Positions 1-46,907 of a stretch of 46,907 bases of DNA are shown here, piece by piece. The notes beneath the pieces were generated by a model. That model was given only the letters and a program-made list of their open reading frames with translations. It was not told where the DNA came from and made no database searches. Source of the stretch: a virus; IMG/VR virus record IMGVR_UViG_3300028556_000015, positions 1 to 46,907 of that record. One strand, written 5' to 3'. Numbering within the stretch: position 1 is the stretch's first letter; each line of letters starts with the position of its first letter. A program made the translations under genes and the position numbers.

Positions 1-45
1 AATTAATTTCATAATGAGACTTGATTTTTAATTATTTAGTATCTC

Positions 46-60
46 TGCTATACTAATCTC
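46..60 (+). promoter_or_regulatory. Extended -10 promoter, probably leaderless transcript
   Basis: TGC followed by TATACT (46-54) is an extended -10 element. No convincing -35 lies 16-18 bp upstream (the sequence there is T-rich). Only six bases separate the -10 from the ATG at 61, so a transcript started at the usual distance would begin at or next to the start codon. No Shine-Dalgarno sequence is present, which fits a leaderless message. Confidence 0.5.
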
Positions 61-468
61 ATGAATATAACTCTTATGCTTATTTTCATGGCTGCTTCTA
101 ATCAAAACCACTTACCTCCAGGACTGCTGGAGTCTGTATGCACAATAGAGTCTAACCTAAATCCAACTGCCATACACCATCATGATGGTAATGGAGATAG
201 TTTAGGGATTTGCCAAATCAAATACAATACAGCTAAGTCTCTTGGATTTAAAGGAACTGAAAAAGACCTTATGGACCCTAAGACTAATATCCAATATGCA
301 GCGAAATACTTAGCACATCAAATCCATAGATACCATGGCAATATACAAAAAGGGCTTATAGCCTATAATCAAGGATCAGCGAAAGACTTGACAAGGAGTA
401 AATACTCCGATAAAGTAATCAAAGTATACCAAAGGAGATTAATCGCATGTCAAGATTATACGATGTAA
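61..468 (+). CDS. Lytic transglycosylase (SLT-like), phage lysozyme
   Basis: 135 aa. It should cleave the MurNAc-GlcNAc bond of peptidoglycan, as an endolysin or virion-borne muralytic enzyme. The goose-lysozyme/SLT pattern is visible: catalytic Glu30 in TIESN, GICQI at 49-53, and AYN at 101-103. The short hydrophobic N-terminus (about residues 3-12) could be an export signal or anchor, but it lacks a clear cleavage site. No ribosome-binding site precedes the ATG; other in-frame ATGs lie at 76 and 88. If the genome is circular or circularly permuted, this gene would sit near the lysis genes at the right end. Fold assignment is firm; the exact role (lysis or entry) is inferred. Confidence 0.8.
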   Translation: MNITLMLIFMAASNQNHLPPGLLESVCTIESNLNPTAIHHHDGNGDSLGICQIKYNTAKSLGFKGTEKDLMDPKTNIQYAAKYLAHQIHRYHGNIQKGLIAYNQGSAKDLTRSKYSDKVIKVYQRRLIACQDYTM

Positions 469-677
469 GCAACGTATGTTGGCTTAAAACTAAACGTAAT
501 TTTAGACTATCCGATGAACTTCCTGAATTACCAAAACCTGCTAAACCCAATTGGGATGATAATATGGAGGATTGGTTACTTCCATATAAGAATAAACAAT
601 GTGAATGTGGCGCTGATATAGCAGGCAGCGGTAAACATTCTGACTATTGCCCTAAATATGAAAAGGAACAACAATGA
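447..677 (+). CDS. Small putative zinc-binding protein, unknown function
   Basis: 76 aa. Not recognised. The C-terminal third has CxC (CEC), then H and C (HSDYC), about 12 residues apart, which could ligate one zinc. The middle is Pro/Glu/Asp-rich (LPELPKPAKP). AAAGGAG at 431-437 gives a good ribosome-binding site, and the start overlaps the end of the transglycosylase gene by 22 bases, so the two are translationally linked. It overlaps the following diphosphohydrolase gene by four bases. Confidence 0.6.
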   Translation: MSRLYDVSNVCWLKTKRNFRLSDELPELPKPAKPNWDDNMEDWLLPYKNKQCECGADIAGSGKHSDYCPKYEKEQQ

Positions 678-1066
678 ACCAAACTAAAGGCATTTTTACT
701 GAAGGCGAGACTATTACTATTGCTTCTGGAATTACTAAACCAGTAATTGTGGGCACTGGCATTAAGCATGACTCTGAAAAGCCAGACATGAGTCTCTTGT
801 CAGGGATTGCACTACTAAAGGTAGCTCAAGTAATGTCTTTTGGTAAGAAAAAATATAGCGCTCATAACTGGCGTGGAGGCTTTGCTTGGAGCAGACCATT
901 ATCTGCATGTTTACGTCACGTGGTAGCATATATCGGCGGAGAAGATAAAGATCCTGAAACTGGTTTATCCCATCTTGCTCATGCGATTTGCTGTTTAATG
1001 TTTATACTTGAATTTGAAGAAACGCATAAAGAGCTTGACGACAGATACAAAGGACCTCAAAAATGA
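674..1066 (+). CDS. dATP/dGTP diphosphohydrolase-like protein
   Basis: 130 aa. It matches the pattern of the phage dATP/dGTP diphosphohydrolase N-terminal family (formerly DUF5664): GIKHDSEKPDMSLL near the start, FGxxKYxxxNWRGG in the middle, then a helical segment with RHVVAYIxGEDxDPETGLSHLAHAICC. The E/D/H cluster in that last part probably binds metal. The family is thought to hydrolyse purine deoxynucleotides or to tune dNTP pools during replication. It sits with replication genes, which fits. Assignment is from remembered family motifs, not a search. Confidence 0.75.
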   Translation: MNQTKGIFTEGETITIASGITKPVIVGTGIKHDSEKPDMSLLSGIALLKVAQVMSFGKKKYSAHNWRGGFAWSRPLSACLRHVVAYIGGEDKDPETGLSHLAHAICCLMFILEFEETHKELDDRYKGPQK

Positions 1067-1266
1067 ATATACTATTGCAAATCGGAGATAAAGTTAAATT
1101 TACAACGAAAGATTTTCAAGGAGTACATACGGGCTCGATAACTTCCATTTCTAGACAAGGGATAGGCATGGTATCATTGATCGGCGGACAAATAGAAGTT
1201 TTTAATGTTAAAAATCAATCGCAGTCTACTACACTTATACTAGAAGTAGTAATGAGGGCAAAATGA
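1063..1266 (+). CDS. Small SH3/KOW-like hypothetical protein
   Basis: 67 aa. Unknown function. It begins with LQIGDKVKF followed by alternating beta-strand-like segments and a central ISRQGIGMVSL, which looks like a small SH3/KOW barrel. A similar xxxGDxVxx opening recurs in proteins at 17280, 21547, 30265 and 30513. AAAGGA precedes the ATG. Four-base overlaps link it to the genes on both sides. Confidence 0.55.
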   Translation: MNILLQIGDKVKFTTKDFQGVHTGSITSISRQGIGMVSLIGGQIEVFNVKNQSQSTTLILEVVMRAK

Positions 1267-1424
1267 ATAAACAAGAAGCAATCCAAATGCTAGCAGACTG
1301 GATAGCAGAAGTAGAAATCTATGCAGATGCTGAACCAGAAGATGGAGCAGAAATGCTATTAGAGTATATGGAACGGGAAATGGGCATTATCAAGCCCTGG
1401 GAAACTAATTATGAAGGTCATTAA
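1263..1424 (+). CDS. Small acidic hypothetical protein
   Basis: 53 aa, beginning MNKQEAIQMLADWIAEVEIY and ending in ETNYEGH. It is strongly acidic and predicted helical, with no motif I recognise. Support is positional: it starts with an ATGA overlap on the preceding stop, fills an otherwise empty 140-base gap, and ends inside the next gene (14-base overlap), matching the packing of this operon. Confidence 0.6.
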   Translation: MNKQEAIQMLADWIAEVEIYADAEPEDGAEMLLEYMEREMGIIKPWETNYEGH

Positions 1425-1791
1425 TAACGAGAGAATCATTATGTGTGATGTAGACGATACGATTGTAATGCATGAAGATCCTATCGGCATTCCATTTAAA
1501 GAGCGGATTAGCGTCGTAGATCCGCTTGGTGGAGCAGAGATTAGAGTTAGGCTTAACAACCCTATGATTAGGTTGGTAAAAGAAGAGTTTGCTAGAGGCT
1601 CTTACATCATAGTATGGAGTCGTGGAGGCTTCCAATGGGCATCGAATGTAATAGATGCTCTTGGACTAAAAGAGCATGTACACCAGATTATGAGTAAACC
1701 AGAAGCTTATTTTGATGACAAGCCAGTAGAATCATGGTTAACTCAAAGAGTATATTTAAAACCAGAAACTATTTATAAAGCTAAGAATTGA
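1411..1791 (+). CDS. HAD-superfamily phosphatase
   Basis: 126 aa. Motif I is DVDDT (Asp13 nucleophile, Asp15 acid/base), motif II is a Ser at residue 70 in VWSRGG, and motif III/IV is Lys96 with Asp102-Asp103 in MSKPEAYFDDKP. This compact arrangement without a cap resembles polynucleotide or nucleotide phosphatase domains of phages. The substrate is unknown; a 5'/3' nucleic-acid phosphate or a nucleotide is plausible next to dNTP metabolism genes. Confidence 0.8.
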   Translation: MKVINNERIIMCDVDDTIVMHEDPIGIPFKERISVVDPLGGAEIRVRLNNPMIRLVKEEFARGSYIIVWSRGGFQWASNVIDALGLKEHVHQIMSKPEAYFDDKPVESWLTQRVYLKPETIYKAKN

Positions 1792-1797
1792 GGACTT

Positions 1798-2037
1798 ATG
1801 TTTAAGCGAAAAAACATTGAAGAAATAAATGATTTGCTACGAATATCTTTAGCTGCTAAAGATGAAGTTATATCAGCTTGGAAAGAGCGCGGAGATAAGT
1901 ATGCGGTCCACAATGATCAGTTACATAAGGAAATATACAGGATATATACATTACTTACTTCTTTATTAGAGAGCAAAGATAATAAAGATTCAGATTTTAA
2001 AGAAATGTTAAAAGAAGTAATTAAACAACGAAAATAA
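1798..2037 (+). CDS. Coiled-coil hypothetical protein
   Basis: 79 aa, highly charged and almost entirely predicted helix, with heptad-like spacing of Leu/Ile in the second half (YRIYTLLTSLLESK). No known domain. GAGG sits before the ATG. It lies directly ahead of the SSB-like gene and probably belongs to the same replication transcript. Confidence 0.55.
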   Translation: MFKRKNIEEINDLLRISLAAKDEVISAWKERGDKYAVHNDQLHKEIYRIYTLLTSLLESKDNKDSDFKEMLKEVIKQRK

Positions 2038-2047
2038 GGAGAAAAAT

Positions 2048-2596
2048 ATGGCCTTCAAAGAAGTGTCCAGTCTAGATGCCGATATCACTATTGCTATCGG
2101 TAAAGTAAATAAAGAAACGGGTAAACCATATCCTAAGCAAGCAGAAGGATATTACCTTGGTAGTCGTAAAGTAGAAAATAAGCGCGGAGAGAGCACGCTT
2201 CATTTCCTTACTTTTGGATCTGATAATCCAGCAGTAGTTAGAGAGTTTAAAGCTCTTGGGCTAGGTATTGGGCAAAACCTTGGTGTATGGGGCACTACAG
2301 ACCTTAATCGTAAGCTTGGTGCTGCTCCTGTAGGCGCTATGGTACGTGTAACATCCACAGGTACTAAAGCTACACCGAATGGTGATATGTATACCTATAA
2401 AGTAGAAGTAGATTCTGATAACTCAATCGAAGTAGCTGCTTCTGATTCTGCACAAGAGTCTTTTGATGATTTGGATGAGTCTGAAGACACTAACTCATTT
2501 GAAGAAGAAGTACCTTATCAGTCTAATATTGCTGCCACTTCTGGCCGTTCAGTAGAAGACGTTAAGAGACTTCTAGCTAAGAATAAACGTAATTAA
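2048..2596 (+). CDS. Putative single-stranded DNA-binding protein
   Basis: 182 aa. The N-terminal 130 residues are beta-rich (EGYYLGSRKVEN, STLHFLTFG, VRVTSTGTK), like an OB-fold. They are followed by a strongly acidic, disordered region (residues 140-160, SFDDLDESEDTNSFEEE) and a short basic end. That layout resembles phage SSBs, although here the acidic stretch is not at the very C-terminus. It lies immediately upstream of the primase-helicase and polymerase. A perfect AAGGAG precedes the ATG. Function is inferred from architecture and neighbours. Confidence 0.5.
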   Translation: MAFKEVSSLDADITIAIGKVNKETGKPYPKQAEGYYLGSRKVENKRGESTLHFLTFGSDNPAVVREFKALGLGIGQNLGVWGTTDLNRKLGAAPVGAMVRVTSTGTKATPNGDMYTYKVEVDSDNSIEVAASDSAQESFDDLDESEDTNSFEEEVPYQSNIAATSGRSVEDVKRLLAKNKRN

Positions 2597-2610
2597 CAAT
2601 TAGGAGTGGT

Positions 2611-4473
2611 ATGCTTTGCCGATTAATAGCCTCTAAATGGCTTTTAGAACAAAATCCTACCACTCCTAAAGCTTTAGAAGGAGATTTTTCAGATGAAGAA
2701 ATCGCAACTAAAAATGTTTTGGGCTACAATGTTTATTATTTCCCTAACTACCCAGGTAATTATGTTACTCCAGGCCCATCAGTATCTGGTCCTGATATCG
2801 ATACATTTAACAGTGTTTTCATTGATTTTGACCTTAAAACCGCGATTCTTTCAAAGCAAGAATTTCTAAAGACTATTTCAATCAAACCTACTAAAGTAGT
2901 CGATTCAGGTAATGGCATCCATGTATACTGGAAAATCTCTGATTTAGATGCCATGTCTTTCCTAAAGCTATCCCGCAGGCTTATGAGACTATATAACACC
3001 GACGATGCAGTACAGAAGATTTGTCAGCTTATGAGACTCCCAGGCTCTTTCAATGTTAAAGACAAGAATGACTTCAAACTATGTGAAATCATTGAAGAAA
3101 ATGATGTTACTTACTCTTGTGAAGATATGGATAAGCTATTACCAGTCCTAACACAAGAAGATCTAGCCTATTGTGAACAGCATTATAATAAGACTTATTC
3201 AATAGATAGGACTAGTACTGCAATAGATGACACACTTCCTGCTAAGTTTGGTAAACTCCTTCATGAAAATCATGAAGCCAAAAGCATCTGGGCAGGTAAC
3301 TCTAGCGATAGAAGTAAAGATGATTATAGACTAGGCCATCTCATGTTTGCAAATAACTTTACTAAAGAAGAAGCAGTCTCTGTTTTAGTGAACTCAGCTA
3401 AAGCCATGTCTAGAGCGCCTATCCATAGGCTTAACTATGCTTCTAATATCGTAGATAAGATCTGGACATATGAACTACCAGATACTAAGTCAGAACTAGT
3501 CCTATCTGATAGCGTAGAATCTATTTTAAAGCGCTCTGGTAGTACTCTAAAAGGAATACCATTTAGATGCCATAAGCGTATTGACAATACAGTACATGGG
3601 TTTAGACTAGGCCAAGTAATAGGGCTTGTAGCAGGTTCAGGTGTAGGTAAGACTGCCTTTGCCTTAAACATGTTTCTTTGGTTTACAGAACAAAACCCAG
3701 ACTATCACCATTTCTTTATTCCATTAGAACAACCAGCAAATGAGATTGCAGATAGATGGGCTACTATGACAGATGGTAATACTAGCTTAAACTCTAAAGT
3801 CCATGTAATTTCTAACTACGATAATGATGGTAACTTCCGCCATTTATCTTTCGATGAGATTAAAGAGTATATACTGAAATGGCAAGAAGAGACGGGCAAT
3901 AAGGTAGGCTGTATAGTAATTGATCATATCGGAGCCTTGAAGAAAAAGGGCTCTAATAATGAAAATCAGGATCTAATGACTATCTGCCATAACATGAAGG
4001 CATTTGCTATTAGTACTAATACACTGCTAGTAATGCAATCCCAGACTTCTAGAGAAAAAGCAGGTATAGGCGATATAGAACTCAACAAGGATGCTGCATA
4101 CGGTACTATGTTTTTTGAAGCTTATTGTGACTATCTAATAACCCTATGGCAACCACTTAAACGCTGCCATGCAGAAGAAGCATGCCCTACAGTAACTGCA
4201 TTCAAGTTCTGTAAGATTAGGCATAAAAAGGCTAAGCAGGATGTAATCAAGGAGGACGTTCCATACTTCTTTTACTTCGATTCTGACAAGGAACTCTTAC
4301 GCGATATGACTCAATCCGAAGAAGTCTCTTTTAATTACTTCTTGCCTAGGAGTACTAATAAACGTAAAATGGACCGAAAGACTGAGTTAGTAGAATATAA
4401 GAGCGTTCCTTATCAGGAAGGAGCAGTAGTTGAAGCCACAATTGATAGTAGTAGACACACAACAAGGCATTGA
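2611..4473 (+). CDS. AEP-type primase fused to DnaB-like replicative helicase
   Basis: 620 aa. The N-terminal part has archaeo-eukaryotic primase motifs: FIDFDLK (Asp72, Asp74), SGNGIHVYW (His104), and an acidic pair at 131-132 ahead of LMRLPGSFNVK. A linker domain follows (SDRSKDDYRLGHLM, about 232-245). The C-terminal RecA-like domain has Walker A AGSGVGKT (341-348), a PLEQ segment at 371-374, Walker B CIVIDH (434-439) and a VMQSQTS sensor-like strand, as in DnaB/gp4 helicases. It should prime and unwind at the phage fork. No zinc finger or TOPRIM domain is present, unlike T7 gp4. The last 44 bases overlap the polymerase gene. Confidence 0.85.
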   Translation: MLCRLIASKWLLEQNPTTPKALEGDFSDEEIATKNVLGYNVYYFPNYPGNYVTPGPSVSGPDIDTFNSVFIDFDLKTAILSKQEFLKTISIKPTKVVDSGNGIHVYWKISDLDAMSFLKLSRRLMRLYNTDDAVQKICQLMRLPGSFNVKDKNDFKLCEIIEENDVTYSCEDMDKLLPVLTQEDLAYCEQHYNKTYSIDRTSTAIDDTLPAKFGKLLHENHEAKSIWAGNSSDRSKDDYRLGHLMFANNFTKEEAVSVLVNSAKAMSRAPIHRLNYASNIVDKIWTYELPDTKSELVLSDSVESILKRSGSTLKGIPFRCHKRIDNTVHGFRLGQVIGLVAGSGVGKTAFALNMFLWFTEQNPDYHHFFIPLEQPANEIADRWATMTDGNTSLNSKVHVISNYDNDGNFRHLSFDEIKEYILKWQEETGNKVGCIVIDHIGALKKKGSNNENQDLMTICHNMKAFAISTNTLLVMQSQTSREKAGIGDIELNKDAAYGTMFFEAYCDYLITLWQPLKRCHAEEACPTVTAFKFCKIRHKKAKQDVIKEDVPYFFYFDSDKELLRDMTQSEEVSFNYFLPRSTNKRKMDRKTELVEYKSVPYQEGAVVEATIDSSRHTTRH

Positions 4474-6526
4474 TGAAGTAATTGAATACCTACGAGATAA
4501 AGAATATGTAGCCTACGATTCTGAAACTACTGGATTAGAGCAGTCTTCTACAGTTATCGGTATATCTATTTCTGCAGATGAAAATACTGCCTATTACATA
4601 ATTCTCCAAGGGTGGAATGCAGAAGCTAACCAATTAGAAGCATCAGTATCTATTTTAGATATAAAGCCTCTACTGCAGGTACTTCAGACTAAGCAGTTAA
4701 TTATGCATAATGCCATCTTCGATTGTATTATGTCTGAATGTTACTTCAAGGTGAGTTTAATAGAAGCTGTACATACTGATACTATGATACTAGCCCATTT
4801 ACTTAATGAAAACCGTAGAATAGGTCTTAAGGAGCTATCTAAAGCCTATTTTGGAGAAGATTCGGCTAAAGAGCAAGCAGAGATGAAGGCGTCGGTATTA
4901 GCAAATGGCGGTAAACTCACCAAGACTCAATATGAGATGTATAAGTGTGATAGCCACATAATGGCTAAGTATGGTGCTAAAGACGCGCTATTGACCTATA
5001 AACTCTTTTTAACGCTAGTTCCTGAGTTATATGAACAAGGATTGGATAAATTCTTCTATGAAGAAGAATCTATGCCTTTACTAAAGGGTTCTACCTATCA
5101 ACTAAACATTACTGGATTGAAGGTAGACCAGCAAGCTCTAACAACGCTTAAAAAGACATTAGAAGCTGAATGCTTAGAAGCAAAGACCTTTATCTACAAA
5201 GAGATAGAGTCATATATAAAAGTCAAATACCCAGGAACTAATAAGAAGAACACGTTTAATATAGGATCTGGGCAGCAGCTATCTTGGTTAGTATTTGGCC
5301 AAATGGGTTTAGAGTTTAATTTACTTACAGAATCAGGCAAAGAACTATGCTCCCATTTAGGTATTAAAATACCTTATAATCCTTCTGCTAAACGTTTATT
5401 TATAGCCGAATGTAATAGATCTGCTGGGAATATAAGTTCACCTGAAGCAATAGTGAATGGCAAAGTTATTAAAGCTAAAAAGATTAAAGAGCCTTGGGCC
5501 TATATAGCATGCGATAAAAAAGCACTTCAGAAACATGCAGATAATCATAAGTGGATTGCCAAACTATTAGAATATCAACGTAAAAACAAGATCTTAAATA
5601 CCTATGTAAAGGGTATAGAGAGTAGAATTCAATATGGCATTATTAGGCCTAACTTCTTGCAGGCTGGCACAACAAGCGGACGGTACTCTAGCCGTAACCC
5701 TAACTTTCAGAATCTACCAAGAGATGATAAACGTATTAAACAGTGTATCTCCGCACGAGCAGCGAAATTATTCGTGGGGGCGGATTACTCACAACTCGAA
5801 CCACGAGTCTTTGCTTATTTATCAGGGGATGCCCGTCTTCTCAAAGCATTCGACGGGAATACTGACTTTTACTCCGTTATTGGGATGCAAGTATACGCGA
5901 AATCAGACTGCAGTCCTCAAAAAGATGGAAGCCCTGAAGCATTTGGAGTCAAATACAAAAAGCTTAGAGATCTATCTAAAGTTATCGCGCTTGCTTCAAC
6001 ATATGGAGCTACTGCAAACCAACTTGCATCTACTACCGGCAAGTCTGTGCAAGATACTCAACAGGACATTGACAACTACTTTGAAGAGTTTCCGAAAGTT
6101 AGAGAGTTCCAACTCGAAAGCCATAAAGAAGCCAAAGAAACTGGCCAAGTCTTAACGATATTTGGCAGACCACGTAGAATGCCAGAAGCTAAGAATATAG
6201 TTAAACACTACGGTAATAAGTCTCATGCAGACCTACCTTATGAAATTAGGAATATCCTAAATCTAGCAGTAAACCATAGAGTCCAAGGAACTAGTGCTAG
6301 CATAGTTAATAGAGCGGCTATTCGTTTTAATAGCCTATGTATCGAGGCAGGCATTGATTGTAAGTTAGTAATCCAGGTCCATGATAGTTTAGTAGCAGAG
6401 TGTAATGAAGCCGATGCTGAAGCTGTAGCCCTATTACTCCAAGAAGCCATGGAAAATACTACGATTTTACCAGGTATTAAATTAGAAGCCATTCCCAAGA
6501 TAGGCAGAACATTAGCAGAAGTCTAA
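4430..6526 (+). CDS. DNA polymerase I family (PolA) with 3'-5' exonuclease
   Basis: 698 aa, TTG start preceded by AAGGAG at 4418-4423. The proofreading domain is intact: YDSETTG (Asp30, Glu32), NAIFD (Asp98) and YGAKD (Tyr181, Asp185). The polymerase domain has GRYSSRNPNFQNLPR, motif A GADYSQLEPR (Asp452), motif B with Arg513, Lys517, Tyr525, and motif C VHDS (His651, Asp652). There is no 5'-nuclease domain, as usual for phage PolA. At the site matching E. coli Phe762 the residue is Leu521, a variant known from many viral PolA proteins. It is probably the replicative polymerase working with the upstream primase-helicase. Confidence 0.95.
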   Translation: MKPQLIVVDTQQGIDEVIEYLRDKEYVAYDSETTGLEQSSTVIGISISADENTAYYIILQGWNAEANQLEASVSILDIKPLLQVLQTKQLIMHNAIFDCIMSECYFKVSLIEAVHTDTMILAHLLNENRRIGLKELSKAYFGEDSAKEQAEMKASVLANGGKLTKTQYEMYKCDSHIMAKYGAKDALLTYKLFLTLVPELYEQGLDKFFYEEESMPLLKGSTYQLNITGLKVDQQALTTLKKTLEAECLEAKTFIYKEIESYIKVKYPGTNKKNTFNIGSGQQLSWLVFGQMGLEFNLLTESGKELCSHLGIKIPYNPSAKRLFIAECNRSAGNISSPEAIVNGKVIKAKKIKEPWAYIACDKKALQKHADNHKWIAKLLEYQRKNKILNTYVKGIESRIQYGIIRPNFLQAGTTSGRYSSRNPNFQNLPRDDKRIKQCISARAAKLFVGADYSQLEPRVFAYLSGDARLLKAFDGNTDFYSVIGMQVYAKSDCSPQKDGSPEAFGVKYKKLRDLSKVIALASTYGATANQLASTTGKSVQDTQQDIDNYFEEFPKVREFQLESHKEAKETGQVLTIFGRPRRMPEAKNIVKHYGNKSHADLPYEIRNILNLAVNHRVQGTSASIVNRAAIRFNSLCIEAGIDCKLVIQVHDSLVAECNEADAEAVALLLQEAMENTTILPGIKLEAIPKIGRTLAEV

Positions 6527-6571
6527 TGATATCCGCCACTTATCCGCCATAAAAAATATTTGTATTAAGTA

Positions 6572-6600
6572 TTGACATACGTCTCAAAAAGAGATATATT
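6572..6600 (+). promoter_or_regulatory. Sigma70-type promoter for the packaging/structural block
   Basis: TTGACA (6572-6577), a 17-base spacer, and TATATT (6595-6600) form a near-consensus promoter in the only sizeable gap between replication and packaging genes. The start site would fall near 6607, giving a very short leader with AAGGAG at 6607-6612 before the ATG at 6618. Confidence 0.75.
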
Positions 6601-6617
6601 ACTCTTAAGGAGATATA

Positions 6618-7001
6618 ATGAAACAATTACTTAAAAAACTATCTAGTTACTTCCCTACTTCAATCCCAGCAGGCATGACTGAATTCGATGCTTATGTAGC
6701 AGACATTGTAAGCCTTGTAGGCCCTATTGCTACTCCAGATGATATTGAATGGGTTGTAGATGCTGAAATGATGAGAATTGCACCTACTCGTAGTAAACTC
6801 CCTAAAAACGAGTTTGTAAAGACTGTACGCGTAGCAGCTGCTAAGCAACTTGCAGGAGCACGTTTTCAAGCACTTAAGCTAAAGCACGAAGCACAACAAA
6901 AGGCAGCACAAGAAGCTGCAGCAGCGCAGGCAGCGTTAGCTCCATCAGCAGAGACACCTTCAGAAGTAGCATTAAATGAAATCGAGACGCCCAAAGAATA
7001 G
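6618..7001 (+). CDS. Hypothetical protein with Ala/Gln-rich tail
   Basis: 127 aa. The first 85 residues look globular and helical; residues 86-110 are an Ala/Gln/Lys coiled coil (HEAQQKAAQEAAAAQAAL); the end is Pro/Glu-rich. No family recognised. It is the first gene behind a strong promoter and overlaps the next gene by 26 bases. A DNA-packaging accessory role is possible from position only. Confidence 0.6.
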   Translation: MKQLLKKLSSYFPTSIPAGMTEFDAYVADIVSLVGPIATPDDIEWVVDAEMMRIAPTRSKLPKNEFVKTVRVAAAKQLAGARFQALKLKHEAQQKAAQEAAAAQAALAPSAETPSEVALNEIETPKE

Positions 7002-7380
7002 TTACGAGAAGTTAAGAGATGAGTGGTACAAGAAGGCAGCAGATACAGGATTTAAGGAGATAGAAGACGTGAATAACGACACGCTTAAAACTTGGTCTAC
7101 AAAATTGTTTCAAAACCACCATGGCGAGTCATGGGAAGCAAAGAGAGCATACTACCAAATGGCAGAGAATTTTCTAGAAGACTATAAGTTTGATACAGAG
7201 CTAGAAAAGGTTGTTTGGACATACCATGCAAACGGTATTAGCTATAGAGACATTGCTAAGATCCTTGCTAAAGCAGGTAATAAGATTAAGAGTAAATCGC
7301 CTATTTACTACATCATTAAGAAGCTTAAAAACTCTATGTATGCAATGTATTTAATGCCAAAGACGGAATACCGTGAGTAA
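6976..7380 (+). CDS. Helix-turn-helix protein, candidate terminase small subunit
   Basis: 134 aa, basic. A C-terminal HTH of the sigma-region-4/small-terminase type is visible: YHANGISYRDIAKILAKAG followed by a recognition-helix-like SKSPIYYIIKKLKN. It lies about 1.1 kb upstream of the large terminase, where a small terminase is usual, and no other gene in the window fits that role better. It could instead be a transcription regulator. There is no good ribosome-binding site; translation may be coupled to the upstream gene. Confidence 0.55.
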   Translation: MKSRRPKNSYEKLRDEWYKKAADTGFKEIEDVNNDTLKTWSTKLFQNHHGESWEAKRAYYQMAENFLEDYKFDTELEKVVWTYHANGISYRDIAKILAKAGNKIKSKSPIYYIIKKLKNSMYAMYLMPKTEYRE

Positions 7381-7789
7381 ACTAGAAGGGCTATATGAGA
7401 TTAGGGACTTCAGGACTAGTGATACTAGCTTTGTTATGGCTACTTTTCTACGCGGCCTTTATTATGGCGATAGCTGGTTTTCGCTAATACCAAAGAATAT
7501 ATTCATGACTTCCTATAAGCCAGTTGGTGAGACCTTCTTAAAGAGCCCTAAAGCTAAAATTAAGATAGCATGCCTAAAAGATGATCAAGATGTAATACTA
7601 GGGTATAGCATCCTAAGTACAGACGATAATACCGTTATATGGGTCTTTGTTAAAAAGACTTGGAGATTACAAGGCCTTGCTAAAGCCTTAGTACCAGCTA
7701 ATCCGGTTAGTGTAATGCATCTAACTGATCTAGGCCGTAGATTAATGATTAAGTTACCAAATACAATCTTTAACCCATTTGCGTTCTAA
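7373..7789 (+). CDS. GNAT-family N-acetyltransferase-like protein
   Basis: 138 aa, GTG start overlapping the preceding stop. The core beta strands and acetyl-CoA loop are recognisable: VILGYSILSTDD, then TVIWVFVKKTWRLQGLAKALV, where RLQGLAKA corresponds to the (R/Q)xxGx(G/A) pyrophosphate loop. The C-terminus ends in NPFAF after a basic helix. Small GNATs next to terminase genes occur in several podophages; the substrate is not known. A second GNAT-like gene lies at 30753. Confidence 0.65.
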   Translation: MSKLEGLYEIRDFRTSDTSFVMATFLRGLYYGDSWFSLIPKNIFMTSYKPVGETFLKSPKAKIKIACLKDDQDVILGYSILSTDDNTVIWVFVKKTWRLQGLAKALVPANPVSVMHLTDLGRRLMIKLPNTIFNPFAF

Positions 7790-7797
7790 AGGAGTAT

Positions 7798-8022
7798 ATG
7801 AGTCAAACACAGATTAAAACAGAGAAGACTACGCTTACGCCAACTCAAGAAGTAGCAGGCCTGTTATTTGCTAATCATGAGAAAATGGTTAGTGATTACA
7901 AGAACTTGATTAAACATACAGGCAGTCTAGTTACTGCTTCTATGGTTGTTGCCTACCAACGTGCTTTAAGTGATGCTATTAAACTAATACTAAAAAACAA
8001 TAAGGAAAACAAAGATGTTTAA
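7798..8022 (+). CDS. Small helical hypothetical protein
   Basis: 74 aa, mostly predicted helix (QEVAGLLFANHEKMVSDYKN), basic near the end, no known domain. AAAGGAG lies five bases before the ATG, indicating strong translation. It overlaps the next gene by eight bases. Confidence 0.55.
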   Translation: MSQTQIKTEKTTLTPTQEVAGLLFANHEKMVSDYKNLIKHTGSLVTASMVVAYQRALSDAIKLILKNNKENKDV

Positions 8023-8248
8023 AAAGAAAAAGATCCCAAATCCGCCTGCTCCGCGTACTATGGAAGAAATCCAAAAGGCATATACAGAAGCTCTATCTAA
8101 AGCTGCTCAGGCCCAATATCTAGTCTATGTCCATAGCTTAGACCTAGAAAATACTAATAAAGAGCTATTAGCTATTAACCATGAAGCAAAGGCTAGACAA
8201 GATTTAGACCGCGCTTCAGAAAAGAGCACAAATGAACCAAACAGCTAA
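8015..8248 (+). CDS. Small coiled-coil hypothetical protein
   Basis: 77 aa. It has a Lys/Pro-rich start (MFKKKKIPNPPAPRT) followed by one long charged helix with coiled-coil character. No signal peptide or membrane segment, so it is not an obvious spanin or holin. It overlaps both neighbours by a few bases. Confidence 0.5.
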   Translation: MFKKKKIPNPPAPRTMEEIQKAYTEALSKAAQAQYLVYVHSLDLENTNKELLAINHEAKARQDLDRASEKSTNEPNS

Positions 8249-8495
8249 CTCTCGTTTAGTACGAGTACTACGACTACACCAGTCCTTCCTTATCGAAGGA
8301 TATGGTAATGTACCAAACGTAGTCAATCTATCAGAACGTAAGAATAACATCACTTTGACAGGTGTTATTGTAGATTCAGGTATTCTCCTTACTGCCCATC
8401 TTACTGCTAAGACAGTCGATGCCCTAGTCCCTTGGGGCAATATTGTTTCTGCCGAATTATTTCCAAAAATTCAAGAACAGTCGCAAGCAGTCTAA
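8232..8495 (+). CDS. Small beta-rich hypothetical protein
   Basis: 87 aa, unknown. Alternating hydrophobic strands (NITLTGVIVDSGILLTAHLT) suggest a compact beta domain. It ends with TAATG, directly coupling it to the large terminase start. Position between packaging genes suggests a virion or packaging accessory, without sequence proof. Confidence 0.5.
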   Translation: MNQTANSRLVRVLRLHQSFLIEGYGNVPNVVNLSERKNNITLTGVIVDSGILLTAHLTAKTVDALVPWGNIVSAELFPKIQEQSQAV

Positions 8496-9946
8496 TGAAA
8501 CGCATCATAGGCTCTAAAAAGCCTGAGGCTCAAAGCAAGGAAGCTTTGGACCAGTATTGGGCACGTAAATTCAACATCACTTCTTTTCTATTTGATAAGC
8601 AATTAGAATTCGTAGAAGATCCATCTCCTTTTAAGGTAGCAGTATGTAGCCGTAGAGCAGGTAAAACCGTTGCTTGTGCAGCACATCTAATACATACAGC
8701 TATCAATACAGCAGAGATTACGTGCCTTTATATTACTTTATCTGCAGCAAATGCTAGGAAACTAGTATGGAAAGAACTTAAGAAGATAAACGATAACAAT
8801 GAGTTACAAGGAACAGTATCTGAAGCAGAAGGATCTATAACCTTTGCTAACAAGTCGGTGATCTATATCTCTGGAGCTAAAGATAAGTCTGAGATTGAGA
8901 AGTTCCGGGGATTGCCTATAAAGCTCTGTTACATCGATGAATGCCAGTCTTTTCGTGAGTATATCAAGGATCTTATCGATGACATTATCGAACCAGCACT
9001 ATTAGATTATGCTGGTACTCTATGTTTAATCGGAACTCCTAGGGCTACACCAACTGGCTACTTCTATGAATGTGCCCATAATAATAACGATGTATGGACT
9101 AAACATAAGTGGACATTCTTTGATAATCCACATATTGCTACTAAATCCCAAAAGACCCATCAAGAGCTATTAGACAGAGTACTTAAACGTCGTAACCTAA
9201 CCATATCAGATCCTAGTATCCAACGTGAGTATTATGGTATATGGGCAAACGACTCTGATTCTCTCCTAATCAAATACAATGCAGATAAAAATAACTGGAA
9301 ACCACCATTACCAATGGGCCAGTACCAATACATCATGGGTATCGATATTGGGTACAAGGATGCAGATGCTATATGTATATTAGCCTGGTCTGAAGCAGAT
9401 CCAGTAACCTACCTTGTAGAAGAGTCAGTAAAGACTAAGCAAGGCATTACAGAGCTTGCAGATGAAATTAAGCGATTAGACAAGATATACAATGTATCTA
9501 AAATGAGTATGGATATGGGCGCCCTAGGTAAGAAGATTGGTGAAGAGCTAATCCGTAGACACCAAATCCCAGTAGAAGCAGCAGAGAAGTCTCGTAAGAT
9601 GGAGAATGTAGAACTCCTTAACGATGCGCTACGTCGTGGACACTTCAAAGCATCTATTGAATCTAAGTTTGCTCAAGATACGTATTTAGTAGAGATTAAT
9701 AGAGATAAATCTACTCCTGAAAGAACAGTCGTAAGTACTGATTATCACTCAGATATCATCGATTCTGTATTATATGCATTTAAATACTCTCCTGCATATG
9801 CTTACATGCCTCCAGAAGATAAGCCTAAGTATGGTACCAAGGCATGGGCAGAAGCTCAAGACAAAGAGATGTTTGAACGCGAATTAGAAGGATATATGCA
9901 AGAAGAGAAGAATAAGGTCGAATATGGCGGTTATGGAGATAATTAA
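8495..9946 (+). CDS. terL: Terminase large subunit (packaging ATPase/nuclease)
   Basis: 483 aa. Walker A is SRRAGKT (52-58), Walker B LCYIDE (144-149), with coupling motif CLIGTPR (177-183). The RNase H-like nuclease has MGIDIG (Asp284), SMDMG (Asp340) and a distal HSDIIDSVLYA. It drives DNA into the prohead and cuts the concatemer. I chose the ATG at 8495, which overlaps the previous stop as TAATG; a longer reading back to 8432 adds 21 residues that lie entirely inside the upstream gene. The C-terminal 60 residues are charged and probably flexible. Confidence 0.93.
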   Translation: MKRIIGSKKPEAQSKEALDQYWARKFNITSFLFDKQLEFVEDPSPFKVAVCSRRAGKTVACAAHLIHTAINTAEITCLYITLSAANARKLVWKELKKINDNNELQGTVSEAEGSITFANKSVIYISGAKDKSEIEKFRGLPIKLCYIDECQSFREYIKDLIDDIIEPALLDYAGTLCLIGTPRATPTGYFYECAHNNNDVWTKHKWTFFDNPHIATKSQKTHQELLDRVLKRRNLTISDPSIQREYYGIWANDSDSLLIKYNADKNNWKPPLPMGQYQYIMGIDIGYKDADAICILAWSEADPVTYLVEESVKTKQGITELADEIKRLDKIYNVSKMSMDMGALGKKIGEELIRRHQIPVEAAEKSRKMENVELLNDALRRGHFKASIESKFAQDTYLVEINRDKSTPERTVVSTDYHSDIIDSVLYAFKYSPAYAYMPPEDKPKYGTKAWAEAQDKEMFERELEGYMQEEKNKVEYGGYGDN

Positions 9947-9953
9947 GGACTAA

Positions 9954-10256
9954 ATGGCATATTTAGACTGCCTGGAGGCGATTTTGCTACCTTTTATGAA
10001 AAAAGCCAATCAAGTTGGTGTGATAGTAAAAGACCGCGCTCCAGATGAAAAACCAGAAGACTCATCAAACCAAGAATCTAGTATCGAATCTATTGCATCT
10101 GACCTAATCAAGGCAGTTGCCCGTCACGACGTTAAAACAGTTGCAATCTTACTCCAAGAAGCACACGATTGCTGCGCTAAGCCAAAAGATGAAGACTCTG
10201 AAGAATCCCATGATTTCGATAGTATGAATGAACAAGCCTCTAAGGAACAAGAATAA
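9954..10256 (+). CDS. Conserved small phage protein, unknown function
   Basis: 100 aa. A central helix pair (ASDLIKAVARHDVKTVAILL, then QEAHDCC) resembles short proteins I recall beside terminase or portal genes in other podophages, with no assigned function. The N-terminus is hydrophobic (CLEAILLPFM) but too short and charged nearby to call a membrane segment. The C-terminus is very acidic. AAGGA precedes the ATG. It couples to the next gene through TAATG. Confidence 0.55.
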   Translation: MAYLDCLEAILLPFMKKANQVGVIVKDRAPDEKPEDSSNQESSIESIASDLIKAVARHDVKTVAILLQEAHDCCAKPKDEDSEESHDFDSMNEQASKEQE

Positions 10257-11701
10257 TGTCTAAAAGTAAACTCGTTATGGCCCATGCAATGCGAAAAGCA
10301 GCTAAGAAGAAACTTGCATCTGGAGGTTCTGTTAAGTCTGGTTCTAAAGATATGAACTATGCTAAAGGCGGAAAAGTAGAATCAGCAAAGTCTGAAAAAC
10401 GTCCAATGCCAGATAACCGCTATAATGATTCTAAAGAAGCATCTAGAAATTCAGGCGATAAACCAGCTAAAAACGATTCTTGGGCAGATAACATTACAGT
10501 AAAACAAGCCCAAAAGCCTTCAGTTACAAAGCTTAGTCAACCAAAAATCATAGGTTCTGATGCATTCTCTGTCCGCAATATGAATATGCGAGATGATGAA
10601 AATGACCTTGGCGATAGTATTCATCCAGAAACTGATAGACGCCAACCAATTAAACGTGACGATGAATATGATGCTAAAAAGATGGGCAAAGGCCCTGATA
10701 TGGCATCTCAGCATAACAATAAAAAAGCTCCATACAATAAAGAAATCGAAGACCAGTATGCCCAAGATATGGCTGCAGCTGAGATGAAAAAAGTCCAATC
10801 TTATGCTGAAGGTGGAAAAGTCGATACAAAGACTGCTACTGGCGGCGCTAAAACTGGCGGCGCTAAAACTGGTGGAGCTAAGACTAGCACTACAGGTAAT
10901 AAGACAAAGACTGGTGGATCTAACCCAGGCGGAGCTTCTACAGGTGGAGCAGGTACCGTAACTATTACTACTAGAGATTTAGGTTCTAAAGGCATCAACG
11001 TATCTAATGTAGGCGGTAAGACTGCTGCTAAAAATCACGGCGGTATGGACCCAGGTGACGAAGACGATGACGGCAAGGCATTGATGGCTCAAGGTGGTCG
11101 TATGGAACCGAGAGACAACCATGAAGAGCTAATCGAACGTGATGACGAAGCTCATTTACAATCAGAAGAAGCACCATCAGAAGACGAAGGCTCAGAAGAA
11201 GCACATAGTCTTAATGAAGACGATGAAATGGGCCATAACAGCGGTAGAATCGATATGGAAGATGAGCATTCTAATGGCCGTAAGCCATATGCACAAGGCG
11301 GTAACGTCGATATGCATAAAGAAATGGATGATCAACCAGACGATGAGGCCCAAATGGAGCACGCAGCATCTATTGCAGCAGCAATCATGGCTAAACGTGC
11401 CCATAAGCAGTTTATGGCTATTGGTGGTATTGCTTCTAAAGACTCAATCGATTCAGATGACTCATCACAAGTAGATCTAAGCCGAAATGCAGACGAAGAC
11501 GCAAACGAAGAAGATCAGTTAAGCTTTAATGCACTCCGTAAAGAAAACTATAGTGAATCTGCGGGTTTAAAGAAACTTGATCAACCATCAGACTCAAATG
11601 AAACTAATGATCCTAGAGAAGACGAATCAGAGAATAAACACGATAAGTCAATCGTCTCTAAAATCATGAAGAAACGTAAATCTAGCCCTATTACTAAGTA
11701 G
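10256..11701 (+). CDS. Disordered acidic virion-associated protein with GG motifs
   Basis: 481 aa, low complexity: long Asp/Glu/Ser/Asn-rich stretches and a Gly/Thr-rich block encoded by a 15-base tandem repeat. A short motif recurs about six times: LASGGSV, YAKGGKV, YAEGGKV, MAQGGRM, YAQGGNV, MAIGGIA. The same motif recurs in the internal virion proteins at 31250, 32704 and 35329, suggesting a common partner or common processing. Some methionine-rich positions (MAAAEMKK) are helical. No enzymatic domain is seen. It lies between terminase and portal and may be carried in the virion. Confidence 0.6.
   Translation: MSKSKLVMAHAMRKAAKKKLASGGSVKSGSKDMNYAKGGKVESAKSEKRPMPDNRYNDSKEASRNSGDKPAKNDSWADNITVKQAQKPSVTKLSQPKIIGSDAFSVRNMNMRDDENDLGDSIHPETDRRQPIKRDDEYDAKKMGKGPDMASQHNNKKAPYNKEIEDQYAQDMAAAEMKKVQSYAEGGKVDTKTATGGAKTGGAKTGGAKTSTTGNKTKTGGSNPGGASTGGAGTVTITTRDLGSKGINVSNVGGKTAAKNHGGMDPGDEDDDGKALMAQGGRMEPRDNHEELIERDDEAHLQSEEAPSEDEGSEEAHSLNEDDEMGHNSGRIDMEDEHSNGRKPYAQGGNVDMHKEMDDQPDDEAQMEHAASIAAAIMAKRAHKQFMAIGGIASKDSIDSDDSSQVDLSRNADEDANEEDQLSFNALRKENYSESAGLKKLDQPSDSNETNDPREDESENKHDKSIVSKIMKKRKSSPITK
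10841..10885 (+). repeat. 15-bp tandem repeat, three copies, encoding GGAKT
   Basis: Two exact copies of GGCGGCGCTAAAACT (10841-10855, 10856-10870) are followed by a diverged third (10871-10885). In frame they encode GGAKT three times inside the disordered GG-motif protein. Confidence 0.85.
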
Positions 11702-11707
11702 GTTAAG

Positions 11708-12151
11708 TTGAAACAATGTAAACAAGGGCATTCTTATGTCGCTAAAACTAAGAATAATCGTCTTGGATGTTCTGTTTGCAACAAAGAACGAAAAATAGCA
11801 AATAAAGAACACAATGCTCAATATATGCGCAAATGGTGGGCTAAAAATAGTACTAAAAAAGCAATATACGATAAAAAAGCTCGCCAAACTAAGCCAGAAG
11901 TATTTAATCAAAAAAGTAGGACTAGACAAGCTAATCAATTAAAACGAATGCCTAAATGGCTTAGTAAACTTCAAAAACAACATATCCAAATGTTTTATAC
12001 GTCTGCTAAGCAATTGCAGAATGAGTTAGGGATAAAAATGCATGTGGACCATATTATTCCATTACAAGGTAAATTAGTTAGTGGTCTACATGTTCCTTGG
12101 AACCTTCAAGTATTAAGTGCTGTTGATAATGTCAAAAAGAGTAATAAATGA
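11708..12151 (+). CDS. HNH homing endonuclease, copy 1
   Basis: 147 aa, TTG start. An N-terminal zinc-binding motif (CKQGH then CSVC) and a basic middle are followed by the HNH core: HVDHIIPLQGKLVSGLHVPW and NLQVL. Such free-standing HNH genes spread by cutting phage genomes that lack them. The C-terminal half is closely similar to the gene at 25030, also at DNA level around the HNH core. It sits between the GG-motif protein and the portal-proximal genes and overlaps the next start by four bases. The ribosome-binding site is weak, as is common for homing endonucleases. Confidence 0.85.
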   Translation: MKQCKQGHSYVAKTKNNRLGCSVCNKERKIANKEHNAQYMRKWWAKNSTKKAIYDKKARQTKPEVFNQKSRTRQANQLKRMPKWLSKLQKQHIQMFYTSAKQLQNELGIKMHVDHIIPLQGKLVSGLHVPWNLQVLSAVDNVKKSNK

Positions 12152-12408
12152 AAATCAATGATATTAAGGATTTAGAAAAATTAATCAAACTCATGCGTAG
12201 AACTGGCATTACTGTAATCAAAGTAGATGGTATAGAGCTAGCCTTGACTGAACAACCACCAAGGAAGGCTGTTAAACGAAGTAATAGCTTCATAGCGCCA
12301 TCTTTACCAGGTATTGATGAAAACACACCAGTAGAGACTATAGACATGCCAGACACCCTTACAGAAGAGCAGTTACTATATTACTCAGCAACGGAAAATC
12401 AACAATAA
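12148..12408 (+). CDS. Conserved small phage protein near portal
   Basis: 86 aa. The N-terminal pattern IKDLEKLIKLMRRTGITVIKVDGIELAL looks like a small two-helix/two-strand domain that I recall in unannotated proteins next to podophage portal genes. The C-terminus is disordered with acidic patches. No function known. Coupled upstream by ATGA and downstream by TAATG. Confidence 0.55.
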   Translation: MKINDIKDLEKLIKLMRRTGITVIKVDGIELALTEQPPRKAVKRSNSFIAPSLPGIDENTPVETIDMPDTLTEEQLLYYSATENQQ

Positions 12409-12611
12409 TGGGCGGATTACAAGATTGGCTACCAACACAATTAGAAGGCATTAAAGACAAAGCCTTTGCAGAAGCTTTCGGACATGAATATAAGCATTCC
12501 GATGGTAAATACTATGCCCTACCAGAGTTTGATAACTATTTCGGCGTAAACAGATCATATAGCGGTATCTGGACCTCTATAATCAAAGAAATCCCTGACA
12601 ATGAAGATTAA
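12408..12611 (+). CDS. Small hypothetical protein next to portal
   Basis: 67 aa, aromatic-rich (YFGVNRSYSGIW) and acidic. No family recognised. It overlaps the portal gene start by 11 bases, so it is probably co-translated and may be a minor assembly factor. Confidence 0.5.
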   Translation: MGGLQDWLPTQLEGIKDKAFAEAFGHEYKHSDGKYYALPEFDNYFGVNRSYSGIWTSIIKEIPDNED

Positions 12612-14511
12612 ACAAGCACCAGGACCTAAAGCAAAGGTCGTATTCAAAACTAAGCAAGACCATGCATCTAGCATATTAGCCCAATGGTGGTTGACTAAGG
12701 ACTCAGATAAGGCAGCAGCAGAGATGCTTACGTCTGCTGCCTACCTAAAAGAGTCTCAGGCTTACCGCTACCGCCAAGCAGCTATCTATGCAAGGTTATA
12801 CGGTAATCAAAGTCTATACTCCTTTGCAGGATCTAATATAAGCAAGATGGACCAAACTTATGGTCTTCCACAAGAACGTCCTACGTTTAACCTAATACAA
12901 TCAGTAACCGATACCTTGGTATCGCGGATAGCCCAGTCTAGACCACAACCAGTATTCCTAACATCTAACAGTGACTACAAACAACGCAATCTTGCAAAAA
13001 AGTTGAATTCATTCATATTAGGTGAGTTCCATAATACCAAGGCATACGAGTTAGGCACTACTGCTCTTAGAGATGGGCTAGTAGAAGGCACAGGTGTAAT
13101 CCACGTATTCGAGACACCAGATAACCGTGTAGGTCTAGAACGCGTCTTGCTAACCGAATTATTGGTTGATCCCAATGAAGCAATGTACGGTGAGCCACGA
13201 CAATTATACCGTCTTAAGCTAATAGATAGAGATGTACTCCTTGCTAACTTCCCGAAACTTAAAGAGAAAATCGAAATGGCAGCAAAAGGGACTCCAGACA
13301 ATAGTGCTGATAGTTCTAAGTCCGTTTCAGATCTAGTAATGGTAGTAGAAGGATGGCACCTTCCATCAGGTAAAGGCATGGGTGATGGACGCCATACTAT
13401 TGCATGCTCATCTGGTAGCCTATTAGATGAGCCATTCGATAAAGAACGCTTCCCATTCTCCTTCTTACACTATGCTCCACGGCTATTAGGCTTTTGGGCA
13501 CAAGGTGTAGCAGAGCAGCTAATGGGTACTCAGATGGAGCTAAACTCTATTCTATATACAATCTCTAGAGCCATCAAACTCGTAGGAGTACCAAGAGTAT
13601 TCCAAGAAGAAGGCGCTAAAGTCGTATCAGCACACCATAACAATGAAGTAGGTGTAATCGTTAAATATCGTGGAATTAAGCCTACATACGAAGTAGCTCC
13701 ATGTAATGCTCCAGAACTATACGCTGAAAGGGATAAGTTAATACAATATGGCTACCAGCAATCCGGTGTTTCAGCACTACAAGCCTCAAGTCAAAAACCT
13801 CAAGGCCTCGACTCGGGTGAGGCTATCCGCACGTACGACGATATCAGTACTGATCGTTTCGCTAGTCTTGCACGTCGTTACGATAACTTTTTTATTGATT
13901 TATCATATCAAATAATCGACTTAGCTAAAGACATATGTGAACGCGATGATGGCTATTCTACTGTATATCCTAATAAGAATGGTATTAAAGAGATTGATTT
14001 AAAAGCAGCAGACGTAGTTAAAGACACCTTTGTAATCCAATGCTTTACCCAGTCTAGCCTACCTAAAGATCCTGCAGGACGCCTCCAAAAGGTAGCAGAG
14101 ATGATCCAAGCAGGTATGATTACAGTCCAAGAAGGTCGTAGACTCCTTGACTATCCAGATCTAGATCAAGTAGAAAAGCTAGCAAATGCAGCAGAAGAGC
14201 GTGTATTCCAGATATTAGACGATATCATTGAGTCTGGTAAGTATACACCTCCAGACCCTTTTATGGACTTAACCTTTGCTGAAAAGACTGTAGTCCAGTA
14301 TATCAATCTATACTCTCAGGCTAAGTTAGAAGAGAGTAAAGCAGATAAGCTCCATATGTTCTTCTCTCAAATCCAAGATATTAAGCAGGCCGCCCAACCG
14401 CCTCCAATGCCTCAACCCCAAGGTGCTCCAGCCCCTCAGGCTAACCCCCAAGCACCTCCAACATCCCCATTAGTACCTAATAGCCCTAACCCCCAAGGAG
14501 CAGCACAATAA
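12601..14511 (+). CDS. Portal protein (head-tail connector)
   Basis: 636 aa, the size of P22-type podophage portals. The dodecameric portal forms the DNA channel, nucleates capsid assembly and docks terminase. Supporting pattern: early RQAAIYARLYGNQ and PTFNLIQSVTDTLVSRI; a mid-protein GLVEGTGVIHVFE strand region with LLVDPNEA; PFSFLHYAPRLLGFWAQGVAEQL; and the downstream SSQKPQGLDSGEAIRTYDD, typical of portal stems. The last 40 residues are Pro/Gln/Ala-rich and disordered. Position between terminase and scaffold/capsid agrees. No start ambiguity. Confidence 0.88.
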   Translation: MKIKQAPGPKAKVVFKTKQDHASSILAQWWLTKDSDKAAAEMLTSAAYLKESQAYRYRQAAIYARLYGNQSLYSFAGSNISKMDQTYGLPQERPTFNLIQSVTDTLVSRIAQSRPQPVFLTSNSDYKQRNLAKKLNSFILGEFHNTKAYELGTTALRDGLVEGTGVIHVFETPDNRVGLERVLLTELLVDPNEAMYGEPRQLYRLKLIDRDVLLANFPKLKEKIEMAAKGTPDNSADSSKSVSDLVMVVEGWHLPSGKGMGDGRHTIACSSGSLLDEPFDKERFPFSFLHYAPRLLGFWAQGVAEQLMGTQMELNSILYTISRAIKLVGVPRVFQEEGAKVVSAHHNNEVGVIVKYRGIKPTYEVAPCNAPELYAERDKLIQYGYQQSGVSALQASSQKPQGLDSGEAIRTYDDISTDRFASLARRYDNFFIDLSYQIIDLAKDICERDDGYSTVYPNKNGIKEIDLKAADVVKDTFVIQCFTQSSLPKDPAGRLQKVAEMIQAGMITVQEGRRLLDYPDLDQVEKLANAAEERVFQILDDIIESGKYTPPDPFMDLTFAEKTVVQYINLYSQAKLEESKADKLHMFFSQIQDIKQAAQPPPMPQPQGAPAPQANPQAPPTSPLVPNSPNPQGAAQ

Positions 14512-14726
14512 TGAAACGTAAACAAACAGAACGCCTTCGTTTAAAAGGTCAAGATACTGAATTAGAAGCCGAATTGTTAGGCCCTAAAAAAGGCTTTGGT
14601 AATTCTTTTGAAGTCCTGCCTATTACTAAAGAAGAAATCAAATCATCTAAAGAAGCTTATTTTACAGATTTAGAAAAAGAGTTATTAACCCGCCGAGAAC
14701 GTGCAATCCGCGCATTCTTAAGATAA
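14511..14726 (+). CDS. Small basic hypothetical protein between portal and scaffold
   Basis: 71 aa with a charged start (MKRKQTERLRLKGQ) and a helical end (LEKELLTRRERAIRAFLR). The end resembles the C-terminal helix of the scaffold protein that follows (KERAILAFKGEL), so it may contact the same capsid partner. That similarity is short and only suggestive. Starts on the portal stop as TAATG. Confidence 0.5.
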   Translation: MKRKQTERLRLKGQDTELEAELLGPKKGFGNSFEVLPITKEEIKSSKEAYFTDLEKELLTRRERAIRAFLR

Positions 14727-14738
14727 TAAGGAAATAAA

Positions 14739-15749
14739 ATGAAAGTCATCCCACAAGGTGCTACCGCGCCTACAGGCCCACAAGGTCCTACTCCTGCTCA
14801 AGATGCACGCGCAAGAGCAATTGCTAGATTAACAGAACAACCAGTATTAGACGCTACCAAAGTCACTGCAGAAGAGATGAGTGCAATCATCCCTCAAAAA
14901 GGACAGGAAGACAATAGTGCAGAGCTAGTAGAATCAAGCCCTGAACCCCAAACTATCAATGAAGCTAAAGCAGAAGAGCCTAAACTAGACCAGCAATATC
15001 AATTGCTTGCTAGGAAAGAAAAGGCCATTCGTGCTCAGCAACGTCAAGCCCAAGAACAGATCAAGTCTAGGGAAGACGCTATTGCGGCTAGAGAAGCTGC
15101 TATTACTGCTAGAGAAGAAGAGTATAAGACTAATTACATATCTAAGTCTTCTCTCCTTAACGATCCTTTAACAGTATTAGAAGAGCAAGGCCTTGACTAC
15201 GATAGACTAACCCAACAGGCTATTAACCGTCAACCTCTAGACCCTAGAGTTGAGCAGTTTATGCGCCAACAGCAAGCAACTATTGATAAGCTGCTAGAAG
15301 CTCAGAAATCACAAGAAACTAGAGCAGTAGAAGCACAAGACGCTCAATATAAACAAGCCTTGAAACAGATCAAGACTGATACTACTGAACTTGTAAAGTC
15401 AAGTGATGAGTACGAAATGGTGAGACTAACAGGCTCTATTAACGATGTAGTTGAACTCATCGAAAAGACCTGGAATGAAGAAGAACGTCTCATGACAGTA
15501 GAAGAAGCTGCTCAAGAAGTAGAAGAATATTTAGTTGAGTATGCAGAACGTTTAGCTAAATCTAAAAAGATCCAGACACGTCAATCTAGTAGACCTGCAG
15601 TCGAAAGAGAAGCGAATAAGCAGACACCTAGTCAAAGTAATAAGCAGCCACAAACAATGAAAACCCTAACAAATGCCACGGGTTCTACGCGGACGCTCAG
15701 TGCGAAAGAACGTGCAATATTAGCATTTAAAGGGGAGCTTAAATCTTAA
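14739..15749 (+). CDS. Scaffolding protein
   Basis: 336 aa. Composition and position fit a prohead scaffold: disordered Pro/Gln start, a long charged coiled coil (ARKEKAIRAQQRQAQEQIKS through AREEEY, about residues 90-130), more helices, and a basic C-terminal segment (TLSAKERAILAFKGELKS) that could be the capsid-binding helix. It lies directly before the major capsid gene. Scaffold proteins diverge strongly, so the call rests on architecture and context. Confidence 0.8.
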   Translation: MKVIPQGATAPTGPQGPTPAQDARARAIARLTEQPVLDATKVTAEEMSAIIPQKGQEDNSAELVESSPEPQTINEAKAEEPKLDQQYQLLARKEKAIRAQQRQAQEQIKSREDAIAAREAAITAREEEYKTNYISKSSLLNDPLTVLEEQGLDYDRLTQQAINRQPLDPRVEQFMRQQQATIDKLLEAQKSQETRAVEAQDAQYKQALKQIKTDTTELVKSSDEYEMVRLTGSINDVVELIEKTWNEEERLMTVEEAAQEVEEYLVEYAERLAKSKKIQTRQSSRPAVEREANKQTPSQSNKQPQTMKTLTNATGSTRTLSAKERAILAFKGELKS

Positions 15750-15752
15750 GCG

Positions 15753-15772
15753 TTAAGAGCATTCTCTCTTAA
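15753..15772 (+). other. Hairpin in the capsid gene leader
   Basis: TTAAGAG (15753-15759) pairs perfectly with CTCTTAA (15766-15772) over a six-base loop. No T-run follows, so it is unlikely to be a strong terminator. It begins four bases after the scaffold stop and may act as an mRNA processing or stability element between scaffold and capsid messages. Confidence 0.5.
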
Positions 15773-15837
15773 TATTTACACCAATCTACCAGTGAGTCCC
15801 TTAAAAAGGCAGTAAGCGTAGGAGAAGTGTGTCAAAG

Positions 15838-15854
15838 ACTTAGATGGTCTAAGT
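15838..15854 (+). other. Second hairpin in the capsid gene leader
   Basis: ACTTAGA (15838-15844) and TCTAAGT (15848-15854) form a perfect 7-bp stem with a TGG loop. It ends about 30 bases before the capsid ATG, upstream of the AAAGGA ribosome-binding site. The sequence TAAGTACT overlaps its 3' arm and recurs in two other intergenic leaders. Confidence 0.5.
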
Positions 15855-15886
15855 ACTTGATTTAACTTAATTTAAAGGAAATTAAA

Positions 15887-17170
15887 ATGGCTGCTATTTA
15901 TGCCAATAGTTCCAACCAGATTGCTGCGTTGAAAGAACTATACACGGATGATAAAGAATATATGAAGGATCTAGTATACAAGGAAAACCCTTTCCTTGCA
16001 CTAGTTCCAAAAAACGAATCACCAGATGGATTTGCTGGTAAGTATATCCCAGTACCACTAGAATATGGTACTCCGCAAGGTCGTTCGCATGCATTTGCGA
16101 ATGCTCAAAACCAACAAACAGCTACTCAATTGGCTTCATTCTTCGTATTTGTGATTAATGATTACCAATTAGTAACTATTACTAACCTCCTTATGGAACA
16201 GACTAAGACTAACGCTGGTGCGTTTGTTGATGCTGCTAAACTCCAAATGGATGGTGGGTTCCGTAACATTACCAACAACATCGCATTCGAAATCTTTGCT
16301 GATGGTTCTGGTCAACGTGGATCTATTGGTTCAACTGATTCTTCTGCAGCACCGACATATGTAATTACATTGTCTAATGCTCAGCAAGTAGTTCAGTTTG
16401 AAGTTGGTATGACATTAGTTAACTTCACTAATACAGCAGGTCTTATTTCTGCAGTATCTGCTTCTACAGCAGTTATCCAAAAGGTAGATCGCGCAAACGG
16501 TATTATTACTGTTCTTGCATCTGCAGTGGATGCTTCTTGGGCAGCTGCTGGAAAAGCACTTGGCGTATCTGGTGACGTTGTTTCTGGTGCTTCTGGTACT
16601 GGTAGTTATCTTGCATTGTCAGGATTAGCTGCGTGGGTTCCAACAGCAACTCCAAGCAATTCTGATAGCTTCTGGGGAGTTAATCGCTCTGCAGATCCTA
16701 CACGTCTTGCTGGTCTCCGATATAATGCTCTTGCATATACTATCGAAGAAGGTATGACTAATGCGTTAGCGTTCCTTAACCGAGAAGGTGGAAAACCAGA
16801 CCTATGTGTAATGGATTTCTCTTCATATGCTGCACTTGTAAACGCTTTGGGCGCAAAGGTCCAATACGTTCAAGTCAACCATGACGAAGTAGAAGTTGCA
16901 TTCGAAGGTATTACTTTCCAATCAGCTTATGGTCGAGTAACGGTTCTTGCAGATCGTTCATGTCCTCCACAGACTGCTTACCTCCTTACTATGAATACAT
17001 GGAAACTCCGTTCACTCGGAAAAGTTCCACATATTCTTACTTATGGAATGGAAGGCCTCGAAGGTCTCAGAGTAGGAAATGCTGATGCTTTGGAAATCAG
17101 AATTGGCTATTATGGCAATTTGATTTGTAGCGCACCAGGTTGGAATTGCGTAGTACAATTAAGTGCTTAA
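15887..17170 (+). CDS. Major capsid protein
   Basis: 427 aa. Expected HK97-fold coat protein. N-terminal MAAIYANSSNQIAALKELY with KENPFLALVPKNE and later KYIPVPLEYGTPQGRSHAF is a common podophage coat pattern. A beta-rich stretch (about 165-215) may be an inserted surface domain. The C-terminal part ends in GLRVGNADALEIRIGYYGNL and CAPGWN. It follows the scaffold, has a 137-base untranslated leader with two hairpins, and is closed by two terminators, all consistent with a highly expressed coat gene. No protease-type leader peptide is evident. Confidence 0.9.
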   Translation: MAAIYANSSNQIAALKELYTDDKEYMKDLVYKENPFLALVPKNESPDGFAGKYIPVPLEYGTPQGRSHAFANAQNQQTATQLASFFVFVINDYQLVTITNLLMEQTKTNAGAFVDAAKLQMDGGFRNITNNIAFEIFADGSGQRGSIGSTDSSAAPTYVITLSNAQQVVQFEVGMTLVNFTNTAGLISAVSASTAVIQKVDRANGIITVLASAVDASWAAAGKALGVSGDVVSGASGTGSYLALSGLAAWVPTATPSNSDSFWGVNRSADPTRLAGLRYNALAYTIEEGMTNALAFLNREGGKPDLCVMDFSSYAALVNALGAKVQYVQVNHDEVEVAFEGITFQSAYGRVTVLADRSCPPQTAYLLTMNTWKLRSLGKVPHILTYGMEGLEGLRVGNADALEIRIGYYGNLICSAPGWNCVVQLSA

Positions 17171-17184
17171 TATTATTAACTAAT

Positions 17185-17208
17185 AACGACACTATTAGTC
17201 GTTTTTTT
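17185..17208 (+). terminator. Rho-independent terminator after capsid gene, first
   Basis: AACGAC pairs with GTCGTT around the loop ACTATTA, followed directly by a run of T (17202-17208). It starts 15 bases after the capsid stop. Confidence 0.75.
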
Positions 17209-17224
17209 AAAACGTATTATTATG

Positions 17225-17260
17225 ACCCAGGACCTAAAAAATCCTGGGTTTTTTTATTTT
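17225..17260 (+). terminator. Rho-independent terminator after capsid gene, second
   Basis: ACCCAGGA (17225-17232) pairs perfectly with TCCTGGGT (17242-17249) over a nine-base A-rich loop and runs into TTTTTTTATTTT. It is stronger than the first, and together they should stop most readthrough from the capsid gene. Confidence 0.9.
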
Positions 17261-17262
17261 AA

Positions 17263-17271
17263 TGCTATACG
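17263..17271 (+). promoter_or_regulatory. Extended -10 element for the accessory block
   Basis: TGC then TATACG, nearly identical to the element before the first gene (TGCTATACT). No -35 is visible. It lies immediately after the tandem terminators and eight bases before the ATG at 17280, so a transcript from here would be leaderless or nearly so. Confidence 0.4.
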
Positions 17272-17279
17272 CTAATTGT

Positions 17280-17525
17280 ATGAAGGCTTGTAGACTAAAA
17301 GTAGGCGATAAAGTAATTATAAGAGAAGCTTATAGAGGCTATGCTGGTTTATCTAGTACTTTCAAAAATAATGAAATTCTTACAATAAGAAACATTAAAA
17401 AGGATAGTAGAGCAAATGGCGGATATGTAGTAACTGCCGGCAATAAGAAATGCGACGTATCTGGGTATTCAATACAATATTTTTTACTTTACTCGAAAAT
17501 AGTTGCAGAATTTAATAAAGTCTGA
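17280..17525 (+). CDS. Small SH3-like hypothetical protein
   Basis: 81 aa with the opening CRLKVGDKVIIREA, beta-rich with Lys/Asn/Gly turns, ending LLYSKIVAEFNKV. It resembles the small SH3-like proteins at 1063, 21547, 30265 and 30513. An ATG at 17262 is also in frame but lies on top of the -10 element, so I prefer 17280. No ribosome-binding site is present. Function unknown. Confidence 0.55.
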   Translation: MKACRLKVGDKVIIREAYRGYAGLSSTFKNNEILTIRNIKKDSRANGGYVVTAGNKKCDVSGYSIQYFLLYSKIVAEFNKV

Positions 17526-17555
17526 TTTAATTAAATCTAACCAAAGGAAGAGACC

Positions 17556-17738
17556 ATGAATAGGAGTTTTAAAGAGTTCATAAATGAACAATATCCTACT
17601 TTATGTAATAGAGATAAAGATTTAATGGCAGATTGTATTCATAAATGGTTTTATGGTGGTCCAGATCATAAACCATTGACTTTTATCGAAAAATTAACCG
17701 TAGTCTATCAAATTTTAACTAACAGGAGAAAACAATGA
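17556..17738 (+). CDS. Small hypothetical protein ahead of the MoxR gene
   Basis: 60 aa, helical, with aromatic and charged residues (FKEFINEQYP, HKWFYGGPDHKP). No family recognised. A good purine-rich ribosome-binding site (AAAGGAAGAG) precedes the ATG, and the stop overlaps the MoxR start by four bases, suggesting it is made together with the AAA+ pair. Confidence 0.5.
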   Translation: MNRSFKEFINEQYPTLCNRDKDLMADCIHKWFYGGPDHKPLTFIEKLTVVYQILTNRRKQ

Positions 17739-18841
17739 ACATTAAGAACTTTAAGGAAGCACTACCCTACCTAGCACAATCAGAAGTAACTCCATTTATC
17801 TGGGGCCATGCAGGTATTGGTAAATCAACTATCGTAAAACAATGGGCAGATAGCTTAGGCTATAAGTTCTTTCCCTTTTATCTTGGTACACAATCTGACT
17901 TAGGAGATATTCTTGGACTTGCTGATTTTGTTAGAGACAGTGACGGTAATCCTGTTGCTACTACTTTTGCTATACCTAAATGGCTTAAAGAAACCATTGA
18001 CTATTGTGAACAAAATCCAGATTCTGGTGCTGTTATTTTCCTTGATGAGTTCAATAGGGCTCGTCGTGATATCCTTAATGGAATGTTTTCGCTTGCACTA
18101 GATAAGACCTTTCATACACTTAAACTACCAAAGAATTGTCATCTCGTAGCAGCTGGTAATCCTCCTACTGAAGAGTATGTAACTACAGATGTAGATGAGA
18201 CTGCATTAATGGCTAGATTCGTCCATATCAAGTTAGAGCCGACTATCGAAGAATGGTTAGAGTTTGCTAAAGAGACTAAAATCGATACTAATCTAGTAGA
18301 GTTTATCCGCCAACAACCAGAGCTATTAGAAGAAAAACGAAGTGAGTTTAAGCTTCCTATTAAGGTAGATAGACGCGCATACTCTCGTTTGAATAAGCTA
18401 ATCGCCTTGAATACTCCTGCACACCTTATGCAAGACCTTATGATTGGTATCATTGGACTAGAGCGTACAGTTGCTTATGGTGAATTCCTTAAGTCTCAAG
18501 ATAAGCCAATGACAGGAGAAGAAGTCCTAAAAGGTAACTTTAAGTTAGTAGAGAAATGGAGTAATCCAGAGAATATAAACGGTAGCCTCCTATCAATTAC
18601 ATGTGAGAATGTCTTGGCTCATTTAAAGGGATTAGATGAAGCTAAAACTATGCTAGCAGATAAAGAGAAGAAGAATCTAGTAAAATTCTTTTTAATCGTC
18701 CCTAAAGACGTTAGCTATAAGGCTATCAAAGAACTTGCTATTAATGAATCTGCTGTATTTAAAGACCTTTGTAATACTAAAGACTATGAGAAGCAGTTAC
18801 TAGAAATAATCAGGATTGCTAAAGGAACTAAGGCGGCTTAA
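17735..18841 (+). CDS. MoxR-like AAA+ ATPase
   Basis: 368 aa. Walker A GHAGIGKS (24-31), Walker B IFLDEFNRA (101-109), sensor-1 Asn in AAGNP (Asn142) and an arginine-finger candidate Arg161 place it in the MoxR/RavA clade. Such ATPases act as chaperones that mature or insert cofactors into partner proteins, usually paired with a VWA protein. Here the partner is the next gene, joined by a TAATG overlap. Its place between capsid and head-tail genes points to a role in virion assembly or in remodelling a host complex; this is inference. Confidence 0.85.
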   Translation: MNIKNFKEALPYLAQSEVTPFIWGHAGIGKSTIVKQWADSLGYKFFPFYLGTQSDLGDILGLADFVRDSDGNPVATTFAIPKWLKETIDYCEQNPDSGAVIFLDEFNRARRDILNGMFSLALDKTFHTLKLPKNCHLVAAGNPPTEEYVTTDVDETALMARFVHIKLEPTIEEWLEFAKETKIDTNLVEFIRQQPELLEEKRSEFKLPIKVDRRAYSRLNKLIALNTPAHLMQDLMIGIIGLERTVAYGEFLKSQDKPMTGEEVLKGNFKLVEKWSNPENINGSLLSITCENVLAHLKGLDEAKTMLADKEKKNLVKFFLIVPKDVSYKAIKELAINESAVFKDLCNTKDYEKQLLEIIRIAKGTKAA

Positions 18842-19998
18842 TGAATAACTCAGTATCTCAGGCATTAGTCCGTTTATTCGAAGAAGAGCGGTTCTATGCT
18901 GAATTGATTTGCCAAATGGATAGGTTTGAAGGCAAGAAGGTTCCTATTGCTGGAGTCTGTATTAAAGATAGGATTGAACTTCACATCAATCCTGATACAT
19001 TTGGTAAATATCCAATCGAAGAGCGTACGGCTATCTTAAAGCATGAATGTGAGCATATCTTAAGGGACCACATTTCTAGAATGAAAGATTATGATAGTTC
19101 TATTTATGCTAAATCTACTAAAGAAGGCACAGAACGTATTGTAGAAGATATTATTAATAGCCAGAAACATAAGAGTTTAAATATTGCTGCTGATCTAGCC
19201 ATTAATGGTATTATTAAGAATGTTCCTGAAGGTGGAATGTTTCCAAAGAACTTTGATTTACCTAATGGCGAGACCTTTGAATGGTATATAGCACAGTTAA
19301 AGGATAATCCAAAGGCTAAAGGAGCTATGGAGTTCGATGACCATGCTATTTGGCAAGAGAGTACTGAAGGAGAAGAGATCCTTAAGGAAAAGGTAAGACA
19401 AGCAGTAGAAAAGGCAGCGCAGAATACAAGGAATGCAGGCAAGATGACTGCCCATGACGAACTATTAGTCTCCAAGTTTGCTAAAGAGACTGTTAACTGG
19501 AAGGCCCAACTACGTAGATTCGTGGCTAGGAGTCTAGAGACTGTATTAGATACTAGCAAGAAGAAGAGAAATCGTAGGTACGGTATAATGTACCCAGGCA
19601 CTATCAAGACTGAAGTCCTCCATATTGGAGTAGCAATTGATACATCTGGAAGTGTATCAGACGAAGCATTAAATCAGTTTATGGCAGAAATCCATCAAAT
19701 CCATAAGACAGGTGCTGTTATTACAGTCGTAGAAGCCGATAGCGAAATTAAGAATCATTATGAATACAATCCTAAGAAGCAATACAAAGTCTCAGGACGG
19801 GGAGGTACGGCCTATCAACCAGCCTTCGACTTCTTTAATAAAGAAAAAGGCATTGATGCTATGATTTACTTTGGCGATATGGATTGTTTCGATACAGAAG
19901 AGATTAAGAAGCCTAAATACCCCGTACTTTGGGCAATCGTAGGTGACCAGAAGCCTCCTGCATCCTTTGGTAGTCAATTAAAAGTAAAAGTAAGCTAA
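18841..19998 (+). CDS. HExxH metallopeptidase-like protein with C-terminal VWA domain
   Basis: 385 aa. The N-terminal domain matches the DUF2201/putative metallopeptidase family: LKHECEHILRDH with zinc ligands His68 and His72 and Glu69, then NIAADLAIN (114-122). The C-terminal domain is VWA-like, with MIDAS motif DTSGS (267-271), GGT near 321-323 and FGDMD (344-348). This two-domain layout is the usual partner of MoxR ATPases. No separate capsid maturation protease is visible in the window, so this protein is a candidate, but no substrate is shown by sequence. Coupled to the ATPase gene by TAATG. Confidence 0.85.
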   Translation: MNNSVSQALVRLFEEERFYAELICQMDRFEGKKVPIAGVCIKDRIELHINPDTFGKYPIEERTAILKHECEHILRDHISRMKDYDSSIYAKSTKEGTERIVEDIINSQKHKSLNIAADLAINGIIKNVPEGGMFPKNFDLPNGETFEWYIAQLKDNPKAKGAMEFDDHAIWQESTEGEEILKEKVRQAVEKAAQNTRNAGKMTAHDELLVSKFAKETVNWKAQLRRFVARSLETVLDTSKKKRNRRYGIMYPGTIKTEVLHIGVAIDTSGSVSDEALNQFMAEIHQIHKTGAVITVVEADSEIKNHYEYNPKKQYKVSGRGGTAYQPAFDFFNKEKGIDAMIYFGDMDCFDTEEIKKPKYPVLWAIVGDQKPPASFGSQLKVKVS

Positions 19999-20014
19999 AG
20001 TTTGTTATAAGACT

Positions 20015-20022
20015 GCCGATAA
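20015..20022 (+). promoter_or_regulatory. GCCGATAA element upstream of small gene
   Basis: GCCGATAA is followed by GTTATGTAGGAGG and the ATG at 20041, with TTGTTA 16 bases before the weak -10-like TTATGT. The same octamer lies in the spacer of the strong - strand promoter at 37854-37881 and before the gene at 20276. Confidence 0.35.
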
Positions 20023-20040
20023 GTTATGTAGGAGGGTCAA

Positions 20041-20232
20041 ATGGACTCATTAAGTAATACAATTAAAGCAGTATCTACGCCTAACTACGAAGTAATTCTG
20101 GTAGAAGTACCAAATGGATACAAAGTCTTATGTAATCATTCTGATATGTCTACAGCTACTACTGTTCTAATAGACTACAATACAGCTTCTTTCATATTCG
20201 ATAACAAGACTCAAGAGTTGGCAGGAAACTAG
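20041..20232 (+). CDS. Small hypothetical protein
   Basis: 63 aa, beta-rich (YEVILVEVPNGYKVLCNH), acidic, unknown. A very strong ribosome-binding site (AGGAGG) precedes the ATG, and the 42-base gap from the VWA gene contains a possible promoter, so it may be expressed separately. Confidence 0.5.
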   Translation: MDSLSNTIKAVSTPNYEVILVEVPNGYKVLCNHSDMSTATTVLIDYNTASFIFDNKTQELAGN

Positions 20233-20251
20233 TTTAGTTTTATTGAGAATA

Positions 20252-20259
20252 GCCGATAA
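20252..20259 (+). promoter_or_regulatory. GCCGATAA element, second + strand copy
   Basis: GCCGATAA followed by A and TATTAT, then GGAGG and the ATG at 20276. Placement relative to the -10-like TATTAT is close to that of the copies at 20015 and 37861. A clear -35 is missing. Confidence 0.35.
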
Positions 20260-20275
20260 ATATTATGGAGGTTAT

Positions 20276-20485
20276 ATGAAAAGCTATATTAAAAAAGTAA
20301 CAGGCTCTTTTACTAAAACTGAATTTTGGCTTGTTAAATGGTCGGATGATAGTACTTATGGATGGGAATATACTTTTGAAGGCCATGTATTTGGAAAAGA
20401 TAATTTTGAATCTTTAGAAGAAGCCATCAAATCAATAGAGTCTAGAGAATATGCATTATCTATAGGCGAGACGGTAATGGTATGA
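20276..20485 (+). CDS. Small hypothetical protein
   Basis: 69 aa: MKSYIKKVTGSF, a Trp/Tyr-rich middle (FWLVKWSDDSTYGWEYTF) and an acidic helical end. The ATG at 20276 has GGAGG five bases upstream; a TTG at 20243 in frame would add 11 residues but lacks a ribosome-binding site and overlaps the GCCGATAA element. Function unknown. Confidence 0.55.
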   Translation: MKSYIKKVTGSFTKTEFWLVKWSDDSTYGWEYTFEGHVFGKDNFESLEEAIKSIESREYALSIGETVMV

Positions 20486-20685
20486 AGAGCTATGTACACA
20501 TATCTTACCTATCAGGAGAGTGGAGTCTAAACATTACTCTCTTTGAAGGTGAGAAGGTCGTTAACCATAAAGTTATCTATAGAGATCGGCTACATGAGCT
20601 ATTAGATGTAGCAGCTACTCTACAATTACAGATTGACAATGAAGATGAATTGCCATTAAAATTATACTTAAGGATGGGCGCATAA
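20482..20685 (+). CDS. Small hypothetical protein
   Basis: 67 aa, mixed alpha/beta (HISYLSGEWSLNITLFEGEK, then a Leu-rich helix), no known family. It overlaps the genes on both sides through ATGA and TAATG junctions. Confidence 0.5.
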   Translation: MKSYVHISYLSGEWSLNITLFEGEKVVNHKVIYRDRLHELLDVAATLQLQIDNEDELPLKLYLRMGA

Positions 20686-21152
20686 TGAACTACCAAGCAG
20701 AAATAGAAAAACTCCTAAATAAAAATAAATTTTCTATATGTTTCCTAGTTCGCTTTGCATTGTCTTGTGCAAGAGATGTAGAAGAATACGATAAAACTAA
20801 CAAGTCTAAAGAATGTAATGATATTACTCAGCTTTGGCTAAACGGAAAAACAACAGTACAAGAAATAAAAGCCGCCTCCGCCGCCTACGCCGCCTCCGCC
20901 ACCGCCTCCGCCTCCGCCTCCTACGCCGCCTACGCCGCCAACGCCGCCGCCTACGCCGCCTACGCCGCCAACGCCGCCAACGCCGCCGCCTACGCCGCCG
21001 CCTACGCCGCCTACGCCTACGCCGCCGCCGCCGCCGCCTACGCCGCCTACGCCTACGCCGAAGATAGAAATAAATATAGTAAAAAGTACTATGATATTTT
21101 AATAGGAATGATTAATGATTTAACCGAAATACAAAAGGAGTTTATGTCATGA
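20685..21152 (+). CDS. Ala/Tyr-repeat protein of unknown function
   Basis: 155 aa. Residues 1-62 are an ordinary charged helical domain containing WLNGKTTVQEIK. Residues 63-125 are only Ala, Tyr, Ser, Asn and Thr (AAYAASATASASAS style). Residues 126-155 return to a normal helical domain (YYDILIGMINDLTEIQKEF). Alanine-rich helices with periodic Tyr/Asn occur in a number of phage proteins with a similar N-terminal WxxGxxT segment, function unknown. The repeat is written entirely with codons ending in C, unlike the AT-ending codons of every neighbour, so it likely grew by DNA slippage. Repeat length may vary between relatives. Confidence 0.7.
   Translation: MNYQAEIEKLLNKNKFSICFLVRFALSCARDVEEYDKTNKSKECNDITQLWLNGKTTVQEIKAASAAYAASATASASASYAAYAANAAAYAAYAANAANAAAYAAAYAAYAYAAAAAAYAAYAYAEDRNKYSKKYYDILIGMINDLTEIQKEFMS
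20871..21059 (+). repeat. GCC/TAC codon microsatellite
   Basis: 63 consecutive codons, all of form NNC: mainly GCC, with TAC, TCC, AAC and ACC. Larger units such as GCCGCCTACGCC recur many times. Local GC is about two thirds in a genome well below 50 percent. Confidence 0.95.
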
Positions 21153-21550
21153 AATACCTAATCATAATGATGTTACTGCTAAGTGCTTGTAAAGGAAACT
21201 CAGGAGCTACTATTGTAGGACCTAAAGGCGATATCGGTCCTATTGGTGATACAGGCCCTGCAGGGATTAATGGAACTAACGGTAGTAACGGGACTAATGG
21301 TCAAGATGGTGCAGTAGGTCCTAAAGGAGCAGATGGTACTATCATTACACCAATCCAGTTCTGCCCTAATGTACATCCAGTCTACCCATCTACATTCCCT
21401 GAGTATGGAGTCTGTATTAATGGAAATATCTTTGCTGTATATTCTGCTAATGATGGGTTTCTAGCATTAATCCCGCCAGGAGTGTATAGTTCTAATGCAA
21501 TTGGTAGTTCTTGTACCTTCACCGTATTAGCTAACTGTCAGATCCAATGA
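21149..21550 (+). CDS. Collagen-like lipoprotein
   Basis: 133 aa. A signal peptide with lipobox (IIMMLLLSAC, Cys14) should give an outer-membrane or inner-membrane lipoprotein. Residues about 24-66 are Gly-X-Y repeats (GPKGDIGPIGDTGPAG, then NGTNGSNGTNGQ, then GPKGADG) able to form a short triple helix. The C-terminal about 65 residues form a compact domain with four cysteines. Lipoproteins of this kind are known in bacteria, so it was probably captured from a host, and could alter the infected cell surface. Strong ribosome-binding site AAAGGAG; four-base overlap with the Ala/Tyr gene. Confidence 0.8.
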   Translation: MKYLIIMMLLLSACKGNSGATIVGPKGDIGPIGDTGPAGINGTNGSNGTNGQDGAVGPKGADGTIITPIQFCPNVHPVYPSTFPEYGVCINGNIFAVYSANDGFLALIPPGVYSSNAIGSSCTFTVLANCQIQ

Positions 21551-21783
21551 AGTTTAAAAAAGGCGATATCATTAGGAATACTTCATTTATACATCCAGAT
21601 TATATGAGCCCTGTACCTCCAGGGCATTTATTCGTAGTATTAGGCGTAGAGAATAATGTATATTACCAATTAAATACGCCTGATCCAAGTTGGTTTATAG
21701 CTTATACTGATCCTTGCTTTAAGCTAGTCGAAAATCCAAGCGAACTACTAATAGAACTATTAATGCCAAATCGAATAGAATAG
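21547..21783 (+). CDS. Small SH3-like protein, paralogue of the 30265/30513 pair
   Basis: 78 aa. Opens MKFKKGDIIRN and closes LVENPSELLIELLMP. The - strand genes at 30513 (RKFKQGDIVII ... LVEDPSALIKEFL) and 30265 (IKVGDYLRI ... LANPTELELELLLP) share both ends, defining a small family within this genome. An SH3-like barrel with a C-terminal helix is likely. Function unknown. Confidence 0.6.
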   Translation: MKFKKGDIIRNTSFIHPDYMSPVPPGHLFVVLGVENNVYYQLNTPDPSWFIAYTDPCFKLVENPSELLIELLMPNRIE

Positions 21784-21924
21784 ATATAGTACCTTAAAAG
21801 GACTTCTAGGCATGGTTAGGTATGAGATCCCCTCAAACCTTCCCCTCCGGCCTACCTAGAAGCCCACGGGTGAGACAAGCTATACGCCTCTGTCAGTAAC
21901 CTAGGTAATGAGGGTATCTATATC
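21783..21924 (+). ncRNA. Structured leader RNA, class unknown
   Basis: The 138-base gap folds on paper into a closed structure. P1 pairs GATATAG (21783-21789) with CTATATC (21918-21924) and TACC (21790-21793) with GGTA (21913-21916), leaving one bulged T. P2 pairs CTTCTAGG (21803-21810) with CCTAGAAG (21855-21862). P3 pairs AGGTATGAG (21818-21826) with CTCAAACCT (21832-21840) with one A-A mismatch. ACCTAG (21854) can also pair with CTAGGT (21901). The 3' arm of P1 covers the ribosome-binding site GAGGG and the putative start of the next gene, so folding may control its translation. No known riboswitch or ribozyme class was recognised. Confidence 0.5.
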
Positions 21925-22605
21925 GCTAATCGTAACTACGCGTCCGCAGGACGCATCTATTCAATGCACGTCAAGCCAGTTCTTCTTGATGTTAACTTCG
22001 TAGTTGACTCAGCAAATGGTAATGGTCTTGGGATTAGAAGCCTAAAAGGCCCAATGATTCAAGCAGTTTACATGCATACATCTGCTACTCCTGCTCCAGG
22101 TAATCCAAATCCAGCACCAGGCACTATTATAGTACAGTTAATGGATAACTTTAACCGTTCATTCTCTGGTTTTAACTCAATCGTAAGCCCAGTATCAGGT
22201 ACTCCAATCGTCCCTACCGGTTCTAACCTAACTATCGGCGCTCCATACATTCTAGCCTCTGTAGGCGCTTTAACAGCAGCAGATGCTATCCTTCTTGGTA
22301 TTCCACAAGGTCTTAAACCAGCAGCAGGTCTGTCTTTCATTGCACAAGCAACAGGCGTAGCTTCTGGTGGATCTAGCGTAGTAGAAGCAGCAGCTTCAGC
22401 AGGTTCTGGAGTAGCATCTATTGAAACACTTGGTGATCCAAATCTGAGTATTGCTCCAAATGCTCTTTTAAATCAAGGCTTTGGTGCTCAGTTTATCCTT
22501 CAATGTAGAGGTTATGGCGGAGCAATTGCTGCTCCTGCAGATGGTTCTGTAATCTCTTTAGCCTTATACCTAAGTGATTCTTCTATTACAGTTCAGGGGG
22601 AGTAA
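21922..22605 (+). CDS. Virion (decoration-like) protein, short paralogue; probable ATC start
   Basis: 227 aa if begun at ATC 21922, or 213 aa from the first ATG at 21964. Residues encoded from 21925 (ANRNYASAGRIYS) match the beginning of the next protein (MANRNYANGGRIYS), which starts with ATG at the equivalent codon, and GAGGG lies seven bases upstream of the ATC. The body aligns with the next protein along both flanks: PVLLDVNFVVDS, GIRSLKGP, IIVQLMDNFNR, SIETLGDP and AAPADGSVISLALYLS. A beta-rich capsid-decoration or head-fibre protein is likely from its place before the head-tail adaptor; the function is inferred. Confidence 0.65.
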   Translation: MANRNYASAGRIYSMHVKPVLLDVNFVVDSANGNGLGIRSLKGPMIQAVYMHTSATPAPGNPNPAPGTIIVQLMDNFNRSFSGFNSIVSPVSGTPIVPTGSNLTIGAPYILASVGALTAADAILLGIPQGLKPAAGLSFIAQATGVASGGSSVVEAAASAGSGVASIETLGDPNLSIAPNALLNQGFGAQFILQCRGYGGAIAAPADGSVISLALYLSDSSITVQGE

Positions 22606-23966
22606 TGGCTAACCGAAATTATGCTAATGGCGGTAGGATTTACTCGCCTTTTGTCTCTCCAGTACTCCTTGATTGTAACTTCGTAGTAGATAGTACTAAC
22701 GGAAATGGCTTTGGAGTCCGAAGTCTTAAAGGGCCTACTATTGCAAATGTATATATGCAATCTTCTGCACCTAACTCTAAAAACCCTTTAGTTCCTAGTG
22801 TTAACCCTCCAGTAAACTCTATTAACCTAGCAACTGCAGCTAACTTTGCTATTTTAGCAGCTTCTGCCATTACAGGTAGTACAGGTGCTGGTAGTGTAGT
22901 TACTGGAGATATGGGTATTTATCCAAATAACCTAACTTCTGTAACCAATTTCCCTCCTAGTGTAGACATTGGTACAATCCATGCAGCAGATTCAGCAGCA
23001 AACCAAGGTCTTATTGATGCTAACTCAGCATTCGTAGCTATTAATGCTCTTGCTAGTGGTGCAACAGCCATCTCTTCTACATTAGATGGCCAGACACTAA
23101 CACCTGGTAACTATAAAGAAGCTTCTGGTACTTTTAACCTAGCACAATCAGGTCCAGGAACTCTTACCTTTAATGGTCCTGGTACTTATAACATCATTGC
23201 TTCTAGTACACTTACTACAGGAGCAGGCGGACTTCCTACAATGGCCTTCTCTGGTGGAGCAAATGCTTCAAATACCTTTATTAACTGGGCAGTAGGCTCT
23301 TCAGCTACTATCAACTCTGGTGTATCTAGTGCAGGAGCAGTATTCTATGGAAACATCATTGCTCAAGCATCAGTTACTGCTACACAAGCAGGTACAATTG
23401 ATGGTAGATTAGTTGGTTTGACTGGTGCAGTTACTCTTAGCGATACTAATGCTGTTAATAAGCCAATTCCAGCTGCTCCTTCTAGCCCTTCTGCAGGTGT
23501 AATCATAGTCCAGTTCCAGGATAACTTTAATAAGCTTTTAAAAGGCTTTAAATCTATTGTATCTCCTGCATCTGGAACATCACTATCTTCTACTATTGCT
23601 AACCAACCAATGATCATTACATCATTAGGATCTGCTACTCCTGCTCAATTCCAGGCAGTAGGACTTCCAAAAGGTATTACTCCAGCAGTAGGAGTATCAT
23701 TCATTGCTTCTTCTTCTAGTCTAATTGGTGGTGGAGCATCAGTAATGCAGGCAGCATCTGCTGGTTCAGGTATTTTATCTATTGAAACAGTCGGAGATCC
23801 TAATGCGTCTATTGCTCCAGATCCTACTAAAAACCAGGGCTTCGGTGCTCAGATTATTCTACAAGCACGTGATTACACTGGGGCTAATGCTGCTCCTGCT
23901 GATGGCTCTGTAATTAGCTTAGGCTTCTTATTTAGTAATAGCGGTGTCACCGTCAAAGGAGAGTAA
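22605..23966 (+). CDS. Virion (decoration-like) paralogue with inserted DUF3494 ice-binding-like domain
   Basis: 453 aa. Residues 1-66 and about 290-453 align with the preceding 227-aa protein. Between them, residues about 72-288 match the DUF3494/ice-binding-protein family: LATAANFAILAASAITGSTG, VVTGDMGIYPNN, HAADSAANQGLIDANSAF, LDGQTLTPGNY, TFNGPGTYNI, NTFINWAVGSSATINSG, FYGNIIAQASVT and GTIDGRLVGLTGAVTLSDT. This family forms a discontinuous beta-solenoid; members bind ice or act as adhesin domains. The insertion site is a proline-rich loop in the shorter paralogue, so the domain is probably displayed on the virion surface. Strong GGGGGAG ribosome-binding site; TAATG coupling. Confidence 0.85.
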   Translation: MANRNYANGGRIYSPFVSPVLLDCNFVVDSTNGNGFGVRSLKGPTIANVYMQSSAPNSKNPLVPSVNPPVNSINLATAANFAILAASAITGSTGAGSVVTGDMGIYPNNLTSVTNFPPSVDIGTIHAADSAANQGLIDANSAFVAINALASGATAISSTLDGQTLTPGNYKEASGTFNLAQSGPGTLTFNGPGTYNIIASSTLTTGAGGLPTMAFSGGANASNTFINWAVGSSATINSGVSSAGAVFYGNIIAQASVTATQAGTIDGRLVGLTGAVTLSDTNAVNKPIPAAPSSPSAGVIIVQFQDNFNKLLKGFKSIVSPASGTSLSSTIANQPMIITSLGSATPAQFQAVGLPKGITPAVGVSFIASSSSLIGGGASVMQAASAGSGILSIETVGDPNASIAPDPTKNQGFGAQIILQARDYTGANAAPADGSVISLGFLFSNSGVTVKGE

Positions 23967-23969
23967 GCC

Positions 23970-25025
23970 GTGTCTGGCGCTCCTTCCACGCCTAATAACA
24001 TGTATGTCCAAACAGCTAACCAGCAAATCTTGGTTAGTTGGGACTTATCTGTAGGGGCGACATCATATATAATCCAGAGAAGTCTAGATAATGTAACCTT
24101 TTCTGTACTCGTTACTCTATCAGGCTCTCCACTTGCTACTCAATACATAGATACTACAGGAGTTTTAAATACCCAGTACTTCTATAAGGTTGCAGCATCT
24201 AACATCTTAGGGACTAGTCCATATACTTCTCCACAGTCTGTAGTTCCAGTAGCAGCTGGTGAGATGAGTCTTGGTAGGGTACGCCAGTTATCTCAAGAAA
24301 AAGCTGATAGGGTTAACTCTAACTTTGTAACGCTTCCTGAATGGAACTCCTTTATTAATCTAGCAATGTATGAACTATACGATTTACTCATTACAGTCTA
24401 TGAAGACTACTACATCGGTACTCCAGTCCAGTTTACAGCAGATGGGCTTACATTCCTATATCCCCTTCCAAATGGATCTAATACCTTTGTAAATAGCCTT
24501 AACCAGACTAGCTTTACACCTCCTGCCTTCTATAAGCTAATTGGTGTAGATTTAGCACTTAACTCTGCTTCAAACGCCTTTGTGACTGTAAACAAGTTCC
24601 AATTCTCTGAGAGAAATAGATTCGTATATCCTAATACAGCTTCTACTATCTATGGTGTATTCAATCTCCAATATCGCGTAATGGGTAAGAACATAGAGTT
24701 TATACCTACTCCATCTGGTAATCAGATCATCCGACTATGGTATATACCTAGATTGACTGAGCTTTTAGCAGATACTGATCCTACTGAAACATCTATTTCT
24801 GGATGGATTCAGTATGTAATTACTAGAGCAGCTAAGTATGCATTAGATAAAGAAGAATCAGATACGACTAAACTAGATCAAGAACTTATGTTCCTAAAAG
24901 CTAGAATTGAAGAGACTGCAGCAAATCGTGATGCTGGTATGCCAGATAAGATCTCAGAAGTTAGACAGAGTAGTAATGGTGGCGATTGGAACGGCGGCAA
25001 TAATGGGCCGATTGGTGGATTCTAA
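23970..25025 (+). CDS. Head-tail adaptor with N-terminal fibronectin type III domain
   Basis: 351 aa, GTG start with AAAGGAG upstream. Residues about 3-93 form an FN3 domain: PSTPNNMYVQ, ILVSWDLSVGATSYIIQRS and YFYKVAASNILGTSPYTSP. The rest looks like a podophage adaptor (gp4/gp11-like ring below the portal): VNSNFVTLPEWNSFINLAMY, ELYDLLI, FYKLIGVDLAL, QIIRLWYIPR and a helical ISGWIQYVITRAAKYALDKE. The C-terminus is Gly/Asn-rich. FN3 modules on virion proteins are thought to aid weak surface adhesion. The fusion of FN3 to the adaptor itself is unusual. Confidence 0.75.
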   Translation: MSGAPSTPNNMYVQTANQQILVSWDLSVGATSYIIQRSLDNVTFSVLVTLSGSPLATQYIDTTGVLNTQYFYKVAASNILGTSPYTSPQSVVPVAAGEMSLGRVRQLSQEKADRVNSNFVTLPEWNSFINLAMYELYDLLITVYEDYYIGTPVQFTADGLTFLYPLPNGSNTFVNSLNQTSFTPPAFYKLIGVDLALNSASNAFVTVNKFQFSERNRFVYPNTASTIYGVFNLQYRVMGKNIEFIPTPSGNQIIRLWYIPRLTELLADTDPTETSISGWIQYVITRAAKYALDKEESDTTKLDQELMFLKARIEETAANRDAGMPDKISEVRQSSNGGDWNGGNNGPIGGF

Positions 25026-25029
25026 GTAT

Positions 25030-25473
25030 ATGAAATCACTTAGCTTTTATAAAAAATGCTCTCAATGTAAAACTTTAACTAGTTTATTTAGCCCAGATAA
25101 ACGAGCTAGCGACGGCTTACAGTCTTATTGTAAGCCATGTAAAAAGAAATACAAAACTATTAAAAAATCAAAGCCTCAAGCAGCCTTACATGATAAGACT
25201 TGGAGATTAAAAAATCCAGGAAAGAAAAATGCTCATATAGCTAAAAGAAATGCAGCTAAGCTTAATAGGACTCCTAAGTGGCTTACTAAAGATCAAAATG
25301 CCGAAATAACTGAGTTTTATATATTAGCTAAAGAACTCAATTGGTTAAGTGAATCACCATTAGAAGTAGATCATATTATACCATTACAAGGTAAATTAGT
25401 ATCAGGATTGCATGTTCCTTGGAATTTACAAATATTGCCCGCTTCTTATAACCAAAGTAAGGGTAATAGATAA
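25030..25473 (+). CDS. HNH homing endonuclease, copy 2
   Basis: 147 aa. Two CxxC pairs (CSQC near residue 9, CKPC near residue 35) form a zinc ribbon; the HNH core is VDHIIPLQGKLVSGLHVPWN with NLQIL. The C-terminal half closely matches the HNH gene at 11708. I start at the ATG at 25030; an earlier in-frame ATG at 24907 lies inside the adaptor gene and encodes no family sequence. The gene separates the adaptor from the next tail gene, a typical homing site. Confidence 0.85.
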   Translation: MKSLSFYKKCSQCKTLTSLFSPDKRASDGLQSYCKPCKKKYKTIKKSKPQAALHDKTWRLKNPGKKNAHIAKRNAAKLNRTPKWLTKDQNAEITEFYILAKELNWLSESPLEVDHIIPLQGKLVSGLHVPWNLQILPASYNQSKGNR

Positions 25474-25757
25474 TGAGTTTACCTCAAAAAATGCCTTGGG
25501 AATTAGCACAAACTAGATGGGCATCAGAGATTAACCCAGTAATAGGATTTGCTCCAAATCAAGGAATCTTGCTTAAGAACATCGAGTTAATCAATGGGGT
25601 TACTGTAATCAACCATAGACTCTCCAGACAGATGCAAGGATGGGTCCTTATGGATATAGATGGTCCTGCATCTATTCATCGTAGCCAGCCTTTAAACGCT
25701 TCTACGCTTACTCTTACAAGTAATAGTGCTTGTACTATAGCACTGTGGGTATTCTAA
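25473..25757 (+). CDS. Small conserved virion protein
   Basis: 94 aa: PWELAQTRWASEINPVIGF, GILLKNIELINGVTVINHRL, GWVLMDIDGPASIHRS and LTLTSNSACTIALWVF. Short beta-sandwich proteins with this order of motifs are common between adaptor and fibre genes in podophages and are probably structural. It overlaps the fibre gene through TAATG. Confidence 0.6.
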   Translation: MSLPQKMPWELAQTRWASEINPVIGFAPNQGILLKNIELINGVTVINHRLSRQMQGWVLMDIDGPASIHRSQPLNASTLTLTSNSACTIALWVF

Positions 25758-27241
25758 TGGCTAATGTAAACCTATCTCCTGACATGAATCTGCCTATACC
25801 AATAGTAGGCGTAGCTCCTGGTCCTGAGTATGCTCAAGATGTAAATAACTGCTTGACGCTAATCGATAGCCATGATCATACACCTGGTTTTGGTGTACAG
25901 ATTACTCCCGCAGGCATTAACATTAATACTACCTTTAACATCAATAACCAGCTATTAGCAAACGTTGGTGGTATTCAGCTTACTTCCCAGGTAGTAACAC
26001 CTAGTATTAGTTCGATTTATGAGTCAGGAACTGATCTATTCTTCGTAGATGGATTAGGTAATAACATTCAGATCACTCAGAATGGTGGTATTGCTGGTAG
26101 CCCAGGCTCTATCTCTAACCTAACGCCTCCTGCATCTGCTGCATATATCGCAGGTTCTAGTACTTTCGTATGGCAGTCTGGTGTAAACATTGCTGCTAAT
26201 ATGGACTTTGGATCGGCAATCCTTAGAAATCTAAGCCCTAACTCTACTTTTGGGTTGACTCTATCTCCGCCATCTCTTAGCTCTAACTATACTCTTACTC
26301 TTCCTTTAGTTCCTGCAGTATCTTCATTCCTTCAAATAGATACTTCTGGTACTATTACAGGCCAAGTACCTGTAACTACTATACTTCCTAGCAATGCCGG
26401 TACTCAAGGCCAGATACTACGACAAAGCGGTAGTGGTCAACCAATCTTCCAGAATCTACTCCAGAATATCCAAACAAAAACCAGTACTTATGCTATCTCT
26501 AATGTAGATGATGTAATCCTTGTATCTGGTGGAGTATTTACTGTAACCCTTCCTGATGCTACTACAATTCAAGGTAAACAGATCATTATTAAGAAGACAG
26601 ATGCTAGCTTAACTAATGTCATTACAATTGCTACAAGTCTAGGCCAGACTATCGATGGTGCTTCTACTAGGACGTTAAATACTATCTCTGAGATATATAC
26701 AGTAGTCTCTGATGGTGCTAATTGGCAGATCATAGAGCATGAGACTGTAACTCCGTTTGTTACGACTACATCTACTATTACAGCTACTACTACTAATCCT
26801 ACTAAAGGCGCTACTCCAGTAACAGACAATGTTGTATGGCGTCGTAATGGCCAATTCATGGAGATTAACTTTACTTACTACCAAACTACTGCTGGAGTAG
26901 CAGGCCTTGGTGCATACCTCTTTACTATTCCTAGCTCTTTGCTATTAGACTCATCAGTTAACATTGCTACCGGCACTATAGATCAAACCCACGTCGGTAT
27001 TGGCGGTACTGCTCTTGGAGTAGGATTTACTTCTAATAGTGCTAATGCTGGTACTGGAGTAGTTTCTCGTACAATTGTACTTCCCTTTAGTACTTCTAAA
27101 TTATATATGTTAGCCGAATTCCAAGGTGGAAGCAATGCTCAGTCTGAATCTTGGGGCACAGGCCAAGGCATCGGCTTTGCTACTAATCCATATTACGTCA
27201 CATTTAGTGCAAGGTTACCAATAGCCGGCTGGAGTGCTTAG
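25757..27241 (+). CDS. Tail fibre protein, first locus
   Basis: 494 aa from the ATG at 25757, which overlaps the preceding stop; a reading from 25730 would add nine residues from inside the upstream gene. The N-terminus contains PDMNLPIPIVGVAPGPEYAQ and SHDHTPGFG. The middle is fibrous Thr/Ser/Asn repeats. A beta domain with VDDVILVSGGVFTVTLPDAT and QTIDGASTRTL is shared with the fibres at 40486 and 42080. The C-terminal head ends FSARLPIAGWSA, like the ISVPISGWQP end of the 40486 protein. It probably attaches to the adaptor or hub, with the tip recognising the host. Confidence 0.75.
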   Translation: MANVNLSPDMNLPIPIVGVAPGPEYAQDVNNCLTLIDSHDHTPGFGVQITPAGININTTFNINNQLLANVGGIQLTSQVVTPSISSIYESGTDLFFVDGLGNNIQITQNGGIAGSPGSISNLTPPASAAYIAGSSTFVWQSGVNIAANMDFGSAILRNLSPNSTFGLTLSPPSLSSNYTLTLPLVPAVSSFLQIDTSGTITGQVPVTTILPSNAGTQGQILRQSGSGQPIFQNLLQNIQTKTSTYAISNVDDVILVSGGVFTVTLPDATTIQGKQIIIKKTDASLTNVITIATSLGQTIDGASTRTLNTISEIYTVVSDGANWQIIEHETVTPFVTTTSTITATTTNPTKGATPVTDNVVWRRNGQFMEINFTYYQTTAGVAGLGAYLFTIPSSLLLDSSVNIATGTIDQTHVGIGGTALGVGFTSNSANAGTGVVSRTIVLPFSTSKLYMLAEFQGGSNAQSESWGTGQGIGFATNPYYVTFSARLPIAGWSA

Positions 27242-30200
27242 TGGCACTACAAAAACAACCCGTAATAATTAACTTCCAACAAGGAATTGATACCAAGACA
27301 GATCCTTACCAGCTACCCGTTGGTAAGTTCTTGACTATGGTAAACTCTGTCTTTGATATTGCTGGCAGGCTTACAAAACGTAATGGTTTCAAGAAGTTAA
27401 CTACACTTCCAGATGATAACCAGACTACTCTTACAACGCTAAACAATAGTCTCATCGCTACTGGTACTAACCTCCTTAATTACTCAGCAGATACAGATAC
27501 TTGGATAAACCAAGGTAAGATCCAACCAATTGGATTAGATGTTACTCCACTCCTTAGAGACTCTAACAATGATATCTCTCCAGATACGGCTATTACTTCA
27601 TTAGGGCTTACCTGTTTAGTCTATATGACAGGAGCTAATACTAGCTACTATATCATTTCAGACTCTACTACAGGACAGGTAATAGTTCCTAGGACTGCAT
27701 TACCAAGTACTGCTACTAATCCACGTGCATTCCTATTAGATAAATACTTTGTCATTACTTATACAGCAACGGTTGGTGGTACTTCTCATCTCCAATATAT
27801 TGCCATTCCAATAGCAATGCCGGCTTCTCCTAGGGCTCCTGTAGACATTGCTACTACACTGAATACACTACAAGCAGGTTATGATGGTGTAGTAGCTAAT
27901 GATGCCCTTTATATATCCTGGTCTGATACAGGTACTATTATCAGGACTGCATTACTCTCTAGTACCTTAATACTATCATCTGCTATCAATACAGCAGGGC
28001 ATACAGCAGATCTAGTAAGCGTAACTGCTGATATCTCAGGTAATTCTCCAATCATTTGGGTAACCTTCTGGGACTCAGGTTCTAATAACGGCTATTCTAT
28101 GGCATTTGATAGCCATTTAAACTCTGTATTAGCTCCAACCCAGGTAATTACAGGCATAGTAATCGATGAGATCACTTCTGTTGCTACTAATGGGATTAAT
28201 ACTATTTTATATGAAAACTTTAATGACTATGCATCTCCTTACCCAACCCCTGTTAAAAGCGATTACGTCAGCAAGGTAACGATTTCGCAGGTAGGGGTAG
28301 TGACGGGGCCAGGGGTAGTGCTTAGAAGCGTAGGGCTAGCCTCTAAAGCCTTTACAGATAGTGGTGTAGTATACTTCATAGCAACATATGGAGAAGCTAA
28401 CCAACCGACTTACTTCCTTGTAGATGATTCTGGAAGCGTTTATATGCGTTTAGCCTACTCTAATGGTGGTGGATATAAGCCTTCCCAAGTCCTCCCTAGC
28501 GTATCTACGATTAATAACGTCCATATGGTAGCCTACGAGTTTAAAGACTTCCTTGCTACTGTAAACAAAGGGCCTACGCTTAACCAACCTACTAACTCTC
28601 CTAGTCTAGTACCTTTAAATGCTATATACACTCAGACAGGTATTAATTTAGCTAAGTTCAGCATTAATAACTCAGGCCAGTTTTCATCAGAGATTGCTAA
28701 TACTTTACACCTAACTGGTGGTCAACTATGGATGTATGATGGTGTACGTCCAGTAGAACATGGCTTCCAGGTATGGCCAGAAGATATACAGGTTACTACA
28801 GCAGCTACAGGCGGTTTAATTACTGCCCAAGAGTATAACTATGTATTTACATATGAATGGACTGATAACCAAGGAAATCTACATAGATCTGCTCCTTCTA
28901 TTCCAATCTCTGTTATAACTACAGGTGCTGTATCTACTAATACATTGTATGTACCTACACTACGTATTACTGATAAGATCTCACCTAATCCTGTTAGGAT
29001 TGTAGGATATCGCTGGAGTACTGCCCAACAAGTATATTATCAATTCACCAGTATTACAGCACCAGTATTAAACAATACGGCTATAGATTTCGTAGTAATT
29101 ACAGATACTAACGCTGATTCTGCTATTCTTGGTAATACTCTTTTATACACACAAGGTGGCGTAATAGAGAATATAGCTGCTCCTGCTTCTACTGTATCGG
29201 CACTCTTTAAAAATAGACTCTTCATCGTAGATGCAGAAGATAGGAATTTACTATGGTATTCAAAACAAGTCATCGAGGCGGTCCCAGTTGAAATGTCCGA
29301 TCTGTTCACGATTTATGTTGCACCGACATCAGGGGCCCAAGGCTCTACCGGACCTATCACTGCTTTGTCGGCAATGGACGATAAGCTCATCATATTTAAG
29401 CGTGATGCTATCTACTATGTCACAGGAACTGGACCTGACAATACAGGAGCAAATAATGATTTCTCAGACCCGATCTACATTACAAGTTCTGTCGGATGCG
29501 CTAACCAAGCTTCCATTGTGCTCATGCCCAACGGAATTATGTTCCAATCAGACAAAGGTATCTGGCTCTTAGATAGAAGTCTAGGTACTCAATACATCGG
29601 TGCTCCAGTAGAATCATTTAATGCAATCCCAGTAAAGTCTGCTGTATCTATACCTGGTACTAACCAGGTCCGTTTCATCCTTAATAACGATGTAACTCTT
29701 ATGTATGATTACTTTTATGCTCAATGGGGGACGTTTAGTAACCTAAGGGCTATTAGTAGTACACTATATAACCAGACTCAAGTCTATTTAAATGCATTTG
29801 GACAAATCCTTCAAGAAACTCCTAACTACTATTTAGATGATTCTAAACCAGTACTTATGAGTGTAGGGACTGGGCCTATCTCTGTTGCTGGTTTAAGGGG
29901 CTTTGAACGCTTCTATTTTATGTACCTTCTTGGTACTTATATTACACCATTTAAGTTAAATGTAGGTATCTCTTATGACTTTAGCAATAATCCTAGCCAG
30001 ACTATCCAAGTAACTCCTGATAACTATGTTCCTGATTGGGGTTTAGAGGCTCTCTGGGGCTCTAATGGCCCTTGGGGCGGACCTGGAAACGTATTCCAGG
30101 CACGTATATTCCCTGAAAGACAGAAGTGTCAGACATTCCAGATAAACATCAATGAGATATATGATGCTTCATATGGAGTTATTGCTGGTCAAGGATTGAC

Positions 30201-30276
30201 TTTATCAGGCATGAATCTAGTAATCGGCGTTAAAAAGGGTTACAGTCCTCAAAAGGCTTCAAGGTCATTTGGGTAA
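27241..30276 (+). CDS. Tail hub/nozzle protein (P22 gp10 or T7 gp12-like)
   Basis: 1011 aa, GTG start at the preceding TAG (overlapping by one base). The N-terminus PVIINFQQGIDTKTDPYQLP and VFDIAGRLTKRNGFKKL is typical of podophage tail hub proteins. The C-terminal half has LFIVDAEDRNLLWYSKQ, ALSAMDDKLIIFKRDAIYYV, GIMFQSDKGIWLLDRSLGTQ and WGTFSNLRAIS, the beta-propeller-like pattern of packaged-DNA stabilisation/nozzle proteins. It should plug the portal-adaptor channel and extend the tail. Placement after the adaptor agrees. Homology to a particular named family is from memory. Confidence 0.75.
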   Translation: MALQKQPVIINFQQGIDTKTDPYQLPVGKFLTMVNSVFDIAGRLTKRNGFKKLTTLPDDNQTTLTTLNNSLIATGTNLLNYSADTDTWINQGKIQPIGLDVTPLLRDSNNDISPDTAITSLGLTCLVYMTGANTSYYIISDSTTGQVIVPRTALPSTATNPRAFLLDKYFVITYTATVGGTSHLQYIAIPIAMPASPRAPVDIATTLNTLQAGYDGVVANDALYISWSDTGTIIRTALLSSTLILSSAINTAGHTADLVSVTADISGNSPIIWVTFWDSGSNNGYSMAFDSHLNSVLAPTQVITGIVIDEITSVATNGINTILYENFNDYASPYPTPVKSDYVSKVTISQVGVVTGPGVVLRSVGLASKAFTDSGVVYFIATYGEANQPTYFLVDDSGSVYMRLAYSNGGGYKPSQVLPSVSTINNVHMVAYEFKDFLATVNKGPTLNQPTNSPSLVPLNAIYTQTGINLAKFSINNSGQFSSEIANTLHLTGGQLWMYDGVRPVEHGFQVWPEDIQVTTAATGGLITAQEYNYVFTYEWTDNQGNLHRSAPSIPISVITTGAVSTNTLYVPTLRITDKISPNPVRIVGYRWSTAQQVYYQFTSITAPVLNNTAIDFVVITDTNADSAILGNTLLYTQGGVIENIAAPASTVSALFKNRLFIVDAEDRNLLWYSKQVIEAVPVEMSDLFTIYVAPTSGAQGSTGPITALSAMDDKLIIFKRDAIYYVTGTGPDNTGANNDFSDPIYITSSVGCANQASIVLMPNGIMFQSDKGIWLLDRSLGTQYIGAPVESFNAIPVKSAVSIPGTNQVRFILNNDVTLMYDYFYAQWGTFSNLRAISSTLYNQTQVYLNAFGQILQETPNYYLDDSKPVLMSVGTGPISVAGLRGFERFYFMYLLGTYITPFKLNVGISYDFSNNPSQTIQVTPDNYVPDWGLEALWGSNGPWGGPGNVFQARIFPERQKCQTFQININEIYDASYGVIAGQGLTLSGMNLVIGVKKGYSPQKASRSFG

Positions 30277-30516
30277 TAAAAGTTCTAACTCAAGTTCTGT
30301 AGGATTTGCTAATTTGACTTCAGTTGGATATACTAAATAAAATTCATTATTTGATAGTTTAGTTACATAACCTTTAAGTTCTGTATTTTCTGAATCATAA
30401 TATTCTACTATATGAACCTTAAAAAGTACGCCTTTGCGAAACATTGTATAGTCTTTTAAAGTAGCCGTTATATCTTCTGTTATTCTTAAATAATCGCCTA
30501 CTTTAATATTAGTCAT
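30265..30516 (-). CDS. Small SH3-like protein, paralogue 2
   Basis: 83 aa on the - strand: IKVGDYLRITED at the start, YYDSENTELKGYV in the middle and LANPTELELELLLPK at the end, the same frame as the proteins at 21547 and 30513. It overlaps the end of the hub gene by 12 bases (convergent) and the upstream - strand gene by four. Function unknown. Confidence 0.6.
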   Translation of the reverse strand: MTNIKVGDYLRITEDITATLKDYTMFRKGVLFKVHIVEYYDSENTELKGYVTKLSNNEFYLVYPTEVKLANPTELELELLLPK

Positions 30517-30725
30517 TTTAAAAACTCTTTTATTAAAGCACTAGGATCTTCTACTAACTCTAATTCTTCTCTCAATGCAGGCCATATGTTATTGTTGAGG
30601 CACACTACATTTATATATTGAGCAGTTTCAATAGATTGAGCGATTACTATTGCATAAGATTTTTTTATGCCAATTAACTCGGCTCTAATTATAACTATAT
30701 CACCTTGTTTGAATTTCCTGGACAT
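30513..30725 (-). CDS. Small SH3-like protein, paralogue 1
   Basis: 70 aa on the - strand: RKFKQGDIVIIRAEL, then beta strands with AIVIAQSIETAQYINVV, then LELVEDPSALIKEFLK. Related to 21547 and 30265. It has no ribosome-binding site and begins five bases after a -10 element, so its mRNA is probably leaderless. It is divergent from the GNAT gene at 30753. Confidence 0.6.
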   Translation of the reverse strand: MSRKFKQGDIVIIRAELIGIKKSYAIVIAQSIETAQYINVVCLNNNIWPALREELELVEDPSALIKEFLK

Positions 30726-30746
30726 ATCTTAATTTAAAGGTATACT
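30719..30746 (+). promoter_or_regulatory. Sigma70-type promoter for the GNAT gene, leaderless
   Basis: TGGACA (30719-30724), 16-base spacer, TATACT (30741-30746). The ATG at 30753 follows after six bases. This promoter interleaves with the opposite-strand promoter at 30731-30759. Confidence 0.6.
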
Positions 30747-30759
30747 CTTCTTATGTCAA
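30731..30759 (-). promoter_or_regulatory. Sigma70-type promoter for the - strand SH3-like genes, leaderless
   Basis: On the - strand TTGACA (30759-30754), a 17-base spacer and TAAATT (30736-30731). The ATG at 30725 follows after five bases. It overlaps the divergent + strand promoter, so the two are probably mutually exclusive. Confidence 0.6.
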
Positions 30760-31154
30760 TACATATCTATCCATTCTCGCAAACTGATGTACAAGATCTA
30801 GTCCAAATGCATTTAGACAATAATAGTCCATTCTCTAATATGCACTTAGAAGCCTTACCTAAGACTGGGTTTATTGTAAGGTCACATGATGGTAAGCCAA
30901 TCGCAGCAGGCTTCCTAAGATTAGTAGAAGGCGGTACGGCTCAGTTAGATACACTAATCACCAATCCTAGTATGACTAGCCAAGAACGTAATGATGGATT
31001 AGATTTATTAGTCCAAACCCTTATAATTACTGCTAAATCAATGAATATCATCGGACTTATGTGTACAAGTACTGTACAGTCAATCCTTATGCGTTCACAG
31101 AAGTATGGATTTACTCCCTTGAAGACTACTGTAATAGTCTTATCTCTAATATAG
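30753..31154 (+). CDS. GNAT-like acetyltransferase
   Basis: 133 aa. IYPFSQTDVQDLVQMHLD, then GFIVRSHDGKPIAAGFLRLVEGGTAQLDTLITNPS and a helix followed by IIGLMCTSTVQSILMRSQKYGFTPL follow the GNAT fold order, but the acetyl-CoA loop is weak (SQERNDGLDLL). Similar proteins occur in podophages near tail genes. It is the second GNAT-like gene here, not closely similar to 7373. Likely leaderless from the promoter at 30719. Confidence 0.6.
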   Translation: MSIHIYPFSQTDVQDLVQMHLDNNSPFSNMHLEALPKTGFIVRSHDGKPIAAGFLRLVEGGTAQLDTLITNPSMTSQERNDGLDLLVQTLIITAKSMNIIGLMCTSTVQSILMRSQKYGFTPLKTTVIVLSLI

Positions 31155-31192
31155 AGCATCTAATACCTTTTAAGTACTAAATGGCACTATTG

Positions 31193-31211
31193 AAGTCGAA
31201 GTTACTGACTT
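31193..31211 (+). other. Leader hairpin 1 before the internal protein operon
   Basis: AAGTC (31193-31197) pairs with GACTT (31207-31211) over nine bases. It lies just after the intergenic motif TAAGTACTAAATGGCA (31171-31186). Confidence 0.4.
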
Positions 31212-31215
31212 TAGC

Positions 31216-31234
31216 GATAACCAGCTAGGTTATC
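31216..31234 (+). other. Leader hairpin 2 before the internal protein operon
   Basis: GATAACC (31216-31222) pairs perfectly with GGTTATC (31228-31234) over loop AGCTA, ending a few bases upstream of AAAGGAG and the TTG start at 31250. It may protect the mRNA 5' end or adjust ribosome access. Confidence 0.55.
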
Positions 31235-31249
31235 CATAAAGGAGTTCCT

Positions 31250-32704
31250 TTGGGTTCAGTAGTCTCTTCAGTATTAGGTATGGCAGGCGGTGCTAATGGT
31301 ACTGGCTTTGCGACACCACAACAAGCACAAATCGATGCTCCAACTACGGTTAAACAAGCTCAAGATGCCTATGCAGCAAATCAAACTGCTCTAGGCCAAC
31401 AATCAGGTCTCGTAACTGCACTCCAAGGCCAAAATGGTATTCAAAACCAAACTAATAACTATAACCAACTCCAAGGTATAGCCAATGGTACTGGTCCTAA
31501 TCCTGCCCAAGCTCAGTTAGCTCAACAAACAGGTGCTAATATAGCATCTCAGAATGCTTTGATGGCAGGCCAACGTGGATCTAGCCAAAATGCTGGTTTA
31601 ATGGCTAGGCAAGCCGCACAACAAGGTGCTAATACACAACAGCAGGCAGTAGGCCAAGGCGCTACAATGCAGGCTAACCAGAGTCTAAACGCTATTAATG
31701 CTATGACAGGTGTAGCAGGCCAACAAGTCGGCAATCAAATGGCGGCTACTAATGCTAATACCCAAGCCCAACAAGCCGAACAATCTACATTATTAAACAA
31801 TATTGCAGCGACTAATGCTACAAGAGCAGGTCTCCAAGCTAATATCAATTCGTCTAATGCTGGTTTAGCTACTACTGCTATGCAAGGTCAACAAGCTGCT
31901 TTAGGCGGACTTGGTAATGCTGCTGGACCTGCAGGAAGCGCTGTATTAGGTGCTCTTGGTAAATTATTCGCTGACGGCGGCAGAGTCCATCTCTATGGTG
32001 GAGGCGCGCCTCAAAATGGACAATATGCTCCAGTAGATCCTAATAATGATGTATTTGATCCTGCAAACCCTCCTGCTCCAGCACCTGCTAGTCCTGCTGC
32101 TCAACCGGCTAAACCACAAGGTGCTAGTTCTAAGTTCGGTCAATTCTTAAAAAATAAAACGACTTCAACAGACCCCAATGCTCCTAAAGCAGAAGGAAGT
32201 ACTCCTAATTTTGGTAATCCAGGAGCTAATCAGCTATATCAAGGATTTTCTAAATTAGGAACAGGCATTGGTAATGCAATTGCTGGTGCTATTACTCCTA
32301 AACCAGAAGCTCCAGATGCTAAAATCAATATGAATCAAGCAGGCGGTCCTTCAGATAATCAATCCCAAGATCCTAGTACATTAATGGCAGCTAAAGGCGG
32401 TAAAGTCCCTGCTATGGTTAGCCCAGGCGAGATTCGCATCCATGCTAAAGACGTTCCTGCAGTAGCTAAAGGTAAGAAATCACCATTAGATGGCGAGAAG
32501 ATCCCAGGCAAAGCTCCTGTTAAAGGCGCTAAGAATGACTATGCAAATGATATCGTGCCTAAAGACCTAAATGAAGGTGATATCATCCTACCTAGATCTG
32601 TAACCCAAAGTAAAAACCCACATTGGGCAGCACATAAGTTCGTATCAGAGATTATGAAGGCTAATGGTGGTCAAATCTCTATGCCAAAAAAGGCGAAGAA
32701 ATAA
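31250..32704 (+). CDS. Internal virion (ejection) protein 1
   Basis: 484 aa, TTG start with AAAGGAG upstream. Residues 15-230 are Gln/Ala/Asn-rich helix (QQAQQAEQSTLLNNIAATN). GG motifs occur at LFADGGRVHLYGG, MAAKGGKVPA and KANGGQISM. A C-terminal module AMVSPGEIRIHAKDVPAVAKG, then KIPGKAPVKGAKNDYANDIV, then PKDLNEGDIILPRSVTQ is one I recall from internal virion proteins of other phages. It starts an operon of three such genes and probably sits in the internal core, leaving with the DNA. Confidence 0.7.
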   Translation: MGSVVSSVLGMAGGANGTGFATPQQAQIDAPTTVKQAQDAYAANQTALGQQSGLVTALQGQNGIQNQTNNYNQLQGIANGTGPNPAQAQLAQQTGANIASQNALMAGQRGSSQNAGLMARQAAQQGANTQQQAVGQGATMQANQSLNAINAMTGVAGQQVGNQMAATNANTQAQQAEQSTLLNNIAATNATRAGLQANINSSNAGLATTAMQGQQAALGGLGNAAGPAGSAVLGALGKLFADGGRVHLYGGGAPQNGQYAPVDPNNDVFDPANPPAPAPASPAAQPAKPQGASSKFGQFLKNKTTSTDPNAPKAEGSTPNFGNPGANQLYQGFSKLGTGIGNAIAGAITPKPEAPDAKINMNQAGGPSDNQSQDPSTLMAAKGGKVPAMVSPGEIRIHAKDVPAVAKGKKSPLDGEKIPGKAPVKGAKNDYANDIVPKDLNEGDIILPRSVTQSKNPHWAAHKFVSEIMKANGGQISMPKKAKK

Positions 32705-35322
32705 TGAGCAAGGTTAAATTAGATCTATCTAAATTCTCTCATGTTAAATCTGATGAAGATAACGCTACTCTTCGACATAAAGATGGACATACCTTAACAA
32801 TTGCTATTAAAGCTCTTGGACCAGAGAGTCAAGAACAGTTAAAAGCTATGTGCCATGGCGGTAGAGCAAAGATGGCTAAAGGTGGAGTATCTCACCAATC
32901 CCATGAAGAAGCAGGAGCAAACTCTGCTTATGATGCAGGCCTTCCTTGTAAAAATCCGCATTGTAAATCCCAAGGCCAACCACATCCAAACTGCCGTTGC
33001 TATGGTAATATGGCTCATGGCGGCAAAGCCGAATCATTCTGCGATAAGCCAAGAACACATTTTGCTGGATGCGAATACCTAGCAGAAGGAACTACTGATG
33101 CGAGTTACGACAATGTTAAAGCAAATGTTTATACAGCTGCCAACGCGCCTATTTACAACAAAACTGATCCAAAGTATTACCACGCTACTACTCCTGAGCA
33201 AGATAAACAAGCGGATGCCCGTAATGCTGCTTCCAATGCCAATTATAGAAAAGAATATCCAACCAAATCCGAGCCCGAACCTTCCGATGAAGGTTACAAG
33301 ACCTATTCTACGGGTGGTAAAGTAAACTCTGACGCTGGTAATCCTAAGTTAGAAGAGAGTAAAAAGGTACCGCCTAAAGAAGGAAATACTTTAGATTATA
33401 ATAAGTTACGTCGTGAGTTCATTGAGATTAAAGGTCGTAGGTATTATGCTGACCCAAGCGAACCTGTGTCTAATTCTGACTCTGCCCCTGGTATATTAGA
33501 TTCTGCTACTAATTGGTATCACGAACAAGCAAAGGCAGGTACTTTTGGAACTGGGCCTCAAGCTAGTGAACAAGGAGAATCGCTTAAAAAGTCTGGTCAA
33601 CAATGGCGTGGAGATCGCGCATTGAATGCTAAAGGCGGAAAAGTCCAGTATTATGAAGATGGTGGTAAGGCCCAACATCAAGATACTGAAATCCCTGATA
33701 TAACTCAATCTGATGCTCAAGAAGCTCAAATGCAGCCTAAGGAAGATAACAGGGATTTGCATCAATTATATGATAAGCCAGATCAACAACAAGATGTACA
33801 AGGAGCACAAGCAGATTCGCCTCCTGGTACTATGATACCTCCTGAACCACCACCAAGTCCAGAACAGCAAGCACAAGATGTAGGTCAAGAAGGTGATGCA
33901 AATGAAGCTCAAGGAGCCCAATTAGCTCAACAAGCCCAACCACAAGCACCCGCCAATCCACTTGCGAATGAACGTGCTCCAAACCCAGGCGAGCCTTTAT
34001 CTGCTAGGCAACAAGCAATCTATCAGGTAAAACATGCAGAAGCTACTGATGAGCAGAAACAGGAAAACCTAAAGTTTGCTCAAGATATCCAAAATGGTCA
34101 TATCACTCCTAAAGACTATAATGATCTATTCGCTAAAAATGCTGATGGAACTGATAGAAGTACATTAGGTAAGATTGGTATGTTATTCGGCATGTTGGTT
34201 AGTGGTGTAGGGTCTGGACTTGCGCATCAACCAAACGCAGTTATGGCTATGATGGATAAACAAATCCAAAATGATCTTGAAGCACAAGCAAAGAGTAAGA
34301 CTAATGCTCATAACTTTGTACAGTTAAATGTCCAAAATGAACTAAACAAAGCTCAAGAGCAATTAGCTATATCCGGTAAGCATTTAAATCAAGCCCAAAC
34401 AGCACAAGTATATAATAATGCTCAGAAAATTGGTTTTGAAAACTCTTCTATTCAAGCCTATACTTCTGCAATGGCTGATTTAGAAAATCAATTAAAGAAG
34501 ATACCAGAAGGTAATACTCCAGATCTTATCAAGAGAAGGCAAGATATAAGCTCAGCTATGGCTCAATTATATCAAAAAGTTGGCGAAAAGTTTCAGAACT
34601 CAAACGCTATTATAGCAGGAGCTAAAGCTAATAATGGAATAATGTTTGATTCTACTGGAGAAACTAGTGATAGTACTCCTACTAATTGGGATCCAGATAA
34701 AGCAGAGAGCGCATATCAAGATCATCAGAATCAATTATTAAAATTAGGTCAGACTAATGAAGCAGCTAGAAGACAATGGGATATTAATAATCAGCAACAT
34801 ATACCTGGTGTTTTTGGACATGCGAGCGGTCCTATAGATCCAGGATTGAAAAATAAAGTCTTAGCTCATAATACATTAGATAAACAAATGACTAATCTAC
34901 AAGATGCAGTTAAAAAGTATTCTGCTATGAGTGCTAGAGGCAACTTTGATCCAAAAGTTCTAGGTCCTATGGCAGTAAAAGCTCATGAAACTGCTGCTCT
35001 TTATAACCAAACATTAGATGGCCTTGGAATGACTGAAGGTCGTATGGGATGGCTAGATAAGCAAATCCCTAATAATCCACAATCTTTTATGGAACAATTA
35101 AAAGGTAGTAAAGAGAAATTAGACGAAGTTGCTAAGAATAATAGAATGCGTAAAAATATGATTCTTAATGGCCAAGGTGGTATGGGATTTCCTAAACAAC
35201 CAGGACAAGATCAAGACCAGCAAAGTCAACAAGAAAAGCCTAGAGTTAGAGTAATACCCAATGTTACCCATGAGCTAAAGAAATATAGTAATGGTAACCA
35301 TTGGGTCCCAATCAAAAAATAA
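32704..35322 (+). CDS. Internal virion (ejection) protein 2
   Basis: 872 aa. The N-terminal 40 residues form a small beta domain (LRHKDGHTLTIAIKAL). A Cys/His cluster follows: LPCKNPHCKSQGQPHPNCRC, then further C/H residues to about 125, suggesting a zinc site. Six GG motifs are scattered (MCHGGRAKM, MAHGGKAES, YSTGGKVNS, NAKGGKVQY, YEDGGKAQH and AKGGVS). A Gln/Pro/Ala-rich linker leads to a helical C-terminal half with one hydrophobic stretch (IGMLFGMLVSGVGSGLAH). Probably delivered into the host with the genome. TAATG coupling to the preceding gene. Confidence 0.65.
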   Translation: MSKVKLDLSKFSHVKSDEDNATLRHKDGHTLTIAIKALGPESQEQLKAMCHGGRAKMAKGGVSHQSHEEAGANSAYDAGLPCKNPHCKSQGQPHPNCRCYGNMAHGGKAESFCDKPRTHFAGCEYLAEGTTDASYDNVKANVYTAANAPIYNKTDPKYYHATTPEQDKQADARNAASNANYRKEYPTKSEPEPSDEGYKTYSTGGKVNSDAGNPKLEESKKVPPKEGNTLDYNKLRREFIEIKGRRYYADPSEPVSNSDSAPGILDSATNWYHEQAKAGTFGTGPQASEQGESLKKSGQQWRGDRALNAKGGKVQYYEDGGKAQHQDTEIPDITQSDAQEAQMQPKEDNRDLHQLYDKPDQQQDVQGAQADSPPGTMIPPEPPPSPEQQAQDVGQEGDANEAQGAQLAQQAQPQAPANPLANERAPNPGEPLSARQQAIYQVKHAEATDEQKQENLKFAQDIQNGHITPKDYNDLFAKNADGTDRSTLGKIGMLFGMLVSGVGSGLAHQPNAVMAMMDKQIQNDLEAQAKSKTNAHNFVQLNVQNELNKAQEQLAISGKHLNQAQTAQVYNNAQKIGFENSSIQAYTSAMADLENQLKKIPEGNTPDLIKRRQDISSAMAQLYQKVGEKFQNSNAIIAGAKANNGIMFDSTGETSDSTPTNWDPDKAESAYQDHQNQLLKLGQTNEAARRQWDINNQQHIPGVFGHASGPIDPGLKNKVLAHNTLDKQMTNLQDAVKKYSAMSARGNFDPKVLGPMAVKAHETAALYNQTLDGLGMTEGRMGWLDKQIPNNPQSFMEQLKGSKEKLDEVAKNNRMRKNMILNGQGGMGFPKQPGQDQDQQSQQEKPRVRVIPNVTHELKKYSNGNHWVPIKK

Positions 35323-35328
35323 GGTAAA

Positions 35329-37281
35329 ATGGATAACAGTCCAGATAACGCTATACCAGAAGATGAAGCTGATATACAAGCACCTAGTGCACCTAGTGAT
35401 CCTAGTGGTGCCCCTGGTACTCCTATGGCTGGTCCTGGACCTATAGATTCTAGTCTTCAAACTGCTCCAGAAGGAGCAATACCAGAAGATGAAGCCACGA
35501 ATTTACCAGAAGCTCCTAAAGGTGCTATCCCTGTAGAAGAAGCCCACGTAGACCTATCTAAAAACCAAACACCGTTAGAGACTGGCAGAGCCTTTGAAGA
35601 AGGCTTTATGCGTGCAAACACATTTGGCGCTTCTGATTGGGCTTTAGATCAGTTTGGTAATGAGCATGAGACTGCCCAAGAGATTAAGAATAGACAAGAA
35701 GGCAATCCAGTTGCAAGCCATTTAGGCGAATTAGTAGGTGTAGGCACTAGCATGATGACAGGCGCAGGCGAAATGGCTATGCTTGAAAAAGGCGCTAAAG
35801 CCTTATTCCCTGTTGCTGCTAAAGAAGCAGGTAGATTAGCTACTATGGGCTCTGCAGCTATGAGAGGCTTTATTGAGATGTCTGGCATGGCTACTGGGGA
35901 TGAACTCTCAGATGCCTTCTTACATAAAGATAAGTCTGGTATTGCTATTGCAGGTCATATAGTAGGCTCTGGTGCGCTAGGTATGCTTACTATGGGCACC
36001 CTTGGTGCAGGCCAAAAAGAATTAGAAATATTACAAGGTAAGAATCTAGGCAAAGGGTTGACTAACTTTGCAATAGGATTAGGCGCTGCATCCAAAGGCG
36101 CTGAAGAAATAGCTATTGCTAGGAAGCAATTCTTTAAAGATCTTAAACCTATGGCTTCTCAAGTCTCTAAAGGATTTGAACGTGGTGTAAAGGCTCAACA
36201 ATGGTTAGAAAAAGTAGTTACTCAAAAGATCGCTACTTCAATTACTGATGCAGTTGGTACTGCTATAGGCGGTGCTGCAGGAGCAGTTGCAGGAAGTGTA
36301 TTAGGGCCCTATGGAAGTACCGGAGTCGGTGGAGTAGGAGCTATAGAAGCATATAGATTAGTAAAGAAGTATATTGATCCTACTGTAGAGAAGTTTGCTT
36401 CTAGAGCTTCTGGACCATTGACTAACAAAGTAGCAGTTCCTATAATGATTAATGCTATCAAGGCAGGTAAAGTAACTGGTCTTACAGATGCTCTAAACTA
36501 TGGATATAAGGCTTCTAAAGGAACCAAGTTAATTGGCAATGCAATAGACTCTCTATTCAAAGTAGAAGGTTCTAAAGCAATGGACTTTGCAGTAGATCCA
36601 GAAGCCGATGATGATTTGCATGAATATGTCCAAAAAGGTGGAATTAACCAGCAATTAGATGAGATGAATAAAGAATCTAATCAAGATCAAAGTAATTCAT
36701 ATGCCAAGGGTGGTATAGTAACACCTAAACCAATGAATATGAACTCATCTTTATCTACACTATATCCAGATCAAGATACAGCACTTGCTACTACAAAGAC
36801 TACAGTTTCTAACTATTTAAGCCAACTACGCCCACAACCACCACAAAAGCTAACCTTTGATACGCCTTATAAGAATACAAAGGCCGAGAGTAGTTATAGA
36901 AGTGCTTTATCGATTGCTAATCAACCACTTAAGGTACTTCAAGACCTCCAAAAAGGTAAGTTAAAGTCTGATGATGTAAAGCATTTATTATCTATGTACC
37001 CGGATTTACATAGTTATTTGTCTAAAGAGATGACTAAAAGGATTACAGAGCAACAAATCAAAGGTGAGAAGCCTAATCTCAGAACACAACAAGGCATGTC
37101 ATTATTCCTTGGTGCTCCACTCTCCCGTTCTTTTACTCCAGAAGGCATCATAGCTTCTCAGGCTACCTTTGCTCAACAGCAGCCACAACAAGGCCCTGCT
37201 AAGTCTACAAAGCCATTAGACAAGTTAGCTAAGTCTTATGAGACTCCTTCTCAGTCTCGTTCTGAGCGCGAGAATAAATAA
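35329..37281 (+). CDS. Internal virion (ejection) protein 3 with glycine-rich hydrophobic segments
   Basis: 650 aa. Residues 1-80 are disordered with three copies of an (N/G)AIPxxEA repeat. The middle carries several Gly/Ala-rich hydrophobic segments (LGELVGVGTSMMTGAGEMAM, IAIAGHIVGSGALGMLTMG, AIGGAAGAVAGSVLGPYG) that could insert in a membrane to form a DNA-transit channel. One GG motif (YAKGGIVTP) and a basic helical C-terminus follow. Size, order and composition resemble the third core protein of podophages; no transglycosylase motif is visible. Confidence 0.65.
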   Translation: MDNSPDNAIPEDEADIQAPSAPSDPSGAPGTPMAGPGPIDSSLQTAPEGAIPEDEATNLPEAPKGAIPVEEAHVDLSKNQTPLETGRAFEEGFMRANTFGASDWALDQFGNEHETAQEIKNRQEGNPVASHLGELVGVGTSMMTGAGEMAMLEKGAKALFPVAAKEAGRLATMGSAAMRGFIEMSGMATGDELSDAFLHKDKSGIAIAGHIVGSGALGMLTMGTLGAGQKELEILQGKNLGKGLTNFAIGLGAASKGAEEIAIARKQFFKDLKPMASQVSKGFERGVKAQQWLEKVVTQKIATSITDAVGTAIGGAAGAVAGSVLGPYGSTGVGGVGAIEAYRLVKKYIDPTVEKFASRASGPLTNKVAVPIMINAIKAGKVTGLTDALNYGYKASKGTKLIGNAIDSLFKVEGSKAMDFAVDPEADDDLHEYVQKGGINQQLDEMNKESNQDQSNSYAKGGIVTPKPMNMNSSLSTLYPDQDTALATTKTTVSNYLSQLRPQPPQKLTFDTPYKNTKAESSYRSALSIANQPLKVLQDLQKGKLKSDDVKHLLSMYPDLHSYLSKEMTKRITEQQIKGEKPNLRTQQGMSLFLGAPLSRSFTPEGIIASQATFAQQQPQQGPAKSTKPLDKLAKSYETPSQSRSERENK

Positions 37282-37578
37282 TTATCCAACAGGTACTTGT
37301 ATAGTTTTCCAAAGTAAAGAATTACTACAATCTTTACAATCATCTGTACCTTTATTAACATACTTAAGTATTTTAGATTTACGACGTCTTTTATTGATAA
37401 ATTTTGATGTTTTCTCACAAAATACCTTTTCTGTATAACTGCAGCACTTATCAGAAGTACAGTAAGATACTAATTTATCTACAAATGGTTCTGTAGTAGC
37501 TAATTCTCTCCAATCGCCTGAATCTTGATTTAAGACACCAATTGATTTTAGCGTTTCAAACATTTTTCTGTCATTCAT
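37282..37578 (-). CDS. Cysteine-rich hypothetical protein
   Basis: 98 aa on the - strand. Cysteines in YCTSDKCCSYTEKVFC and DDCKDCSN with a basic stretch between (FINKRRRKSKILKY) suggest a small zinc-binding, possibly nucleic-acid-binding protein. It abuts the end of the internal protein gene in convergent orientation and overlaps its upstream neighbour by four bases. Function unknown. Confidence 0.6.
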   Translation of the reverse strand: MNDRKMFETLKSIGVLNQDSGDWRELATTEPFVDKLVSYCTSDKCCSYTEKVFCEKTSKFINKRRRKSKILKYVNKGTDDCKDCSNSLLWKTIQVPVG

Positions 37579-37757
37579 ACTTCCTCCTGAGTTTCTAACA
37601 TATTACGCATCAAATCATCCAAGGCCTGAGCATAGCCTTGGAGATACATTTTAATTTGTTTATTTTTAGTTTTATAGCTTTTGTTCCTTGCTTGATTAGC
37701 CATTTTTGATAGCTTAGCAGGAGTTAGTTTTTGCGAGTACATTTGCACTCCTTGCAC
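37575..37757 (-). CDS. Small basic hypothetical protein
   Basis: 60 aa on the - strand, lysine-rich helix (KLSKMANQARNKSYKTKNKQ) then an acidic amphipathic end. No family recognised. Second gene of a three-gene - strand operon. Confidence 0.5.
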   Translation of the reverse strand: MQGVQMYSQKLTPAKLSKMANQARNKSYKTKNKQIKMYLQGYAQALDDLMRNMLETQEEV

Positions 37758-37837
37758 TTACATTTAGGCTCTTCTAAAGATTCAGCTATAGGTATTACTA
37801 CTACTATTACAAATATAAATATTCCTAATAAAAACAT
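37724..37837 (-). CDS. Tiny membrane or secreted cysteine-rich protein
   Basis: 37 aa on the - strand: MFLLGIFIFVIVVVIPIAES, then LEEPKCKCKECKCTRKN. A single hydrophobic helix is followed by four cysteines alternating with lysines. AGGAGG lies just upstream, behind a strong promoter, which argues that it is real despite its size. It could be a membrane-anchored metal-binding peptide. Function unknown. It overlaps the next gene by 34 bases. Confidence 0.6.
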   Translation of the reverse strand: MFLLGIFIFVIVVVIPIAESLEEPKCKCKECKCTRKN

Positions 37838-37853
37838 ATAGCCTCCTAGTTAC

Positions 37854-37881
37854 AGTATACTTATCGGCTACTCCTTGTCAA
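37854..37881 (-). promoter_or_regulatory. Sigma70-type promoter for the - strand cysteine-rich operon
   Basis: On the - strand TTGACA (37881-37876), a 16-base spacer and TATACT (37859-37854). GCCGATAA (37868-37861) lies in the spacer next to the -10. The leader is about 10-15 bases and contains AGGAGG, so this message is not leaderless. Confidence 0.8.
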
Positions 37882-37977
37882 ACTTTAATCGCCAAATCCA
37901 ATACCTTTGATCTAATCAAATAAGTACTAAAAGGCATAATTAGACTAGCCCATAAGGCTTTACCCATTAGGAGTCAA
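37882..37977 (+). promoter_or_regulatory. Leader of the tail-fibre block with TAAGTACT motif
   Basis: The gap contains ATAAGTACTAAAAGGCATAA (about 37919-37938), closely similar to the leader before 31250. A small AGCC-CATAA-GGCT hairpin and TTAGGAG precede the ATG at 37978. No sigma70 promoter was seen, so the motif may itself be a regulatory or promoter element. Confidence 0.4.
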
Positions 37978-38352
37978 ATGGCTTCACGCCCAATCTTCCG
38001 CCCCTTCCCTGTTATAGCTAATGGCGACATGTCTGGAAACATCATTTCCACAGTCTCCATCATAGATAATCTATCAATGATCTCATATGATATCTCTTGG
38101 GCTGGAACGACTCCTATTGGAACAATGTCTGTCCAAGTATCTAATACTTATAGTCAAAACGTAGATGGTTCAGTAAGAAATCCTGGTAATTGGACTACTC
38201 TTACATTATCTGCAGCTACTCCAATCTCTGGCAATACTGGTAATGGTGGTATCGATGTAGATGCTACTGGCTTTTATGCTATTAGACTAGTCTATAACCG
38301 TGTTTCTGGTACTGGCTCAATGCAAGCAGTCATTAACGCTAAGGTTAGTTAA
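37978..38352 (+). CDS. Small fibre-associated beta protein, copy 1
   Basis: 124 aa: MSVQVSNTYSQNVDGSVRNP, NWTTLTL, then GFYAIRLVYNRVSGTGSMQA and a Lys/Val end. The same framework (NW-x-x-L, then YxxVRVVYxxxSG) recurs in the gene at 41696, and both are directly followed by a fibre gene starting with a Gly-rich linker. Probably a fibre attachment or base protein. Strong TAGGAG ribosome-binding site. Confidence 0.55.
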   Translation: MASRPIFRPFPVIANGDMSGNIISTVSIIDNLSMISYDISWAGTTPIGTMSVQVSNTYSQNVDGSVRNPGNWTTLTLSAATPISGNTGNGGIDVDATGFYAIRLVYNRVSGTGSMQAVINAKVS

Positions 38353-38780
38353 TGGATAACTTTTACGCAAGGTATCCAGTATCTAGCGGTGGTGGTAGTG
38401 GAGTTACTAGTTTAAACACGCTAGTAGGCGCATTAACGCTTGTAGCAGGCTCTGGTATTACCATTACTCCTGCTGGAAGCAACATTACTATTGCTGCTAC
38501 TGGAATAGGCGCTACTAATAAGAAGGATTTATACGTATTGACTAGTACAGATATTACTAATCAATACGTAGACTTAACTCATACTGCTAGCGTAGATTCT
38601 ATTACCTTCTCTGTACAAGGAGAAGGTGCTCAAATCGAAGGCGCTAGTTATGACTATTCAGTTAGTTATAGTGGTGGTGCTGGTGGAGTGTCTAGAGTGT
38701 CGTTTTTAAATGGTCTGGCTACTGGTGGCGTATCTGCCTTAGTCGCTGGCGATGTAATTGTAATTAAGTATCAATATTAA
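38352..38780 (+). CDS. Short tail-fibre-like protein
   Basis: 142 aa. Starts MDNFYARYPVSSGGGSGVTS, then LNTLVGALTLVAGSGITITP (as in the 772-aa fibre at 42080), and ends with a receptor-tip-like domain: VLTSTDITNQYVDL, GGAGGVSRVSFLNGLATGGV and ALVAGDVIVIKYQY. That last domain recurs at the C-terminus of the next protein. It looks like a minimal fibre with only base and tip modules. Confidence 0.6.
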   Translation: MDNFYARYPVSSGGGSGVTSLNTLVGALTLVAGSGITITPAGSNITIAATGIGATNKKDLYVLTSTDITNQYVDLTHTASVDSITFSVQGEGAQIEGASYDYSVSYSGGAGGVSRVSFLNGLATGGVSALVAGDVIVIKYQY

Positions 38781-38791
38781 AGGGAAAGATA

Positions 38792-40474
38792 ATGTCACAA
38801 ATTCAAACAAAGTTCATAGCAGATCATGCAGCAACGTTGGTAAAAATCCAACAAATCCCTGCAAATACTATCTTAGGCAATAACACTGGTAGTACAGGAA
38901 ACGTCCTGGCTCTGACAGTAGCCCAAGTCCAAGCAATGCTAGGTATCACACCAGGTGCCAATACTGCACTTAGTAACCTAGTAGCAACATCGATTAACCA
39001 AGATTTGGTCAATGATGGTAGTGGAGAGGTTTTAGGATCTTCTAGTAATCCTTGGGGACGGAGTTTCATCGAAGGTATTAGAGATACCTCTGGTGCCAAT
39101 TCTGTTGAGTTCTTTAATAGAATTTTAGATGATACTAGCGGTAATCCATCCATTAACTATGGAACAAGACATACAGTTGATAGTGCTGGTAATGCATCTA
39201 TTGATTATGGTGCTAGACAGTTACTTGCCCAAGATGGCTCTACAGTAATGCTTGACTGGTCTATCCCAGGAGTATTAAATGCGAGTTCTAATCTCATAAG
39301 CAATGTATTAGATCCTGTAAGTGCTCAAGATGCAGCTACTAAGAATTACGTTGATACACATGCTACTGGTGGTACAGTAACTTCTGTAGCTCTTGCTCTT
39401 CCTTCTATCTTTACTGTTTCTGGATCTCCCGTAACTACTTCAGGTACTTTGACAGGCTCGCTTAATACACAAACAGCTAATACAGTCTTTGCAGGACCTG
39501 CTTCTGCTGGACCTTCTATTCCTACGTTTAGGGCATTAGTTGCAGCAGATATTCCAAGTCTATCCGCTACTTACGTAACTCAGAGTGAAGTAGGCGCGGC
39601 TAGTGGAGTAGCATCTTTAGATGGTGGCGGTAAAGTCCCTTTAAGTCAACTTCCTTCTGCTCTTATGGAATTCCAAGGTAATTGGGACCCTTCTACAAAT
39701 ACTCCTGCTTTAGTCGATGGTACTGGTACTACTGGATTTACTTATTGGGTAGATGCAGCATTTGCTGGTCCAGTTGCTGGGTTGACTGATCCTTCTATGG
39801 TTAACTTCCAGATTGGTGATTTAGTTATCTATAATGGTACTAAATGGGTACTTACTACTCCTGCTGCTGGTGTAAGCTCTGTAAACGGTGCTCAAGGCGC
39901 TGTAACAGTAAATGCTATTAACCAACTTACTGGCGATGTAACTGCAGGTCCTGCTACTGGATCTCAATCTAAGGTAGCTAGTTTAGTTGCTACTTCTAAT
40001 AGTACTTTAGTTACTCTAAGCGCATTGAGTTTACCAGGTGCTCAGGTTACAGGCAATATTGCAGGCAATGCGGCTAATATCACTGCTACTTCTAACAGTA
40101 CTTTGACTACCCTTAGTGCACTAAGCCTTCCTTATAGCCAACTTACAGGAACTCCTGTAATTTCTAATGTTAATCCGATTTCTTATGCTTATACACTTAC
40201 TTCTACTGATATTACTAATCAGTACATAGATTTAGATGTAGCAAATGGATTTCCATCTAATCATCCAGCAACGGGATCTTCTGCATTAACTAATAGTGTT
40301 TCAATTGTTCCTAATGGTGGAATTTTACAATTAAAAGGCGTTGATTTTACAGTTAGCCTTACTGGCGGATCTAGTGGATCTACTAGAGTTACATTTGCAG
40401 GTGATCTAGCTACTGGTGGTAATGCTGCTTTAATAGCGGGCGATATTTTAACAGTTGGCTATAGTTACGTATAA
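38792..40474 (+). CDS. Tail fibre protein, second locus
   Basis: 560 aa. N-terminal MSQIQTKFIADHAATLVKIQ, then fibre repeats with VTSVALALPSIFTVSGSPVT and TSNSTLTTLSALSLP, a short domain LMEFQGNWDPSTNTPALVDG, and a C-terminal tip (TSTDITNQYIDL, VTFAGDLATGGNAALIAGD) paralogous to the preceding protein. The GNWD/N-TPxL module is common in phage fibre proteins. Likely host-recognition fibre. Confidence 0.7.
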   Translation: MSQIQTKFIADHAATLVKIQQIPANTILGNNTGSTGNVLALTVAQVQAMLGITPGANTALSNLVATSINQDLVNDGSGEVLGSSSNPWGRSFIEGIRDTSGANSVEFFNRILDDTSGNPSINYGTRHTVDSAGNASIDYGARQLLAQDGSTVMLDWSIPGVLNASSNLISNVLDPVSAQDAATKNYVDTHATGGTVTSVALALPSIFTVSGSPVTTSGTLTGSLNTQTANTVFAGPASAGPSIPTFRALVAADIPSLSATYVTQSEVGAASGVASLDGGGKVPLSQLPSALMEFQGNWDPSTNTPALVDGTGTTGFTYWVDAAFAGPVAGLTDPSMVNFQIGDLVIYNGTKWVLTTPAAGVSSVNGAQGAVTVNAINQLTGDVTAGPATGSQSKVASLVATSNSTLVTLSALSLPGAQVTGNIAGNAANITATSNSTLTTLSALSLPYSQLTGTPVISNVNPISYAYTLTSTDITNQYIDLDVANGFPSNHPATGSSALTNSVSIVPNGGILQLKGVDFTVSLTGGSSGSTRVTFAGDLATGGNAALIAGDILTVGYSYV

Positions 40475-40485
40475 TGGAGTGATGT

Positions 40486-41688
40486 TTGTCACAAATTACA
40501 ACTAAGAACATAACTGATCTATCAGTAACGACGGCAAAACTTGCTAATTTAGGCGTTACTAATGCTAAGATTGCCAATAATACTATTGACTTAACTACTA
40601 AAGTCACGGGTATTTTATCACAAGGTAATGGCGGTACTGGATCTAATGCTTATTCTGATGGTCAATTACTTATCGGTAATAGTTCTGGTGGCGGGTTAAC
40701 TCAGACAACGCTTACTGCAGGCACTGGTATAACTGTTACTAATGGCCATGGTAGTATTACCCTTGCTTCTACAGGTATTACAGCCCTTACAGGCGATGCT
40801 ACTGCATCAGGACCTGGATCTGCTGCGCTTACTCTAGCTACTGTCAACTCAAACGTAGGCACCTTTACTAATGCTACTATTACGGTAAACGCTAAGGGTT
40901 TGATTACTGCTGCTTCTAGTGGAAGTACTGGAGCAGTAGCTTATAACGTTGTTTCTAAGACTAGTGCTTATAACGCAGTTGCGAATGACTATGTAATTGC
41001 TAGTTCTACTTCTTTTACTATTACTCTGCCTACAGCAGTAGGTATTAATGGCCAAGTAATAGTAATCCAACATAATGGTACTTCATTGTCTCAATTATAT
41101 ACACTAAACACTACTAGCTCACAGACTATAAATGGCCCTGGTGGAACTGTTGCTAGTGGAGGCTATGTTTTAGCTACTAATGGCGAAAAGGTCGTATTAG
41201 TTTCAGACAATGCTAACTGGCAGGTAATGGAGCATCAAACGGGTAGTGATACTACTTCTTATACTCCTACTTATGGTACGGGTTTTGGTACAGTAACTAA
41301 TAATTCAGCACAATGGCGTAGGGTTGGTAGAAACATGGAGATCCTTGCTTCTTGTACTGTAGGAACTGCTGCAGCTACTATACCTACTATTTCTTTACCT
41401 ACTAATGCTACCTTAGATTCTACAAAACTTACTATTACGGCTAATACAACGTCAAGCCCAGGCAATGGTGTAGGACTTTGGAATACAAGTAACTCATCGA
41501 ATGCTGGTGGTAGAGTCGTTACTGCTCCTGGTACTAGTACTTCTCTTTTATACTGTTGTGTAGGTAACTTCGGAACTGCAGGATCAACAGGTTTGACACC
41601 AGCGACTAGTGCTACTGGTATCAATATTACTACAGGTGCAATAATTAACTTTACTATTTCGGTCCCAATCTCTGGTTGGCAGCCATAA
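40486..41688 (+). CDS. Tail fibre protein, third locus
   Basis: 400 aa, TTG start with GGAG seven bases upstream. N-terminal MSQITTKNITDLSVTTAKLA parallels the preceding gene. Then LTGDATASGPGSAALTLA repeat modules, a shared beta domain (IVIQHNGTSLSQLYTLN, INGPGGTVASGGYVL, KVVLVSDNANWQVMEHQ) and a C-terminal head ending FTISVPISGWQP, as in the 25757 fibre. WRRVGRNMEI is the conserved entry to that head. Confidence 0.7.
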   Translation: MSQITTKNITDLSVTTAKLANLGVTNAKIANNTIDLTTKVTGILSQGNGGTGSNAYSDGQLLIGNSSGGGLTQTTLTAGTGITVTNGHGSITLASTGITALTGDATASGPGSAALTLATVNSNVGTFTNATITVNAKGLITAASSGSTGAVAYNVVSKTSAYNAVANDYVIASSTSFTITLPTAVGINGQVIVIQHNGTSLSQLYTLNTTSSQTINGPGGTVASGGYVLATNGEKVVLVSDNANWQVMEHQTGSDTTSYTPTYGTGFGTVTNNSAQWRRVGRNMEILASCTVGTAAATIPTISLPTNATLDSTKLTITANTTSSPGNGVGLWNTSNSSNAGGRVVTAPGTSTSLLYCCVGNFGTAGSTGLTPATSATGINITTGAIINFTISVPISGWQP

Positions 41689-41695
41689 GGATAAT

Positions 41696-42079
41696 ATGAG
41701 AGTAAATAATAGACAAATAGCAACAAATGTACCTCTGAATGCGAATTACAACTCGCCTTATCAGCCGCTAAAAAGTATTTTTATGTATACTATTGCAGCG
41801 ATTATAACAGGTACACCTAGTGGTACGCTTAAGATTCAAGCATCCAATGACCCAGAGACTAATGATACTCAAACAAATTCTACTGGATTACCTCCTGCTG
41901 TAGGTCCAGTTAACTGGGTTGATATCGCAGATTCTTCATTTGCAGTAGCTACATCAGGAGAGACAATGTGGAATGTTAGATATATTGGGTACAATTACGT
42001 ACGAGTTGTATATACAGATGCTTCTGGCGGTACTAGTACTGCTACGATGAATATTATATATAACGGTAAAGGCGACTAA
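41696..42079 (+). CDS. Small fibre-associated beta protein, copy 2
   Basis: 127 aa: SIFMYTIAAIITGTPSGTLK, IQASNDPETND, NWVDIADSSFAV, YNYVRVVYTDASGGTSTATM. Paralogous in layout to 37978 and likewise placed just before a fibre gene that starts with a short linker. Probably a base or adaptor of the fibre. AAGGA ribosome-binding site. Confidence 0.55.
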   Translation: MRVNNRQIATNVPLNANYNSPYQPLKSIFMYTIAAIITGTPSGTLKIQASNDPETNDTQTNSTGLPPAVGPVNWVDIADSSFAVATSGETMWNVRYIGYNYVRVVYTDASGGTSTATMNIIYNGKGD

Positions 42080-44398
42080 ATGGCTAATAATTACATTGAT
42101 TTACCGTTAGAAGGCGGCGGCAGTGGTGCTGGCGTCTCTAGTGTAAATACTTTAAGCGGTGCCCTAACTCTTGTAGGCGGACCTAATATTACAGTAACCA
42201 ATATTGGTAATGTAATTACTATTTCTTCTTCTGCACTACCAACTGCTTTAATTTCCTTGAATGGTAGTACATTTGCTAATCAAACTTTAGTAATTGGTAC
42301 TGCTGGTACAGATTTTAATATAGTTGATAATAATCCTGCAGGTATTCATACATTTAATCTCCCTACTGCTTCTGCTACTAATCGTGGAGCTTTGTCTAGT
42401 GCTGACTGGTCTACATTCAATGCTAAACAACCTGCAGGGAATTACATTACAGCACTTACAGGTGATGGCACTGCTAGTGGACCTGGATCTGCTGCATTTA
42501 CATTAGCTAATAGTGGTGTAATAGCAGGTAGTTATACATATTCTAGTATAACAGTTGATGCTAAAGGACGAGTTACTTCTGCAGCAAGTGGAGTAGCGCC
42601 TACAGGAACTGTTACTAGCGTTGCTCTTAGTGTCCCAGGAGCCATTTATAGTGTTTCTGGAAGTCCTATTACTACTTCAGGTACTTTAACCTTAAATCTC
42701 TTAAATCAAGCAGCAAATACAGTATTTGCAGGTCCCGTATCTGGTGGATCTGCAACGCCTTCATTTAGAGGTTTAGTTTCTGCTGATATTCCTAATAATG
42801 CTGCTAATACTAGTGGTACTGCAAGTAACATTACAGCATCTTCTAATAGTACATTGACTACATTGTCTTCATTGAGCTTACCTGGTACCCAGGTTACAGG
42901 GAATATTGCAGGTAATGCAGCAAACGTAACTGGAACAGTATTAGTAGCTCATGGAGGTACTAGCAATACGACTGCAGCAGGTGCTAGGACTTCTACTGGT
43001 CTTAATATTGATCAGCGATCTACATTTTCTAATGCTAATTATACTGTACTGAGTACTGATAGATATGTTGCTCAAATTGGTACAATGTCTGCTCCTAGAG
43101 TAGTGACTTTACCAGCAGCTAATAGTCTTAACCCAGGCCAAGTCCTTATTATTGCAGATGAATCAGGTACTGTTAGTACTACTAATACTTTGACTCTGAC
43201 TGCTGTTGGATCTGATACTATTGATGGTGCAGCTACAAAGACTATTCGAGCAGCATATGGAGAATCATATTTAATCTCTAACGGTTCTAATATGTGGTTT
43301 CGTGGAGTAGATGGAATAGGATCTGGAGGTACTGGGTTATCTACTGTTCCTACCAATGGTCAATTACTAATAGGTAATAGTACTACATCTTCTTATAACC
43401 TTAGTACACTTACTGCAGGACCTGGTATTAGTATTACTAATGGCCCAGGCACCATCCAAATCAATAATACTTCTGTATCTGGCGGTGCTTTAGCTCAAGG
43501 TATGGTAGGAGATGGGTCTGATGGTAACGTAACTATCTCGGTTAATACTACTTTGACTCGAGATATGTACTACAATAATTTAACTGTCAATGCTGGAGTT
43601 ACTTTAAATACTGGCGGGCAAGTAATATTTGTTAAAGGTACATTAACAGTAGCAGCTACAGGTATCATAGATCTTAATGGTAGTAATGGTGGTAATAGCG
43701 CTACTACTGCAGCAGGAGCAGCAGGAACAGTAACAGCATCTGCAGGAACAACTGTAGGAAGCCCATCAGCAGGTACGGCAGGAGCAGCAGGAGGTACTGG
43801 AGTAGGTGCTAATGGTTCTACTCCAGGTACTGTAACAGGCATTGGCGGCGCTGGTGGACAAGCAGGTTCTGGCGGTTCTGGTTCTAATGGAGCAGGCGGC
43901 GGTGGCGGTGCTGGGGGAGTATTAAAAGCTATATTATGGAGAAACGTCCAAGCAATGTGGCAATCTCAATCTGCAGGCACTTATACAGGAACTGGTACAG
44001 GCGGTAGAGGCGGCAGTGCTGGAGGCGGTAACGGTACTAACCTCGGTGGTGGAGGCGGTGGAGGCGGTGCTGGAGGCGGCGGCGTATTCATTATAGCAGA
44101 TACAATAGCTAATTCAGGCACTATAGAAGCTTTAGGCGGTAATGGCGGTAATGGCGGTACTCCTACAGTTGGTACTAACCTCGGTGGTGGAGGCGGTGGC
44201 GGTGGCGGTGGCGGCGGTGCTGTTGTTATATTCGCTAATACTATTAGTTCTGCAGGTACTTTATTAGCTACTGGCGGTACTGGTGGTAATGCTGGTAGTG
44301 GTAACGGAACAGGAACAAATGGTACAGCAGGAGCAGCAGGTACTAAAGGTACAGTTGAAACATTTGAAGCAACAACTGGTACTTGGACTATTTCATAG
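42080..44398 (+). CDS. Large tail fibre/adhesin with polyglycine C-terminal domain
   Basis: 772 aa. The base module YIDLPLEGGGSGAGVSSVNT is followed by fibre repeats (ALTGDGTASGPGSAAFTLAN, VTSVALSVPGAIYSVSGSPI), the shared DGAATKTI/NMWFRGVDGIG domain, and a C-terminal 290 residues opening MVGDGSDGNVTISVNTTLTR, DMYYNNLTVNAGVTLNTGG. That part contains many Gly runs (GGGGGAGG, GGGGGGGGGG) separated by hydrophobic strands. Long Gly runs of this type form polyglycine-II helices in the S16-type phage adhesin gp38, so this end could be a receptor-binding tip; that comparison is inference. Confidence 0.7.
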   Translation: MANNYIDLPLEGGGSGAGVSSVNTLSGALTLVGGPNITVTNIGNVITISSSALPTALISLNGSTFANQTLVIGTAGTDFNIVDNNPAGIHTFNLPTASATNRGALSSADWSTFNAKQPAGNYITALTGDGTASGPGSAAFTLANSGVIAGSYTYSSITVDAKGRVTSAASGVAPTGTVTSVALSVPGAIYSVSGSPITTSGTLTLNLLNQAANTVFAGPVSGGSATPSFRGLVSADIPNNAANTSGTASNITASSNSTLTTLSSLSLPGTQVTGNIAGNAANVTGTVLVAHGGTSNTTAAGARTSTGLNIDQRSTFSNANYTVLSTDRYVAQIGTMSAPRVVTLPAANSLNPGQVLIIADESGTVSTTNTLTLTAVGSDTIDGAATKTIRAAYGESYLISNGSNMWFRGVDGIGSGGTGLSTVPTNGQLLIGNSTTSSYNLSTLTAGPGISITNGPGTIQINNTSVSGGALAQGMVGDGSDGNVTISVNTTLTRDMYYNNLTVNAGVTLNTGGQVIFVKGTLTVAATGIIDLNGSNGGNSATTAAGAAGTVTASAGTTVGSPSAGTAGAAGGTGVGANGSTPGTVTGIGGAGGQAGSGGSGSNGAGGGGGAGGVLKAILWRNVQAMWQSQSAGTYTGTGTGGRGGSAGGGNGTNLGGGGGGGGAGGGGVFIIADTIANSGTIEALGGNGGNGGTPTVGTNLGGGGGGGGGGGGAVVIFANTISSAGTLLATGGTGGNAGSGNGTGTNGTAGAAGTKGTVETFEATTGTWTIS

Positions 44399-44404
44399 GA
44401 ATTT

Positions 44405-44593
44405 ATGACACAATTAGATAATGATAATTATGGCAGAACAGTAAATTTAGACTCTAGTAATGGTATTGATACATATACTGTTCTTGATTCTAATAATGTA
44501 GTGAATGTAACGATATCTGTACCTTCTGGGACAGATCAAAGTCAAGTTTATAATACTATAAACTCTTTATCTCCATCTATTGGAGAAGGATAA
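44405..44593 (+). CDS. Small hypothetical protein after the adhesin
   Basis: 62 aa, Asn/Asp/Ser-rich, beta-like (TYTVLDSNNVVNVTISVPSG). No family recognised. Its position right after the adhesin suggests a fibre chaperone or cap, without direct evidence. Confidence 0.45.
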   Translation: MTQLDNDNYGRTVNLDSSNGIDTYTVLDSNNVVNVTISVPSGTDQSQVYNTINSLSPSIGEG

Positions 44594-44596
44594 AAT

Positions 44597-44917
44597 ATGA
44601 AAATAGGTCAACCAAGTGCTAGTAGTGGACTGAGCACTGATACACTAACGATTAACGTAGCTGGTGAGCACGTTATCTATAGTAGAACTACTATGGTACC
44701 GCTATCAGGCATCGTAGTAACTATGTCGCAAAGTGGTAGTCAATCTGCTAGCGTAGCTTCTCCACAAGCAGCAGGCCCACAAAGCCATATAGAAATGAAT
44801 GCTCCATTTAACTGCCAAGTAGGGGATATCTTACAAGTAGTAGTTAGTTCTAGTGCTCCTATTGATCAACCGCCTAATTTGATTAAAACTATTATCAATA
44901 TCGTAAAAACATCGTAG
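44597..44917 (+). CDS. Small beta-rich virion-like protein
   Basis: 106 aa: LSTDTLTINVAGEHVIYSRT, SGIVVTMSQSGSQSASVASP, GPQSHIEMNAPFNCQVGDIL and QVVVSSSAPID. It looks like a beta-sandwich whose end resembles fibre-associated proteins. Unknown function. Good purine-rich ribosome-binding site. Confidence 0.5.
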   Translation: MKIGQPSASSGLSTDTLTINVAGEHVIYSRTTMVPLSGIVVTMSQSGSQSASVASPQAAGPQSHIEMNAPFNCQVGDILQVVVSSSAPIDQPPNLIKTIINIVKTS

Positions 44918-44920
44918 GTT

Positions 44921-45172
44921 ATGGATAATAAACGTCTTGAAGACAAAGTAGATAAGATAGCTGATAGTATATCAGAGATTAACGTAACGCTTGCAAAGCA
45001 ATCAGTTATATTAGAAGAACACGTCCGCCGCAGTACTAATCTTGAAAATAGACTAGAACCTATTGAAAAACACGTCCATATGGTTAGTGGAGCTATGAAG
45101 TTGGCGGGTTTGTTAGCCATTCTTGCCGGTATTGTAGAGGCTTTAGTTAAGCTACTAGGACTTACAAAATGA
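44921..45172 (+). CDS. Holin-like protein with coiled coil and one membrane helix
   Basis: 83 aa. Residues 1-55 form a charged coiled coil (KVDKIADSISEINVTLAKQS, RSTNLENRLEPIEKHVHM), followed by one hydrophobic helix (MKLAGLLAILAGIVEALVKL). This layout resembles XhlA-type holin partners. It begins the lysis cassette and overlaps the next holin-like gene by four bases. Confidence 0.65.
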   Translation: MDNKRLEDKVDKIADSISEINVTLAKQSVILEEHVRRSTNLENRLEPIEKHVHMVSGAMKLAGLLAILAGIVEALVKLLGLTK

Positions 45173-45375
45173 ATTTTATAAAGAAACTACTTAGCGAAGA
45201 CGGTAGTATCTCTACAATGAGATTAATGTCGCTTATAAGCCTTATTGTAGGGTGTACCATTGGCATACTGGGTTTACTTAGAGGCAAGGATTTTACAGGA
45301 GTAGCGGCTATTTGTAGTGTATTTGTTGTTTCTGCTTTTGGTGGTAAAGCACTTCAAAAGGGAGATGAAAAATGA
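45169..45375 (+). CDS. Putative holin, two membrane helices
   Basis: 68 aa with two hydrophobic helices (LMSLISLIVGCTIGILGLL and GVAAICSVFVVSAFGG) separated by RGKDF, and charged ends. Small size, class II topology and position before lytic enzymes fit a holin. Coupled by ATGA overlaps on both sides. Confidence 0.7.
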   Translation: MNFIKKLLSEDGSISTMRLMSLISLIVGCTIGILGLLRGKDFTGVAAICSVFVVSAFGGKALQKGDEK

Positions 45376-46079
45376 GATTTGTAATTGGTTATATTGTTTG
45401 GTTATTAATAGTTACTGTGGGTATTACATCTGTATTGAAGTATGTAAAGTCTCAAGACTCATATATTAGAAATAGAGTCGTCCAGTTATCTAGTAAACGC
45501 GGTGGATGTTCTGGTATCCAAGTCCAAGCGCCTAGTGGCAAAGTATACACCTTGACTGCAAAGCATTGTTTTAGTCTATTAGAGAATGGAAAAGTCAAAT
45601 CTACTAATGAGCAAGGCAAATCAGAAATGATTAGCTTTGTTGCTATGGACGATAAATCGGACTTATTGCTTTTATCTGCTCCTGAGCATGCATTGTCTAT
45701 CCAAATCGCCGATAAACAGTATAAGCACCAACATGTCCATACTATGACCCACGGCGCTATGCAGCCAACCTATAGGACCGACGGTGAGCTACTATCCGAG
45801 CAGTCTATACATGCAATGCTATTCCCAGTATTAGAGCCAGAAGACTTCCAGCGCTGTTTAGATAACAAAATGGAAGTAATGATAGACATGGAACAAGGAA
45901 TTGTCTGTTCTATGAAAGAGACTGTTATGCTAAGTACTGCATTTGTAGTTGCTGGTAGTTCTGGCGGACCATTAGTAAACGATAATGGTGAATTAACTGG
46001 TATTGTATCAGTATCAGACGGCCCTTTTAGTGGTACTGTGCCCTTACTCGACATCCACACTTTCTTATTGGATAAGTAA
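45372..46079 (+). CDS. Membrane-anchored trypsin-like serine protease
   Basis: 235 aa. An N-terminal hydrophobic helix (VIGYIVWLLIVTVGITSVL) acts as signal anchor. The chymotrypsin-fold triad is visible: His65 in LTAKHC, Asp97 in KSDLLLL, Ser197 in GSSGGP, followed by GELTGIVSVSDG. Four cysteines (46, 66, 162 and 179) could form disulfides, so it probably works in the periplasm. It lies inside the lysis cassette, overlapping both neighbours, so it may help dismantle the envelope or act on fusion or defence proteins. The substrate is unknown. Confidence 0.8.
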   Translation: MRFVIGYIVWLLIVTVGITSVLKYVKSQDSYIRNRVVQLSSKRGGCSGIQVQAPSGKVYTLTAKHCFSLLENGKVKSTNEQGKSEMISFVAMDDKSDLLLLSAPEHALSIQIADKQYKHQHVHTMTHGAMQPTYRTDGELLSEQSIHAMLFPVLEPEDFQRCLDNKMEVMIDMEQGIVCSMKETVMLSTAFVVAGSSGGPLVNDNGELTGIVSVSDGPFSGTVPLLDIHTFLLDK

Positions 46080-46474
46080 TGACTCTCCGACTACGTAGGA
46101 TTGAATTTAGAGAAGATGGTATCTTTTCAGAGTTATATTTACCTGATGGCAAGATCTTAGCCCATACCTTAGAGCACTCATTCGCTTCCGTACCAAAGCT
46201 CTATGATGGCACTTTCAACTGCGTCAGAGGCGTGCATAAACTCCATAACAATGTACCCTTTCAAACGTTTGAAATAACTGGTGTATCTGGTCATACTGGT
46301 ATTCTCTTTCATGTAGGTAATTGGAATGATGATAGCGATGGTTGCGTACTATTAGGATCTGGCATAGCCCAGTCTAGCAAGGGCCAAATGGTTACCGGGT
46401 CTATGACTACCTTTACTGAGTTTATGACTCTTCTTCAAGGCTTAGATCAGTTTGAACTCATCGTCGAGAGTTAA
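46079..46474 (+). CDS. DUF5675 family protein, predicted cell-wall enzyme
   Basis: 131 aa. Typical DUF5675 pattern: LRLRRIEFREDGIFSEL, TLEHSF, GTFNCVRGVHKL, FQTFEITGVSGHTGILFHVG and NWNDDSDGCVLLGSG. His78 and Cys89 are arranged like the HxxN...SxGC active site of YkuD L,D-transpeptidase-like folds. Proteins of this family often lie in phage lysis regions. A role in peptidoglycan cleavage or remodelling is inferred. Confidence 0.75.
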   Translation: MTLRLRRIEFREDGIFSELYLPDGKILAHTLEHSFASVPKLYDGTFNCVRGVHKLHNNVPFQTFEITGVSGHTGILFHVGNWNDDSDGCVLLGSGIAQSSKGQMVTGSMTTFTEFMTLLQGLDQFELIVES

Positions 46475-46714
46475 CGTTTCGAAATCTTTCCTTTCATAAT
46501 ACGCCCCAGATTTAAGTCCAGCTACTTTCCAATCTACCCGATAGCATTTATATCCAGGTCTACCGACTTTGCCCAAGACCGGCACGCCCATTAAACACAT
46601 TAGGAAGATTTGCATTTCATCATCATAGTTAATATCTGTAGTTCCATCTGGTCTAAAATAGATTTCAGGATGGTCTACATACCACTTAGCAATACTCTTC
46701 TTCATTTTAACCAT
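46442..46714 (-). CDS. Hypothetical protein at right end
   Basis: 90 aa on the - strand: KSIAKWYVDHPEIYFRPDGT, DDEMQIFLMCLMGVPVLGKV, GRPGYKCYRVDWKV. No family recognised; mixed alpha/beta. It overlaps the DUF5675 gene by 33 bases (convergent) and its upstream neighbour through TAATG. Confidence 0.55.
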   Translation of the reverse strand: MVKMKKSIAKWYVDHPEIYFRPDGTTDINYDDEMQIFLMCLMGVPVLGKVGRPGYKCYRVDWKVAGLKSGAYYERKDFETLTLDDEFKLI

Positions 46715-46842
46715 TAGTTCAATCTCCTATGAATATAGATCATAACATCAACTATTGCTAAAAGCAAGATAATTGGTGCTAATAGAATTAACCCTATTGT
46801 GTATCTTAGGATTACTGATAAGTACTTACCTAGTTTTTTCAT
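46714..46842 (-). CDS. Small single-pass membrane protein
   Basis: 42 aa on the - strand: MKKLGKYLSVILRYTIGL, then ILLAPIILLLAIVDVMIYIH and a basic end RRLN. One long hydrophobic helix with basic ends. Coupled to the downstream gene by TAATG. A small holin-like or membrane-modulating role is possible, not shown. Confidence 0.5.
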   Translation of the reverse strand: MKKLGKYLSVILRYTIGLILLAPIILLLAIVDVMIYIHRRLN

Positions 46843-46907
46843 TCATACCTTCCACGCCTACTTCAGCAAATAATGCTAATAGCATTAAACGATGATTTTT
46901 TGCATCC
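46826..46907 (-). CDS. 3' end of a - strand gene, cut by the window edge
   Basis: Reading in from the right edge on the - strand, one frame stays open for 26 codons and ends AEVGVEGMNEKTR at TAA 46826-46828. It overlaps the following membrane-protein start by 17 bases, like other junctions here. Too little is visible for a function. Confidence 0.35.
   Translation of the reverse strand, partial: DAKNHRLMLLALFAEVGVEGMNEKTR

Follow-up and report, generated by a model that had tools for sequence, protein, structure and literature searches.

The window, the stretch of DNA analysed here, comprises 46,907 nucleotides (positions 1 to 46,907 of IMG/VR virus record IMGVR_UViG_3300028556_000015). Within a cluster of capsid and tail genes it encodes two adjacent and related proteins. 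The first, referred to as the plain copy, is preceded by a conserved leader RNA, and the second carries in its interior a domain of the DUF3494 family (Table 1).

Table 1. Features of the window that bear on the DUF3494-bearing gene, in order of position.
Feature	Position	Strand	Evidence
Portal protein	12601..14511	+	PF16510, E 2.9e-7; phrog_156, E 1.2e-16
Probable scaffolding protein	14739..15749	+	Assigned from its place between portal and major capsid protein in relatives
Major capsid protein, SU10 type	15887..17170	+	PF17236, E 1.7e-5, above cut-off
Conserved leader RNA, about 113 nt, running up to the plain copy's start codon	21812..21924	+	Covariance model, 70.5 bits, E 2e-13
Plain copy, probable capsid decoration protein, all-beta sandwich, 227 aa if started at ATC	21922..22605	+	Structure model, pLDDT 88.7, pTM 0.78
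Second copy, 453 aa, with DUF3494 domain	22605..23966	+	ORF call
N-terminal part of the beta-sandwich scaffold, residues 1-71	22605..22817	+	Alignment to plain copy
DUF3494 / PF11999 Ice_binding domain, residues 72-288	22818..23468	+	Profile match to residues 83-281 (window 22851-23447)
C-terminal part of the beta-sandwich scaffold, residues 289-453	23469..23963	+	Alignment to plain copy
Probable head-tail adaptor, fibronectin-III-like N-terminal part	23970..25025	+	PHROG matches only at residues 3-88; conserved neighbour; role presumed
Structural protein of the virion (probable tail nozzle or hub)	27241..30276	+	phrog_3287, E 1.4e-9; phrog_511, E 1.8e-9; conserved synteny

An earlier note on this DNA had recognized the domain as DUF3494 from the letters of the sequence, and profile searching bears this out. 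PF11999 (Ice_binding) matches the 453-residue protein with an E-value of 8.5e-25 and 88.1 bits, against a curated cut-off of 28.7 bits; the match spans positions 1-205 of the 208 in the profile, which is the whole domain, and a six-frame search of the window returns it at the same interval. By sequence, the nearest solved chain is that of an Antarctic ice-binding protein, 6eio (E 1.3e-22). A model of the insert, built from a nine-sequence alignment and with domain pLDDT values mostly between 60 and 91, superposes on 6eio with a Z-score of 26.9 and an rmsd of 2.2 over 207 residues, and reaches Z-scores of 24-27 against 25 solved ice-binding or antifreeze entries. The predicted fold of beta-solenoid coils and a long flanking helix (residues 130-152) is the one that had been anticipated; the end of the insert, placed earlier at 23470, is corrected to about 23468 (residue 288).

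All of these sequences come from metagenome contigs and have no cultured relatives, as would be the case if the gene had arisen through faulty assembly or the mis-binning of bacterial DNA. Such an origin can practically be dismissed. A gene 99% identical to it occurs on another contig, and more than 10 further contigs carry versions that differ clearly, so that the gene is neither a chance occurrence nor an assembly join; the architecture is common to independent contigs of different metagenomes, the flanking phage genes keep a constant order and the reading frames are open.

On either side of the domain, the 453-residue protein aligns with the plain copy, as described before, at an identity now measured as 52% over 241 residues, and residues 72-288 have no counterpart there, again as described. 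The model of the plain copy, derived from 55 natural sequences, is an all-beta sandwich, and the insertion point falls in the loop between its strands 46-50 and 68-73, a proline-rich stretch in relatives whose loop is empty. The paralogue alignment and the models thereby support the proposed duplication and insertion into a loop. Foldseek found no match to the scaffold fold below 1e-3 in PDB and BFVD, where the best VIA-align Z-score, 6.6, was not significant, and profile searches with the plain copy returned no Pfam or PHROG family; the term ‘decoration protein’ is accordingly used without the backing of homology.

The length of 227 residues first given for the plain copy holds if translation starts at ATC 21922, the alternative being 213 residues from ATG 21964. 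Homology reaches the ATC, and a Shine-Dalgarno-like GAGGG precedes it. ATC or ATA likewise occupies the conserved start-methionine position in relatives L005 (3652), L036 (5959), L051 (41) and L060 (6001), in each case behind a Shine-Dalgarno-like sequence, and owing to a stop codon there is neither ATG nor GTG nor TTG in between in L005 and L051. Non-AUG initiation at the decoration gene of the window and these four relatives is possible. The plain copy's stop codon and the ATG of the DUF3494 copy share letters (TAATG), and the second copy is thus probably translationally coupled to the first.

The covariance model of the leader RNA was built from 11 sequences, that of the window among them. 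It finds the leader once each in 24 of the 60 sources searched, with two contigs counted twice, and relatives outside the model set have it at the same place. The leader ends exactly at the start codon in 22 of the 24, and a few bases before it in L089; the contigs with a leader directly at the decoration gene are the window, L003, L021, L023, L025-L030, L034, L039, L040, L042, L046-L048, L058, L060, L083 and L089. In search windows set by eye, own stems did better than swapped ones for three helices (p 0.0002, 0.001 and 0.006); single-sequence folding was not significant (z -0.72) and no Rfam family matched. The early, upstream arm is able to base-pair with the Shine-Dalgarno sequence region, and the leader is possibly a translational switch or thermosensor; given the overlap of the DUF3494 copy with the stop of the plain copy, it may control both genes. 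An endonuclease-like ORF, judged by eye to be of HNH type, lies just upstream of the decoration gene in L005 (3185-3647), where it separates leader from gene, and in L036 (before 5959).

The virion location of the two proteins is read from gene context. The order of portal, scaffolding protein, major capsid protein, beta-sandwich gene and presumed adaptor is kept in more than 20 related contigs, and the portal of the window is P22-like. An SU10-type major capsid protein, a P22-like portal and this gene order lead naturally to a role in capsid decoration or as a head fibre, and since both copies lie between the major capsid protein and the presumed adaptor in these contigs, capsid decoration is the best reading. 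The conserved order also supports well the earlier prediction of a virion protein. None of the cultured phages matched P0001, P0002, the L109 scaffold, the L049 DUF3494 domain or the portal or major capsid protein of the window, and a search of 396 genomes from the phylum to which L261, an Acidobacteriaceae MAG, belongs gave no match to the window portal, a search run with no positive control.

Other genes of the cluster may be recorded here. A MoxR-type AAA ATPase paired with a DUF2201 metallopeptidase/VWA protein occurs at 17735-19998 of the window and also in L003, L065 and L074, and in some relatives the MoxR-VWA pair comes after the major capsid protein. Near the decoration genes lie a low-complexity ORF of Ala/Tyr repeats (20685-21152, 155 aa) and a short collagen-like ORF with GPxG repeats (21149-21550, 133 aa).

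Genes with the same Pfam domain have been reported from viral genomes before. The available text of one study describes PF11999 genes in three Arctic vOTUs and suggests host cryoprotection (PMC11515562, 2024), that is, an auxiliary metabolic gene whose ice-binding product shields the infected host from freezing; no virion-protein fusion appears in that text. In the window, by comparison, the domain is no stand-alone product and forms part of a protein whose gene lies between those for major capsid protein and adaptor, beside a plain paralogue; in other phages it sits inside sheath and baseplate proteins, an arrangement needless for a free secreted protein. This insertion into virion proteins argues against host cryoprotection here, and we consider that explanation very improbable.

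The same scaffold loop carries DUF3494 in 13 distinct versions, including that of the window, and in other scaffold relatives the loop is empty or holds different inserts. A single plain copy is present in L009-L012 and two plain copies in L005, and a plain copy followed by a DUF3494 copy in the window, L003, L013 and L135. The four last-named fit the proposal that insertion followed duplication; at least six relatives (L059, L061, L063, L150, L153 and L171) speak against it as a general rule, as the only copy seen there bears DUF3494, and this version is apparently able to serve alone.

On a scaffold tree computed with the insert columns removed, the DUF3494 carriers need 11 changes, at least four of them forced by well-supported branches, and their union in one clade is rejected (AU p 1e-37). 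The carriers are not monophyletic, and DUF3494 has thus been gained or lost repeatedly. The DUF3494 copy of the window groups with that of L003 (SH-aLRT 99) and those of L013 and L135 group with their own plain neighbours (SH-aLRT 90 and 88), which suggests separate duplicate-and-insert events. In the tree of the insert itself, a single scaffold-borne clade (single insertion) was not rejected (AU p 0.15).

Other inserts include a domain of about 65 residues in the same loop and inserts of 110-250 residues in a second loop, none of the non-DUF3494 inserts having a Pfam match. Hmmalign put some loop-2 inserts at loop 1, and loop assignment was therefore taken from a separate comparison. L132 and L186 have DUF3494 beside, or inside, a beta-domain that recurs in phages (YYVWYNVSGG...DSAATVA). 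The likeness of this beta-domain to the loop-2 insert of the scaffold family suggests that domains were inserted in a nested manner.

That two or three loops of the scaffold take several unrelated inserts, and that DUF3494 is scattered over the trees, would suit a neutral or structural filler, a passive and easily inserted domain spreading through a tolerant loop with no binding role. The pattern of conservation makes this improbable. The window and L003 share 83% identity in the insert and 64% in the flanks, with dN/dS of about 0.12 and 0.18, respectively, values that are rough owing to high dS; by this comparison of sequences the insert is better conserved than the scaffold flanks and is under purifying selection. 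Insert and flank are similar in GC content (0.415 and 0.419). Furthermore, of 67 phage domains 97-100% have Thr in one presumed outward column of the solenoid (residues 202, 235, 258 and 277), and up to five DUF3494 matches occur per phage record, in different virion proteins. The adjacent column reads mostly Thr, Asn, Thr, Ser in phages against Thr, Gly, mixed, Asp in cellular domains, with Asn 237 and Ser 279 where cells usually have Gly and Asp. The Thr column marks a conserved surface, from which ice binding is not readable; proven ice binders differ at the same columns, so that these face residues are compatible with ice binding but not decisive for it.

Scanning IMG/VR with the domain alignment yielded 122 encoding stretches and showed that DUF3494 extends beyond the capsid locus. 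In other phages it lies inside tail-sheath proteins, phrog_279 being matched by all seven long ones tested and phrog_2839 by that of L198, and inside baseplate proteins (L128, with PF04865 Baseplate_J and phrog_6; L134 and L155, with phrog_6). A single 32.8-kb contig encodes three proteins with the domain, one of them a sheath and one a baseplate protein. Its occurrence in several virion proteins of one phage was seen in L166, L128, L147 (contig 3300029922_000210) and in other records.

Most of the sheath-borne domains are circularly permuted, matching the profile from about 54-204 first and then from about 2-60, and in the sequence of L179 each DUF3494 element is present once despite the permutation. 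This form, with the helix-bearing C-terminal part first and the N-terminal strands second, was observed mostly in sheath proteins (L161, L164, L177, L179, L187, L188, L190, L201 and others); L181, a relative of the phage of the window, has a permuted domain at the decoration locus.

In a tree of 102 domains, 57 phage domains form one clade (SH-aLRT 98) apart from cellular ones, the latter having been sampled with phage-derived patterns, and scaffold, sheath and baseplate versions are intermixed within it. Identity between the phage domains and the cellular domains compared does not exceed about 58%, and cellular relatives include Streptomyces, Kitasatospora and Nonomuraea. Searching INPHARED (50,697 phage genomes) gave no match to the domain; the same query recovers plasmid-borne cellular members at 47% identity, so that sensitivity was adequate for relatives that close. 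Synechococcus phage S-SKS1, named as a viral carrier of homologues in the available text of the Arctic study (PMC11515562), gave no PF11999 match.

We favor the reading, with a probability of about 0.6, that the window encodes an adhesive DUF3494 domain displayed on a capsid decoration protein and most likely binding ice or another ordered, hydrated surface. The scaffold would be the decoration protein of a podophage-like virus, its beta-sandwich binding the capsid shell and its exposed loop accepting whole extra domains. The second, probably coupled copy would bear a complete DUF3494 in that loop and, with a plain copy alongside, virions would show a mixture of both subunits. DUF3494 itself would be an accessory adhesion module, drawn from a phage-borne pool that also feeds sheath and baseplate proteins. 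Its ligand would most likely be ice or another ordered, hydrated surface such as mineral, polysaccharide or cell wall, and binding would hold particles at ice-water or particle interfaces, or protect them during freezing. We infer both the exposure of the domain on the particle and its adhesive function; ice is a plausible ligand, and the leading guess because every close solved relative is an ice-binding protein, with glycans or mineral surfaces next in line.

A displayed DUF3494 domain could instead bind cell-surface or matrix polysaccharide, as is thought for the Ig-like domains of Hoc, and aid in finding hosts or staying near them, with ice irrelevant. In the literature DUF3494 figures as both ice-binding and substrate-binding and is placed in many habitats, ice-free ones included (PMC12337378), the cellular relatives named above are not organisms of ice, placement in sheath and baseplate suits cell contact, and other phages place different domains in the same loop. 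Nevertheless, all 25 close structural matches are ice-binding or antifreeze entries with no glycan-binding DUF3494 structure among them, and the sheath, away from the receptor-binding tip, fits general adhesion over receptor choice. A host-surface or glycan adhesin is for us an unlikely explanation, if one of real weight.

Our preferred reading, surface adhesion with ice as the leading ligand, has its closest parallels in separate systems. The domain shares a full-length profile match and the predicted beta-solenoid with long helix with DUF3494 ice-binding proteins (6eio of an Antarctic consortium; Antarctomyces IBP, 7bwx; SfIBP_1, 6bg8), but is here embedded in a phage structural protein, its ice activity being a prediction, and the versions borne by phage scaffold, sheath and baseplate proteins make up a clade of their own. 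The available text on the ice adhesin of Shewanella frigidimarina describes DUF3494 with tandem beta-sandwich domains, a potential surface adhesin that is cellular and not viral (PMC9957290). T4 Hoc, in the accessible parts of its literature, exemplifies a capsid-surface protein with accessory domains that vary between relatives (PMC10385173; review PMC7602432). Hoc strings Ig-like domains in tandem, whereas the accessory domain here is loop-inserted and modelled as a beta-solenoid, a fold that is not Ig-like. A literature search found nothing combining ice-binding, DUF3494 and phage. The earlier note knew of no described phage virion protein of this design; this stands for the literature searched and is to be qualified by the reported PF11999 genes in viral contigs, as given in the available text (PMC11515562), and by how common the design is in IMG/VR.

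It is tempting to speculate more widely, and we do so tentatively, that many uncultivated tailed phages display ice-binding domains, recruited from a DUF3494 pool of the phages' own and circularly permuted where needed, on their capsids, contractile sheaths and baseplates, and that the particles thereby bind ice or withstand freezing. DUF3494 might then be a virion display domain comparable to the Ig-like domains. If true, this would add a new class to the domains displayed on virions, one that in sheath proteins occurs in a naturally permuted form, and viral PF11999 genes would have to be reread, from host-protecting genes to parts of the virion. Phages in freezing soils must persist outside their hosts, and virions that carry ice- or surface-binding domains would provide a concrete mechanism for their persistence and retention.
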